A DNA stretch of 50,686 bases, from the NCBI GenBank assembly GCA_003223115.1, contig QHXW01000457.1, positions 1 to 50,686 of the forward strand, in the 5' to 3' direction. Shown piece after piece: positions 1 through 50,686 of the stretch. The stretch comes from Acidobacteriota bacterium (GTDB lineage Bacteria; Acidobacteriota; Terriglobia; Bryobacterales; Bryobacteraceae). Within the stretch, counting starts at the first letter, position 1. Every line of letters begins with the position of its first letter. The notes below the pieces were generated by a model. The model made no database searches. It saw nothing but the letters and a program-made list of their open reading frames with translations, and had not been told where the DNA came from. The position numbers and the translations under genes are program-made.

Positions 1-2
1 TT

Positions 3-677
3 CATGGCGGCCCGACAGGCGCGGCACTGGAGAGTTTCCCGGTTCCTCGCACGTATCCCACCCAAGTATTTCTGCAGGAGGGCTTCGCCGTTTTCGAACC
101 GAACTTTCGGGGCAGTATCAATTACGGCGCGACGTTCCGGTCGCCAACCATCGAGGCGCAAGGCTTTGGCGACATGGACGACATCATGACCGGCGTGGAC
201 ATGTTGATCGACCAGGGCATTGTCGATTCCGGCCGCCTGGGCGTCATGGGCTGGAGTTATGGCGGATACCTTTCGGTGTGGATCATCGGCCATTCGAATC
301 GTTTCAAGGCTGCGTCCATCGGCGCATGCACTACTGACTGGGTAAGTTGGTATGCGCCGTCGATCGCGAACAAAGAGTCGGCGCCGGAGGTCCTGTGGGA
401 ATATTTTCGGGGAAAGCCCTGGGACCGTCTCGATATCTACAACCGGCATTCGCCTCGATATTTTTTGAAGAATATTAAGACCCCCTCACTCGTGCTGCAT
501 GGCGAACAAGACATCGACAGTGGCCCCGAAGTTTATGTGGCCTTGCGCGACTTGAATGTACCGGTGGTTTATGTCACCTATCCGCGAGAAGGGCACGGTA
601 TCGGCGAGCCGGTACACCAGCGCGATCTGATGAGCCGAAACCTGGAGTGGTTCAAGAAATGGCTATTGGCGCCGTAG
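3..677 (+). CDS. S9 family prolyl oligopeptidase-like peptidase, 3' part only
   Basis: This is the C-terminal catalytic alpha/beta-hydrolase domain (224 residues visible) of a serine peptidase that begins before the window. The reading frame is open from base 3. It starts with HGGPTG, the oxyanion-loop motif of S9 peptidases, followed by NFRGSINYG. The nucleophile lies in GWSYGGY (Ser codon 255-257), the Asp in HGEQD (510-512) and the His in EGHGIG (594-596), so the triad is complete. S9 enzymes cleave short peptides, and many acidobacterial members are exported, but the N-terminus is not visible here. The TPR gene overlaps its end, which suggests co-transcription. Family assignment is firm; the substrate is unknown. 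Confidence 0.93.
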   Translation, partial: HGGPTGAALESFPVPRTYPTQVFLQEGFAVFEPNFRGSINYGATFRSPTIEAQGFGDMDDIMTGVDMLIDQGIVDSGRLGVMGWSYGGYLSVWIIGHSNRFKAASIGACTTDWVSWYAPSIANKESAPEVLWEYFRGKPWDRLDIYNRHSPRYFLKNIKTPSLVLHGEQDIDSGPEVYVALRDLNVPVVYVTYPREGHGIGEPVHQRDLMSRNLEWFKKWLLAP

Positions 678-2104
678 CGGCTCAGTTCGTTTTCATCTCC
701 GCGGCTGCCGTATTCGCCGCGCAGGGCCAGCGCGAGGTCCCGGATTTCAAAACCGAGCAAGGGAGAGCGCACTACCAACGAGGCCTGAAGTATGGCGACA
801 GGGGGCTGTGGGCGCCGGCCATCCTCGAGTTAAACCGCGCCAACTCGCTGGAACCGGGAAACGCAGGCATCCTGATGGAGCTGGGAATCGTGCACGGCGA
901 ACGCAAAGAGTGGAAACAAGCGATCGCATCCCTTCGCAAGGCGGCGGCAATCGCTCCCAGTTCGGCGCAGGCCCACTATAACCTGGCACTCACGCTGGAT
1001 CGGGCCGACCCGGGCAAAGGCGCCGGAACAGCAGAATATTGGAAAGCGCTGAGACTGGATCCACGGTACGTGCAGGCTCTGATCAATCTGGCCATCGACG
1101 TAGGAGATCACGACGCCGCCGAATCCAGGCGCTTACTCAATCGCGCCCTCCAGTTGGATGCGAGGAATGCCCAGGCTCATCTGAATTTAGCGTTGCTTCT
1201 GAAGAGAGAGGCACAAGTTGGCGCAAGCATTCCGGAATTCCGGCGCGCCATTGAGCTTGATCCGGACCTCCTCGAAGCACGGCGGCAGCTCGCCGAACTC
1301 CTATCTTCCGAGCAGCAGTGGGATCAGATCATCGAGCAGTGCCAAGAGATCCTGAAACGCGAACCGGATGATGCCGGCGCCCGGTACACTCTGGGGCAGG
1401 CGTTGATCCGAAGCGGCAAAATGGAAGATGGCCGCAAGGAATTCGATCGGGCCCAAGCGCTCCGGCAGCGGGCGCAGCAACTACAGCAAGCGCAAAAATT
1501 CCAAGCGGACGGTATTCGCGAACTGAAAGCAGGCAAAGTGGCCGAGGCCGTGAAGGCATTTACCGCGGCGGTCGAGCTGGACCGCTCCTCAGCCAATCAC
1601 ATGTACTTGGGTATCGGGCTGGCCGCTTCCGAAGATGTGAAATCCGGTATTCGAGAGCTCACCACGGCACTCGAACTCGAGCCGTCCAACGCGCAGGCTC
1701 ATGTGAATCTTGGCAGTCTTTACTTACAGGCCGGCCAGGACTATCTGGGCAAGGCGGAGTTTGAGAAAGCATTGCAGAGCAATCCCTGGCTGCCGGAAGC
1801 ACATAACAATCTGGGTTTGGTGTTGTCGAAAGCCAATCAACCGGACCAGGCCCTCGAGCACTTTCGTCTTGCCGCCGATCTCAATCCTCAATATTTGGAA
1901 GCGGTCTTCAATCTGGGGCTGTGTGAACGAGCGTTGGGTCGGTTGGAGGATGCGCTGTCGGCATTCCGGCGCGCCGCAGAGCTGGCGCCGAATAATGCGC
2001 GGGTTCAATATGCCCTGGGTCTGACGTTGAAAGACAAAGGAGACACCGCCGGCGGCCAGGCGGCAATCAATCGCGCCGCTCGTCTGGAGCGTCAGAGCAA
2101 GTGA
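659..2104 (+). CDS. Exported TPR-repeat protein
   Basis: A protein of 481 residues. A hydrophobic N-terminus (MAIGAVAAQFVFISAAAVFA) looks like a signal peptide. Nearly all the rest is tandem tetratricopeptide repeats, recognisable by recurring patterns such as AQAHYNLALTLD, AQAHLNLALLLK, AEAVKAFTAAVELD and PEAHNNLGLVLSK. TPR arrays are protein-binding scaffolds; no catalytic domain is seen. I chose ATG 659 because GGAG lies about 11 bases upstream; an in-frame GTG at 647 is the alternative. It overlaps the S9 gene by 19 bases and the next gene by 4 (GTGA). TPR plus FG-GAP/UnbV pairs are common in Acidobacteria and are thought to act outside the cytoplasm. The precise role is unknown. Confidence 0.9.
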   Translation: MAIGAVAAQFVFISAAAVFAAQGQREVPDFKTEQGRAHYQRGLKYGDRGLWAPAILELNRANSLEPGNAGILMELGIVHGERKEWKQAIASLRKAAAIAPSSAQAHYNLALTLDRADPGKGAGTAEYWKALRLDPRYVQALINLAIDVGDHDAAESRRLLNRALQLDARNAQAHLNLALLLKREAQVGASIPEFRRAIELDPDLLEARRQLAELLSSEQQWDQIIEQCQEILKREPDDAGARYTLGQALIRSGKMEDGRKEFDRAQALRQRAQQLQQAQKFQADGIRELKAGKVAEAVKAFTAAVELDRSSANHMYLGIGLAASEDVKSGIRELTTALELEPSNAQAHVNLGSLYLQAGQDYLGKAEFEKALQSNPWLPEAHNNLGLVLSKANQPDQALEHFRLAADLNPQYLEAVFNLGLCERALGRLEDALSAFRRAAELAPNNARVQYALGLTLKDKGDTAGGQAAINRAARLERQSK

Positions 2105-3849
2105 CCCGGGGGTGGAACTTATACCGGCCGATTCTTGGCAGTTTGCTGGTGCTCGCGGCAGTGTTTGCGGAATTTCATCTCATCGCCAGCGAGGAAGCGC
2201 GATCGAGCATCCGGTTTCGCGATGCGGGCGCCCCTGCGGGCCTCAACGGTATCACCATTTGCGGAAAGCAGCGCAAAACTTCCGTCATCGAAGTCAATGG
2301 CAGTGGTGTCTGCTGGCTTGACTATAACAACGACGGTTTGTTGGATCTCTACGTTATGAACGGTGGAACGCTGGAAGATTTGACTGTCCAAAGAAGCGGC
2401 GGCCTCAGCTCGCACCACAATTACCTCTATCGGAACAACGGTGATGGCACCTTCACCGACGTTACTGAAAAAGCCGGTGTCGGGGCATTTCGATGGGGGA
2501 CAGGCTGCGCCGCGGCGGATTATGATAACGATGGTCTCACCGATCTGTTCCTTTCAAATATCGGGGAGTCGAATCTCTTCCGCAACAAGGGTGATGGTAC
2601 GTTCACCGATGTGGCGAAATCTGCCGGTGTGTCCGGTGGCTTTCAGTGGCACACCGGCGCTGCTTTCGCCGACTACGACGGCGATGGCTACCTGGACCTT
2701 TACGTGGCGGCGTACCTCGACCTGCCGCAAATGTTCCAGACGCAAAAACAATGTCCGTGGCAAGGTATGCAGGTGTTCTGCGGCCCCGGAGGCCTGAAGG
2801 GCGCTCCGGACCGGCTGTATCACAACAACGGCGACGGCACATTCAGGGATGTCACGCGTCAGGCCGGAATGGAGGACCACGACTTGCTCTACGGCCTCAC
2901 CGCAACGTGGGAGGATTTCGATAATGATGCCCGGCCGGATCTGTTTGTGGCCAACGACCGAGGCCGAAACTACCTGTATCACAATCTGGGCAAGGGAAAA
3001 TTCGAAGAGACCGGCGAGACCTGGGGCGCTGCGTACCCGATCGAAGCAAAGGCACAGGCCAACATGGGTATTGCGGTCGGGGACTACGACCACAGTGGGA
3101 CCATGGACCTGTTCGTTACTACTTTTTCGCAGGATCACTTCACGCTCTACCACAACACCGGCAAGCGGCTATTCTTCGACGTATCGGGAGAAACCGGAAT
3201 CGCATCGGCCACGCATCCTTTTCTCGGGTGGGGCGCTTTCTTTGCGGACCTGGATAACGACGGATGGCTGGATCTGTTCACCTCCAACGGTCACGTGTAT
3301 CCTGAAGCGGAAAAGGCGAAGGGCGCAATGGAAAAGTATGTCCAGCGGCCTCTGGTATTCCGGCAATCAACGCCAGGGGTCTTCACCGAGGTGGGCAGGC
3401 AGTCGGGTCTGGCCGGACTCCCGGTGTTTTCCTCGCGCGGCGCGGCTTATGCGGATTTCGATAACGACGGGGATATTGACCTCGTGTATACGAATATGGA
3501 TGCTTCCCCGTCGCTTCTCGAAAACATTTCGAGCCCACAGCACTGGGTGACCATCAGAACCCTCGGAACCCGAAGCAACCGGGATGGCATCGGCGCGCGC
3601 CTGAAGCTCACGGCCGGCGACCTGGTGCAGTACGCGTCGGTGAGATCCGGGGAAAGTTACCTATCCGGGAATGATCCGCGCGTGCATTTCGGGCTCGGCC
3701 GGAAGAGCAGCATCGACGCACTTGAAATTCGTTGGCCGAGCGGACAAGTGGACCGCTTGGACAGCGTGCCATTCGACCGCTTCGTAACCGTCGAGGAAGA
3801 TAAGGGCATCACGCAGGTGCTGGAACCGCGCAAGCCGTTGGTGAAATAG
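2101..3849 (+). CDS. CRTAC1-like FG-GAP/VCBS repeat protein with ASPIC/UnbV C-terminal domain
   Basis: A protein of 582 residues with a GTG start inside the stop of the TPR gene, which indicates translational coupling. The N-terminus (about residues 8-28) is hydrophobic, as in a secretion signal or anchor. Repeated blade motifs of the form DYNNDGLLDLYV, DYDNDGLTDLF, DYDGDGYLDLYVA and DFDNDGDIDLVYTN are FG-GAP/VCBS repeats, which bind calcium and fold as a beta-propeller. The last about 90 residues (RSNRDGIGARLKL, VRSGESYLSGNDPRVHFGLG, EIRWPSGQVDRL) match the ASPIC/UnbV domain. The protein is probably an extracytoplasmic binding or adhesion protein; no enzymatic role is supported. Confidence 0.92.
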   Translation: MTRGWNLYRPILGSLLVLAAVFAEFHLIASEEARSSIRFRDAGAPAGLNGITICGKQRKTSVIEVNGSGVCWLDYNNDGLLDLYVMNGGTLEDLTVQRSGGLSSHHNYLYRNNGDGTFTDVTEKAGVGAFRWGTGCAAADYDNDGLTDLFLSNIGESNLFRNKGDGTFTDVAKSAGVSGGFQWHTGAAFADYDGDGYLDLYVAAYLDLPQMFQTQKQCPWQGMQVFCGPGGLKGAPDRLYHNNGDGTFRDVTRQAGMEDHDLLYGLTATWEDFDNDARPDLFVANDRGRNYLYHNLGKGKFEETGETWGAAYPIEAKAQANMGIAVGDYDHSGTMDLFVTTFSQDHFTLYHNTGKRLFFDVSGETGIASATHPFLGWGAFFADLDNDGWLDLFTSNGHVYPEAEKAKGAMEKYVQRPLVFRQSTPGVFTEVGRQSGLAGLPVFSSRGAAYADFDNDGDIDLVYTNMDASPSLLENISSPQHWVTIRTLGTRSNRDGIGARLKLTAGDLVQYASVRSGESYLSGNDPRVHFGLGRKSSIDALEIRWPSGQVDRLDSVPFDRFVTVEEDKGITQVLEPRKPLVK

Positions 3850-3861
3850 TATCGTCATTCT

Positions 3862-4710
3862 ATGCCCTCGCTACCATTAGTGAACCTATTTCAACGCGAT
3901 GGTTTCTGCGTGGTTGAGGGCTTTCTCGACCGGAACGAAGTCGCTGACTTCCTGAAATCAATCGAACGGATTTGTACGGGCGCGACGGTTGAACATCACG
4001 ACGCGACGCGCCTGGAAATGGAGCCCGATCAGTGCCGCGAGGGCAACCGCGTCCGCCGGATCTACGAGCCCTGCACGCACTATCCGGCATTTCGCGCTTT
4101 GTCCGACTCGAAGAAATTGCTGGACAGCCTGGCGCAGTTATTGGGCGAGAACCTGCTGTTCCACTACAGCAAGATCAACATGAAACCGCCCGAGGTGGGC
4201 TCGGTGGTGGAGTGGCATCAGGATCTTGCGTATTATCCGCTCACCAATACGGACTCCCTCGCTGTTCTGTTCTACCTGGACGATGCTGACCGGACCAATG
4301 GTTGTTTGCAGGTGATTCCCGGAGTCCACAAAAACGGCATCGTGAACCATAGCCGCGACGGCTTCTTTCGAGGGCAGATCACGGAGCCGGTCGATACTTC
4401 AAAAGCCATCGCCATCGAAGGTGTCGCGGGATCGGCGATCTTCCTGCATGGAATGACGCCGCATGCTTCGGCGCCCAATACCTCCTCGCACGCTCGCCGA
4501 ACGCTGATTCTGGGGTACCGTGCGGCGGACGCCTATCCGATTTATGCCGGAGAAACCACCCTGCACGCGGAGCGCCACGTACGCCTGGTTCGCGGCGAAC
4601 GTTCGCCACTGGCACGGTTTGGAACGCAAGCCATGCCAATTCCCCGATTCCGGGACGTACCGAAATCTCTTTACGAGTTGCAGCGGCGATTCCGGGAGGA
4701 GCAGAGTTAG
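3862..4710 (+). CDS. PhyH-family Fe(II)/2-oxoglutarate dioxygenase
   Basis: A protein of 282 residues, the usual length for the phytanoyl-CoA dioxygenase family. Members hydroxylate small organic substrates using iron, O2 and 2-oxoglutarate. Family features are the N-terminal FQRDGFCVVEGFL, the iron-binding WHQD (His119, Asp121), the distal His201 in HGMTPHAS and a basic Arg pair (ARRTL, 212-213) suited to 2-oxoglutarate. All iron ligands are present, so it is probably active. It sits 12 bases after the FG-GAP gene and runs towards the convergent hydrolase gene. A second PhyH gene lies at 36.4 kb and is clearly different in sequence. The substrate is unknown. Confidence 0.9.
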   Translation: MPSLPLVNLFQRDGFCVVEGFLDRNEVADFLKSIERICTGATVEHHDATRLEMEPDQCREGNRVRRIYEPCTHYPAFRALSDSKKLLDSLAQLLGENLLFHYSKINMKPPEVGSVVEWHQDLAYYPLTNTDSLAVLFYLDDADRTNGCLQVIPGVHKNGIVNHSRDGFFRGQITEPVDTSKAIAIEGVAGSAIFLHGMTPHASAPNTSSHARRTLILGYRAADAYPIYAGETTLHAERHVRLVRGERSPLARFGTQAMPIPRFRDVPKSLYELQRRFREEQS

Positions 4711-4714
4711 GGCG

Positions 4715-5743
4715 CTACTGCTGCACGTCCTGGGCGATGACGTAGAGTGTGACACCTTTATCGATATGCGCGGGGAAATGCATCATCAACAGCGCTCCAT
4801 CGCGATGCGAGCGGATCTCGAGCGGAGCTGAAGAGTGGTCGGAAAAATCGTGGAGACGGCCCACCAGATCGCCCTGCTTGATGTCGGCCCCCAGTTCCAC
4901 AAGCGGCTCCCAGATCCCCGTGCGCGGCGCGGGAACGTAGTCCTCCAGCTTTGAGGCGTCCACCAGCCGCGGAGGCGCGACGCGGCGCTCGTCAATCTTG
5001 AGGATGTTGCCTGCCAGCATGCCGTAGTGCCTGAGGACGTTTTTGAAACCCTCGTAAGCATGGCGCACGCCGGACAAGCTAACGGATTCACCAAATCCGA
5101 ATTCGCCGCCGATGGCGATCTTGCCCTCTTTTTCCGCTTCTTCGGGCAGCAGACCGGACGCCATATCGCTGGTGTAAACCAGAATGAACGGCGTGTCGAA
5201 CAGTGCCGCGACCAGGTTCATTTCCTCGCGCTGCGCCCGGTCAGGAATCGGATGAAAGGATGTACACAGGGCGAAGCCGCCTTCATTGCCGCCGGCATGC
5301 ACGTCAATTACGACGCGCACTTGAGGGAAAATGCGCGTCTTTACGAAATTTGCAATGCGGTAAGAGATAGAGCCGCGCGGATTACCCGGAAACGCGCGAT
5401 TCATGTTCACGCCATCGAGCGGTGAAATGCGGGTATTCGCGCCGCAGGCACTTTCGCTCAACTGCGGAACCAGGATCGCGCGGCCGGACATCTCCGCGGG
5501 GTCGAGATCGTGAGCCAGGCGTTTGACGGTAACCTGCCCTTCCCATTCATTGCCGTGCGTTCCTCCGAAAATGGCGACTCCGGATGCGCGAGGCATTGAG
5601 TTTTCCAGACCGTTGATCACGGTGAGCGGTACCAGTGAGTAACCCCAGCTTGAATCGTGATGGAACGCGACGTTGTAGTGGTGTTTACCGGGCTTTTCGA
5701 AATCTATTTTGGAGAAATCATGTATGAGTGTGGGGCCGTGCAT
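4715..5743 (-). CDS. Succinylglutamate desuccinylase/aspartoacylase-family zinc hydrolase
   Basis: A protein of 342 residues. The zinc-binding motif GGTHGNEWEG supplies His63 and Glu66, and DVHAGGN supplies the third ligand, His149. DGVNMNRAFPG is the family's Arg/Asn substrate-binding loop. The C-terminal 90 residues (GADIKQGDLVGRL, HRDGALLMMHFPAHIDKG) form the beta-rich domain typical of this M14-like group. Members remove acyl groups from amino acids or related amides. The gene is divergent from the enolase-superfamily gene with about 38 bases between starts, which suggests shared control. The exact substrate is not predictable. Confidence 0.88.
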   Translation of the reverse strand: MHGPTLIHDFSKIDFEKPGKHHYNVAFHHDSSWGYSLVPLTVINGLENSMPRASGVAIFGGTHGNEWEGQVTVKRLAHDLDPAEMSGRAILVPQLSESACGANTRISPLDGVNMNRAFPGNPRGSISYRIANFVKTRIFPQVRVVIDVHAGGNEGGFALCTSFHPIPDRAQREEMNLVAALFDTPFILVYTSDMASGLLPEEAEKEGKIAIGGEFGFGESVSLSGVRHAYEGFKNVLRHYGMLAGNILKIDERRVAPPRLVDASKLEDYVPAPRTGIWEPLVELGADIKQGDLVGRLHDFSDHSSAPLEIRSHRDGALLMMHFPAHIDKGVTLYVIAQDVQQ

Positions 5744-5750
5744 GGAGGGC

Positions 5751-5760
5751 TAGTATACTA
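5751..5760 (+). promoter_or_regulatory. Probable -10 (TATACT) within a TAGTATACTA palindrome
   Basis: The 10-bp perfect palindrome lies in the 38-base divergent gap between the aspartoacylase-like gene and the dehydratase gene. TATACT at 5754-5759 is a good -10 hexamer for the plus-strand gene, whose ATG is 22 bases further on. No convincing -35 is visible. The core AGTATACT loosely resembles the repeated operator described elsewhere in this window, but it lacks the outer TCC/GGA arms. Confidence 0.4.
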
Positions 5761-5781
5761 TGCAGTTTCGGCCGGACTCGC

Positions 5782-6933
5782 ATGAAGATTACGAACGTCG
5801 AGGTATTGGTTCTCAAGTCTCCCGGACTTTACAACAATCCTGAAGGCTCGGAAGAGCCGCTGGGCCCCACATACATGGGAATCGTCAGGGTATCGACCGA
5901 TGCCGGCATCACAGGGTACTCCGATATGGAGACCGCGGCTTCGGTGGCCAAAGCGGCCGTGGAAGCTCCTCGATGGAGCGAGGGGGGCGTGGAGGCTTTC
6001 GACGGGCTGGCTTCGCTGATTGTGGGAGAGAATCCGCTTGAAGTCGAACGCCTCTGGTACAAGATGTACCGCGGAAGCATTTACTACGGCCGGCGCGGCG
6101 CGGCGATCCAGGCCATTTCCGCCATCGATATCGCTCTGTGGGACATCATGGGCAAGTTTTACCAGCAGCCCATCCACATTCTGCTGGGCGGGAAATGGCG
6201 GGACAAGGTGCGTGCATACGCCAGCACGCTTTTCCGCTCTACACCCGACGCCATACGCGAAGCTACCAAGAAATACCTCGACCAGGGATTCACGGCGATC
6301 AAGTTCGGCTGGGGAGTGTTCGGGAAAGATCCGAATATGGATGTTCGCCTGGTGGAGGCGGCCCGCCACCAGATGGGATCTCAGAATGACCTGCTGGTGG
6401 ATACCGGCTGGTTCATCGAGCGAACACCGAAACAGGCCATTCAGGTTGTACGCTCGATCGAGCCCTTCCGGCCTTTCTTTGTCGAAGAGATTCTGCATCC
6501 CGAGGATTATGACGGCTATCGTCACGTCGCCGAAAACGTGGAAACGCTGATCGCGTGCGGCGAGCAGGAGGCCACCGAATGGGGTTTCCGCCAACTAATT
6601 GAACAGGGCAAAGTCGACATCCTGCAGCCGGATCTCACGCGCTGCGGCGGCTTCACCATTGCCCGAAAAATCGTTCACATGGCTGAACTGGCGAACGTGC
6701 TGGTCATCCCGCACTCGTGGTCGTCTGACTTGCTCACCGCCGCGTCCCTTCATTTGAACGCGTTTCAGCGACGTGCCGTATTCGTGGAATTCAACACCTC
6801 GCAGGGCCCCTTGAGCCGCGCCATGGTCAAGACGCCGTTGCAGATGACCGATGGCTATGTGCCGGTGCCCACCGGTCCCGGTCTTGGAGTGGGGGTCAAC
6901 GAGGAAACGCTCGAGAAATACCGCATCGCGTGA
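5782..6933 (+). CDS. Mandelate racemase/muconate lactonizing enzyme family (enolase superfamily) protein
   Basis: A protein of 383 residues. These enzymes abstract a proton alpha to a carboxylate, and bacterial members of this type are often sugar-acid dehydratases. The N-terminal capping domain begins MKITNVEVLVLKSPG. The barrel carries Lys174 (AIKFGWG), metal ligands Asp207 (LLVDTGW), Glu235/236 (FVEEI) and Glu261 (ACGEQE), and His311 (IPHSW). Only one Lys is present at the KxK position (K-F-G), which may matter for stereochemistry. I chose ATG 5782 because homology starts there; an upstream extension to 5728 reads as non-coding. The neighbours fit sugar-acid catabolism. The exact reaction is unknown. 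Confidence 0.9.
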   Translation: MKITNVEVLVLKSPGLYNNPEGSEEPLGPTYMGIVRVSTDAGITGYSDMETAASVAKAAVEAPRWSEGGVEAFDGLASLIVGENPLEVERLWYKMYRGSIYYGRRGAAIQAISAIDIALWDIMGKFYQQPIHILLGGKWRDKVRAYASTLFRSTPDAIREATKKYLDQGFTAIKFGWGVFGKDPNMDVRLVEAARHQMGSQNDLLVDTGWFIERTPKQAIQVVRSIEPFRPFFVEEILHPEDYDGYRHVAENVETLIACGEQEATEWGFRQLIEQGKVDILQPDLTRCGGFTIARKIVHMAELANVLVIPHSWSSDLLTAASLHLNAFQRRAVFVEFNTSQGPLSRAMVKTPLQMTDGYVPVPTGPGLGVGVNEETLEKYRIA

Positions 6934-6934
6934 A

Positions 6935-7783
6935 TCACGCATCGATTTCCAGAATTTCCAAAGTATTGCGCTGAAACATCTCCTCCATCTTCGCCATATC
7001 TAAGCGAGGTAGCGACGTGCCTTCCAGCATGCAGTTCAGCTGGCGCATGCCCTCGAGGCTCGCGTCGACAGTGGTGAACGGATAATCGCTCCCGAACAGG
7101 ATCTTGTCCCATACTCCGTATTCCTGTACCAGCATCAGCGAGTGGTAAAGCTGAAACGGACGATAGTGCAGCGCGGAACAATCGGCGTAAACGTTCGGAT
7201 GCTTGCGTATGGTGACGACGCACTCACCTTCGTATGGATGTGAGATGTGGGCCATGATGATCTTCACGTCCGGGAAGCGAATGGCGACGTCATCGAGGTG
7301 CCTGGGGATCGTGCAATCGAGAGGCGCCTGCGCAACGAATGTCGTGCCGGTGTGCAGCAGCACAGGCAGGCGATGGCGCGTCGCGTACTCCCATAGGTAA
7401 TCGAGCTTGCGGTCGTTCGGATAAAACCCGGCGTACATGGACAGCAGCTTGATTCCCCTGAGCTTGAGGTCCTGATGTCCCTGGTGTAGTTCGTCCTGCC
7501 AGCCGGGCTGCGTCGGATCCACCGAGAGAAAGCCGATGAGCTTGTCGGAGTGGTCTCGGACGTACGCGGCCACTTCCTGATCGGGGACCCAGAGCCCTGA
7601 CAGCTTGGCTTTGCCTCCGAAGACAATCGTCTTATCGCACCGGCTGGCATGCGCGTGGTATTCGTCCCAGCGCACGGTGAGATCGATTTCCACGCCGCTC
7701 CTGGCGCGGCGCACCTGTGTGACAAAGTCCTTCGAGAAGTGCATAGGGTATCGAAATAAATGGCTGTGAACATCGACCAACAT
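6935..7783 (-). CDS. Amidohydrolase family protein (amidohydrolase_2 type)
   Basis: A protein of 282 residues with a metal-dependent TIM-barrel hydrolase pattern. The N-terminal HSH pair (VDVHSHLF, His6 and His8), further histidines in LLHTGTTF and MAHISHPYEG, and the terminal FGSDYPF Asp are the expected ligand positions. Members include decarboxylases, lactonases and deaminases. The gene is convergent with the enolase-superfamily gene, with one base between the stops. It is divergent from the cytochrome c gene across a 154-base region that holds an operator-like palindrome. The reaction is not predictable beyond the family. Confidence 0.88.
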   Translation of the reverse strand: MLVDVHSHLFRYPMHFSKDFVTQVRRARSGVEIDLTVRWDEYHAHASRCDKTIVFGGKAKLSGLWVPDQEVAAYVRDHSDKLIGFLSVDPTQPGWQDELHQGHQDLKLRGIKLLSMYAGFYPNDRKLDYLWEYATRHRLPVLLHTGTTFVAQAPLDCTIPRHLDDVAIRFPDVKIIMAHISHPYEGECVVTIRKHPNVYADCSALHYRPFQLYHSLMLVQEYGVWDKILFGSDYPFTTVDASLEGMRQLNCMLEGTSLPRLDMAKMEEMFQRNTLEILEIDA

Positions 7784-7850
7784 ATTTCCTCTGCGTTTCT
7801 GATTTTATCTTCCGAAGTTTGCCATACGTGCCGTTTTTTTGGCTTCAGCC

Positions 7851-7864
7851 GTCCAGCATGATGG
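7851..7864. promoter_or_regulatory. Operator-like near-palindrome, site 1
   Basis: TCCAGCATGATGGA matches the consensus TCCAGNATNCTGGA at 11 of 12 fixed positions. It lies between the divergent amidohydrolase and cytochrome c genes, 9 bases upstream of a plus-strand -35 element. That position suits an activator. The same pattern recurs at five other promoter regions in the window. Confidence 0.5.
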
Positions 7865-7873
7865 AAGAAACCT

Positions 7874-7901
7874 GTTGTCTATCGTGCAGCGCGGTGTATA
7901 C
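7874..7901 (+). promoter_or_regulatory. Sigma70-like promoter for the cytochrome c/PQQ dehydrogenase pair
   Basis: TTGTCT (7874-7879) and TATACT (7896-7901) are separated by 16 bases and lie about 37 bases before the GTG start of the cytochrome gene. The operator-like palindrome sits directly upstream. This is a pattern match only. Confidence 0.5.
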
Positions 7902-7937
7902 TGCTCGTCTGCCGCGAGGCTTTTCGCGCAATAAACC

Positions 7938-8729
7938 GTGCCCGCATCACCGACACTCTCATTCCTGCCGCTGCTTCTCCCCCTGTGGTTATTTCAGGCC
8001 GAACCGACGTCTGAGATTCCCAAACAGAATCCGCACGCCAGTGCGGCGGATGTCGAACGAGGTGCGCGGCTGTTCAGGACAAACTGTGGGGTGTGCCATG
8101 GTCCTGCGGGCAACGGAGGCCGCGGCGCGAACCTGGCTCAGCCCAGCCTTCGACGCGCGTCCAATGATCAGGCCTTGTTTCTCGTAATCCGTCAAGGCAT
8201 TCCGGGAACGGAAATGCCGCCTGGCTGGTGGGTGTTGGACGACCACGAAATGTGGCAGGTGGCGGCGTACGTGCGGTCGCTTGGCCGCGTGCCTCCAGAA
8301 AATGTACACGGAGACGCCCAGGCCGGCGAACGCCTGTTCCGGACAACAGGATGTATTGGCTGTCACCAGGTGGCCCTCGAAGGCGGCAACCTGGGACCTT
8401 CCCTTACCGATATCGGCTCACGCCGCGGCGTATCGTATCTTCGCGCCGTGCTGCTCGACCCGGCGTCTTCGTTGCCGGAAGACTTCCTGCAAGTGCAAGC
8501 CGTTACATCGGACGGAAAGCGCATCACGGGTATCCGGCTGAATGAGGACACTTGGTCCATTCAACTCCGGGACCTATCCGGTCATCTGCTCTCGTTCTGG
8601 AAAGATGATCTGGCGTCGCTCGAAAAGCAGCCCGGCCGCTCGCCGATGCCAAGCTACCGCGGGCGGCTGTCGGATCAGGAACTCGACCACGTCGTGGCGT
8701 ACCTGGTTTCATTGCGAGGTGACCGGTGA
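7938..8729 (+). CDS. Dihaem c-type cytochrome
   Basis: A protein of 263 residues with a GTG start and an N-terminal hydrophobic stretch (FLPLLLPLWLFQA) acting as an export signal. Two haem c motifs are present: CGVCH (Cys50, Cys53, His54) and CIGCH (Cys139, Cys142, His143). Likely distal Met ligands lie in GTEMPPGWW and near the second domain's SPMPSYRGRL. The stop overlaps the start of the PQQ dehydrogenase gene by four bases (GTGA). The cytochrome is therefore very probably the electron acceptor of that quinoprotein, which has no haem of its own. It acts in the periplasm. Confidence 0.92.
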   Translation: MPASPTLSFLPLLLPLWLFQAEPTSEIPKQNPHASAADVERGARLFRTNCGVCHGPAGNGGRGANLAQPSLRRASNDQALFLVIRQGIPGTEMPPGWWVLDDHEMWQVAAYVRSLGRVPPENVHGDAQAGERLFRTTGCIGCHQVALEGGNLGPSLTDIGSRRGVSYLRAVLLDPASSLPEDFLQVQAVTSDGKRITGIRLNEDTWSIQLRDLSGHLLSFWKDDLASLEKQPGRSPMPSYRGRLSDQELDHVVAYLVSLRGDR

Positions 8730-10303
8730 AGATCCTGATCGGTATGGCTCTGGCGATATTTGTGGCCCGGGCGCAGGTGACGTTCGAACGGATCCGCCAC
8801 GCGGAAAGTGAACCAGGGAACTGGCTGACGTATTCGGGCGATTATAGCGCGCACCGGTACTCGGCTCTCGATCAGATCACCTCTCAGAACGTGAAACATC
8901 TCCGGCCATTGTGGGTCCACCAGATCGATGCGCTCGACAAAGCCGAGACGACGCCGCTGGTAGTGGACGGCATTATGTATGTGACCGAGTCTCCGAGTAA
9001 CGTCGTCGCGCTGGACACTCGCACCGGGCGGCCGATGTGGTCGTTTCTCAGGGCGGTACCGAAGGATGTGCGGCTTTGCTGTGGGCAGGTAAATCGCGGC
9101 GTCGCCTTGCTGGGCGACTTAGTTTTCGTGGGTACCGTTGACGCTCATCTGATCGCACTCGATCGCAGGACCGGCTCTGTGCGGTGGGATGTTACCGTGG
9201 CGAATTACAAAACCGGCCATGCCATTACCGCCGCGCCGCTGGCGGTGAAAGATAAAGTGGTGATCGGAATTGCCGGGGGCGAATTCGGGATCCGCGGCTT
9301 TGTCGATGCCTATGATGCGAACACAGGCAAACAGGCATGGCGCTTCTGGACTGTTCCAGTCAAAGGCGAACCGGGCATTGAAACGTGGGCCGGTGACAGC
9401 TGGAAAACCGGTTCCGCGGCAACCTGGATCACTGGCTCCTACGATCCGGATCTGAACGTGATCTACTGGGGCACGGGAAATCCAGGCCCGGACTGGAATG
9501 GAGATGTACGCGCTGGCGACAATCTTTATTCGGATTGCCTGCTTGCGCTGGATGCCGACACCGGAAAGCTGAAGTGGCACTTCCAGTTCACGCCGCATGA
9601 TGTCTTCGATTTAGACTCCACAGAGGTCCCCGTACTTTTCGACGGGATGTTCCGAGGTAGCGCGCGCAAGCTGATCCTGTTTGCGAACCGGAATGCTTTC
9701 TATTACGTCCTGGACCGTGAAAATGGGAAATTCCTCCACGGCCGGCCTTATGCGAAACAAACCTGGGCCCGGCAACTGGATGACAGGGGTCGGCCCGTGC
9801 CCGTTCCCGGTATCGAGCCCACCGAAGAAGGGTTGAAGATTTATCCCCACCCGGCCGGTGGCACAAACTGGTATAGCCCTTCCTACAGCCCAAAAAACAA
9901 TCTGTTCTACGTGGCAGCGCGCGAAAGCGGCGGTCTGTATTTCAAAGGTGAAGCGGACTACAAACCGGGTGCTGAGTTTAACGGCGGCGGTATGCGAAAT
10001 CTCCCTGGAGACCCCGGATTTGGCGCCATCCGCGCGCTGGAGCCCACCACCGGCGAACTGCGTTGGCAATATGAGTTGTTTTCCCCGCCCTGGGCCGGCG
10101 TGCTATCCACTGCCGGCGGGCTGGTATTCGGTGGGTGCGATGAAGGCTATTTCTTCGCGTTGGATTCGTCGACTGGCAAGCCTCTGTGGCGCTTCCAAAC
10201 CGGAGGGAAGATTGTTTCGAACCCTATCAGTTATCTCAGCGAGAGCAAGCAGCATGTAGCGATAGCCGCCGGCCATGCGATCTACGTCTTTGCGTTAGAC
10301 TGA
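8726..10303 (+). CDS. PQQ-dependent dehydrogenase (quinoprotein)
   Basis: A protein of 525 residues with a short hydrophobic signal (MKILIGMALAIFVARA). It has the eight-bladed propeller pattern: WLTYSGDYSAHRYSALDQI, repeated ALDxxTGxxxW blades, the adjacent Cys-Cys in RLCCGQVN and the W-GTGNPGPDWNG region near the cofactor. These are hallmarks of quinoprotein alcohol/sugar dehydrogenases. It lacks a C-terminal haem domain, in keeping with the separate cytochrome encoded just upstream. It oxidises an alcohol or sugar in the periplasm and passes electrons to cytochrome c. The substrate is unknown. PQQ synthesis genes are not in the window. Confidence 0.92.
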   Translation: MKILIGMALAIFVARAQVTFERIRHAESEPGNWLTYSGDYSAHRYSALDQITSQNVKHLRPLWVHQIDALDKAETTPLVVDGIMYVTESPSNVVALDTRTGRPMWSFLRAVPKDVRLCCGQVNRGVALLGDLVFVGTVDAHLIALDRRTGSVRWDVTVANYKTGHAITAAPLAVKDKVVIGIAGGEFGIRGFVDAYDANTGKQAWRFWTVPVKGEPGIETWAGDSWKTGSAATWITGSYDPDLNVIYWGTGNPGPDWNGDVRAGDNLYSDCLLALDADTGKLKWHFQFTPHDVFDLDSTEVPVLFDGMFRGSARKLILFANRNAFYYVLDRENGKFLHGRPYAKQTWARQLDDRGRPVPVPGIEPTEEGLKIYPHPAGGTNWYSPSYSPKNNLFYVAARESGGLYFKGEADYKPGAEFNGGGMRNLPGDPGFGAIRALEPTTGELRWQYELFSPPWAGVLSTAGGLVFGGCDEGYFFALDSSTGKPLWRFQTGGKIVSNPISYLSESKQHVAIAAGHAIYVFALD

Positions 10304-10375
10304 AACGACGCCAGTGGAGTCCTCCAAATACTCGATGTATCATTGTTTCGCGGCGCTGCGATAAGCCGCCGATGC

Positions 10376-11212
10376 ATGCAGCCGGATACTGGCATGACAC
10401 CACAGAAAGATCTTCACGCAACCTCGATCGAGCGCGCGTTTGCAATTCTGGAATTCCTGGACGGATCGCGCCGCGGATGGAACATCTCGGAGCTTAGCCG
10501 CAAACTGCGCATCCCTAAGAGCACAACGCACGTTATCGTCCTGACGCTGCAGCGGCTCGGATACCTGACGCTCGATGCGGGCACGCGCGAGTATTCGCTC
10601 GGCCTGAAGGTTTACGGTCTCGGCCGGGGGCTCATGAAAAGCTTCAGCCTGCCGGAGAGGGCGCTGCGGCCCATGCAGAGGCTGGTGCAGGTGACGCGGT
10701 GTACCTCGCAGTTGGCAGTCATGGCCGACGATCAGGCGATGTACATCCAGAAGGTTGAAGGCCCAGGGATTATACAGTTCGATTCATACGTTGGGAAAAG
10801 AACCAACCTGCACTGCACGGCCGTGGGTAAGGTCCTGCTGGCCTATGCGTCGGAGCAAAAGCAGGAACATATTCTCGCCAGAAAATCTTTCGCGCACTAC
10901 ACAAGCAAAACTATAACGTCTCCCAATCTCTTAAGAAAAGAGCTGGCTAGGGTCCGGCAACGCGGTTACGCCATCGATGATGAGGAGGAAGAGCTGGAAG
11001 TACGTTGCGTTGCCGCTCCGGTCTACAATCAATCCGGCGAGTGCATGGCGGCGCTGACCATCGCTGGGACCATTGGCCAGATTCGGGAGGAAAATATCGA
11101 CGAGCTGGCTCGGTATGTCATCCATGCGGCAGACAAAATCTTCCGTTGCCCGGAGAAGCCGGCCGGGCCTGCGACGTCCGGTGTTGAACCGATACGAAAA
11201 GCGCTGCCGTAA
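10376..11212 (+). CDS. IclR-family transcriptional regulator
   Basis: A protein of 278 residues. The N-terminal winged helix-turn-helix (SIERAFAILEFLDG, WNISELSRKLRIPKSTTHVI, LQRLGYL) is followed by the IclR effector-binding domain (LHCTAVGKVLLAYAS, RQRGYAIDDEEEELEVRCVAAPVYN). Such proteins sense small acids or aromatics and control catabolic operons. The start is uncertain: ATG 10376, ATG 10394 or TTG 10343. Five-base inverted arms TGGAG/CTCCA at 10315-10326 lie just upstream and could be autoregulatory. It is followed by an SDR gene after 15 bases. It is the only clear sequence-specific regulator in the window, and so the best local candidate for the repeated operator. Confidence 0.93.
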   Translation: MQPDTGMTPQKDLHATSIERAFAILEFLDGSRRGWNISELSRKLRIPKSTTHVIVLTLQRLGYLTLDAGTREYSLGLKVYGLGRGLMKSFSLPERALRPMQRLVQVTRCTSQLAVMADDQAMYIQKVEGPGIIQFDSYVGKRTNLHCTAVGKVLLAYASEQKQEHILARKSFAHYTSKTITSPNLLRKELARVRQRGYAIDDEEEELEVRCVAAPVYNQSGECMAALTIAGTIGQIREENIDELARYVIHAADKIFRCPEKPAGPATSGVEPIRKALP

Positions 11213-11227
11213 CACGCGGATCCGAAC

Positions 11228-11977
11228 ATGGACAGGCTAAAAGATAAAATCGCTATCGTTACTGGCGGCGCAAACGGAATCGGCAAAGCCATCAGCGGGC
11301 TGCTCGCTGAGGAAGGCGCCTGGGTTCTGGTTACCGATATCGAAGATGACGCCGGCAACGCCACGGTCGACGGCATCCGCAACGCTGGTGGAGCAGCGAA
11401 GTTTTGTCATGCAGACGTATCATCAACCGCGGACGTCAATCGCGCCGTAGAAACTGCGGCCGCCATGAACGGCCGTGTCGATATCCTGTGCAACAATGCA
11501 GCGTACTTGGGGGATTTTCACGCGATCCTGGAATCCACCGACGACGAATGGAGCAAATGCATCAACGTCGCCTTGATGGGGACGCATTACTTCACGAAAG
11601 CAACCCTCCCTTATATGATCAAGCAGCGAAAAGGGTCAATCGTGAACATCGTCTCGATCCAGGCTCTGGCGGGAATGATGACTTCGGTCGCCTACACCGC
11701 AACCAAGGCGGCTCTTTTGGGTTATACGCTGAGCGCGGCTTACGATTATGGGCGGCAGAATATCCGGATCAACTCACTCTGCCCCGGCCCCATCCAGACG
11801 CGCATTTCGCCCAATCCTGACAACCCGCATTACAAGTGGCAGTGTGACAATACGGTTCTTGGACGCATCGGCGCCCCGCGTGAAGTCGCATACGCGGCCC
11901 TGTTCCTGGCCTCTGATGAAGCGTCGTACGTGACCGGCGCTACACTTCCGGTTGATGGTGGCTGGACGTCGAAGTAG
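11228..11977 (+). CDS. Short-chain dehydrogenase/reductase (SDR)
   Basis: A protein of 249 residues, the classical SDR length. It has the nucleotide-binding TGGANGIG, the NNA motif (CNNAAYLG), catalytic Ser143, Tyr156 and Lys160 (YTATK), and a C-terminal ASYVTGATLPVDGG. It oxidises or reduces an alcohol/ketone with NAD(P)H; Asp37 (VTDIED) at the end of beta-2 favours NAD(H). It is probably co-transcribed with the IclR gene and convergent with the hypothetical gene at 11987. Confidence 0.92.
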   Translation: MDRLKDKIAIVTGGANGIGKAISGLLAEEGAWVLVTDIEDDAGNATVDGIRNAGGAAKFCHADVSSTADVNRAVETAAAMNGRVDILCNNAAYLGDFHAILESTDDEWSKCINVALMGTHYFTKATLPYMIKQRKGSIVNIVSIQALAGMMTSVAYTATKAALLGYTLSAAYDYGRQNIRINSLCPGPIQTRISPNPDNPHYKWQCDNTVLGRIGAPREVAYAALFLASDEASYVTGATLPVDGGWTSK

Positions 11978-11986
11978 CGGCGCTTT

Positions 11987-12712
11987 TCAGCTTGTATTGC
12001 TGAGATCAGCGATGACATTCTCCGCGCAACGAAAGATGTTTTTCATGCGGTTTTTTTCCGGTACATTTGGGGAAAGCTTCCGCAGGTCTGTTGCAATGGA
12101 CTTCAGCTCGTCCCGATATCGCCGGCGCTGTTCGGTGGCCAGGCGTTTCGTGATGTAGACAGGCGATCCGGCGTGGTCTTCGTCTAAAGGTTCGATCGAA
12201 ATGGTCCCGCTACGTAATGAAGGCAGATAACGCATGTAGGCATCTTCGGCTCGCGTGAAGATGTCCGAGAGTCCGTCGACCGCGGAGCGATTCGTCGTGC
12301 CGTATAACTCTTCAACTGACGAGGAGAGGTGTTTGTGCCAGTCTGTCTGAGAATCGCTCAGTGTCTTGCCCGCCACCCAAAAGGAAATCTCATCACCGGG
12401 ATTGTTCAAAATATGAAAAAAGTATTCGCAGGCTCGACCCCCGTCGCGGTAGAGTTCGGACAGGTGTTCGCTGGATCGCCGAACCACGGGCAGAAACCAG
12501 CGGTCTCGAGCGAAGTGCTGCGGCGGTTCCACTTGCGGCCCGCCCAGCGTTCCGAAGCTGCACGCCAGTTCTTGAATCAGCGTCTTCCTCCAGGAGGCAT
12601 CGTGCTGCCGCGTCGAATCGCGCACGTCGATTAAATAATCGATATTACGGCTCAGTTCGACGAGTGCCGGTAAGCTTTTCGGATCGTCAAAACGCATTCC
12701 CCAGCCGCTCAC
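11987..12712 (-). CDS. Hypothetical protein, no recognised family
   Basis: A predicted protein of 241 residues, largely helical and charged. The start is GTG, or ATG six codons in. No signal peptide, membrane segment or motif is recognised. Features such as FFHILNNPGDEISFWVAG and RRRYRDELKSIATDLRKLSP suggest a soluble protein with a C-terminal helical pair. It is convergent with the SDR gene, 9 bases apart, and has no evident partner. Coding status rests on the long open frame and the natural-looking composition. Confidence 0.6.
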   Translation of the reverse strand: MSGWGMRFDDPKSLPALVELSRNIDYLIDVRDSTRQHDASWRKTLIQELACSFGTLGGPQVEPPQHFARDRWFLPVVRRSSEHLSELYRDGGRACEYFFHILNNPGDEISFWVAGKTLSDSQTDWHKHLSSSVEELYGTTNRSAVDGLSDIFTRAEDAYMRYLPSLRSGTISIEPLDEDHAGSPVYITKRLATEQRRRYRDELKSIATDLRKLSPNVPEKNRMKNIFRCAENVIADLSNTS

Positions 12713-12789
12713 AGCGACGGTTTTGCCCGGCCAATGCGCATGAATGTATTTAGAGCTTGTCCCGTATTAGCCTCTTTTTCGTGACGCAT

Positions 12790-12810
12790 GTACTTTTTAA
12801 TACAAAGTAC
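12790..12810. repeat. Inverted repeat GTACTTT-7-AAAGTAC
   Basis: Perfect 7-bp arms at 12790-12796 and 12804-12810 flank TTAATAC. It lies in the 189-base non-coding stretch between the hypothetical gene and a truncated gene. A palindrome of this size can be an operator; from memory it resembles PadR-type operators in Acidobacteria, which is unverified. The 9-mer AAAGTACTT recurs at about 42016, beside another gene remnant. Confidence 0.45.
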
Positions 12811-12832
12811 TTGTCGACTGCCAGAACTCCCC

Positions 12833-12868
12833 GGGGCGGAGCGCTCATCAACTGATGATTACCGCCCC
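12833..12868. repeat. Nested hairpin, GGGGCGG/CCGCCCC outside and TCATCA/TGATGA inside
   Basis: The outer 7-bp stem (12833-12839 with 12862-12868) encloses an inner 6-bp stem (12845-12850 with 12853-12858) and a two-base loop. On the plus strand it is followed by TTTAT, a weak T-tract. It lies 34 bases beyond the stop of the truncated minus-strand gene, but lacks a T-tract on that strand. It could be a weak terminator or a relic of a small mobile element. Confidence 0.45.
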
Positions 12869-12901
12869 TTTATCCGTTCATTCTCGGAGCTGCAGTCGCA
12901 C

Positions 12902-13354
12902 CTATCCCTGTTCAAGGGCGTTTGGATTTCCGCGGCTTAATTGGGGATTGGCCCGGATAATTTCCTGAAATCCCCAGCTATACACGCCGAGGCCCGTGTA
13001 AACACGGATGGCTTGTTCGTGTGCCAGATCGATAAGCCTGCTGACCAAGGCGCCGCGCTCCGGAGTGACCGCGCTGGTGATGTCGAGCGGCCAGTTCCGC
13101 GAAACGTAAAAGCCCCAGATGACGATGGCGTTGTATCCAAGCCGCTTCATCCAGGCGAATGTGCGCCGGTAATCTTCCAGGAGTGGCGCGTCCAGGCGCA
13201 TGGAGGGCCATGGTGCGTTCGAGTCCGGCCGGGAGTCGAGATCCGTAATCCAGTCCAGATATGCTCTGTGGCGAAATCCGGTATCTTTAGTGGGAGCCGC
13301 GCCCAAAGTCAGCGTGAGCGCCGGCGTTTTCAGGATGTCTCTGCGTGAGACCAC
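12902..13354 (-). pseudogene. N-terminal fragment of an exported glycosidase-like barrel protein
   Basis: The frame encodes 150 residues and then stops. The N-terminus VSRRDILKTPALTLTLGAA resembles a twin-arginine-type signal. It is followed by a barrel-like start (RRTFAWMKRLGYNAIVIWG, DLAHEQAIRVYTGLGVYSWG) typical of sugar-active TIM-barrel proteins of several hundred residues. It breaks off after NPNA, where such proteins would continue, so the gene is truncated at about 12912. The adjacent 190 bases contain two palindromes and nothing coding, which suggests a deletion or insertion/excision event. The family is inferred from pattern only. Confidence 0.6.
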
Positions 13355-13364
13355 AATTCACGGT

Positions 13365-14063
13365 CTAAAGTACACCGTATTTTTCGTACACATCTCGCAG
13401 ATAGGCGCCTCTCAAGAGCTCCTCGCGAGTATGATTCTCACGGGTGACTCTTTCCGTAGCGAGGCGAATGGCATCCGGCAGCACCTCGGCGGGGATCACC
13501 ACAACGCCGTCGTAATCCGCAAACACCAGGTCACCGGGAGATACCAGTACACCGGCGCAGTCCACTGGAACGTTGTAATCGATGACCACTCCGCGCCCAC
13601 GGGAGTCGACCGGCTTGATCCCCGCTGCGAATACGGGGAATCCAAGCTCCTCGATCTTTTTCACATCCCGCACCAGACCGTCGACAACCGCACCTCGCGC
13701 TCCCCGTGCCCGCGCCGCCGTCGAGAGCAATTCGCCCCATGGTGCATTTCGCTTCGATCCCGCCGTCGACACCACGGCTATTTCCCCCGAGAGCAGGCTG
13801 TCTACTGCCTCTATCTCTTTCGCGTAAGGATTCTCCGGGACATGAAATATGTCAACGCAGGAGATGGTGCGCGCCCAGCCCGCGAAACGGCATTGCGGAA
13901 ATAATGGCCGAACAAATTCGTGCATAGCTTGATTGTGGTAGCCAAGTTCGTCGAGCGAATCGGCAACAACGGCCGTATAAAGGTTCGCTTCCACATGGAC
14001 GAATAGTTCCACATCTTCGGGGGTAGCCGGCGATCGGAGCCCGCCGTTGTTGCTAATACTCAT
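13365..14063 (-). CDS. RraA-like / 4-hydroxy-4-methyl-2-oxoglutarate aldolase-like protein
   Basis: A protein of 232 residues. The family core is visible: DSLDELG near the start, PWGELLSTAARARGARGAVVDGLVRD (positions 108-133) with the Gly-Glu-Leu loop and Arg132/Asp133, and later GVVVIPAEV. These residues bind the divalent metal and pyruvate in HMG/CHA aldolases; the same fold serves as the RNase E inhibitor RraA. In a catabolic setting the aldolase or decarboxylase role is more likely. It lies 10 bases upstream of the truncated gene at 13354 and is divergent from the CocE-type gene. Confidence 0.88.
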   Translation of the reverse strand: MSISNNGGLRSPATPEDVELFVHVEANLYTAVVADSLDELGYHNQAMHEFVRPLFPQCRFAGWARTISCVDIFHVPENPYAKEIEAVDSLLSGEIAVVSTAGSKRNAPWGELLSTAARARGARGAVVDGLVRDVKKIEELGFPVFAAGIKPVDSRGRGVVIDYNVPVDCAGVLVSPGDLVFADYDGVVVIPAEVLPDAIRLATERVTRENHTREELLRGAYLRDVYEKYGVL

Positions 14064-14116
14064 GGTAATAGGGTACTGGAAAAAGTCTTATAGCAACAAC
14101 AGAACAAGGGTTTGTG

Positions 14117-14130
14117 TCCAGAAATGTGGA
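14117..14130. promoter_or_regulatory. Operator-like near-palindrome, site 2
   Basis: TCCAGAAATGTGGA matches the consensus at 10 of 12 fixed positions. It lies between the divergent RraA-like and CocE-type genes. A half-site, GGTACTGGA, occurs at 14072-14080 in the same gap. A possible -10, TACTAT, lies at 14157-14162 for the plus-strand gene. This is one of the weaker sites. Confidence 0.38.
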
Positions 14131-14186
14131 CGGAATACGCACCCGGGAGATCTGCGTACTATGATTCCAGGCATAACCGTTGAAGC

Positions 14187-15998
14187 ATGCTGATCCCGCA
14201 CGAGTTTGCCCCGAATTTTGAACCCTCCAATGTAACCGAGTGCAGTACCATCCGGCGGAATATTCCCATTCCCATGCGAGACGGCATCCGCCTCGCTACT
14301 GACCTGTACTTCCCCGCCGAGCGGGGGTGCTATCCGGTCCTGCTGGAACGCACTCCATACGGAAAACACCAATCCGTGATGGTGAGCATTGGTGCGCCGG
14401 GGTTCCTGGCGTCCAAGGGTTACGTCGTTGCCGTTCAGGACGCCAGGGGCCGCTTTGCCTCTGAGGGGCTGTGGTATCCATTTCGCGACGAAGCCTGGGG
14501 GACGCACAAAGATGGCTTCGACACGATTGAGTGGCTAGGAAAGCAAGAATGGTCTGACGGGCAGGTAGGCACATTCGGCGGCTCGTTTGCCGGCTTTAAT
14601 CAATATCTTCACGCCGGCGCTCCGAGCCAGCATCTGCGCTCGATGTTTGCCCGGCAGGCGGCCTGCAGTTTACGCGACGAATGGGTCTATCGCGGGGGCG
14701 CATTCGAACTGGGCTTTATGCTTATGTGGGCCGCACGCAACTCGCTCGAAGCCCTTCGCAATCGAATCTCACAAATTGAGCGCATCTGTTCGCAGGGCCA
14801 ACTTGATTTCCTGCGCTATCGCCCGGTCGTGAACAACCCCCTCCTTTCCGATCCTTTCGATTGGATTAAAGATTACCTCCAACTCCAGGATGACGAAAGT
14901 TACTGGAAACAGTTTGATGTCGCCCAGTTTCACGAAACGTTTACCGTGCCGACTTACCATCTGGCATCCTGGTTCGACATATTCCTCGGCGGCAGCCTGC
15001 GCAACTTCATCGGAATGCGAAATGCCGCTGGGTCCGAGGAAGCGCGGCGCCGGCATCGCCTGACCATTGGTCCCTGGATGCACGGCCCCCGCACCGACTC
15101 AGAATTAGATGGCCAGAAGGTCGGCGAAGTGGATTTTGGACCGGAGGCGCGCTGGGACTATAAGAGTGAAATGCTGCGGTGGTTCGATTGCACGCTGAAA
15201 CAGAAACCGGGCGGCACTGAGAACCAGACGGCCGTCCGGTATTTCGTCATGGGCCTGAACCGCTGGCGAACCGCCGACGAGTGGCCACCTTCCTCGGTTC
15301 TTTACAAGGAGTTTTATTTTGACGGGCGCCGGAGCGGTTCGGCCGCTTCGCTCAATGATGGAAGCCTGTCGTGGACACCGGGCGAGGAGAGCGCCACGCC
15401 CGTGAGGTTCGTTCACGACCCCAATCAGCCGGTGGAGGCGGCTGGAGGGAATACACTGTATTCTCTAACGGCGCAGCAGCCCGGAGAGTCCTTGGGGTGG
15501 AAGGAATTGAATGCCGAGGCCGGCTCTCGCGACCAAAGGAAGATCGAAGACCGCTGCTTGACCTTTACGTCCGAACCGTTCAATGCCGATCTCGAAGTCA
15601 CCGGTCCGGTCGTTGCCCGCCTCTTCATCTCTTCAACGGCCGCGGACACCGATTTCGTCGTGCGGCTTACAGATGTCTTCCCGGACGGCCGCTCGATGCT
15701 GGTCTGCGATGGGATCCAGCGCGCGCGTTACCGCCAGTCGAATTACCGCCCTTCACTGCTCGACCCTGGCAAGGTCTACGAGTTGGTAGTCGATCTGTGG
15801 GCTACCAGTTATTTGTTCCGAAGCGGACATCGGCTCCGCGCCGTCGTGAACAGCAGTAGTTTTCCGCGTTTCGACGTGAACCCTGGGACTGGGGAGTCGT
15901 CAGTCACCGCGACCAACATGGTCATTGCGGAAAACACTGTTTACGTGGACCGCGAGCGGCGCTCACATCTTCTACTGCCTCTCAATGCGTCTCATTGA
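14187..15998 (+). CDS. CocE/NonD family hydrolase (X-Pro dipeptidyl-peptidase S15-like)
   Basis: A protein of 603 residues with an alpha/beta-hydrolase domain. It shows IPMRDGIRLATDLYFP, LERTPYGK, QDARGRFASEG and the nucleophile elbow GTFGGSFAGFNQY (Ser133). The C-terminal jelly-roll domain of the family carries GPVVARLFISSTAADTDFVVRL and RSGHRLRAVV. Members cleave amide or ester bonds, such as cocaine esterase or Xaa-Pro peptidase. No signal peptide is seen, so it is probably cytoplasmic. Its last 14 bases overlap the symporter start, so an imported ester or amide may be its substrate. Confidence 0.92.
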   Translation: MLIPHEFAPNFEPSNVTECSTIRRNIPIPMRDGIRLATDLYFPAERGCYPVLLERTPYGKHQSVMVSIGAPGFLASKGYVVAVQDARGRFASEGLWYPFRDEAWGTHKDGFDTIEWLGKQEWSDGQVGTFGGSFAGFNQYLHAGAPSQHLRSMFARQAACSLRDEWVYRGGAFELGFMLMWAARNSLEALRNRISQIERICSQGQLDFLRYRPVVNNPLLSDPFDWIKDYLQLQDDESYWKQFDVAQFHETFTVPTYHLASWFDIFLGGSLRNFIGMRNAAGSEEARRRHRLTIGPWMHGPRTDSELDGQKVGEVDFGPEARWDYKSEMLRWFDCTLKQKPGGTENQTAVRYFVMGLNRWRTADEWPPSSVLYKEFYFDGRRSGSAASLNDGSLSWTPGEESATPVRFVHDPNQPVEAAGGNTLYSLTAQQPGESLGWKELNAEAGSRDQRKIEDRCLTFTSEPFNADLEVTGPVVARLFISSTAADTDFVVRLTDVFPDGRSMLVCDGIQRARYRQSNYRPSLLDPGKVYELVVDLWATSYLFRSGHRLRAVVNSSSFPRFDVNPGTGESSVTATNMVIAENTVYVDRERRSHLLLPLNASH

Positions 15999-17823
15999 TT
16001 GGGTCATTGTGGCGCTATATTGCGGCGCGCTGATCCTGGTCGCCTGGAAGTTTCACCGCCGTGCGGCCCGCAGCGTGGACTCGTTTTTTGTCGCAGATCG
16101 GAAGCTGCCCTGGTGGATCATCGGCCTTTCAGATACCGCGGCTTATACGGGGGGCGGGCAGGCGTTCCTGATGGTGTTCTTCCTCGGGGGATTCAGCGGA
16201 TTCTGGCTCATGGGTTGGGTCAGTTGGGTGCTCTGGATGCCTCTCGTAGCAGTAGTGTGGGCGAAGATGTGGCGCCGGCTGGGCGTAGTTACTACGGGCG
16301 AGCTCATCGAAAGGCGCTACGGAGGACGCACCGCGCGCATATTTCGCAAAGTCTTCGCAGTTTATGCTTGTACCGCCTGGGGTCTGACGTTGCTCGCGTA
16401 TGGGGCGGCGTGGATGGCAGCTTCCCTCGGTCCGCTGCTGGGGTGGCCGGGCGGACGCGTACTGCTGGTATTCGGCGCCATCACTCTGGCCTATACGCTG
16501 GTCTCCGGCCTGTTCGGCGTGGCATACAATGACGCGCTGCAGTTTGTCCTGGTCATGGCCGGCAACGGCATCTTCGGGTCCGTGCTCCTGGCCAAAGCCG
16601 GCGGACTGACGCGCGCTTGGTGTCAAATCACAGCTTTGCGCGGGCCGGATTTCCTGAACCCTAGTCCGGCAGCCGGGAATATCGGCGCCATTTCATTGGC
16701 AGCCCTATGCCTGCAAGGACTGTTCTTTGCGGGTTCTCCGTACGCCGGTGAGGGTTGGACGGCCCAACGCTACATGGCGGCCAAAAACGAATTTCATGCT
16801 GTCATGGGACAAGTGCTCAACGGAGTTCTGGCGCTGGTCGTGCGCTTGATTCCGTTCATCCTCATCGGATTGGCCGCGGCAGCGCTCTACACGCCGTCGT
16901 CTGTAGCGGTACCGGCGGAGCTTTGGGCGCAACTCGTGCTCAAACACGCGCCGGCCGGGCTATTCGGACTGCTGCTCGTCGCCTCCCTCGCCGGATACAT
17001 GGGGTCAATCTCGGCTTTCATGAATTGGGCCGCCGGCTATCTGGTGAACGATTTGTACCGTCTCAGTTTGCGCCCGAACGCGTCGGCACGTGAATATTTG
17101 CTGGTTAGCCGTCTGGCATCGGGCCTCATGTTAGTGGTCGCCGTGATTTGGGCCTGGGCCATCGATCCGAAGCAGCTAGATCGCTGGGTTCTGTTCATTA
17201 ACTCGGCGTTGGTTGTTTTTCCGCTACCGCTCGCATGGCTGAAATGGTTCTGGTGGCGCACGAACGTTTTCGGCGAGATGCTTGGGATTCTAGGCGCGTT
17301 CCCTGCCGGTTACACAGTTTGGTTTGGCTCTGATGCAGTCATTCCGAATGCGGCGCGGGCCTGGGTTCACCGGATCTGGGGCCTGAACCTCGACGGCATC
17401 GTTCCTGCCTTTGGCGACCTCAACCGTTTCCCGTTCTGGGCGGGATTCACCATCATTTTCGGGCTGGGCTGGATCGCGATCCTTGCCGCCACGCTCCTAA
17501 CGCGCCCCGAATCCATGGATGTCCTCCGCAAGTTCTACCGCGATGTCCAGCCCATCGGATTCTGGGGTCCCGTCAAGGCCGAGCTTCCCGCCGAAGAGCG
17601 CAAGTCGGTCAACGTGCGCGCTCGTGCAGAAATCATCGCCTGCTGCTGGGGTGTGTCCTGCTATTTTTCGATGGTGCTGGCTACCTTCTCAGCCATGGGC
17701 GGGCATTTTGCGCTCGCGGTTCTAACAGGCATATTGTCACTGGCGACAGGGGCGGTGTTCACGCGGGCACTGGTGCGGCCTGGTACGCCCGGATCCGGGC
17801 AATCAGCACGTTCAGCCTGCTGA
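15985..17823 (+). CDS. Sodium:solute symporter (SSS family)
   Basis: A protein of 612 residues with 12 or more hydrophobic segments. It starts with MRLIDWVIVALYCGALILV and shows the SSS features SVDSFFVADRKLPWWIIGLS, a helix-breaking GGGQAFL, and YAGEGWTAQRYMAAKNE with the Gly/Arg/Lys pattern seen in this family. I chose ATG 15985 because the upstream extension runs inside the end of the CocE gene. It imports an organic solute with Na+. Coupling to the CocE-type hydrolase suggests uptake of that enzyme's substrate or product. Confidence 0.92.
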   Translation: MRLIDWVIVALYCGALILVAWKFHRRAARSVDSFFVADRKLPWWIIGLSDTAAYTGGGQAFLMVFFLGGFSGFWLMGWVSWVLWMPLVAVVWAKMWRRLGVVTTGELIERRYGGRTARIFRKVFAVYACTAWGLTLLAYGAAWMAASLGPLLGWPGGRVLLVFGAITLAYTLVSGLFGVAYNDALQFVLVMAGNGIFGSVLLAKAGGLTRAWCQITALRGPDFLNPSPAAGNIGAISLAALCLQGLFFAGSPYAGEGWTAQRYMAAKNEFHAVMGQVLNGVLALVVRLIPFILIGLAAAALYTPSSVAVPAELWAQLVLKHAPAGLFGLLLVASLAGYMGSISAFMNWAAGYLVNDLYRLSLRPNASAREYLLVSRLASGLMLVVAVIWAWAIDPKQLDRWVLFINSALVVFPLPLAWLKWFWWRTNVFGEMLGILGAFPAGYTVWFGSDAVIPNAARAWVHRIWGLNLDGIVPAFGDLNRFPFWAGFTIIFGLGWIAILAATLLTRPESMDVLRKFYRDVQPIGFWGPVKAELPAEERKSVNVRARAEIIACCWGVSCYFSMVLATFSAMGGHFALAVLTGILSLATGAVFTRALVRPGTPGSGQSARSAC

Positions 17824-17940
17824 ACACTTCGTTGCGGGCTCAGCAGACAGATCTTGCCTCTGAATCGAACCGCTATCTTGTAAACTACCGCTAGGAGAGC
17901 GTTTCCGCCAAATGCCCCGGCCCGATCTTGCCGCCGCCCG

Positions 17941-18411
17941 TGGCATGCTTATGCTGCTACCGATGAATTTCGCGAAGGCCGCCATCGGCCGGCCGTCGGA
18001 CAACATGAAACCATCGTCCAGTGGAACGGAACATTTCTCATGAGCGAGCTCGCGCAACCCGGCACTGATGTACGTGACCGCTGGTTCGCACCGGCAGCTG
18101 GCGCTGCCATGCAATTGTTCGGCACTGACTGGGTCCATACCCAAACGCGTTGGTTCGAGCCCGGTAAACGGATCGTGGTCCGCAACGCCCCCACTTTTTT
18201 CGGCAAGATTTCTTTAGAAACCGAGGGTCACCTTCCGGCGTTCGAGCTCGCGTCACACGGCCGTCCGGCTTTCACGCCCGGGCGGTCATTCTCCGGATGC
18301 CGCGTCCCCTGCGCAGCTTCTCAATCGGCGGCCGTCGTGGAGCAATTTCAGCGGAGAAGAGATCATGCTGCCTGACGGGCAATCCCTCGAGATCGTGGCC
18401 ACGTTCCTCTG
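17941..18411 (+). pseudogene. Frameshifted C-terminal remnant of a large protein, copy 1
   Basis: Three reading frames read on in turn. The first runs to about 18280 (DEFREGRHRP, ETIVQWNGTFLMSELAQ, APTFFGKISLETEGHLP). The second covers about 18287-18330 (VILRMPRPLRSFS). The third runs to the TGA at 18411 (SWSNFSGEEIMLPDG, SLEIVATFL). There is no plausible start. The segment RIVVRNAPTFFGKIS is clearly related to RIDVQRAPTYFGQVS in the remnant at 32.3-32.9 kb. Both look like the C-terminus of a long acidobacterial protein of unknown, possibly sugar-active, function. Confidence 0.65.
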
Positions 18412-18421
18412 AGGTGAATGA

Positions 18422-19204
18422 ATGGCCAGACGAAAACTAGAGGGCCGCATCGCTCTGATCACCGGCGCCAGCCGCGGCATCGGCCGGGCAATCGCTCGGG
18501 GATTTGCTGCTGAGGGCGCGGCGATCGCAGTGGCCGCTCGGAGTAAAGCAGAGCTGCAATCACTCGCCGCGGAGGTGGAGCAAGCCGGTGGCCAGGCGCT
18601 CGCCATACCCGCGGATCTCAGCGATGCCGCAATCCCCGCACGTGTCGTCGAACAGGTACTCGAACGTTTCCACACCATCGACATTCTGGTCAATAACGCC
18701 GGACTCGGTAGCAGTTCGCGACCCATGCCGGTGCTCTATTTCGACGATGCATTCTGGAATTTGTCGCTGGCGCTAAATCTCACTGCACCTTACCTGTTCA
18801 TCAAAGCTGTGCTGCCTGTGCTGCTGGAGAAAAAGTGGGGACGCATCATCACCATCGCCTCCATCAATGGAAAGATCGGGTCATTCCATGGGTCGGCTTA
18901 CGCGGCCTCCAAACACGGTGTCCTGGGACTCACCCGCAGCGTGGCTCTCGAAGTCGCGCGCGATGGAATCACCGTAAATGCAATCTGCCCGGGACCAGTC
19001 CGGACGGAGATGAATGACCGGCGCGTCGAATACGATGCCAAACGGCTCGGCGTGTCATTCTCCGAACTTGAATCGCGCTTGACCCCGATTGGCAGGCGCC
19101 TCGACCCCGACGAGATCGTGCCCATGGCGATCTTGCTGGCGTCGGATGAATCGGCCGCGATCACCGGTCAAGCATTCAACGTGTGTGGCGGGGTAGCAAC
19201 GTGA
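18422..19204 (+). CDS. Short-chain dehydrogenase/reductase (SDR)
   Basis: A protein of 260 residues. Cofactor motif TGASRGIG, NNAG motif, catalytic Ser147, Tyr160 and Lys164 (SAYAASK), and C-terminal ITGQAFNVCGG. Arg40 at the end of beta-2 (AVAARSK) favours NADP(H). GAGGTGA lies just before the ATG. It follows directly after a gene remnant, so its original operon partner may be lost. The 3' end is convergent with the DUF1501 gene, with 44 bases between. The substrate is unknown. Confidence 0.92.
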   Translation: MARRKLEGRIALITGASRGIGRAIARGFAAEGAAIAVAARSKAELQSLAAEVEQAGGQALAIPADLSDAAIPARVVEQVLERFHTIDILVNNAGLGSSSRPMPVLYFDDAFWNLSLALNLTAPYLFIKAVLPVLLEKKWGRIITIASINGKIGSFHGSAYAASKHGVLGLTRSVALEVARDGITVNAICPGPVRTEMNDRRVEYDAKRLGVSFSELESRLTPIGRRLDPDEIVPMAILLASDESAAITGQAFNVCGGVAT

Positions 19205-19248
19205 ACCCGAGCGCCAGGTAGGCGCCTGTGCTGCGCGGCCCTCGAACT

Positions 19249-20745
19249 CTACGTCAGAATCTCTTTGATCGGATTGCCGTAGTCGATATCCAGGCGTTTC
19301 TGCCCTGGAACTTCCATGCGCCGGGGATCGAGTCCTAATTGGTGGAACACCGTGGCGTGGATGTCGGTCACGTAGTGGCGGTTCTCGACGGCGTGGAAAC
19401 CGAGTTCGTCCGTGGCTCCATGGACAATGCCTCGCTTGACGCCCGCGCCGGCCATCCAGATCGTGAATCCGTAAGGATTGTGGTCGCGTCCGTTTGCGCC
19501 TTCACAGCCCGGTGTGCGGCCAAATTCGGTAGCCCACACTACCAGCGTGTCCTCCAGCATGCCGCGCTGTTTGAGATCTTTCAGCAAGCCGGCAATTGGC
19601 TTATCGACTTTGGCACATTGCTCGCTGTGCGCCTTCTTCAAGTCCTTGTGGGCATCCCAGGCATTGCCGCCGGTGCCGTGATAGAGCTGGACGAAACGCA
19701 CGCCACGCTCGGAAAGACGCCTCGCCGCAAGGCAGGTTTCTCCAAACGGTTTGGTAACTTCCTGGTCGAGCCCGTAGAGCCGCTTGGTTTCTTCGTTTTC
19801 CTCTTTGAAGCTGACGGCATCCGGCACCGCCATCTGCATGCGAAACGCCAGTTCGTAAGACTTGATGCGCGCCTTCAAAGCCGCATCGCCGGGATACTCC
19901 ACCGCGCTCAGCCCGTTCAGACGCTTCAGGAACTCGAACTCGCCTTCCTGTTCCTGCTGGTAAACATCTTTTCCAGGGGAGGCGAATGGCAGCGGATCAT
20001 CCGGATTGATCTCCAACTGCACGCCCGCATACTCCGGTCCGAGATAACTCGATCCGTGGGTTCCCATGCCGCCACAACAATCGCTCGGCGGCTCGCCTAA
20101 CACGACGAACTCCGGCAGGTTCTGGTTCAGCGTGCCCAAACCGTAATGCACCCATGCACCTATGGTGGGCAGATAACCGTCGAACATGTGCCTGCCCGTA
20201 TGGAACTGCAGGATGGCGCCATGATCGTTGTCGGTGGTGTACATCGAGCGGATCAACGCGATGTCGTCGACCATTCCGCCGACGTTCGGGAACCAGTCGC
20301 TGACGCCAGCCCCGCTCTGGCCGTACTGACGGAAACCCACCTGCATCGGATACAACGTGAGTTTGATGCCGTGATCGCCTTTGACAAATTCGCGGACACC
20401 TTTCACGTAGGGCGAGTGCAGCGAGTCTTTGTAGGGTGTCTCCGAGATGTTCTTTCCGGCGTACTGGTTCAGTGCGGGTTTGGGATCGAATGTGTCCACA
20501 TGGCTCACCCCGCCTAGCATGAACAGCCAGATTACGCGTTTGGCTTTTGGCGGAAAATGCGGCTTGCCGTCGGGCAGCGCCCATGCGCTGGCGGTAGTGG
20601 CAGGCTTGCCTTCGCGCTGAAACATGGCTCCCAGTACCAGCCCCGTCAGCCCCATGCCGGCGTCCGCCAGAAAGACTCTGCGGCTGGGCGTGCAGCAACC
20701 GGGCGAAAGTGCAACAGAATTCAAAGGCTGCTCATTCGATTTCAT
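19249..20745 (-). CDS. DUF1501 domain-containing protein (sulfatase-like fold)
   Basis: A protein of 498 residues. It has a Tat-like leader (SRRVFLADAGMGLTGLVLGA) and the DUF1501 pattern: RVIWLFMLGGVSHVDTFDPKP, TDNDHGAILQFHTGRHMFDG, RRLSERGVRFVQLYHGTGG, ATEFGRTPGCEGANGRDHNP. DUF1501 proteins have an alkaline-phosphatase/sulfatase-like fold and are nearly always encoded beside PSCyt/DUF1549/DUF1553 proteins, as here, with a 9-base gap. They are common in Planctomycetes, Verrucomicrobia and Acidobacteria; their biochemical role is not settled. The protein is exported. Confidence 0.93.
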   Translation of the reverse strand: MKSNEQPLNSVALSPGCCTPSRRVFLADAGMGLTGLVLGAMFQREGKPATTASAWALPDGKPHFPPKAKRVIWLFMLGGVSHVDTFDPKPALNQYAGKNISETPYKDSLHSPYVKGVREFVKGDHGIKLTLYPMQVGFRQYGQSGAGVSDWFPNVGGMVDDIALIRSMYTTDNDHGAILQFHTGRHMFDGYLPTIGAWVHYGLGTLNQNLPEFVVLGEPPSDCCGGMGTHGSSYLGPEYAGVQLEINPDDPLPFASPGKDVYQQEQEGEFEFLKRLNGLSAVEYPGDAALKARIKSYELAFRMQMAVPDAVSFKEENEETKRLYGLDQEVTKPFGETCLAARRLSERGVRFVQLYHGTGGNAWDAHKDLKKAHSEQCAKVDKPIAGLLKDLKQRGMLEDTLVVWATEFGRTPGCEGANGRDHNPYGFTIWMAGAGVKRGIVHGATDELGFHAVENRHYVTDIHATVFHQLGLDPRRMEVPGQKRLDIDYGNPIKEILT

Positions 20746-20754
20746 AGGTGTTCC

Positions 20755-23700
20755 TCATCGGATCGTTACAAAATCCGTGTGGTTCAGCAATACGTGGACA
20801 AGATTTTCGCGGGCTCTCAAGTGCGGGTCGGACTCCGGCTTGATTTCACCGGCCGGTCCGGTCGCAACCAGTGTCAGCTTCTTCGGGTCCTGAAACAGCT
20901 CTGCCTGTTGTCGCAGGAATTTCAACGATTCGCTGCGTTCCGCCCTGGAGGGCGGGCGGTTCAGGATAACGTCGAATGCTTCTGCAATGAACTTGGAATC
21001 CACTGCCGCCGGCTCGCCGGCCTGTTTCGTGATCTGCCGCTCGATAGTGCGCGCCACGTGCAGGCTCAGCTTGCTGTTCGCCAGAGCCAGCGCCTGGTGC
21101 GGCACGATGCTTTCGTTTCGCTGGAAGCACTCGTTAGGATTGGCTTCGTCGAAGACCTTCAGGAAAGTAACCTGCACATCCGGTGTGTGCTGGAAATAAA
21201 CGCTCCGCCGGTGCGATTCGAGTCCTTTGCCGGCCTCGATCTCCAGTCCGCCCATCGCCGTATCGAGCTGTCCGGCAATGGATAGCAGACTGTCGCGGAC
21301 CACTTCACCCTGCATGCGCTGTTCGTTCATTCGCCAGAGATACCGGTCCTCCGGATCGACTTTTGCGTTCGAGCTGTTGGCATCCCTGGTCGAGGACTGC
21401 ATGCGATACGCGTTGCTGGTCACGATCAAGCGGTGCACGGACTTCATGCTCCAATTGCGATCCATCAGCTCCATGGACAGCCAGTCCAGCAACTCCGGAT
21501 GGGAAGGCGGCTTTCCACTGATGCCGAAATTGAATACTGTCGGCACCAGCGCCTGCCCAAAATGCCGGAGCCATATATGATTGATGGCCACGCGAGCGGT
21601 CAGCGGATTCTGCTTGTCGGCGATCCAGCGCGCCAGGGCCAGTCGCCGTCCGGTGCTCGAATCCGGATAAATTTTGCCGACGGGTGTGTAGGCGTCCTGT
21701 GACTCCAGCGCTTTGGCAGCAGCCTCGAGCTGGGCCCGCGCCGCGCCAGTTTCTTCACAGCCTCTTTGTCGTAGGTTTCCGATTCGGGCTTGGCGGCCGA
21801 AAGTTCCTGCTGCGCCCTCAGGAGGTTCTCCTCGGCTTTCAGGACGTTCGCGTGACGCTCAGACTTCAGCGCCGCCGATTCCAGTTCTTCGAGATTCGCT
21901 GGCGGCTTGGCCGCATACTTGGCCTCTTCGGCGGCGACGCGAGCTTCGATCGCCGGTAATGCCGCGCGCGCTGACGCGAGTTCCTTTTGCTTCAACGCGA
22001 GGCCGGCTTGTGCCTTGAGCACGCCATCCAAAGCTTTGTCATCGGGCGACGATGCAGGGATCGAACGGTTTCCGCCTCCGGCCGCCGCAGGCGCGGGCGC
22101 CGCCGGTTGGGAGAGTTGCAGCTTGGCTTTTTCGAGCTCCTCCTGCGCCTTTTTGAGTTCAGTTTCCGATTTCTCAATGTCGCCCTTGGCCGCCGCGATC
22201 AAGTCCTGGTGCACAAACGGCCTCGAGTCTGGATAATACACGTCCAGGGGGAGCGTTTCCGGCGTGATCTTCAATTCGGCATTCCCGAAAAAGGCCGGGA
22301 TCGCGGGCGTGAGCGGGTGCTCCGTATCGGGATCGGTATCTGCGCCCCGAACGAACCGGTACGTCGGTGTTTCCGCATGCGCATCGTACACACGCGGGAT
22401 GCCGTCCTTCTTGAGGTCCGCCTGCCCCGGCACGCGATCGGTGCGCACATCGTACGGCTCAAAGAAAGCCCGCAGCCTGTAATAATCTTCGTGCGTGATC
22501 GGGTCGTATTTGTGCGCATGGCAGCGGGCGCATTTCACGGTCAGGCCGAGAAACGCCATGGCGGTATAGTCGACCGTGTCCTTGAGCCAGACGTTACGGT
22601 CAAACATGTACCAATTCCTCGCCAGGTAACCGGTCGCGCGTGTCACGTCGGGATTCGTCGGCGCCAGCTCGTCGCCCGCCAGCATTTCGACGATCATCTC
22701 GTCGTAGCCTTTGTCCTTGTTGACGGATTCGATGATCCAGTCGCGCCAATGCCAGATGTGCCGCTGGCTGTAGCGAACCTGGTTCTGAGCGCGCCAGCCG
22801 TACCAGTCGCTGTACCGCCAGATGTCCATCCAGTGCCGGCCCCATCGCTCGCCATAGCGTGGGCTGGCCAGCAGCTTGTCCACTACTTTTTCGTACGCGT
22901 CTTTGGAGTTGTCCGCCAGAAACACATTCATTTCGGCGGGCGTTGGAGGTAGGCCGACCAAATCCAGGTACACGCGCCGCAGCAGTGTTCGCCTGTCCGC
23001 CGAGGCCAGTGGTTTGAGGCCGCGCTTCCCATGCTCGGCTGCGACAAACGCGTCAATCGGATTCCGCACCCAGGAGCGGTTCTGTACTTCGGGGACCGGC
23101 GGACGCGCCGGCCGTTTGAAGGCCCAATGAGTCAATTGAGCCTTGCCGGCCGCCAGAGGAGCGTCGTAGGGTGCACCGGCGTTGATCCAGTCAGCGATCT
23201 GAGCAATGGCCGCGTCGGGAAGTTTCTGGCCGCCGAACGGCATCGCCGGCTGCTCCAGATGGCTGACGCGTTTGTAAAGAACGCTCGATTTCGCGTCGCC
23301 GGGGACCACCACCGGGCCTGTATCGCCACCGCGCAACAGCGTCTCGTGCGTGGACAGATCCAAGCCCGATCGTTTCAGTTGCGAGTTGTGACACTTGACG
23401 CAATTGCCTTCTAGCAGCGTGCGCACATGCTCCCGGAATAACGCCACGCCCGCATCGGCGTTTTCTTCGTAGGGCGCACCCGCCTTGATCCACTCCGCGA
23501 TGCGGTCGATTGTCTCTTTCGGGAGCGGGTCGCTTTTGTACGGCATATGCGGCTCGGCTTCCTGGGCCACCAGTTTGTAAAGCAGGCTGGCTTTCGGATC
23601 GCCGGGCACCACTGCTGCCCCGCGCGCACCACCGCGCAGCAATCCATCGCGGGTCGACAAATCGAGACCGGCACTCTTGTTTTGAGGCCCATGGCACGGA

Positions 23701-23834
23701 AGGCAACTCTTCTCGAACACCGGGCGGATGGAATCGGTGAACAACTTTTCCGCTCCAGGCGCAGCCAACGCAGCCAGAAGGATAAACGCCAGCGCTATCG
23801 TTTTCAGGTGCCTTGTGGAATTAGATTGCAACAT
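20755..23834 (-). pseudogene. PSCyt1/DUF1549 (PSCyt2)/DUF1553 (PSD1) protein, one frameshift
   Basis: Two adjoining frames make one gene of about 1,025 codons. The N-terminal part (from 23834) has a signal peptide, two cytochrome-like repeats (KSCLPCHG... and GNCVKCHN..., each followed by SGLDLST..LLRGG), then the DUF1549 region with DLVGLPPTPAE and a CARCH motif near KYDPITHEDYYRL. An Ala/Glu-rich coiled coil follows. At about 21733-21750, in a GC-rich run, the frame shifts. The other frame continues ALESQDAYTPVGKIYPD and NPLTARVAINHIWLRHFG, the DUF1553 domain, to 20755. One inserted or deleted base would restore it, so a sequencing error is possible. It is translated upstream of DUF1501. 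Confidence 0.85.
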
Positions 23835-23867
23835 TCACACAGCTCGCGTAAGTGGTTGATAACACTA

Positions 23868-23896
23868 TACTGTGCTTTAGCAGAGGCCGCTGTCAA
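23868..23896 (-). promoter_or_regulatory. Promoter of the PSCyt-DUF1501 operon
   Basis: On the minus strand TTGACA (23896-23891) is followed after 17 bases by CAGTAT (23873-23868). The start codon is about 35 bases downstream. An alternative -10, TATAGT, would need a 21-base spacer. The same arrangement recurs upstream of the decayed operon at 26.8 kb, which supports function. Confidence 0.5.
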
Positions 23897-23903
23897 TGTA
23901 TTG

Positions 23904-23917
23904 TCCAGGATACTGGA
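23904..23917. promoter_or_regulatory. Operator-like palindrome, site 3
   Basis: TCCAGGATACTGGA is a perfect match to the consensus TCCAGNATNCTGGA, with 5-bp perfect arms. It lies 7 bases upstream of the minus-strand TTGACA of the PSCyt-DUF1501 operon, a spacing that suits an activator. Confidence 0.6.
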
Positions 23918-23939
23918 AAAGAACGATCGGGTTCGATCA

Positions 23940-24642
23940 GATCAGTTCTTTTAGGGGCTCCGCCTGCGGTCATCGAGCGCATTGGCGATTTTGATTGGCC
24001 GCCCGGCCGGGTTCATGTATTCCTTTTCCCAATCGATGCCAAATGCCTTGTAAATAGTGGCATAAAATATCGCCCATGCTCACTGGGCCCTCCGCCGGAT
24101 CAAACCCGCGCTGATCACTGGCTGCCACTACGTGGCCTCCGCGAATGCCTCCTCCGCCGAGCGCGAGAGACCAGCAGTTTGGCCAATGATCGCGGCCGAG
24201 AGCCGGATTTGAGTTCAGGCGTTCGGCCAAACTCGCCCATGGCGAGGACGACCGTTGAATCGAGCAGACCTCGCTCCTCCAGATCTTCCAGAAGAACGGA
24301 AAGGGTACGATCGAGCGGCGGCGCCAAGCGATCGCGGTGTCCTTGATCGCTGGCGCCGTGCGTATCCCACGAATTCGCGTGAAAACCGGCGGTGGTGACG
24401 AAGCGCGTTCCAGCTTCCACCAGCCGCCGAGCCAGCAACGCGCTCTGACCGACGGAATCGCGCCCATAGCGGTCGCGCAGTTTCTCGGGCTCCTTCGCGA
24501 GATCACGGACCGCGGGAGTCAGCAGCATCTGCCACGCCTGAGCGCTGAAGCGATCCATGTTGGCGTGTTCGGCCGAGGACATGAGGCTTCGATAGCGCCG
24601 GTCCACCACTTCCGCGAACGTCCGCCGAACCCAAATCCTCAC
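23940..24642 (-). pseudogene. DUF1501 remnant, C-terminal half, frameshifted
   Basis: The frame from 24642 reads AQAWQMLLTPAVRDLAKEP, YGRDSVGQSALLARRLVEAG, WDTHGASDQGHRDRL and VVLAMGEFGRTPE, which are typical DUF1501 segments. After about 24230 the frame changes and continues LNSNPALGRDHWPNCWSLAL. The frame changes again towards 23960. The N-terminal half, with leader and first motifs, is absent. The sequence differs from the nearby complete DUF1501 protein, so it is a paralogue and not a local duplication of that gene. Non-functional. Confidence 0.75.
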
Positions 24643-25330
24643 CGCAGGGATGATCGAAGATCACTGAGTCCGTCAGGGTGTTACTCAGGATGAATACACG
24701 ATCAAAGAGTGCCGCCAGACCCCAAAACTGATTCTGCGTCCAGTTCTCATAGTTGTGGCACTGCGCGCAATCCAGGCGCCGGCCCAGGAAGACACACACC
24801 TGTTCCCTGCTGATGTCGGCCGCGGGAGCGATGACGGTGTTGGGAAGATAGTGCCGGAATCTTTCGGCAGTTTGAGGCCTCCGCCGTGGGCCACAGCCAT
24901 TGTCCTGATAGCCGCCGCCTTTTGTGATCCACTCGTAATCCTCGCGTGCGTTGAGCGCACTCGCGGACAGCTTGAATCCACCGCGCCCTTCACACTTCCG
25001 TGGCACGCGATGGTGTTGCAGCCGCGCCGGGTGAGTATTCCCGCTATGTCCCGGCCAAAACTGAACGGACGCTGCAGTTGCGCCTGCTCGATCCGTATGG
25101 GAGCTCGGGCAGAGTGCCCTTCTACTGTCGCGGTAACGGTCAGAGAGCGCGAAGAGCCGGGTGGGGCCATCGTAACCTTCCGCGGCCACGCGTTTACGAG
25201 CGATCTGGTCGTACGGTTTGTTGCTCGCGATGCTGTCCCGAAGCCATGCCCGGTGGGGCCAAGCAGATCAGCGTCTCGATGCACCGCGAACGGAGCCACG
25301 GCGGACAAGGCCACGGGTAGCAAGCCATGA
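24640..25330 (-). pseudogene. DUF1549/PSCyt-type gene remnant, scrambled
   Basis: Fragments in several minus-strand frames are recognisable. WLRDSIASNKPYDQIARK lies at about 25245-25190. A cytochrome-like GCNTIACHGSVKG is followed in another frame by GGFKLSASALNAREDYEW (about 25030-24930). LGRRLDCAQCHNYENW and NQFWGLAALFDR lie at about 24790-24710. These belong to DUF1549-type proteins, but the order and missing stretches show internal loss. It runs into the DUF1501 remnant, which lacks its N-terminus, so a deletion probably joined the two genes. Confidence 0.7.
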
Positions 25331-26830
25331 CATATCGCGCCATTGCAGACTTCGCAGCGCATGCATTGCCAACGCGGGACAGATCGGAGGGCACAATATG
25401 GAATTTGCGCAGCTTCGAGAAGACATCAGGTTGATTCGTTCCTGCTCCAACTCGACTTTCCCGATGTGCGGAATCTGCGGACGGATCAAAACCCGGTATG
25501 CGAAATTCGTTGCTGCAATGTCGGCGGTGATATCGTGAATCTCGAGAGAATAGTCGCCTGTGGCTTGAAGGGAGACCACGGTCTTCGGCTGGATGGTCTT
25601 CATCATGTATCCGCCGCAGTTGTTGAGCTGGGTGTGGACGTTCGTCACCACCTCGCGGCCGGTGGAATCGAGTACTCGAACGCGGGATTGAACATCGGGA
25701 CGCTAGCTGCTAGCGTCTGCGGTGTTAACTTCCAAAACCAGATCCTGCGTAACTTCAGCGTGAAGGGCAATCCTCTGCGTCTCGGCGGCCCTGGAGATTA
25801 CGCCTTCGACGATACCTGGCACTTTCATCGCCGGCAGTGGCCTGACAGAGTCGTCGACGGCGTGGAATGTCTCCAGATCCTCGGCGGGCTGGGGTAGCCC
25901 GCCGCGCTCGCGAAGCTGTTTCAGCCACTCCGCCGACACGTGCCGCGTGAACGTATGCTCCTGCCAGCCGGGTTTCGGAAGGGTCGCAAAGATGGAGCGG
26001 TTCCCGAACTTGCGGAGATCCGCAACTGGTAAACACCGTTCGAAGCGCCCTTTCCTTCGAATGCTCCACTGACACCAGATAGGAGCCGCCATGCTCGAAG
26101 CGGTGTACGAGCTTTGCCTCAGTCGAGAAGTCGGGAAAATCAAACGGCTCGTCGTTAAAAGTGACGCGATTCAGCCGCTGGGGATCAAACCAGCTTCCCG
26201 ACGGTTCGAAGGCCGAAAATCCGGAAAACGCCTCGAAGCTTAGTGTCTCTCCGGAGTGTGCGTCGAACCTGTAATAATCGACTTCTCGTTTTTTCGCAAT
26301 GCGTCCATTCACGACCATCGGGAATGCTTCCAGCCGAGGCGCGTGGCCGGGTTCTGCGGTCAGGTTTTCGGCTTCCTCGATGGTGTGCTCGTTTGTCACC
26401 CGCATCGAAATTGCGTTGGATACGCCCTGCTTCGTCACGACACGGAACAGGTAGCTTCCGGGCTTGGCAGTAGGGGCGATGACTAGATGAACGTTTACGA
26501 GATCCGGCGGTGTTGCAGCATTCGGATCGAATTCCGGATCTCGTAGCGCGTGATCGATTCGCACCTGAATGCCCTCGGTTAAAAACCAGAGCGCCTGCGC
26601 GTCCTGAATTTGACTCCCCGGATTTGCGCGTCATAACTGGCGCCGGGCTGGTTGCCAAGCGGATAAATGCTGAATGCGCGCGGCTCCGGTACCGGCTTCG
26701 GAGTTTCCGGCGAGGTCGTGCCAGTCAGCAGCCCGAGCATGATCGCTGCCACACAGCGGAGCGCAGACGCGCCTTTGCCTGGCAACGTGATAACCGGCAA
26801 TTTTCGGGGCTCATCCTCCGGAACCTATTG
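25331..26830 (-). pseudogene. Pre-peptidase (PPC)-domain-like exported protein, multiply frameshifted
   Basis: The N-terminus starts near 26800 (hydrophobic ALRCVAAIMLGLLTG, then YPLGNQPGASYDAQIRG). A shift at about 26598 leads to QDAQALWFLTEGIQVRID and then to a long good stretch (VNVHLVIAPTAKPGSYLFRV, NGRIAKKREVDYYRFDAHSG, FEHGGSYLVSVEHSKERALR). A shift at about 26035 leads to WQEHTFTRHVSAEWLKQLRE. Another at about 25700-25650 leads to GDYSLEIHDITADIAATNF. NGRI...DYYRF...GE is the pre-peptidase C-terminal-domain pattern. Such genes often precede DUF1549 and DUF1501 genes in Acidobacteria, so this is the first gene of the decayed operon. Confidence 0.7.
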
Positions 26831-26838
26831 ATAAGACT

Positions 26839-26866
26839 ATACTACCCTGTGGATGATGGCTGTCAA
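26839..26866 (-). promoter_or_regulatory. Promoter of the decayed PPC-DUF1549-DUF1501 operon
   Basis: On the minus strand TTGACA (26866-26861) is followed after 16 bases by TAGTAT (26844-26839). The region parallels the one upstream of the PSCyt operon at 23.87 kb: the TTGACA, the CTATACT complement and TTGATAA are found in the same order. The promoter outlived its genes. Confidence 0.5.
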
Positions 26867-28127
26867 TCAACCTTCCAGTATGCTGAAAAATATTTCCCGC
26901 TTGTTGAGAGCTTTCGTTCTGTATTTGGTCGCGGCGCAGTGGTCGATGTGCGCGCCGGCTCAGCCGCTTAGGATCAGCGCATGGTACTGGCTAAATTCCG
27001 CGCCACGCGAGGAATGGGACGGAGATTTTCGAAACATGGCCAAGCTCGGCTTCACTCACGCGGCTCTCTGCTGGGGCCTCAACGCGGCCGCGTGGACGCT
27101 CCGGGCAGACGACACCAGATACGCGCTCGAATCCTGCCGCCGTGCGGGTCTCGGCGCTTACCTCATCGTTTGGCATCCGGTTCACAACTCTCTTCCACGC
27201 CGTCCTGAGTTCCAGCAAGTTGACGTCATGGGGCGGTTGCGATTCTCATTCGACACGTTCAACCCGAAATGGCGCGCCAGCCAGTGGAAACAGTATCTAC
27301 AAAGGCTGGCAACCTTGTACGTGCGCGAGCCGGCGTTCGCAGGTTACATTTTCGACGACTCGTTCGGCATCGGGCCGGTCAACACGATCAGCGGACTGGA
27401 GGGCACTTCGGCGGAGAGGATCATCTCCTATGGCGAGGATGATCGCAGCCGGTTCGGCAAAGCGCCGCCTAAAGAACAATCGGATCCTCTTTGGGCGGTA
27501 TGGACGGAGACGCGTGCCGCATGGTGGAAAGATTGGGCGCGGGACACGAACCGTTTTATTCGAGAGGTTGACCGCAATCCACGGCACGAAATCTACCTCG
27601 AAGACGGCGAGTACGTGCTGTCGGACGAAGCGCGAAACGCCACAGGAGTTGATTTCGGCAGAGTGGCCAAACCATTCGACGCCGTAGGCGCCTACACCGT
27701 AGCGCGCTGGGACGGCACACCGGATTCGAGCCAACGGGCGGCTGAGCAGACGCGCAGGGTGCTCGTGAAGACGCGCGCGGCAATCGGCCCGGACAAGAAG
27801 ATCATTTATACATTTTGGGCGGGAAATATTCTGGAGCTGCGCACAGCAGGGCCGGCAAAGTACCCGACGTTCGAGCAGATTCGCGATATCTGCGAAGCGG
27901 CGCTCAAGTTCGGTATCCGGCATCTGGACATGTACGGCTACCGGATCGGAGATTTCATCGTCACCGACGAGAACTGGCCTCTGAAACGGCCCCCTGCCAG
28001 CGGGCCTTATCCGCTAACGGACCCATTCCCGCACAAGTACCTCTACGACCGTCCGGAACTGCACGAGCGCTTACAAGAGTATCTTCACGCGCTCAGGGGG
28101 CGAACCGGTAAACGCACCGTGAGGTGA
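26853..28127 (+). CDS. Exported glycosidase-like barrel protein, family not assigned
   Basis: 424 residues from ATG 26853; ATG 26880 is as likely because the hydrophobic leader (ISRLLRAFVLYLVAAQWSMC) begins there and the earlier codons overlap an operator and promoter. The mature part starts RISAWYWLNSAPREEWDGDF and has TIM-barrel-type strands: FTHAALCWGLN, GAYLIVWHPVH, EPAFAGYIFDDSFGIG, RHEIYLEDGEY, KIIYTFWAGN, HLDMYGYRIGDF. Acidic pairs in FDDSFG and YLEDGEY are candidate catalytic residues. It probably acts on a carbohydrate outside the cytoplasm. It is convergent with the GH39-like gene. Glycosidase function is inferred. Confidence 0.7.
   Translation: MMAVNQPSSMLKNISRLLRAFVLYLVAAQWSMCAPAQPLRISAWYWLNSAPREEWDGDFRNMAKLGFTHAALCWGLNAAAWTLRADDTRYALESCRRAGLGAYLIVWHPVHNSLPRRPEFQQVDVMGRLRFSFDTFNPKWRASQWKQYLQRLATLYVREPAFAGYIFDDSFGIGPVNTISGLEGTSAERIISYGEDDRSRFGKAPPKEQSDPLWAVWTETRAAWWKDWARDTNRFIREVDRNPRHEIYLEDGEYVLSDEARNATGVDFGRVAKPFDAVGAYTVARWDGTPDSSQRAAEQTRRVLVKTRAAIGPDKKIIYTFWAGNILELRTAGPAKYPTFEQIRDICEAALKFGIRHLDMYGYRIGDFIVTDENWPLKRPPASGPYPLTDPFPHKYLYDRPELHERLQEYLHALRGRTGKRTVR
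26874..26887. promoter_or_regulatory. Operator-like near-palindrome, site 4
   Basis: TCCAGTATGCTGAA matches the consensus at 11 of 12 fixed positions. It lies 7 bases upstream of the minus-strand TTGACA, exactly as at site 3. It overlaps the possible ATG starts of the plus-strand glycosidase-like gene, so it may serve that gene too. Confidence 0.5.
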
Positions 28128-28177
28128 TGCTCTGGTAAAAGCCGCTGGTCTTGCCCAGCGCTACAGCGGACGATTCA

Positions 28178-29584
28178 TTAATCGCGCTTTTCGAGTGTCA
28201 GAAAGCTGATGCCGTAGCTGCCCAGATCGACTTTGATCCGCATATCGCCGCGCTTGAGCGTACGTGCCGGAAATGGTCTGAGCCGCGCGTTCTCATCATC
28301 GCTGGGCGCAGCGGCATCGAGCACCACCTGTCTCAATGTGAGATCCGAGGACGCTCCTTCGATCGCCACTTCGGCCTGGGCCGGAGTCGTCGAGTAGTTC
28401 CAGAGCAGCACGTTATAGACGAGCATCTTGGGATCCCAGGTGGCAAACCCGTGAACGGCCGCGTCACCCGTACCCAGACGTAGCCTGTCGGCTGTGAGGC
28501 GCGAAAGAAGCTTGAACGCATAGTATGAAGGCCGGACGCGGTCTTGAAAATCGAACAGCCCGTCCCATTGAGAACTGCGGTTCCACCATCGCGCCATCAA
28601 TCCGGCTCCGACCGGAGACATGAACTTCGCGAAGCGGTCCAGGTCCACGTGGTAATCGCGAATGTGGTAGTAGCAGGAATAATCGAGCCCGCCGGCCTTC
28701 ATCTGGTACGCAACTTCGGTGATGTAACAGGGCTGGAACTGTGGATCCGCAGGCGGATCGCGCAGAGCCATGTTCCACTCGTTCAGAAAAGTTTCGGGGT
28801 GAAGCGACGGGTATTTGGCGATCAGTGCTTTCACGCGATCGATGGTGCCGCGAACGCGCATCGGATCGCTGTTATAGATGTGCCATGAAACAAAATGCAG
28901 CGGGGCTTTGCCGGCCTCACAAAAGGAGAGCAGCGCGGGCAAAATCGGCGATCCGGAATTGGCCAGGGCCGGACCACCGACACGCGCTTCCGGATCGGCA
29001 CGCAGCACGGCCGCCACCGTGTGCTGGTAATATCGCGTATAATTTTCCGGCGTAAATAAATACGGGCAGCCGCCATCTTCACCAATGTCCGGCTCGTTGG
29101 AAACTTCCCAATAGCGGATTCCCGCGCCGCGCTCCTTATAGTGGCGCACCAGATTGTAAATGAGCTGGTCCCATTCTTCGTAGCTGGTGGGCTCTACGAT
29201 TTTGTGATCGATCGTAGGATAGAGGAGCTTGGGCTTGAAATCGATATTCATGAGCGGCTTCGCGCCGGTCTTCAGAATCAGGTCCACGGATTCGTCGAGC
29301 GTCTGGAAATGGTAGCGGCCGCGCTCGGGCAGCAAGTCGAAGTATTCCTGGATGAAAAGCCGGATCAACCGGGGATGCAGATCGCGGATTTCAGCGACGC
29401 GATCCGCCCACATGGGTTCCTCCGATAATCCACCCTGCCCCAGGGCAAAGCGATCCATTTCGAGCGGACCAGCCGTATCGTTCAGGTTGATCCGAATGGA
29501 GACGTTCCGGTCCTGCGGGCTCGCAGGCAGGGCGGTTGCGATGACCAGCGCGATCAAGGGCGTCAAGCGTAAGGTGAGCGTCAT
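28178..29584 (-). CDS. Glycoside hydrolase, GH39-like (xylosidase/iduronidase type)
   Basis: A protein of 468 residues with a signal peptide (LTPLIALVIATALPASPQ). A clan GH-A barrel is indicated by YWEVSNEPDIG, with the acid/base at Glu164, and ETFLNEWN, with the nucleophile at Glu269. LHFVSWHIYNSD and SPVGAGLMARWWNRS are in keeping with GH39. The C-terminal about 90 residues form a beta-domain (AEVAIEGASSDLTLRQVVLD). GGAGGT lies 10 bases before the ATG. It is divergent from an SDR gene across a 107-base gap that holds an operator-like palindrome. It probably releases sugars from plant or microbial polysaccharide in the periplasm. Confidence 0.85.
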   Translation of the reverse strand: MTLTLRLTPLIALVIATALPASPQDRNVSIRINLNDTAGPLEMDRFALGQGGLSEEPMWADRVAEIRDLHPRLIRLFIQEYFDLLPERGRYHFQTLDESVDLILKTGAKPLMNIDFKPKLLYPTIDHKIVEPTSYEEWDQLIYNLVRHYKERGAGIRYWEVSNEPDIGEDGGCPYLFTPENYTRYYQHTVAAVLRADPEARVGGPALANSGSPILPALLSFCEAGKAPLHFVSWHIYNSDPMRVRGTIDRVKALIAKYPSLHPETFLNEWNMALRDPPADPQFQPCYITEVAYQMKAGGLDYSCYYHIRDYHVDLDRFAKFMSPVGAGLMARWWNRSSQWDGLFDFQDRVRPSYYAFKLLSRLTADRLRLGTGDAAVHGFATWDPKMLVYNVLLWNYSTTPAQAEVAIEGASSDLTLRQVVLDAAAPSDDENARLRPFPARTLKRGDMRIKVDLGSYGISFLTLEKRD

Positions 29585-29645
29585 GACTTTATCGACCTCC
29601 GTTCTTCACAGTCTCGCTGTTCGCGCCAGCGATTTTCGACCGGCG

Positions 29646-29659
29646 TCCAGAATGCTGGA
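29646..29659. promoter_or_regulatory. Operator-like palindrome, site 5
   Basis: TCCAGAATGCTGGA is a perfect consensus match with 5-bp arms. It lies between the divergent GH39-like and SDR genes and covers the position where the plus-strand -35 would be, so it could repress the SDR-MFS operon and activate the GH39-like gene. Confidence 0.6.
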
Positions 29660-29672
29660 AGAGACTTAGTCG

Positions 29673-29678
29673 TATAAT
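29673..29678 (+). promoter_or_regulatory. -10 element TATAAT for the SDR-MFS operon
   Basis: A perfect TATAAT hexamer 13 bases before the SDR start codon. Transcription would begin about 5-7 bases before the ATG, and no Shine-Dalgarno sequence is present, so the mRNA would be nearly leaderless. Confidence 0.55.
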
Positions 29679-29691
29679 CTCTGAACTCTCC

Positions 29692-30498
29692 ATGAACGCT
29701 GAGAATAATCACCCGGCAAGCGGGCGGCTGAAAGGCAAATCAGCCATTGTGACGGGTTCGGCGACCGGGATCGGGAAAGCCACCGCGATGCTGTTTGCCA
29801 GTGAGGGAGCTCGCGTGGTCGTTTCAGATATCGACGACGCTCCGGCCCGCGAGGTCGTAAACGCAATGGTTGCGCAAGGTGGTGAGGCCATTTTTGTCAA
29901 AGCCGACGTGTCGAAGCCGGAAGACGCGCAACACTTGATCGAAACCACAGTGCGATCCTACGGGCAGATCGACATTCTGGTCAATAATGCCGCCGTATAT
30001 CGGGGTGACGGGGACATTTTGAAAGTTCCGGACGAGGTCTGGGACAAAGTTATGGCAGTGAATCTGAAGGGAACGTACCTTTGCTGCAAATTCGCGATCG
30101 CGCAGATGCTGCAACAACGAAGCGGCTCTATCGTGAATATTTCATCTGTGAATGCCCTGATGGGTTTTTCCCTTACCGCTTACACTGCGTCGAAGGGCGG
30201 GGTCGAGGCGCTGACGCGGCTGCTGTCCATGGAATTTGGGCCGAACGGCATTCGCGTGAATTCTATTTGTCCGGGAACGATCATGACTGAAAACAGCATC
30301 GCCATCTACTCCGAAAGGCCGGGGCTTGAGGAACAGGTAACGAAGATGTACCCGCTTGGACGGCTCGGCGAGCCTAGCGATGTGGCTGAGTGCGCGCTCT
30401 ATCTCGCCTCGGACGCCTCGGCGTTTGTGACAGGCGCGAGCCTGGTTGTTGACGGTGGGCTCACCTCCGGACGAAAATTCGATCTCGATTACACGTGA
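29692..30498 (+). CDS. Short-chain dehydrogenase/reductase (SDR)
   Basis: A protein of 268 residues. TGSATGIG cofactor loop, Asp46 after beta-2 (VVSDIDD, favouring NAD), NNAA, catalytic Ser152, Tyr164 and Lys168 (TAYTASKGG), and FVTGASLVVDGG at the end. The MFS gene follows 19 bases after its stop, so the two are probably co-transcribed. This suggests oxidation of the imported compound. It is clearly distinct from the two other SDRs in the window. Confidence 0.92.
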   Translation: MNAENNHPASGRLKGKSAIVTGSATGIGKATAMLFASEGARVVVSDIDDAPAREVVNAMVAQGGEAIFVKADVSKPEDAQHLIETTVRSYGQIDILVNNAAVYRGDGDILKVPDEVWDKVMAVNLKGTYLCCKFAIAQMLQQRSGSIVNISSVNALMGFSLTAYTASKGGVEALTRLLSMEFGPNGIRVNSICPGTIMTENSIAIYSERPGLEEQVTKMYPLGRLGEPSDVAECALYLASDASAFVTGASLVVDGGLTSGRKFDLDYT

Positions 30499-30517
30499 GC
30501 CGGCAGTCCCGCACCTT

Positions 30518-31774
30518 ATGAACCGCGACGGAGTAAGCACAACGCGGTATGATCCGGCCTTCGAGCGGAAGGCCTGGCTGCTGGTGGGCTTCACCTGGAT
30601 CGCTTACTGCCTCAATTACAGCGATCGGCAGGTGATTTTTTCGATCTTCCCTGTTCTGAAATCCGAATTGAAATTTACCGACGCGCAGCTCGGGCTTACG
30701 GGGTCCGTTTTTCTGTGGGTGTATGGTCTTTGTTCGCCCATAGCCGGCCAGATCGGCGACCGCATTTCGAAACGGTGGCTGGTGGCCATGAGCCTGCTCC
30801 TTTGGAGTGGAGTGACAGCACTCACCGGCGCAGCGCATTCCGCCGGCGTGATTCTCACGTGCCGCGCGTTGACCGGAGTCACAGAGTCGCTGTTCGTGCC
30901 CGCCGCGGTGGCGATGCTGGCCAACGCGCACCGTCCTGAAAACCGCTCGCGTGCTTTTGCGCTGTATGGCACCGGTCAACTGGCCGGTATCGTAATCGGC
31001 GGATGGTATGGCGGCTATATGGCCCAGGAATCTCAGTGGAGGTTTGCATTTTACTCGCTGGGACTGGTCGGGATTCTGTATTTCTACCCGTACTTCCGCT
31101 TTCTGAAGACCTTCAGCGAAGAAGCGCATGTGGAGACGAAGAAATCCGGAAGTACACTGGCGGCTGCGGCGCTGGCGCGAATCCCGACATACCTGGTGTT
31201 GTGCGTTGTGGCCGGCGTGTTTAATTTGACTCTGTGGTTGTTATATACGTGGCTACCCGATTTTCTCTATGAGAAATTCTCGCTTGGACTGGCGGATGCA
31301 GGCTATACGGCGACGGTTCACCTGCAATTGGCGACTATGGCCGGCATGCTCGCCGGTGCAGCCGCCGCTGACTGGCTGTACAGTTGGATCAAGGCCTCGC
31401 GTTTTTGGCTGATCTTTACGGGCCTGCTGTTAGGCGCGCCGTGCGTTCACCTGATCGGCAACAGTGATTCGCTTCTGGCTACCAAGCTCGCGGCTATTGC
31501 GTTTGGCTTGAGCGGCGGACTGGCAGTTGCCAACCTCTACATCTCCTCTTTCGATGTCGTTCCGGCGGACACCCGCGCTTCAGCGGTGGCTTTCATGAAT
31601 CTGGCAGCTTACCTCGCATCCGGATTCGCCCCACTCTTCAGCGGAATGTGGAAACAAAGCATCGGAATCCATCGCTTGATGAGCTACGCTTCAGTACTCA
31701 TTGTCGCAGCCGCACTGCTATTGCTTGCCGGAATCAAGTTTTTGTTTCCGGCGGATTACAAACGGGTCCACTGA
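30518..31774 (+). CDS. MFS transporter, anion:cation symporter (hexuronate/galactonate) type
   Basis: A protein of 418 residues with about 12 hydrophobic helices. The N-terminal ERKAWLLVGFTWIAYCLNYSDRQVIFSIFP and loop GQIGDRISKRWLV (the MFS loop 2-3 motif) resemble ACS-family carriers for sugar acids such as hexuronates, galactonate and tartrate. A second motif, LYGTGQLAGIVIGGWYGG, lies in helix 5. I chose ATG 30518 because the upstream extension overlaps the SDR gene. It probably imports the acid handled by the SDR and neighbouring enzymes. Confidence 0.88.
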   Translation: MNRDGVSTTRYDPAFERKAWLLVGFTWIAYCLNYSDRQVIFSIFPVLKSELKFTDAQLGLTGSVFLWVYGLCSPIAGQIGDRISKRWLVAMSLLLWSGVTALTGAAHSAGVILTCRALTGVTESLFVPAAVAMLANAHRPENRSRAFALYGTGQLAGIVIGGWYGGYMAQESQWRFAFYSLGLVGILYFYPYFRFLKTFSEEAHVETKKSGSTLAAAALARIPTYLVLCVVAGVFNLTLWLLYTWLPDFLYEKFSLGLADAGYTATVHLQLATMAGMLAGAAAADWLYSWIKASRFWLIFTGLLLGAPCVHLIGNSDSLLATKLAAIAFGLSGGLAVANLYISSFDVVPADTRASAVAFMNLAAYLASGFAPLFSGMWKQSIGIHRLMSYASVLIVAAALLLLAGIKFLFPADYKRVH

Positions 31775-31798
31775 ACCTCGCACGGAGGTTTCTTCCAA

Positions 31799-32330
31799 AT
31801 GACGGACGCCGAAACCGGAGTACATGATTGGCGGTACAATTCCGCAGTTAAGGATTCCATGAGGTATCATTCATTCTGCGAATTCCTTGCTCCTTATCAA
31901 CGTGGCCGTCCGAGGAGGAAAATTCCCGGTGGATGGCACGGCTCTATACGATGTGCTGCACCCGGACGAGGGTCCGGAACAAGACAACGGTCAAATGTAC
32001 TGGAATGACGGGTGGGGTGACCTGTTGATCGTCGTGGAAGGCGAACCCAGGAAATCTGGAGCCTGCTGCTTCCGGAGAATCAGAGCACACGGAATCGCCG
32101 CATTAATAACGATATGGCCAGCTGCACAGCCGGCGCCAGCCAAGCGTTTCTGGTTCACACCGGAGGAAGATCCTGGCGCACACCGAATCCGTATGGGGCG
32201 ACCAGAACCGGCTGACATGTGCTGCAGCACATGTCAGCCGTTATGTGCCGGCCGTGCCTATGTTACGCAATCATGTGAAAGCCGTGACTGATACCGGCAA
32301 CCGTAACATCGACGCAACATAAGATTCATC
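31799..32330 (+). pseudogene. Unrecognised gene remnant with frame changes
   Basis: Protein-like stretches occur in different frames: VAVRGGKFPVDGTALYDVL and QMYWNDGWGDLLIVVEGEP (frame of 31887), then QEIWSLLLPENQ and SQAFLVHTGGRSWRTP in another, then SVWGDQNRLTCAAAHVSRY in a third up to a TAA near 32320. No start or complete domain is found and I do not recognise the family. It contains the 32-bp palindrome. It could be the upstream part of the remnant at 32343 or of a different gene. Confidence 0.4.
32209..32240. repeat. 32-bp perfect palindrome
   Basis: The left arm CGGCTGACATGTGCTG (32209-32224) is followed at once by its exact reverse complement (32225-32240), with no spacer. It sits inside a decayed gene. 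It has no T-tract, so it is not a standard terminator. Confidence 0.9.
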
Positions 32331-32342
32331 TCGGTTTAACGG

Positions 32343-32930
32343 AAGCCATGCCTCAATAGAAAGGCCGCCATCCGCACGTTTTACAGCTACATGGCCAGCG
32401 CGTTCAGGCATTCCGCGTTTGAACCAGTAGAGCATCGCTGGATGCACGGGCAATATTTCGGTCCGCAAAGCACAGACGGCGCGTGGTTCGAGTTGTTTCG
32501 CAACATGCTCCTGCGCGAACTGGACGATCGGACGCTGCTCATTGCCCAGGCAACACAGCGCAAATGGCTTGCTAACGGCCAGAGGATCGATGTGCAACGC
32601 GCCCCGACGTATTTCGGCCAAGTCTCTTTTCACATCGAGAGCCAGGTGCAGTCTGGAAGAATTATCGCTACCGTCGAATTCGCGGGACAGAACCGGCCGC
32701 AGACACTGCTCGTTCGCTTTCGCCATCCCGAAGAGAAGCCGATTCGCTCCGAAACCGTGGACGGTCAGGATTGGAAAGACTTTGATACCCAAAAGGAATG
32801 GGTACGTATTGCGAATCCCGTTCGTGACCGGTACTCCGTCGTGGCCATTTACGGAATAGGTCGATCAATTCCGTCCCACCGAATGGACGAAAACCACATG
32901 GGTCTTGACCCTTTTCCCGGAGGCTCTTAG
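32343..32930 (+). pseudogene. C-terminal remnant of a large protein, copy 2
   Basis: One frame is open from before 32343 to 32930, with no convincing start. It reads RTFYSYMASAFRHSAFEPVE, RIDVQRAPTYFGQVSFHIES, LVRFRHPEEKPIRSETVDG and KEWVRIANPVRDRYSVVAIYG. The original end was probably just after VAIYG, where a TAG exists in the neighbouring frame. It is homologous to the remnant at 17.9-18.4 kb (shared pattern RI.V..APT.FG..S). The N-terminal body is missing. The function of the parent family is unknown to me. Confidence 0.6.
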
Positions 32931-33184
32931 CATAGACGCTAAAGATGTGTATTTTCTCTGGGGTCAAGCTTCGAGTCAGCGATTAGCTTCGTGGCTTCGA
33001 AGCAGGCTAACGGTGATCTGGGTGTAGTCGATACCCGGCAAAATACCCAAGATACCTATGCGGAAAGGTGCGGTTACGTGCCAACCTCCGCGGATATGGT
33101 TTCGCAGATTTAGCCTCAAGGTATTGTACCGGCCCTGACTGCACCTGGATGTCTAATCGATTAGGAGTAGAGGAGGTCATTGCC

Positions 33185-36100
33185 ATGATTCGTCGAATCG
33201 CTTGCGCGTTTTTTCTTCTGGCGGTCTCGTTCCTGTGCGCCCAAGAAGCCGGCCTGGTGGGTACAGTTATTGATCCCAGCGGAGCCGTGGTTGCGAACGC
33301 CAATATTACTGTACATAACGTCGACACCAACGTGGAGCGCCGTATCATTACTGACGAGAGGGGACGGTATTCCATTTCGCCGCTGTCGATTGGACGCTAC
33401 GCACTGACCGCGGAAGCGCCGGGCTTCCGCACGGTGACGGTGTCGGACATCTATCTGACCATCGGGCAGAAGGGTGTCGCGGACGTGACCATGTAGATCG
33501 GGGAGATTACCGAGAAAGTCAACGTAGTGGATACGTCGCCCTTGCTGCAGGCCGAGCAGGCCTCGACCGGGCAGAGCGTGGAGAACAAGAAGATCGTGGA
33601 TCTGCCATTAAACGGCCGCGACTTCGTGCAACTGGTGGCCCTTACTCCTGGCGCGACCACCGCTGGCACCACGTACGAAACTCAAAGTTCGAACGTTCTG
33701 ATTAATGGCCAGCGCTCCACCAAGACAACCTCCACGATTGATGGGGTGATGAACGTGGACCAGCTATTTCAAGGTTTTCCGATCAGCCCATCTGTTGATG
33801 TGATCGAAGAATTTCGCGTGCAAAGCGGTAACTTTTCGGCCGATCAGGGAATGGGGCCGTCGAACGTTTCGGTCCGGCTGAAATCGGGCACGAACAGTCT
33901 CCACGGCACCGCTTACGAGTTCCTGCGGAACAACGACATGGACGCGCGCAACTTTTTCCAACCGGCGGTCTCACCACTAAAGAGGAACCAGTTCGGAGGT
34001 TCGGCCGGCGGGCCGATCCGGCGCGATAAATTGTTCTGGTTCGCGGGATATGAAGGCACTCGCCAGAACAGCGGCAATGACTACAGCATCACGGTCCCAT
34101 CCGCAGCCCAGCGCCAGGGCGATTTTTCGGGTCTGCCTCCGATCACTGATCCGCTGACTGGCAAGCCTTTCCTGTACAACGTGATTCCGCAAGACCGGAT
34201 CAACCAGGTGGCCGCGTTTTTCATGCCGTTCTTGCCCCTGCCGAGCTCCGGAACACAGTACATTTATTCACCGCCCTCGACAGTGCAAGCGGACCAAACC
34301 AGCGGCCGCGTGGATTATTACCTGAACAATAGTAACCGGCTGTTCGGAGGTTACACATTTAACCAACGCACATTGTTTGAACCGGATCCGGGGCCAAAGA
34401 ACGGCGGCTTGATACGCCGCGGACGCTCGCAGCGAGCCAACATCAACTGGAACAAGACCATCAGCCCCACCGTGATGAATACGCTGTCGCTTGGCTGGTC
34501 ACGATTCAAGAACGTCATGACGCCTTCCATTGGCGGCACAAACTACACCGTACAGTCCGGCCTGCAGGGATTCGATGAAACTTCCGCGCGCTTCCCGGGA
34601 TTCCCGAGTATCTTCATCAATAACTACCAGGGCATCGATGGTTTTGACTGGGATCCGCTAATCAATCCTACGGACAACCGGCAAGTTCTGGACGATTTTT
34701 CAATCATCCATGGTGGCCACCAGATTCGCGTCGGGACAGATCTGCGGAGATTCATGTGGTCCAGCCAGTCGGCCACGGTAGGACGGGGCGATATCTCCTA
34801 CAGCGGCGATTATACCGGGGACGGCTGGGCGGACTTCCTGCTGGGTTACCCGATCTACGCATTCCGGCAGTATCCGCAAAGCAACTACAACCAATTGACC
34901 TTCAACTACGCGTTCTACGGGCAGGACGACTGGCGGGTAACCCCTAATCTGACCGTAAACCTCGGGCTTCGCTATGAATACGACACCTGGCCTGTCGACA
35001 CTCGCAATCAATTGACGATTTTCTACCCTGCTGCGGGGAAGTTCGTCGTGGCGCACAAACACGGACAACTCCCGGACCTTGCCGCGCAGCCGTTGGCGGC
35101 GCTGGCGTGGAACTTGTTTGGCAACCTCATGACTACGGCCGAGTCGGTCAACTTGCCGAACCGCACTCTGCGCTTCCCTGACAAGAACAATTGGGCGCCG
35201 CGGCTCGGGCTCGCGTACCGGCCTCCATTTCTGAAAAACACCGTGTTCCGAATGGGCTACGGAGTTTTTTATGAGCTGATGAACGGAAACAACTACTCCA
35301 ACATCACCGCCACGTCCATCCCGTGGATCATCTCGCAGGGCGTCAGCAACACGCTGCCAGTGCCGACTCTGGACAATCAGCATCTGTTCGCCCCGTTCAG
35401 TGCTCCGGGCGCGGCTACTCCCTCGATTCAGCCCATCATTTACAACCCGCGATCACGGGTGCCATACGTACAAGAATGGAACGTCGCTATCCAGCGGCAA
35501 TTGGGCCGTTCTACCAGCCTGGAAGTCGCGTACGTGGGAAACAAAGGTACTAAGCTCGAGACCAACGTTCCATTCAACCGGCCCCTGCCCGGGCCGGGCG
35601 ATGTCGATCCGCGACGCCCATTTCCGAATCTGACCGAAGGTTACGAGGTGGCCAACATCGCAAGTTCGATCTATCACTCGTTACAGGTAAAGCTGGAAAA
35701 GCAGTATTCAAATGGGCTTTCTCTGATCACCTCCTATACGCTGGCGAAGTCAATCGACGACACGAGTTCGGACTACGGCAGCGGCTATCAGGACGAATAC
35801 AATCTGAGGCTCGAGCGCGCGGTTTCTAATTTCGACTATCGTCAGCGGCTGAGCGTCGGATATATTTACGACCTGCCGTTCGGGAAAGGTAAACGCCTGT
35901 CTCCGGCAAACCCGGCGCTGCAATATATAGTCAGCGGTTGGGAGGCATCCGGGATAGTGACTTTACAATCGGGTGCGCCCTTTACCATTACTTCCGGACG
36001 CGATGTCGCCAATACTGGTTCTGGCCCGCAACGCCCCGATCGTATTGCATCAGGCCGTCTGGATCATCCGACGATCGACAAGTGGTTGGATACCTCGGCG

Positions 36101-36370
36101 TTCGTGTTGAACGCACCCTACACTTGGGGCAACTCCGGGCGGAACATCCTTTATACCGACGGTCTCCAGGTATGGGACGCTTCCTTGCTGCGGAATTTTA
36201 GCATTCGCGAGGGAATGCGACTGCAACTGCGTGGGGAATTCTTCAACGTCCTGAACCACCCCGATTTCGGCACCCCAGTTAGAAATTTCTCCTCAGGCAA
36301 TTTCGGGAAGGTGTTCGGCACGCGCAACGCGCCGCGAATCGGTCAGGTCGCGCTAAAGTTCATATTCTAG
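33185..36370 (+). pseudogene. TonB-dependent receptor (carboxypeptidase-regulatory domain type) with in-frame TAG
   Basis: One frame of about 1,061 codons, broken only by TAG at 33494-33496. AGGAGGT (33171-33177) precedes ATG 33185 by 7 bases. A signal peptide (MIRRIACAFFLLAVSFLCAQ) is followed by the regulatory-like fold (GLVGTVIDPSGAVVANANIT, GRYSISPLSIGRYALTAEAP), then VADVTM-stop-IGEITEKVNV, the plug (LPLNGRDFVQLVALTPGA) and the barrel, ending RIGQVALKFIF with the terminal Phe of outer-membrane proteins. The stop is a one-base change from CAG, usual at this spot. The parts in frame on both sides are otherwise intact. The protein would import a ligand or oligosaccharide across the outer membrane. 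The downstream 947 codons lack their own signal peptide. Confidence 0.85.
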
Positions 36371-36418
36371 GTGAGTAAGTTCTACTTCGTGTAGCGCTTG
36401 AGGCGCTGAAGGCGGAAA

Positions 36419-37267
36419 TTGGCAAACAACAGCGGAGCAACGCAGACCAGTGATCAGAGAGCCCTGGCGCTCGAATTTCACAAGCGCGGATTTCTGATCA
36501 TCCCCAACGCCCTTTCCGCTATCCAGGTATCGGAGTTGAACCGGGTAGTGGACCGCGACCTTGAGAAACACGGCGACGAGTGGGTCACATTCGATGAATC
36601 GCTGATGGAGACACCCGATGTCATTTCACGCACCGACAAATTCGATTTCACTATCGAGAACTCGGTCACCCTCGGACTCCTACGCAGCTTCATCGGCGAG
36701 TTGATCACGTTCGAAGAATTCGAAATCATCATTCGCAATCCGACAGCCAAGTCACACGACATCAAGTCGTGGCACCGGGACGCCACGCGAGACTATAACC
36801 GGCGCATGGAAATAGAGTATGTCTCGCTTGTGTATTACTTGACCGATGTAACGGAGAGCGACCATTGCCTCAGTATCATTCCTGGAAGTCATTACCGACG
36901 GGTCGATCTGAACCCCCTGGACGTGAGCCCCGGCTCTGAATTCGACGTGATCGGACCCGCTGGAACCGCGGTCATTTTCCACGGTCGTTGCATTCATGCG
37001 GGAAAACTCAAGCCACACTCCCGTCAAAGGCGAACCCTGCACGTTTATTTTGCCCGCAGCGATCAGCACAGATACTCCGAGTGGACGGAAATACCCGAGC
37101 GTCTGTACAAGAAGAACGACGTGCGCCTGCCGCCTTTGCTCTACTCGAAGTGGAACCCGGCAGCGGTGTTCGAAGGAGTCGGCAAGAAGCCACGAGACCT
37201 GCCCGCGTCGATGTCGACGGCAGAAATGATCCGGGAAGTGCAGCGTCGGGCTAACCGGGTCGCGTAG
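36419..37267 (+). CDS. PhyH-family Fe(II)/2-oxoglutarate dioxygenase
   Basis: A protein of 282 residues with a TTG start preceded by a GGCGG-like site. Family features are FHKRGFLIIPNALS, the iron-binding KSWHRD (His119, Asp121), IPGSHYRR, FHGRCIHAGK (His193) and the Arg pair RQRRTLHVYF (204-205) for 2-oxoglutarate. All ligands are intact. It is weakly similar to the PhyH protein at 3.9 kb. The stop overlaps by 17 bases, tail to tail, with the PLP-enzyme gene on the other strand. The substrate is unknown. Confidence 0.88.
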   Translation: MANNSGATQTSDQRALALEFHKRGFLIIPNALSAIQVSELNRVVDRDLEKHGDEWVTFDESLMETPDVISRTDKFDFTIENSVTLGLLRSFIGELITFEEFEIIIRNPTAKSHDIKSWHRDATRDYNRRMEIEYVSLVYYLTDVTESDHCLSIIPGSHYRRVDLNPLDVSPGSEFDVIGPAGTAVIFHGRCIHAGKLKPHSRQRRTLHVYFARSDQHRYSEWTEIPERLYKKNDVRLPPLLYSKWNPAAVFEGVGKKPRDLPASMSTAEMIREVQRRANRVA

Positions 37268-38483
37268 CTGCAGGAGTTTTGGCTAGAGCGGCCGCTCGCT
37301 CAGTGGCTTCGAGCACTGTACGCAGCCGCCGTGGGATCACGGTCGCCTCTCCCGGCCGCAAAGCTTCCGGGAAAAAAACAATTTCGCCCGCGTCCGCGAA
37401 CTTTTCAAACACGCATATGGGTGGGTCGCCATTTTGCAATGCGTTGATCACGCCATGGGCATCCATTCCCGCGGTGGCCGCGTCGACACTCACGGTCAGG
37501 CCCGGCACTTCCTTTCCGCTTGGTTGCGGATATACGAGGCGCGCAGAAAGTCCTGGCACGCCCTTGATCCCTGCTGCAATGCATTCCAGATCCGCAGTCC
37601 AGCGAGCGCGCTCCGCCACAAAATCACGCTTCTGATATAACTCGAGCGCGGTCACCAGGCCCGCAATCTCCTCCTTCCCGACTTTGAAGCCGCGCCCAAT
37701 CCCGTGATGTGGCGGCCCCGCCAGGGTTCCGTTCTCGATGAGGGCGCGCAGCGGCCATGTTTGCGGGAACACGTCCATATCCTGGTGCTGCAGCGCCGCC
37801 GACATGATGAGGTCACGGCGGCCGCAAAGGATGCCAGTAGCCTGTGGTCCTTGTATATGTTTGCCCCCGCTGAAGGCCACCAGGTCCGCACCCGCGCTGA
37901 TGAACGCATTCAAGTTGAATGCCGGAGGCATTTCCGCCGCTGCATCCACCAGTACAGGAAGGCTGAAGCGATGCGCAATTTCCACGTATTCACCTAGCGA
38001 GAGTACACCCTGACTCACGCCCGCCTGGTAGTACATAGCGGCAGTCCGGTTCGTGATAGCGGATGCCACTTCGTAGCCAAAAGTGTAATAACCAAATCCG
38101 ACTTCAACGAATCTCGCCCCGCTCGCGCGTACCGCGTGATCATAATCGTTGCGATGCGCGCGATGGACGATGAACTCGTCCGGCATCCCACTGGTATCGG
38201 GCAGCCGGTTCATGCGATTCACATCCAAGCCCGCCAGACATGCCGCAGCGCCCAATGTGAGGCCCGCGGCAGCGCCACTAGTTACGATTCCGGCCTCTGC
38301 GCCTGTGGCCCGCGCGAGCACATCACTTGCGGCAGACTGCAGCTCATCCATGCGCACGCAACACTCCGCTGCTTGCGACATAGCTTCCAGCACCTCCCGA
38401 GGCAGCGCGCAGCCGCCAGCTTTGGTGCTGAAGCTACGAGCGTTGATCAGCGGCCGAACGCCGAGTTTTTCGTAAATGTGCAC
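37251..38483 (-). CDS. SelA/DgaE-like PLP-dependent enzyme
   Basis: A protein of 410 residues. MHIYEKLGVRPLINARSFST, IVTSGAAAGLTLGAAACLAG, VLVDAAAEMPP (Asp180 for the pyridine nitrogen) and VAFSGGKHIQGPQATGIL (Lys208 for the Schiff base) are the fold-type I signature of the selenocysteine synthase-like group. Stand-alone catabolic members include D-glucosaminate-6-phosphate ammonia-lyase (DgaE), which acts on amino-sugar acids. That role fits the neighbours better than selenocysteine synthesis; no selB, selD or tRNA-Sec is seen. It follows the phosphotriesterase-like gene by 6 bases, so they form an operon. Confidence 0.85.
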   Translation of the reverse strand: MHIYEKLGVRPLINARSFSTKAGGCALPREVLEAMSQAAECCVRMDELQSAASDVLARATGAEAGIVTSGAAAGLTLGAAACLAGLDVNRMNRLPDTSGMPDEFIVHRAHRNDYDHAVRASGARFVEVGFGYYTFGYEVASAITNRTAAMYYQAGVSQGVLSLGEYVEIAHRFSLPVLVDAAAEMPPAFNLNAFISAGADLVAFSGGKHIQGPQATGILCGRRDLIMSAALQHQDMDVFPQTWPLRALIENGTLAGPPHHGIGRGFKVGKEEIAGLVTALELYQKRDFVAERARWTADLECIAAGIKGVPGLSARLVYPQPSGKEVPGLTVSVDAATAGMDAHGVINALQNGDPPICVFEKFADAGEIVFFPEALRPGEATVIPRRLRTVLEATERAAALAKTPAATRPG

Positions 38484-38489
38484 TTATCG

Positions 38490-39452
38490 TTACTCCTGAG
38501 ACATCGATGTCGACGCCTCTGCATGCGAATCGTCCGGGATGTCCAGCATGCGCGCCGGATTCGCGATGGTCATCTGAAAGATCGCTTCCTCTCGAATGCC
38601 ATTGGCCCGTAGTAACGGTAGAAAGCAGCGCGGCACGTGAGCGTAGCCCTTGCCGCCATATGCGGCAAGATGGCTCTTCTGACAGATATCACCGCCGAGA
38701 ACGACCTGCGCCAGGAATCCTTCCGCGATCAGATGCGACACGTTGCGCATGCGGACTTCATCGGGCGGGTAACCGTTGCCAACATAGCCGATATTGTCAA
38801 CACTGACGAATACACCTTCTCGGCCGATTCGCAGCAACTCCTTCGTATCGTGCCGGTCACCAAGATGGCTGATCGCAATTCGGTTGGGCGGCACATTTTC
38901 TTCCCTGAGCAGCGCGATCTGTTCCATCGCGAGTTCGCCGAAATGCGTGGTGTGCGTCATCACGCATGCGCCGGTCCGCCGGTGCGCCCTCGCCGCCGCA
39001 CGAAATACTCGTTCTTCGGCCGGCGTAATGTACTTGCGTTCGGTCCCGATCTCGCCGATGATGCCGGCCCGGACGTCGGTACCGTCGGCGCCCCGCATGA
39101 TGTCGGTGACGATCAGATCTGCAAGACCATTCGTATCGCGCTCATAAACGTACGCAGGATATACGCGTTCGCGGTACCAGCCCGCACCCATGATGATCCG
39201 AACACCTGCGGCCTCCGAGATGCGGCGCAACGCAGCCGGATTACGGCCCAACCCACCGCTCGTGGCATCCACCAAGCTGCCGCCGCCGGCCAGCCGATAT
39301 TCGGCAAGTTCACGGATCGCCAGGCATTCGTCGTCAAGGATCGCATCATAGCTTCGAGTCAGATTCCACAGGTCGATCAACAGGTGCTCGTGTGAAAGCG
39401 TGTATCCGGCTTGCGAAGCTGGAATCGGTCCTGTGACTGTGACTATGGGCAT
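38490..39452 (-). CDS. Phosphotriesterase-family (lactonase-like) metallohydrolase
   Basis: 320 residues from ATG 39452 (MPIVTVTGPIPASQAGYTLS); an upstream extension to 39506 looks non-coding. Metal ligands are His21 and His23 (LSHEHLLIDL). Further family segments are LVDATSGGLGRNPAALRRIS, IIGEIGTERKYITPAEERVF, VMTHTTHFG, ISHLGDRHD and VVLGGDICQKSHL. Relatives hydrolyse lactones or phosphotriesters. With DgaE-like and Gfo/Idh neighbours, sugar-lactone hydrolysis is plausible but unproven. It is divergent from the Gfo/Idh gene. Confidence 0.87.
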   Translation of the reverse strand: MPIVTVTGPIPASQAGYTLSHEHLLIDLWNLTRSYDAILDDECLAIRELAEYRLAGGGSLVDATSGGLGRNPAALRRISEAAGVRIIMGAGWYRERVYPAYVYERDTNGLADLIVTDIMRGADGTDVRAGIIGEIGTERKYITPAEERVFRAAARAHRRTGACVMTHTTHFGELAMEQIALLREENVPPNRIAISHLGDRHDTKELLRIGREGVFVSVDNIGYVGNGYPPDEVRMRNVSHLIAEGFLAQVVLGGDICQKSHLAAYGGKGYAHVPRCFLPLLRANGIREEAIFQMTIANPARMLDIPDDSHAEASTSMSQE

Positions 39453-39501
39453 GATGCGCGATCGCGTATCGAATTTCCATATAATACAATTGCTCGCGCC
39501 G

Positions 39502-39515
39502 GCCATGATACTGGT
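39502..39515. promoter_or_regulatory. Operator-like near-palindrome, site 6
   Basis: GCCATGATACTGGT matches the consensus at 9 of 12 fixed positions. It lies between the divergent phosphotriesterase-like and Gfo/Idh genes. On the minus strand a -10-like TATTAT (39484-39479) lies just downstream, so the site would overlap the -35. It is the weakest of the six sites. Confidence 0.33.
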
Positions 39516-39580
39516 CTCGTTCGTACTCTCGCCTCATTACGTTGCACAATGGGTTGCCGCATGATGCGGGGAGCGCGCGA

Positions 39581-40594
39581 GTGAGCCCGCTGCTAGTGGG
39601 GGTGGTCGGCTACGGCTATACCGGAAAGATTCACACGCAATCCCTGCTCGCGGAGCCGGGTGCACGGTTGACCGCGGTCGCCGATTCACAACCGGAGCGA
39701 CTTGAAAATCTGCCTCCAGGCGTCCGGGACTACGCGAATTATGAGGACCTCCTCAGAAGCGAGGTCGACGCGGTCAGCATATGCCTTCCAACCTATTTGC
39801 ATTGCAAGGTGGCTCTCGAGGCGCTCGAGTGCGGCAAGCATGTGCTGGTCGAGAAGCCGATCGCTGTCAATGTGGAAGAGGCGGAACGTATGCTGCGGGC
39901 GGCCAGGGACGCTGGTCGGGTGCTGTACGTCGGCATGACGCACCGCTTTTACCCCGAGCTTCGAGAAGCGAAAAAGCTGATCGACGACGGCGCCATCGGA
40001 GATATCGTCGCCTGCAATGACTGCGCCCTCGAGCATCTCGGATTTCTGGACCTCCCGCCGTGGTACTTCGAGAGCCGGTTCGCCGGCGGAGGCGCAGCCC
40101 TCACGTCAGGCATCCACCTGGTTGACCGGCTGCGTTGGTTCACCGGCGATGAGGTGCAGGCCGTCGCGGGATCGGCCGCGAATCCCTTCTTCGGATCTGA
40201 CGTCGAGGATGCCGCCCAGATGTTTCTTCGTTTCAAGCGGGGGATTTCCGCGGAGATCACGCTGGCGTTCATGCGCGAATCGCATCCGCTGGTCTGCGAT
40301 CTGCAGGTGATTGGCAGTCGCGGCACAATTGTGGTCCACACCTGGCGTGGATACGAGTTGTGGAACGCATCGGGTCACCGGGAAAAGATAATTTATACCG
40401 ATGAGCCGCATGTCGCCAAAGTGCAGGTCGGCATCGGAGGGGAAATCGCCGAGTTTTGTTCCAGCATCGTCTCGGGCCGCTTGCCTTGGCCTTCGGCTGA
40501 AGAGAGCACACGAGCGCTTACGATCGTTATGGCGTTCTACCGCGCCGCTAAGAACGGAAAAATGATTGACCTCGGAGACCTGAATGCCGTTTGA
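39581..40594 (+). CDS. Gfo/Idh/MocA-family oxidoreductase
   Basis: 337 residues from GTG 39581, which has GGGGAG 7 bases upstream; a TTG at 39542 is the alternative. The N-terminal Rossmann motif VGVVGYGYTGKIHTQSLL and the catalytic Lys region CGKHVLVEKPIAVN are clear. The C-terminal beta-sheet domain includes LTSGIHLVDRLRWFTGDEV. These enzymes oxidise or reduce sugars and inositols with NAD(P). Its end overlaps the amidohydrolase gene by 11 bases, so the two are co-transcribed. Confidence 0.9.
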   Translation: MSPLLVGVVGYGYTGKIHTQSLLAEPGARLTAVADSQPERLENLPPGVRDYANYEDLLRSEVDAVSICLPTYLHCKVALEALECGKHVLVEKPIAVNVEEAERMLRAARDAGRVLYVGMTHRFYPELREAKKLIDDGAIGDIVACNDCALEHLGFLDLPPWYFESRFAGGGAALTSGIHLVDRLRWFTGDEVQAVAGSAANPFFGSDVEDAAQMFLRFKRGISAEITLAFMRESHPLVCDLQVIGSRGTIVVHTWRGYELWNASGHREKIIYTDEPHVAKVQVGIGGEIAEFCSSIVSGRLPWPSAEESTRALTIVMAFYRAAKNGKMIDLGDLNAV

Positions 40595-41762
40595 CGTGTT
40601 ACTGGCCGGCGCGCAAGTGATCGACCCGGCGCAATCGCTCAATCAACTGGCCGACGTTGGCATCACCGGCGGCCGCATTGCCCAGGTCGGGCCCAACCTC
40701 GACACGGCCGGCTGCCCGGATGTTCGGGACGTGGCCGGCAAATATGTCTGCCCCGGGCTCATCGATCTTCATGGCCACTGGTACGAGGGCAATCTTTATG
40801 GCGTGGATCCTCTGATTTGCCTCACTCACGGCGTCACCACGGCGGTGGACGCGGGCAGCACGGGCTACGCAAACTTTCCCGAATTCCGGCGGACGGTGCT
40901 GGATCGCTGTCTCACGGATATCCTCGCTTTCGTCCACATCTCCTTCATGGGGCTCCATGCTCCGTATGCGGAAGAACTCGTGGATCTGCGTTACGCGCGC
41001 CCGGAAGAAACCGCCGCCGTCATTGCGAAGCATCCGGACCGGGCCGTAGGTGTCAAACTGCGGATCGGTGCGATGACGGCAAATCACGGCTTGGCAGCCT
41101 TGGACCAGGCGCTTGCGGCCGCACGTGGTGCCCGAGTGCCCCTGATGGTGCACGTCAGTCGTGGCGCAGAAGAGTCGGAAATCCTGCGGTGCTTGCGCCC
41201 CGGCGACATCCTGACTCACTGCTTCCATGGACGTGGGAACCGCATGATCTCCGAATCGATCCTTCCGGAGGCGCTTGAGGCTCGAAGGCGTGGAGTCATT
41301 TTCGACGTGGGACACGGCTGTGGCAGCTTCTCCTGGGACACCGCCCGCAAGGCGTTCGAACAGCACTTTTATCCGGATACGATCAGCACCGACCTCCACA
41401 GGTACTCGGCGCCGGAACCGCTCTGCGTCTCGCTGCCGCAGGTAATGTCGCAAATGCTTTGTCTCGGGATGAGCCTTGAGGACGTAATTTTGAAGACGAC
41501 CGCCGTCCCGGCGCGCGTCTTGCACAGGGAACAGCAGATCGGCACTCTGGCTCCGGGCACCCAGGCGGACGTCCTCGTCTTTGATCTCGAGTCCGGCGAC
41601 TTCTCTTTTGCCGACACCCATCTGAAAGTGCGCCAGGGCAACAGGAGAATCGTTCCCCACCTGGCAATCAAGGCCGGTCAGGTTCATAACCCAGGCTCAA
41701 TCCCGATAAAACTTCGGGACCTATACGAGTCGGATATGGAAGTATTCCGGGCCATAGGTTGA
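40584..41762 (+). CDS. Amidohydrolase/deacetylase-family metallohydrolase (dihydroorotase-like)
   Basis: A protein of 392 residues. The N-terminal beta-sandwich starts FDVLLAGAQVIDP. Metal ligands are His63 and His65 (PGLIDLHGHWYEG), probable carboxylated Lys158 (AVGVKLRIGA), and histidines in LMVHVSRG and ILTHCFHG; FDVGHGCG gives a further ligand region. The C-terminus closes the sandwich (IGTLAPGTQADVLVFDLESG). The pattern matches amidohydrolases annotated as deacetylases or D-aminoacylase-like. Overlap with the Gfo/Idh gene implies one pathway. The substrate is unknown. Confidence 0.88.
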   Translation: MPFDVLLAGAQVIDPAQSLNQLADVGITGGRIAQVGPNLDTAGCPDVRDVAGKYVCPGLIDLHGHWYEGNLYGVDPLICLTHGVTTAVDAGSTGYANFPEFRRTVLDRCLTDILAFVHISFMGLHAPYAEELVDLRYARPEETAAVIAKHPDRAVGVKLRIGAMTANHGLAALDQALAAARGARVPLMVHVSRGAEESEILRCLRPGDILTHCFHGRGNRMISESILPEALEARRRGVIFDVGHGCGSFSWDTARKAFEQHFYPDTISTDLHRYSAPEPLCVSLPQVMSQMLCLGMSLEDVILKTTAVPARVLHREQQIGTLAPGTQADVLVFDLESGDFSFADTHLKVRQGNRRIVPHLAIKAGQVHNPGSIPIKLRDLYESDMEVFRAIG

Positions 41763-41817
41763 CTGCGGGTGCGGCTCGAAACGGCGGCCCAGGCAGCAAA
41801 CATGAGACGGTGCCAGG

Positions 41818-41991
41818 CCGCACGTCATAACCGAATTCGCCCGGGTTGAGGTCTTGGGTATCGAAGAGCACTACGGGAATTCCAGCCTCGAATGTAGAGT
41901 CGGCCTTAACCGGGACGGCCGTCAGCTTGCCGTCCGGCGCGTGGTAGAGCAGTTCTTTGCCGTCGCGCCGCCACCGCGGTTGATCGCCGTC
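41818..41991 (-). pseudogene. TolB/PD40-like tail of a Ser/Thr-kinase-type gene, remnant
   Basis: The stretch DGDQPRWRRDGKELLYHAPD, then KLTAVPVKADSTFEAGIPVV and FGYDV, is the typical last segment of acidobacterial protein kinases that carry WD40/TolB-like propellers. Upstream and downstream sequence in this frame is not protein-like and there is no kinase domain nearby, so only about 60 codons remain. Confidence 0.55.
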
Positions 41992-42373
41992 TCGCGTCGG
42001 AGATCCCCGAACTAACTTAACTAAAGTACTTCGTCGCTGGAGTCCAGCACGATTACGAAGGTAGCCGCCGCAGTAGAACAGCATTGGAGCAATGGACAAG
42101 TCGAAGGGCAAGTCCACCGCCTCAAGCTCTTAAAACGGCTGATGTACGGCCGTGGCGGGTTGCTTTTGTGCCGACGTGTACTGCCCTTTCGACCCCAGCC
42201 TTCTCAGCGCTCTCCGTGAACCTAACCTCCACCAAAAGTGCGGAAGACCCGAAGAAAGGAAGCCTGACAAGGGGACACTAAGCACCTCTATAACGGAGCA
42301 CCTCATTGAAGGATTGGCCGGCATAAAAGGACTTCACGTTCCTTTTGAGCTTTCGACTGTCTACTCACGATAG
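41992..42373. other. Non-coding stretch among gene remnants
   Basis: No protein-like frame is found. AAAGTACTT at about 42016 matches half of the palindrome at 12790-12810. Close by, CTGGA and TCCAG arms separated by one base (about 42031-42041) form a small inverted repeat. No promoter is convincing. Confidence 0.35.
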
Positions 42374-42616
42374 AAACGGACGCTGTTCGAGCGCGGCGCC
42401 AGCGTCTTGCGCAAGGCGCTCACGCTGCACACCACGCCTGCCGGATACACCCCGCTGCTGCCGTATCGCGCGCTGGCGACGATGTACTACGAAGCCGGCG
42501 ATTATCGTGGAGCGCTGGGTTTTTTGAAACGGGCGCAGCAGATGGACCCGGTCGCCAGCCCCACCAACAACGTGGATCGGGATATCCAGATCGTGGAGGG
42601 GATGATGGGAAAGTGA
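42374..42616 (+). pseudogene. C-terminal TPR fragment
   Basis: The frame after a stop at 42371-42373 reads TLFERGASVLRKALTLH, PYRALATMYYEAGDYRGALG and FLKRAQQMDPVASPTNNVDR, ending in TGA at 42616. This is a typical final TPR repeat with its A/G/Y positions. The upstream repeats and the start are missing. It is probably the end of a longer TPR or kinase-TPR gene lost by deletion. Confidence 0.55.
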
Positions 42617-42758
42617 GCTTTGATGCGGTCAGCTTTTGCCAGAGCGCGCCGAAGGCGAAATCGCCCCCGGTTGCAGTTCGGGCGCACCTCGGTTCGCCGA
42701 ATCCTGGAAGCAAAGACATGAAGAAACCCAGGAAAGACCCTGTCCGGGGGACCGAATC

Positions 42759-43056
42759 CACAAGGAAGGCATCGTGGAGGCCAATGGGGAAGAAGAGCAG
42801 GTCCTGGGGTGATATTACCTACCTCGATGACAAGATCCGATTCCCTTTTCAGGCCAAGTGCATCGCTCCCAATGTCGTTTCGCCGCGCAGGAAGGGGGAA
42901 ACCGTCGAAGTCCAGCGTATGGCACCTGAAGACGCCTTCTCCGCTGACATGCTCGTGCTGATCCGCTGCAATGGCCGGACCATGGCTTTATCGGTAGAAT
43001 CGAACAGGCACATGGTCAGACGCCAGTCGAAATCGCAACCGACGTGGGCAGCTTAA
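42759..43056 (+). pseudogene. CcbP-like calcium-binding protein, nonsense plus frameshift
   Basis: Two frames join to one small protein. From 42759 the frame reads HKEGIVEANGEEEQVLG and meets TGA (42810-42812) where the family has Trp. The frame then changes by one base near 42819 and continues YLDDKIRFPFQAKCIA, VVSPRRKGETVEVQRMAPED, MLVLIRCNGRTMALSV. This matches the family of cyanobacterial CcbP, small acidic proteins (about 100 residues) that bind Ca2+. The acidic N-terminal part and the FPF.A.C core are recognisable. One base insertion and one substitution explain the damage. Confidence 0.6.
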
Positions 43057-43057
43057 G

Positions 43058-43249
43058 ATGGAATGTAAGCATCGAACGCCGATTATACGGGATCGAATAG
43101 CCGCCACAAAAGACTCAGTTAAGGCAAAGCTCGCGTCTGATCGCACAGGATTACTGGGCCTCCTGGTGAAGGATCTCTACGCTGCACACAAGGACACGCG
43201 ACGGGCTGCCCGGGTGGAGAATCGCCAGCTCGGGCTGATAATGCGCTGA
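43058..43249 (+). CDS. Small ORF, doubtful
   Basis: An open frame of 63 codons starting one base after the CcbP-like stop (RDRIAATKDSVKAKLASDRT, LLVKDLYAAHKDTRRAARVE). It is helical and basic in composition, with no known family and no clear ribosome binding site. It may be part of the surrounding decayed DNA. The 267 bases after it (to the phosphorylase start) hold no recognised feature. Confidence 0.2.
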   Translation: MECKHRTPIIRDRIAATKDSVKAKLASDRTGLLGLLVKDLYAAHKDTRRAARVENRQLGLIMR

Positions 43250-43516
43250 ACCTCGTGCGAGCCGTTGGAGGGGACGTGCTGCTTTTCTCAAGCGGACACT
43301 TCATTCGCGTGTTAGCGGCGCGCTGTATCGAACTCGAACCATCAGTACATAGCATGTCTTTCCTCCTGAGCACAGCGAGCCTGAGTGCGGTGGGATATGA
43401 ACACGACCTTTCCCGGCCGGTAATCCGGTTGTGGAATGATACTCATCATGTCCGCACGCCGCAAGATCGGACCTGATTGTGCATCGACATTTCATTTTCA
43501 CTATCGAGAAAACATA

Positions 43517-45805
43517 ATGGGCACAAAAAATGTGATGGAGCCTCTGGCGCCAACGAAATCAAAGAATGTTTCAAAGATCCTTGACCAATACGGCCGTGCC
43601 CCGATTCATCTCGCTGGCACGGACAACGGCTTGTACGAACGCCATCTCCTCTTTGACAACGTCATTGATCTAGCTGGCGCCGACGCGCGTGATCGTCTTG
43701 AGGCCTTCGCCCGGTCGGTTCAGGACGTCCTTTCCCAACGGTGGACCCGTACGGAGAGCACGTATGAGAGGGAGAACCCGAAACGTGTCTATTACCTCTC
43801 GATGGAGTTTCTCATCGGCCGATCGTTCGCCAATAATGTGACGAATCTGCTGCTCGACCCTCTGGCGAGCGAATCCGTCCGGCAGGAGAACATCAACTGG
43901 GCCGAGCTACTCGAGCAGGAGCCTGACGCCGCGCTGGGCAATGGCGGGCTCGGCCGCTTAGCAGCCTGCTTCCTCGAGTCAATGGCCACGATGCAACTCC
44001 CGGCCATGAGCTACGGTTTGCGATACGAATACGGAATCTTCAAACAATTGATCCAGGACGGTTGGCAACGGGAGCAGCCGGACAACTGGCTCCGCCGGCA
44101 GGACCCTTGGGAAGTCGCTCGCCCGCATGAAAAAGTGGAAGTGAAACTGAACTGCTCGTTCGTGATAAGTGGTGGAGCCTTGCTCCCCGATAGACCCTCC
44201 AGCCTGATCGGGATCCCGTTCGATCGGCCCGTGGTGAGCTACGGCGGCAAAACCATAAATACTCTCCGGCTATGGGCCGCATCGGCGCCCGAGTTCTTTG
44301 ATTTTCAGGCATTCAGCCACGGCGACTTCGTCGGCGCGGTGGCCGAGACTCTCGAAGCGGAATCTCTCACACGAGTACTCTATCCAGACGATTCGACCAG
44401 CATGGGGCAGGGTTTGCGCTTCGTGCAGGAATATTTTCTCGTCGCCTGCTCGCTGGCCGATCTGGTGCGGCGTTTCCGGCGCATCAATGCGGATTGGAAC
44501 GCGTTTCCCGAGCAAGTTGCTATTCAACTTAACGACACGCATCCAACTATGGCGATCCCCGAGTTAATGCGGATCCTGCTGGACGACGAGCACCTAAGGT
44601 GGGATGAGGCATGGGATATCACGCGGAGAACTCTAGCGTACACCAACCACACGCTGCTACCCAAGGCGCTGGAAAAATGGCCGCTTGCGTGGTTTGAAGT
44701 GATGCTGCCGCGGCACCTTGAGATCATCTTCGAAATCAACCGCCGGCTGCTCGATTCAGTCCGGACACGGTTCCTCGGCGACGAGGGGCGGGTTCAGCGC
44801 GTGAGCCTCGTCGAAGAAGACGCTGGTCGTAAGATCCGGATGGCCAACCTGGCGATTGTTGGCTCGCACATTCACTCCAAACTGCTACGCACCACGACGG
44901 TCAAGGACCTGGCCGAGATCTTTCCTGAACGTTTCAGTAACAAAACCAACGGAGTCACACCACGACGCTGGTTGCTGCTGTCAAATACTATTACCGAGGC
45001 AATTGGCGACGATTGGATCACAGATCTCAGTCAACTGCGCAGGCGCAAGCCGCTTGCCGTCGACGCCGGATTTCGCCTCGCCTTCCGCAAAGCTAAGCGC
45101 GAAGCCAAAATGCAGTTCGCGGATTGGCTCAAATCGACGTCTGACATATCAGTAGACCCTGAGACGATCTTCGATTCCCAGGTCAAGCGCATTCACGAAT
45201 ACAAGCGGCAACTGCTGAATGCGTTGCGCATCGTAGTCGTTTACAATCGGCTGCGGCAGAATCCAGACCTGGACATCGCGCCGCGAACCTTCTTCTTCTC
45301 GGGTAAGGCCGCGCCGGCTTATCAGTTGGCTAAGCTCATCATCAAGTTCATCAATAACCTGGCTGGAACCATCGATGGCGATCCAGCGGTCCGCGGCCGC
45401 CTCAAGGTGGTATTTCTGCCTGAATATAGCGCGTCACTGGCGGAGCGCCTGATCCCGGCTTGGGATGTTTCCAACCAGATCTCAACGGCCGGGTACGAGG
45501 CCTGCGGCACAAGCAACATGAAGTTCATGATGAACGGAGCTTTGACGGTCGGCACGCGTGACGGCGCCACTATCGAGATGGCGGAACAAGCCGGCGAGGA
45601 AAACTTCTTTCTATTCGGCCTCACCGCGGAACAAGTTGTTAGCAGCCGCGCCTGGTACAACCCACATTGGCACTATGAGAACGAGCCTGAAACCCGTGCC
45701 GCGTTGGACCTGATCTTTTCCGATTATTTCAGCCGCAATGAACCGAGGGTTTTCGCTCCCTTGCGCGACACACTGTTGACGCCCGGGGATTACTATTGCA
45801 CCTAG
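43517..45805 (+). CDS. glgP: Glycogen/starch/alpha-glucan phosphorylase
   Basis: 762 residues from ATG 43517; an in-frame extension to 43436 has no homology. It removes glucose-1-phosphate from alpha-1,4-glucan using PLP. Signature parts are RVYYLSMEFLIGRSFANNV, LGNGGLGRLAACFLESMA, QLNDTHPTMAIPELMRIL, NKTNGVTPRRWLL, VKRIHEYKRQLLN and the PLP site YEACGTSNMKFMMNGALT (Lys in SNMK). The frame ends early: one base appears lost in the T-run at about 45796, giving a TAG at 45803-45805 in place of the last about 60 residues. The phosphoglucomutase gene follows, as expected for glucan breakdown. Confidence 0.9.
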   Translation: MGTKNVMEPLAPTKSKNVSKILDQYGRAPIHLAGTDNGLYERHLLFDNVIDLAGADARDRLEAFARSVQDVLSQRWTRTESTYERENPKRVYYLSMEFLIGRSFANNVTNLLLDPLASESVRQENINWAELLEQEPDAALGNGGLGRLAACFLESMATMQLPAMSYGLRYEYGIFKQLIQDGWQREQPDNWLRRQDPWEVARPHEKVEVKLNCSFVISGGALLPDRPSSLIGIPFDRPVVSYGGKTINTLRLWAASAPEFFDFQAFSHGDFVGAVAETLEAESLTRVLYPDDSTSMGQGLRFVQEYFLVACSLADLVRRFRRINADWNAFPEQVAIQLNDTHPTMAIPELMRILLDDEHLRWDEAWDITRRTLAYTNHTLLPKALEKWPLAWFEVMLPRHLEIIFEINRRLLDSVRTRFLGDEGRVQRVSLVEEDAGRKIRMANLAIVGSHIHSKLLRTTTVKDLAEIFPERFSNKTNGVTPRRWLLLSNTITEAIGDDWITDLSQLRRRKPLAVDAGFRLAFRKAKREAKMQFADWLKSTSDISVDPETIFDSQVKRIHEYKRQLLNALRIVVVYNRLRQNPDLDIAPRTFFFSGKAAPAYQLAKLIIKFINNLAGTIDGDPAVRGRLKVVFLPEYSASLAERLIPAWDVSNQISTAGYEACGTSNMKFMMNGALTVGTRDGATIEMAEQAGEENFFLFGLTAEQVVSSRAWYNPHWHYENEPETRAALDLIFSDYFSRNEPRVFAPLRDTLLTPGDYYCT

Positions 45806-45984
45806 CGGATCTGACGTCCTATGGTCAGGCGCATGAACGGCTCGGCGAGCTGTATGCGGACCCAGATGCCTGGGCACAGAAAGCCATCTTGAATGTAGCC
45901 GGCTCTGGAAAGTTCTCGAGTGACCGTACGACCGCCGAATACGCAACTGACATCTGGAGGGTGAGGCCATGTCCAGTATCGTAG
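45796..45984 (+). pseudogene. Displaced C-terminus of the glycogen phosphorylase
   Basis: In the next frame the sequence reads LHLADLTSYGQAHERLGELY, AQKAILNVAGSGKFSSDRT and EYATDIWRV, the conserved C-terminal end of bacterial phosphorylases. Adding one T in TATTGCAC would join it to the main frame. It ends 16 bases inside the phosphoglucomutase gene. Confidence 0.75.
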
Positions 45985-47657
45985 ATACACATCCAAACGC
46001 GAATATCTCGGCACTCGCCGGCCGGCCCGCCCCAAAAGAGTTGTTGGTCGACTTGGCCCGGCTTGAACGCGAGTATTTTGAGCGCCGGCCGGACGTGAGC
46101 GATCCCAACCAGATAGTCGCCTTCGGAACTAGCGGACATAGGGGCTCGCCGTTTGCCGGCACGCTCACCGAAGCGCACATTCTGGCAATCACCCAAGCGA
46201 TTTGCGACTACCGGCTCGCGCACGGTACAGATGGCCCGCTATACATGGGCAAGGACACGCACGCGCTGTCCTCGCCGGCTCAATGTACAGCGCTCGAGGT
46301 CCTGGCGGCCAACGGCGTGGAGACCATCATTCAGCCAAATAACGGTGTGACTCCAACGCCGGTTATCTCGCGGGCGATTCTCGTATACAACAGCGGCCGC
46401 AAGGAACACTTCGCCGACGGCATCGTGATTACGCCTTCGCACAACCCTCCCGAAGACGGTGGCTTCAAGTACAACCCTGTGAACGGTGGTCCGGCTGACA
46501 CGGACGTGACGCACTGGATCGAGGACCGCGCAAACGAACTGCTCAGAAACCGCAATGCCGGCGTGAAGCGCGTGGGATACAACGCCGCTCTCAGCGCCTC
46601 GACCACCCACCACGAAGACTTCGTCTTGCCCTACGTACGCGATCTGGAGAATGTGGTTGATATGGATGCGATTCGCGGCGCCGGACTCAAGCTGGGTGTA
46701 GATCCACTTGGAGGCGCTGCCCTGCCGTACTGGGAGCCAATCAACGCCATTTACCACTTGGACATTAACGTCGTAAACCCGACGTTGGATCCGACTTTCT
46801 CCTTCATGACGGTGGATCACGACGGGAAGATCCGCATGGACTGCTCCAGCCCATATGCGATGGCCCGCCTCATAGGACTCAAAGAGAAATATCAAGTAGC
46901 ATTTGCTAACGACCCGGACTCAGACCGGCACGGGATCGTGACCCCGTCTGCAGGGTTGATGAACCCGAACCATTACCTTGCGGTCGCCATCGGCTATCTG
47001 CTCACACATCGTCCCATCTGGCTGGCGAAGGCTGTGGTGGGAAAAACGGTAGTAAGCAGCAACATGATCGACAGGGTGGTGCACAAGCTCGGACGGAGGC
47101 TGTCGGAAGTGCCGGTAGGATTCAAGTGGTTCGCGCCGGGCCTCTTCGATGGCTCGTGCTGTTTTGGCGGCGAGGAGAGCGCTGGGGCCAGCTTCCTCAG
47201 GTTCGACGGCTCCGTATGGACCACCGATAAGGACGGGCCGATCATGGACCTGCTCGCAGCCGAGATCACCGCCCATACAGGCAAGGATCCGGGCGAGCAC
47301 TATCGCGAGCTGACGGCCGAGTTCGGCAAGTCGTACTACACGCGCATGGATGCGCCGGCCACTCCGGAGCAGAAGGCGAGGCTGCTGAGACTCTCGCCGG
47401 ACGCTGTTACAGAATCGAGCCTCGCGGGTGAGCCGATCATTGCCAGGTTGACCCGCGCCCCAGGAAATAACGCACCAATCGGTGGTCTGAAGGTGACGGC
47501 CGCCCACGGCTGGTTTGCGGCCCGGCCATCGGGTACCGAAAACGTCTACAAGATTTACGCGGAGAGCTTCCACAACGAAGCGCACTTGGAGGCAATCTTG
47601 GCCGCGGCCCAGGAGATCGGGAATAACGCGATGAACTCGTCGGTAGAACAAAGGTGA
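45969..47657 (+). CDS. pgm: Phosphoglucomutase, alpha-D-glucose phosphate-specific
   Basis: A protein of 562 residues, normal length. It interconverts glucose-1-phosphate and glucose-6-phosphate. Motifs: [16 protein letters not shown], the phosphoserine loop [18 protein letters not shown] (Ser158), the metal loop [11 protein letters not shown], the sugar loop [17 protein letters not shown], and the C-terminal phosphate loop [18 protein letters not shown]. All four are intact. It lies between the frameshifted phosphorylase and the broken glucanotransferase and is the only undamaged gene of this module. GGAGGGTGAGGCC precedes the ATG. Confidence 0.95.
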
Positions 47658-47699
47658 ACGAAGGCAATCGCCCATCCAGCGTTCTCCGTTTCCGACGGA

Positions 47700-49065
47700 A
47701 TACCGCGCATCCGGCGTGCTGCTGCACGTCACGTCGCTGCCTGCGCGATACGGCATTGGCGATGTGGGACCTGGTGCCTGCGCATGGATCGACTGCCTTT
47801 GCGAAGCAGGCCAAAGCTGGTGGAAGTCGCTGCCGCTGGGCCCACAGGATATGCAAACTCTCCCTATCAAGCGCTGTCATCTTTCGCCGGCAATTGGCTA
47901 CTGATCAGACCGGACTGGCTGATCGAGGATGGACTCGTGCGGGCGAGTGATTGTGAAGGGCACTCGTTCTCTACAGATTCTGCTGATTATGTTATGAGGC
48001 CGTTCTCGCGTTCAAACGATCACTGCTTGAAACGGCTTGGCACAATTTCAACCGCGGTTTAGGCACCGCCCTGCGGACCGATTATGAACAGTTCAGCAGC
48101 CTTCAGGCACACTGGCTCGATGACTATGCACTTTTCCGCGCTCTGAAGGCGAAACACAACGGAGCCTATTACCTCGACTGGCCAGGGGAGTTGGTCGAGC
48201 GAGCCCCGGGAGCCATGGCCAGAGCCCAGCAGGACCTGGCGACTGAGATTCAGCAGGTGCGCTTTGCCCAGTTTCTGTTGTTCCGTGGTGAACGTCTCAG
48301 GCAATACGCCCGAGCCAAGGGTTTGCGGCTCATCGGCGACGTGCCGTTCTTTTGTGTCCCCTCGAGCGATGTGTGGGCCAACCCGGAGTTATTCGAGTTG
48401 GACAAGCTGCACCGACGTCGTTTTGTCGCCGGAGTGCCTCCCGATTACTTCAGCGCGCAAGGACAGCTCTGGGGCAATCCAGTCTACAACTGGGACGTAC
48501 TAGGCCGGACTGGCTATCGCTGGTGCATCGACCGTCTCCGCGCATTGCTGGCGCACGTGGACGTAATTCGATCATTTCCGCGCGTTCGCAGCGGCTTGGG
48601 CCACATTCCGGCGGGCGCGCCCACTGCACAGTCCGGAGATTGGGTCGCTGGTCCAGGCGCCGATTTCTTTGCGGCGGTGAAGCGGGAATTAGGATCCGTG
48701 CCGTTTATCGCGGAAGACCTCGGGATGATCACCTCGAATGTGACAGCACTGCGCGATCGCTACCAGATGCCCGGCATGCGAGTCCTGCAGTTTGGCTTGG
48801 ACGGCGATTCAGAAAACCCGCACCTCCGCGCACAATCACGTGCACAACACGGTCGTATACACGGGGACGCATGACAATAACACGACTCGCGGCTGGTTCG
48901 AAGCGTTGCCAGACGACGAGAACGACGAGAGGCAAAGGCTCTGGAATTACCTTGGACGATCGCCGGAGAGAGTAGCGAAGCTGCTCCAGCAATGATGCGG
49001 CTGGCGTGGTCCTCTCCTGCTGCGCTGGCGATGGCTCCCTTACAAGACCTGCTGAACCTAGGGCA
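47700..49065 (+). pseudogene. malQ: 4-alpha-glucanotransferase, shattered
   Basis: Pieces of amylomaltase follow in order in all three frames: LLHVTSLPARYGIGDVGPGA to about 47845; ANSPYQALSSFAGNWLLI to about 47988; YEAVLAFKRSLLETAWHNF through GLRLIGDVPFFCVPSSDVWA and WGNPVYNWDVLGRTGYRW. The nucleophile segment DHFRAFAAAW is in another frame at 48570-48599, then the first frame resumes with IPAGAPTAQSGDW and SVPFIAEDLGMI. After about 48828 comes HNTVVYTGTHDNNTTRGWFE, and finally MAPLQDLLNLG. The last about 45 residues are absent. With this many shifts, it cannot make active enzyme as sequenced. Confidence 0.8.
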
Positions 49066-49328
49066 TAACTGCAGCTCGTTGCGAGAGAAGATACGCCGCA
49101 TGCTCGTTCGGCCTTGGACCTTCTTGAGCAGACATCTTCTTCAGAGGGGTACCCTCGAATTCCTGATAAGAGTACGCAAAGCTGATGCTCAGCGCCCACG
49201 CTCAAGTGCGTTGTCCCACGCCCGGTGATTCGGCCCTAGTCTTTCTTCCGATGTGCGCCCTACGGTGAAGCGGCATGATAGTAATGTCTTCGCGACCGAT
49301 TCGAGTGGCGAGGGCGGGAGGAATCTAA

Positions 49329-50249
49329 ATGGCATCATCAGTTCAATCTGAGCATTGGGCTGCATTATCCCTGGAGCTCGCAATGGCCACCGAAAGCCTG
49401 AGCGGGAGCATTGTGGCCGTGCAATCAGGACATCGCCTTGCCGCGAGTGGGATTCACTGGCGTTCGCGGTTAATCGTAACCGCAAATCACATGATCCGAC
49501 GAAGCGACGAACTTTCGATCACCCTGCCCGACCACAGCTCAGCTCCAGCGACACTCGTCGGCAGGGACCCGGGCACAGATGTGGCGCTGCTGAAGATCGA
49601 AGGTGTCACGGCGCTCTCGACGGTGCAGACGACATCGACGGCCGAATTGAAAGTCGGTCATCTGGTGGTTGCGGTGGGAAGATCGCACCTGGGCGACCTC
49701 GCGGCCAGCAGCGGAATCGTGGCGCGTCTGGGTGGTCCTTGGAGGACGTGGAGAGGGGGCCAAATCGATCAGCTGGTGCGGCCGGATGTCACACTGTATC
49801 CCGGCCAGGCCGGCAGCGCGTTGATGAACGCGCGGGGTCAGGTTCTGGGCATGAATACGGCGGCCCTAGCGCGGATGGCAACCATTACCGTGCCGGCTAT
49901 AACAGTGGATCGTGTGCTTGAAGAACTGCTCGAGCATGGACATATCCGCCGGCCATACCTTGGGCTCGCCATGCAGACTGTGTCCATTCCCAACGATGTA
50001 CGCGACAGACTGAAACTGGAGTCCGCGACCGGGCTACTGGTGATGCAGGTGGAAGCGGATGGTCCGGCAAACAGGGATGGGGTGATGTTGGGCGATGTGA
50101 TCATCAGCATTCACGGTAACGCCGCCGGCGACGTAGCGGACGCGCTGGCGGGGCTGCGAACGGGCGATCAGGCGAAGCTTATCATTGTTCGCGGCGGGGA
50201 GAGGCGGGAGTTGAGTGTCAACGTCGGTGACAGACCAACCCAAAAATAG
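49329..50249 (+). CDS. HtrA-like trypsin-fold/PDZ protein lacking the catalytic serine
   Basis: A protein of 306 residues. The chymotrypsin-fold half has LIVTANHMIR (His54) and GRDPGTDVALLKI (Asp84). The nucleophile loop reads YPGQAGSALMN, where relatives have YPG.SGG.L: the Ser position is Ala161 and the second Gly is Ser163. A PDZ domain follows (RPYLGLAMQTVSIP, VEADGPANRDGVMLGDVIIS, RGGERRELSVNVG). No signal peptide is visible, so it may be cytoplasmic. It is probably an inactive, binding-only homologue. A receiver-type gene follows directly, an arrangement I recall for active relatives. The frame is otherwise clean. Confidence 0.82.
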   Translation: MASSVQSEHWAALSLELAMATESLSGSIVAVQSGHRLAASGIHWRSRLIVTANHMIRRSDELSITLPDHSSAPATLVGRDPGTDVALLKIEGVTALSTVQTTSTAELKVGHLVVAVGRSHLGDLAASSGIVARLGGPWRTWRGGQIDQLVRPDVTLYPGQAGSALMNARGQVLGMNTAALARMATITVPAITVDRVLEELLEHGHIRRPYLGLAMQTVSIPNDVRDRLKLESATGLLVMQVEADGPANRDGVMLGDVIISIHGNAAGDVADALAGLRTGDQAKLIIVRGGERRELSVNVGDRPTQK

Positions 50250-50686
50250 TCGAGGCGGAACTAAGCGGGAAAGCCAGCCGCCAGAACACCGTCGCGCTCC
50301 AGGCGTGTCCTGGTCGCGTCTTCGCTGCCGGCCACGGCTGCAGGCCTGGAAGTGCTGCTGCGGACACACCCGGATCTGGAGGTGATTGTTTCCTGGCCGC
50401 GCGAAGCACATTTGGAGCAAGTGCTTCGCGAAACAGATCCAGACGTCCTGGTGCTCGATGTGGATGAGTACGATTCTGCGAATCAACAAACCCTCGGCTT
50501 CATTTCACGGCTTGCCGACGTGGTCCCAACCATCGTGCTGACGACCAGTCCTTCTGCGGCGTGGATGTCCCGAGCGCTCCAAGGGCGGATTCGTGGTTTG
50601 CTTCCGCATGGAATTTCTGGAGACGAACTGGCTTCGGCGTTGCGGGCGGTGGCGTCTGGTCTGGTGGTGCTCACTCCCGAACTTGG
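50227..50686 (+). CDS. Response-regulator-like protein, 5' part, possible frameshift
   Basis: The receiver-like frame (from about 50265, after a stop) reads RVLVASSLPATAAGLEVLLR, DPDVLVLDVDEYDS (the phospho-acceptor Asp in LVLDVD), VPTIVLTTSP and GRIRGLLPHGISGDELASAL. The conserved Lys after beta-5 (usually LLK) is replaced by LPH, so phosphorylation signalling is doubtful. This frame has no start codon upstream. GTG 50227 opens another frame (TDQPKNSRGGTKRESQPPEH) that would join by a one-base shift near 50300. The gene runs off the window. It was probably a LuxR-type regulator partner of the HtrA-like protein. Confidence 0.6.

Follow-up and report, generated by a model that had tools for sequence, protein, structure and literature searches.

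A divergent four-gene locus

The window analysed here is a 50,686-nucleotide contig (QHXW01000457.1) from an Acidobacteriota bacterium of the order Bryobacterales. At positions 37251–41762 it carries four intact ORFs in two divergent pairs, one on the minus strand encoding a phosphotriesterase (PTE)-like hydrolase and a PLP enzyme, and one on the plus strand encoding a Gfo/Idh-family dehydrogenase and an amidohydrolase. A first-pass annotation had reported these genes, and both the ORFs and their family domains were recovered. The features of the region are:

37251..38483, minus strand: PLP enzyme (410 aa) of the long-loop subfamily of the DgaE/SelA-like family; predicted amino-sugar-acid ammonia-lyase
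37707..37784, minus strand: long-loop insertion (aa 234–259, about 23–26 residues), the subfamily marker
37860..37862, minus strand: Lys208 codon; the residue aligns with the SGxK lysine of DgaE chain 7lc0
38490..39461, minus strand: PTE-like metal hydrolase (323 aa), nearest to E. coli Php; predicted lactonase
39472..39495, no strand: 24 bases of the divergent gap that recur unchanged in L003, a congeneric locus; predicted promoter/operator
39542..40594, plus strand: Gfo/Idh/MocA-family dehydrogenase (350 aa); predicted to oxidise a sugar to a lactone
40584..41762, plus strand: EF_0837-type amidohydrolase (392 aa) with an HxH, K, H, H, D pattern; predicted N-deacylase

The PTE-like ORF spans 38490–39506, and its start was placed at the ATG at 39461 because relatives begin there. 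Six bases separate its stop from the start of the PLP gene, and the Gfo/Idh and amidohydrolase ORFs share 11 bases, the overlap by which the first-pass annotation had joined them. Between the two pairs is a gap of 80 bases. In L004, L005 and L007 the corresponding gap contains CAATATCATNNTACAA. In the window, a promoter scan of the gap found none (0.3 expected by chance). We infer that the two gene pairs in the window are co-regulated. An adjacent PhyH gene (36419–37267) was considered as a further member. As the searches of other loci gave no match to it next to the cluster, it was left out of the unit.

Family assignments and active sites

The PTE-like protein covers nearly the whole of PF02126 (235.6 bits; gathering score 22.4), and is below the cut-offs of PRK09875 (Php; 215 bits, cut-off 486) and NF045706 (phospho-furanose lactonase; 80.8 bits, cut-off 630). 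Its best PDB match and closest solved relative is the E. coli 'phosphotriesterase homology protein' (Php), to which it is about 35% identical. The two correspond at a short motif (GEIG versus AEIG), with a Glu in the position of the bridging ligand. The protein is a predicted lactonase.

The Gfo/Idh protein exceeds the cut-offs of PF01408 (101.3 bits) and the C-terminal domain PF22725 (77.7 bits). Its best NCBIfam match was UDP-GlcNAc 3-dehydrogenase (NF040723), with 148.1 bits of the 450 required, and it reached 135 bits with inositol 2-dehydrogenase; both scores are far below the respective cut-offs. In the PDB, the best chain scored 101 bits and the second was DgpA2, while aldose-aldose oxidoreductase and glucose-fructose oxidoreductase, both of which act at C1, scored 97 and 86 bits. 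Oxidation of a sugar at C1 to a lactone would be in keeping with these last matches.

The first-pass annotation had called the last protein dihydroorotase-like. Its placement in the amidohydrolase family stands (PF01979), but EF_0837-type deacetylase is the better name. It falls half a bit short of PRK09237 'amidohydrolase/deacetylase' (370.5 bits, cut-off 371) and far short of TIGR03583 (240.6 of 432.15 bits). It aligns over the whole barrel with the EF_0837/PRK09237 deacetylases 8je0, 2ogj, 8wzy and 2ics, sharing their metal-ligand pattern through HGH, VKLR, MVHV, THCFHG and STDLH, in which the HxH, Lys, His, His and Asp residues are presumably the metal ligands. We take this group to be COG3964, and the protein is a predicted N-deacylase.

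In the profile search the PLP protein matched PF03841 (SelA) with 33 bits; it also scored 211.6 bits, and 202.1 bits with TIGR01437 'DgaE family', for which the cut-off is 385.3. Its lysine at the SGxK position is kept in all 38 long-loop rows of our alignment. This residue is Lys-217 in the paper on the Salmonella enzyme DGL (PMC9529869) and Lys213, at SGAK, in chain 7lc0, while His-162/163 and Arg-226, 301, 332 and 346 of the paper match the chain numbers. Of the DGL active-site residues named in that paper, His-163 is found in none of the 38 long-loop rows, all of which have a gap at that column; Arg-301 is present in two, Arg-332 in none and Arg-346 in three. The DGL mutant H163A reportedly gives random deuteration at C-3. 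None of the three arginines occurs in any of the 11 clade A rows, and the window protein has Gly328, Phe359 and Glu373 in their place. Conversely, the long-loop insertion is missing from DgaE, Cap15 and short paralogues. The protein is therefore not a DgaE (D-glucosaminate-6-phosphate) enzyme, as the first-pass annotation had typed it; it is outside the DgaE equivalog, in a separate 'long-loop' subfamily that lacks His-163 and the phosphate-site arginine cluster. As these residues are missing, its substrate is probably not phosphorylated, an argument that rests on the alignment and on a DGL phosphate site reported from manual docking (PMC9529869).

Cap15 (8t7j), reported to be oxygen- and PLP-dependent, has the same family and fold as the window PLP enzyme; it differs in retaining His-163 and the three arginines and in lacking the insertion. 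Family membership is therefore no proof of ammonia elimination. The PLP tree included 13 of 16 clade B loci and nine of 17 haloarchaeal loci, with an identical row and YhfS removed and one long row trimmed; its group H includes a Mesorhizobium row, which is not archaeal.

Distribution and genomic contexts

When 257 Bryobacterales genomes were searched, scoring at most seven or eight first-look candidates in each, relatives of the Gfo/Idh (E≤1e-70), PTE-like (E≤1e-70) and amidohydrolase (E≤1e-90) genes were found in five, nine and seven genomes, respectively. Adjacent PTE-like and PLP genes lie divergent from Gfo/Idh in all five Gfo/Idh genomes, so that the arrangement of two pairs around one gap described by the first-pass annotation is general among them. 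The amidohydrolase gene adjoins in four; in the fifth (G280, locus L005) it is on a separate contig beside another Gfo/Idh gene. The neighbourhood comparison proposed with the first-pass annotation has thus placed the four families together in related genomes, and the four genes form one unit. The genes are linked in four genera, with rearrangements such as an extra gene in L004.

The PTE-like and PLP genes are the more constant core; some relatives lack Gfo/Idh and the amidohydrolase or carry them at another place. All nine PTE-like genes adjoin a long-loop PLP gene, and three contigs from outside the order (L010, L011 (G024) and L043) also carry the pair. The four clade C genomes (G239, G240, G249 and G287) all have a diverged PTE–PLP–amidohydrolase operon and are without the window's kind of Gfo/Idh. 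In three of them (G239, G240 and G287) an MFS transporter gene continues the operon, consistent with uptake of an acid or lactone that is already formed. PLP relatives of at least 62% identity lack a PTE-like gene in two of seven genomes (G220 (L006) and G269 (L012)), as do those in L008 and L009. Loci were matched to genomes (L003 to G360, L005 to G280, L006 to G220, L007 to G202, L011 to G024 and L012 to G269) by their equal coordinates or lengths. The L104 amidohydrolase was taken from a tblastn match. In the annotation, no linkage to other cluster genes was seen for amidohydrolase homologues on plasmids of Thermomicrobium and Mesorhizobium 113-3-3, or for the PLP homologue of Mesorhizobium NZP2077.

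All three PTE–PLP pairs outside the order are beside GH20b-domain proteins. Within it, GH20b-type proteins (E≤1e-40, at most four candidates scored per genome) were found in three of the 257 genomes, all among the five with Gfo/Idh. This GH84/GH20-like protein is on the cluster contig in two of the three and on other contigs in G280; the same search found none in the window's genome (G000) or its congener G360 (L003). A model of the L004 protein, poor at a mean pLDDT of 59, suggests a fold nearest GH84 (Z 15.0, rmsd 10.8 over 433 residues), then GH20 (Z 13.9), with GH115 (Z 12.9) and GH138 also matching; to our knowledge, the last two are not hexosaminidases. A sequence comparison of the L004 protein with solved chains gave nothing at E≤0.1, and three proteins, of two families, from L004 and L007 (G202) had no Pfam domain.

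Among 17 haloarchaeal PLP loci, RidA is present in 11, a PIG-L deacetylase in 10, glucose 1-dehydrogenase in seven (six of which are one related block), Gfo/Idh in five, GH18, GH20, PL8 or heparinase genes in four and a D-aminoacylase in two. One locus combines a chitinase-family (GH18) gene and a lactonase with the deacetylase, glucose 1-dehydrogenase and RidA context. No relative of the PTE-like protein or amidohydrolase was found in the 17 loci at E≤1e-5, and their Gfo/Idh proteins are only 22–30% identical to that of the window. Relatives (29–33% identity, E 1e-37 to 1e-39) of the gene upstream of Gfo/Idh in L004 lie near PLP in three of the 17. Clade B PLP genes are 45–56% identical to the window gene; a GntP-family permease is nearby in four of 16 loci, and no other family besides PLP is common to more than three. 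Taken with the sugar-acid-type transporters near PLP-subfamily homologues, these contexts favour the predicted N-acyl amino-sugar-acid role that the first-pass annotation had put forward. The window's own genome has a KDPG-type aldolase family. No NagB match was found in it, which says little as none of 150 genomes of the order scored above the cut-off (93 had weaker matches).

A candidate route for N-acylated amino sugars

A large pool of soil nitrogen is present as amino sugars derived from chitin and cell walls; in the textbook route GlcNAc is phosphorylated, then processed by NagA and NagB. We consider it somewhat probable that the four genes are instead one catabolic unit for oxidative, phosphate-free use of an N-acylated amino sugar, with an N-acetylhexosamine as the simplest case. 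The reactions, their order, the substrate and the acyl group are what we infer. The Gfo/Idh protein would oxidise the sugar at C1 to a 2-acylamido aldonolactone, which the PTE-like hydrolase would open to the 2-acylamido aldonate. The amidohydrolase would then deacylate this product to a 2-amino aldonate, for instance D-glucosaminate, from which the long-loop PLP enzyme would eliminate water and ammonia to leave a 2-keto-3-deoxy aldonate of the KDG type for general metabolism. In the simplest series, a GlcNAc-type sugar would pass through its lactone, N-acetylglucosaminate and glucosaminate to KDG and ammonia.

The same logic could serve another N-acyl compound whose lactone the PTE-like enzyme would open: a beta-hydroxy D-amino acid or an aldonic acid, such as an acylated amino-uronic acid, a non-sugar D-amino acid or N-acylated galactosaminate. 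D-aminoacylases are distant relatives of the amidohydrolase, D-serine-dehydratase-like genes are found in L097 and L100, and sulfatase, PL8 or heparinase genes are near some homologues. However, hexosamines are favoured by the GH84/GH20-like and GH18 neighbours and by glucose 1-dehydrogenase, and the transporters are of sugar-acid type, so we regard a different compound as unlikely, if credible. It is less probable still that the Gfo/Idh protein acts at C3 of a glycoside, by 3-keto chemistry, with the other genes processing the product and the lactone step off the path. The two leading NCBIfam matches, matches to glycoside 3-dehydrogenase families and the DgpA2 chain all lean that way, but every such family score is far below its curated cut-off, the C1 oxidoreductases score close to the best chain, and no keto-glycoside lyase was seen among the annotated genes at 36.4–41.8 kb.

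Two further explanations appear very improbable. The PTE-like and PLP genes resemble php and yhfS, which are in one gene run in the unexplained E. coli yhf operon, and the PTE-like protein has Php as its top PDB match. Equivalence to that operon was rejected, as YhfS has neither the SGGK motif nor the insertion and shares only 20% identity with the PLP protein over aligned columns, and the PRK09875 score is less than half the cut-off. The four genes could also be neighbours by descent only, with no joint function: relatives can retain gene order, and G000 and G360 are congeneric. Against this are linkage in four genera despite the rearrangements in L004 and L005, the re-ordered clade C operon and the DNA element conserved in the shared gap of three loci.

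The first-pass annotation knew of no characterised pathway with this combination. Our literature searches, with most subscription journals outside their coverage, returned no description of the four-enzyme set among the matches listed, but the proposed route has a partial precedent in a published prediction for soda-lake archaea. The paper predicts that Natrarchaeobius converts GlcNAc to glucosamine and glucosaminate with non-homologous enzymes, and assumes phosphorylation by an unknown kinase (PMC12343721). That route and the Halosolutus gelatinilyticus cluster share with the window a deacetylase, a sugar dehydrogenase and the PLP subfamily (the Halosolutus PLP protein is 46.9% identical to that of the window), and Halosolutus also has a lactonase. 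In place of the amidohydrolase, Gfo/Idh and PTE-like enzymes they have a PIG-L or CE14 deacetylase, glucose 1-dehydrogenase and another lactonase. The Salmonella dga pathway, consisting of the DgaABCD PTS, DgaE/DGL and DgaF (PMC9529869), is alike in PLP-dependent ammonia elimination from a 2-amino aldonate (predicted for the window) and in the family, fold and lysine position of the enzyme. However, DGL takes a 6-phosphate made by the PTS, and no PTS was seen among the annotated genes at 36.4–41.8 kb.

More tentatively, and a little short of probable, a general non-phosphorylative oxidative N-acetylhexosamine route may exist in soil Acidobacteriota and haloarchaea around the long-loop PLP lyase, which would convert free amino aldonates to KDG. 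For it the bacteria would have taken on lactonases of the PTE type, Gfo/Idh dehydrogenases and deacetylases of the EF_0837 type, and some would supply it through an undescribed GH84-like hexosaminidase family. An oxidative route free of phosphate would assign functions to four under-annotated enzyme groups and a testable substrate to the long-loop subfamily, and would call into question the kinase step predicted for chitin-using natronoarchaea. Loss of the His-163 proton donor may let the enamine product escape from the enzyme, and this would account for RidA beside the archaeal copies.

Layout and linkage of the four-gene unit

All four genes picked out by the first-pass annotation were found intact where it had placed them. 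Family profiles assign them as follows:

39461–38490, minus strand: PTE-family hydrolase (putative start 39461, stop ending at 38490)
38483–37251, minus strand: PLP enzyme
39542–40594, plus strand: Gfo/Idh/MocA oxidoreductase
40584–41762, plus strand: amidohydrolase

The PTE gene is followed after 6 bases by the PLP gene, the Gfo/Idh and amidohydrolase genes overlap by 11 bases, and an 80-base gap separates the two pairs. The source genome is 9.1 Mb in 594 contigs.

When the window proteins were used to query 257 genomes of the order Bryobacterales, PLP relatives of at least 62% identity were found in seven genomes, including the window's own, PTE relatives (E≤1e-70) in nine and amidohydrolase relatives (E≤1e-90) in seven. 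Gfo/Idh relatives (E≤1e-70) were found in five, from four genera: G000, which is the window's own, G360, G274, G280 and G202. All five have adjacent PTE and PLP genes in the same divergent layout as the window, and in four the amidohydrolase gene directly follows Gfo/Idh; that of G280 is on a separate contig, adjoining a different Gfo/Idh gene. The remaining PTE genomes (G239, G240, G249 and G287) carry a PTE–PLP–amidohydrolase row, with identities of 46–47%, 41–42% and 36–38%, respectively. An MFS-type gene of a single family follows this row in loci L097, L103 and L104, and is absent after it in L096 (G249). Every PTE gene (9/9) adjoins a PLP gene of the long-loop kind described below, while PLP relatives occur without PTE in G220, G269 (loci L006 and L012) and contigs L008 and L009, and L100, L101 and L102 have an amidohydrolase–Gfo/Idh pair, its Gfo/Idh diverged, and no PTE. 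From this pattern, we conclude that the unit is modular with a PTE–PLP core. The four genes very probably form one functional unit.

The sequence CAATATCATNNTACAA is present exactly in the divergent gap of loci L004, L005 and L007, with a second copy, at one mismatch, just upstream of the outer-membrane receptor gene in L007. Allowing up to two mismatches, there were two further matches (L009 and L101) in 1,337,416 bases of loci, a set that contains duplicate copies of some loci, and base-shuffled loci gave 2 matches per 836,800 bases. In place of CAATATCATNNTACAA, the divergent gap of the window holds a 24-base stretch (39472–39495) that recurs unchanged in L003, the locus of a congener. A GntR regulator with an FCD domain lies near the unit in L004 and has relatives in L005 and L007, with no match in the window at E≤1e-5.

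G+C content is 60–61% across the cluster (37000–41999) against 55–57% on either side, and this rise, together with the patchy distribution in the order, indicates that the cluster may have been acquired horizontally. A PhyH-family gene (36419–37267) is convergent with the PLP gene, the ORF ends overlapping by 17 bases; none was seen adjoining the cluster in relatives, and 3889–4689 is a weak relative (23%). Downstream, 43436–45805 and 45969–47657 read as putative glycogen phosphorylase-like and phosphoglucomutase-like genes. In L005:98–2216 and L006:8352–11203, where the EF_0837-type amidohydrolase is missing from the locus, two small amidohydrolase-like genes lie near PLP or Gfo/Idh. One of them matches Amidohydro_2 in its L006 copy, and L005 additionally carries an AAA_33 kinase-like gene.

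The encoded enzymes

Both the sequence of the window PLP enzyme and its predicted fold (mean pLDDT 72.9, with part of the insertion under 50) resemble those of DgaE (7lc0) and Cap15 (8t7j). The enzyme's nearest relative among named records is from a Bryobacteraceae MAG (Acidobacteriota). C-terminal to the PLP-lysine segment is an insertion of approximately 23–26 residues, found in 38 aligned rows: 11 of clade A (the window kind), 13 of clade B (45–56% identical), 4 of clade C (the PTE–PLP–amidohydrolase genomes), 9 haloarchaeal and 1 from Mesorhizobium. These rows split from 8 insertion-less rows with support of 100/100; clades A and C, both PTE-adjoining, group at 87/86, under the tree program's star. 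The PLP lysine is conserved in 38/38 long-loop rows, but His-163 (DgaE numbering) and Arg-332 are present in none, Arg-301 in 2/38 and Arg-346 in 3/38, whereas DgaE and Cap15 have the histidine and all three arginines. We infer a substrate without phosphate for the long-loop enzymes, although arginines of the insertion could substitute for the missing cluster. Short paralogues (nine rows, one a duplicate) also mostly lack these residues (His-163 0/9, Arg-301 0/9, Arg-332 4/9, Arg-346 1/9), so the loss extends beyond the long-loop enzymes.

Many genomes of the order carry a clade B enzyme, and the 16 clade B loci retrieved (L080–L095) include no PTE match. Sulfatase-family genes are present in three and GntP-family permease genes in four; the permease in L082 scores 421 bits to TIGR00791 (cut-off 292.75). 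The substrate of this clade may be a sulfated amino sugar. For two clade C transporters, the best model was the D-galactonate transporter, at 183 and 200 bits, under the cut-off of 395.

The nearest solved structure to the PTE-like protein is PTE homology protein Php, and the glutamate-containing segment reads GEIG in the window protein versus AEIG in Php. Four solved chains align with the amidohydrolase over almost its full length and the metal-ligand pattern HxH-Lys-His-His-Asp is kept. The Gfo/Idh sequence points to no clear specificity, because the top family scores are to 3- and 2-dehydrogenases while C1-acting enzymes are also among the best solved chains.

Haloarchaeal relatives and the proposed pathway

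In a plasmid search, 227 records matched the PLP enzyme, and 26 of the 30 that were listed are haloarchaeal. In the 17 of these 26 loci examined (flanks of 9 kb for H1, H3, H5, H9 and H16 and 7 kb for the others, ended by record limits), genes near PLP encode RidA (11/17), PIG-L deacetylase (10/17), glucose 1-dehydrogenase (7/17), Gfo/Idh (5/17), GH18, GH20, PL8 or heparinase (4/17) and D-aminoacylase (2/17), though H2, H4, H7, H9, H10 and H18 are a single related block and so not independent. The fullest locus, in Halosolutus gelatinilyticus, comprises genes for a GH18 protein, sugar ABC transporter, DgoD, PIG-L deacetylase, IclR, PLP enzyme, RidA, glucose 1-dehydrogenase and lactonase. It has a counterpart for every step proposed for the window, but from other families except for the PLP enzyme. 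A direct comparison with the 17 loci gave no relative (E≤1e-5) of the window PTE or amidohydrolase, and the matches to Gfo/Idh are only 22–30% identical.

A family without a Pfam domain accompanies the long-loop PLP gene in Bryobacterales:

L004:7682–8905, minus strand: unnamed gene upstream of Gfo/Idh
L007:5480–6700, plus strand: same family, adjoining the unit

Relatives of the L004 gene lie near PLP in H6, H15 and H24 (29–33% identity, E 1e-37 to 1e-39), two of which have PIG-L, D-aminoacylase and GH20 genes alongside. The family, whose copies include those in L117, L122 and L125, occurs in both Bryobacterales and haloarchaea.

For Natrarchaeobius, PMC12343721 predicts conversion of GlcNAc to glucosamine and glucosaminate, then phosphorylation by an unidentified kinase and the action of a DgaE homologue, the genes being clustered with those for galactonate dehydratase, glucose dehydrogenase, IclR and RutC. 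Comparison of active sites suggests that a kinase would be dispensable for proteins within the long-loop subfamily.

Degradation of an N-acyl amino sugar by oxidation to a lactone, ring opening, deacylation and ammonia release is the reading that we favour slightly, and most of the remaining probability lies with identical logic applied to a different compound. The pathway first proposed was close and its genes right, but two names were wrong: the amidohydrolase is not 'dihydroorotase-like', and 'DgaE-like' does not extend to DgaE proper (score 211.6 against a cut-off of 600). A member of the KDPG-type aldolase family is present in the window's genome, so the product of N-acyl amino sugar degradation could be used.

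Associated GH20b-domain proteins

In L004/L105, L007 (as a contig-end fragment), L010, L011 and L043, the unit is adjoined by proteins of approximately 800 residues that have a GH20b domain and, judged by eye, a signal-like N-terminus. Those with coordinates are:

L004:3090–5471, minus strand: GH20b-domain protein
L105:9220–11601 and 16677–19034: GH20b-domain proteins
L010:97–5128: GH20b-domain proteins
L011:1196–8967: GH20b-domain proteins

At E≤1e-40, they occur in 3/257 genomes of the order, each among the five with the unit (in G280, on contigs other than the unit's), and are absent from the window's genome, which has GH20 family matches at other places. The four copies scanned have no Pfam catalytic domain, and the L004 copy has no solved sequence relative. 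For a low-confidence model (mean pLDDT 59), the best match was GH84 O-GlcNAcase (Z 15.0, rmsd 10.8 over 433 aligned residues), followed by GH20 (Z 13.9) and GH115 (12.9), with GH138 second in Foldseek. These proteins are possibly an undescribed glycoside hydrolase family.
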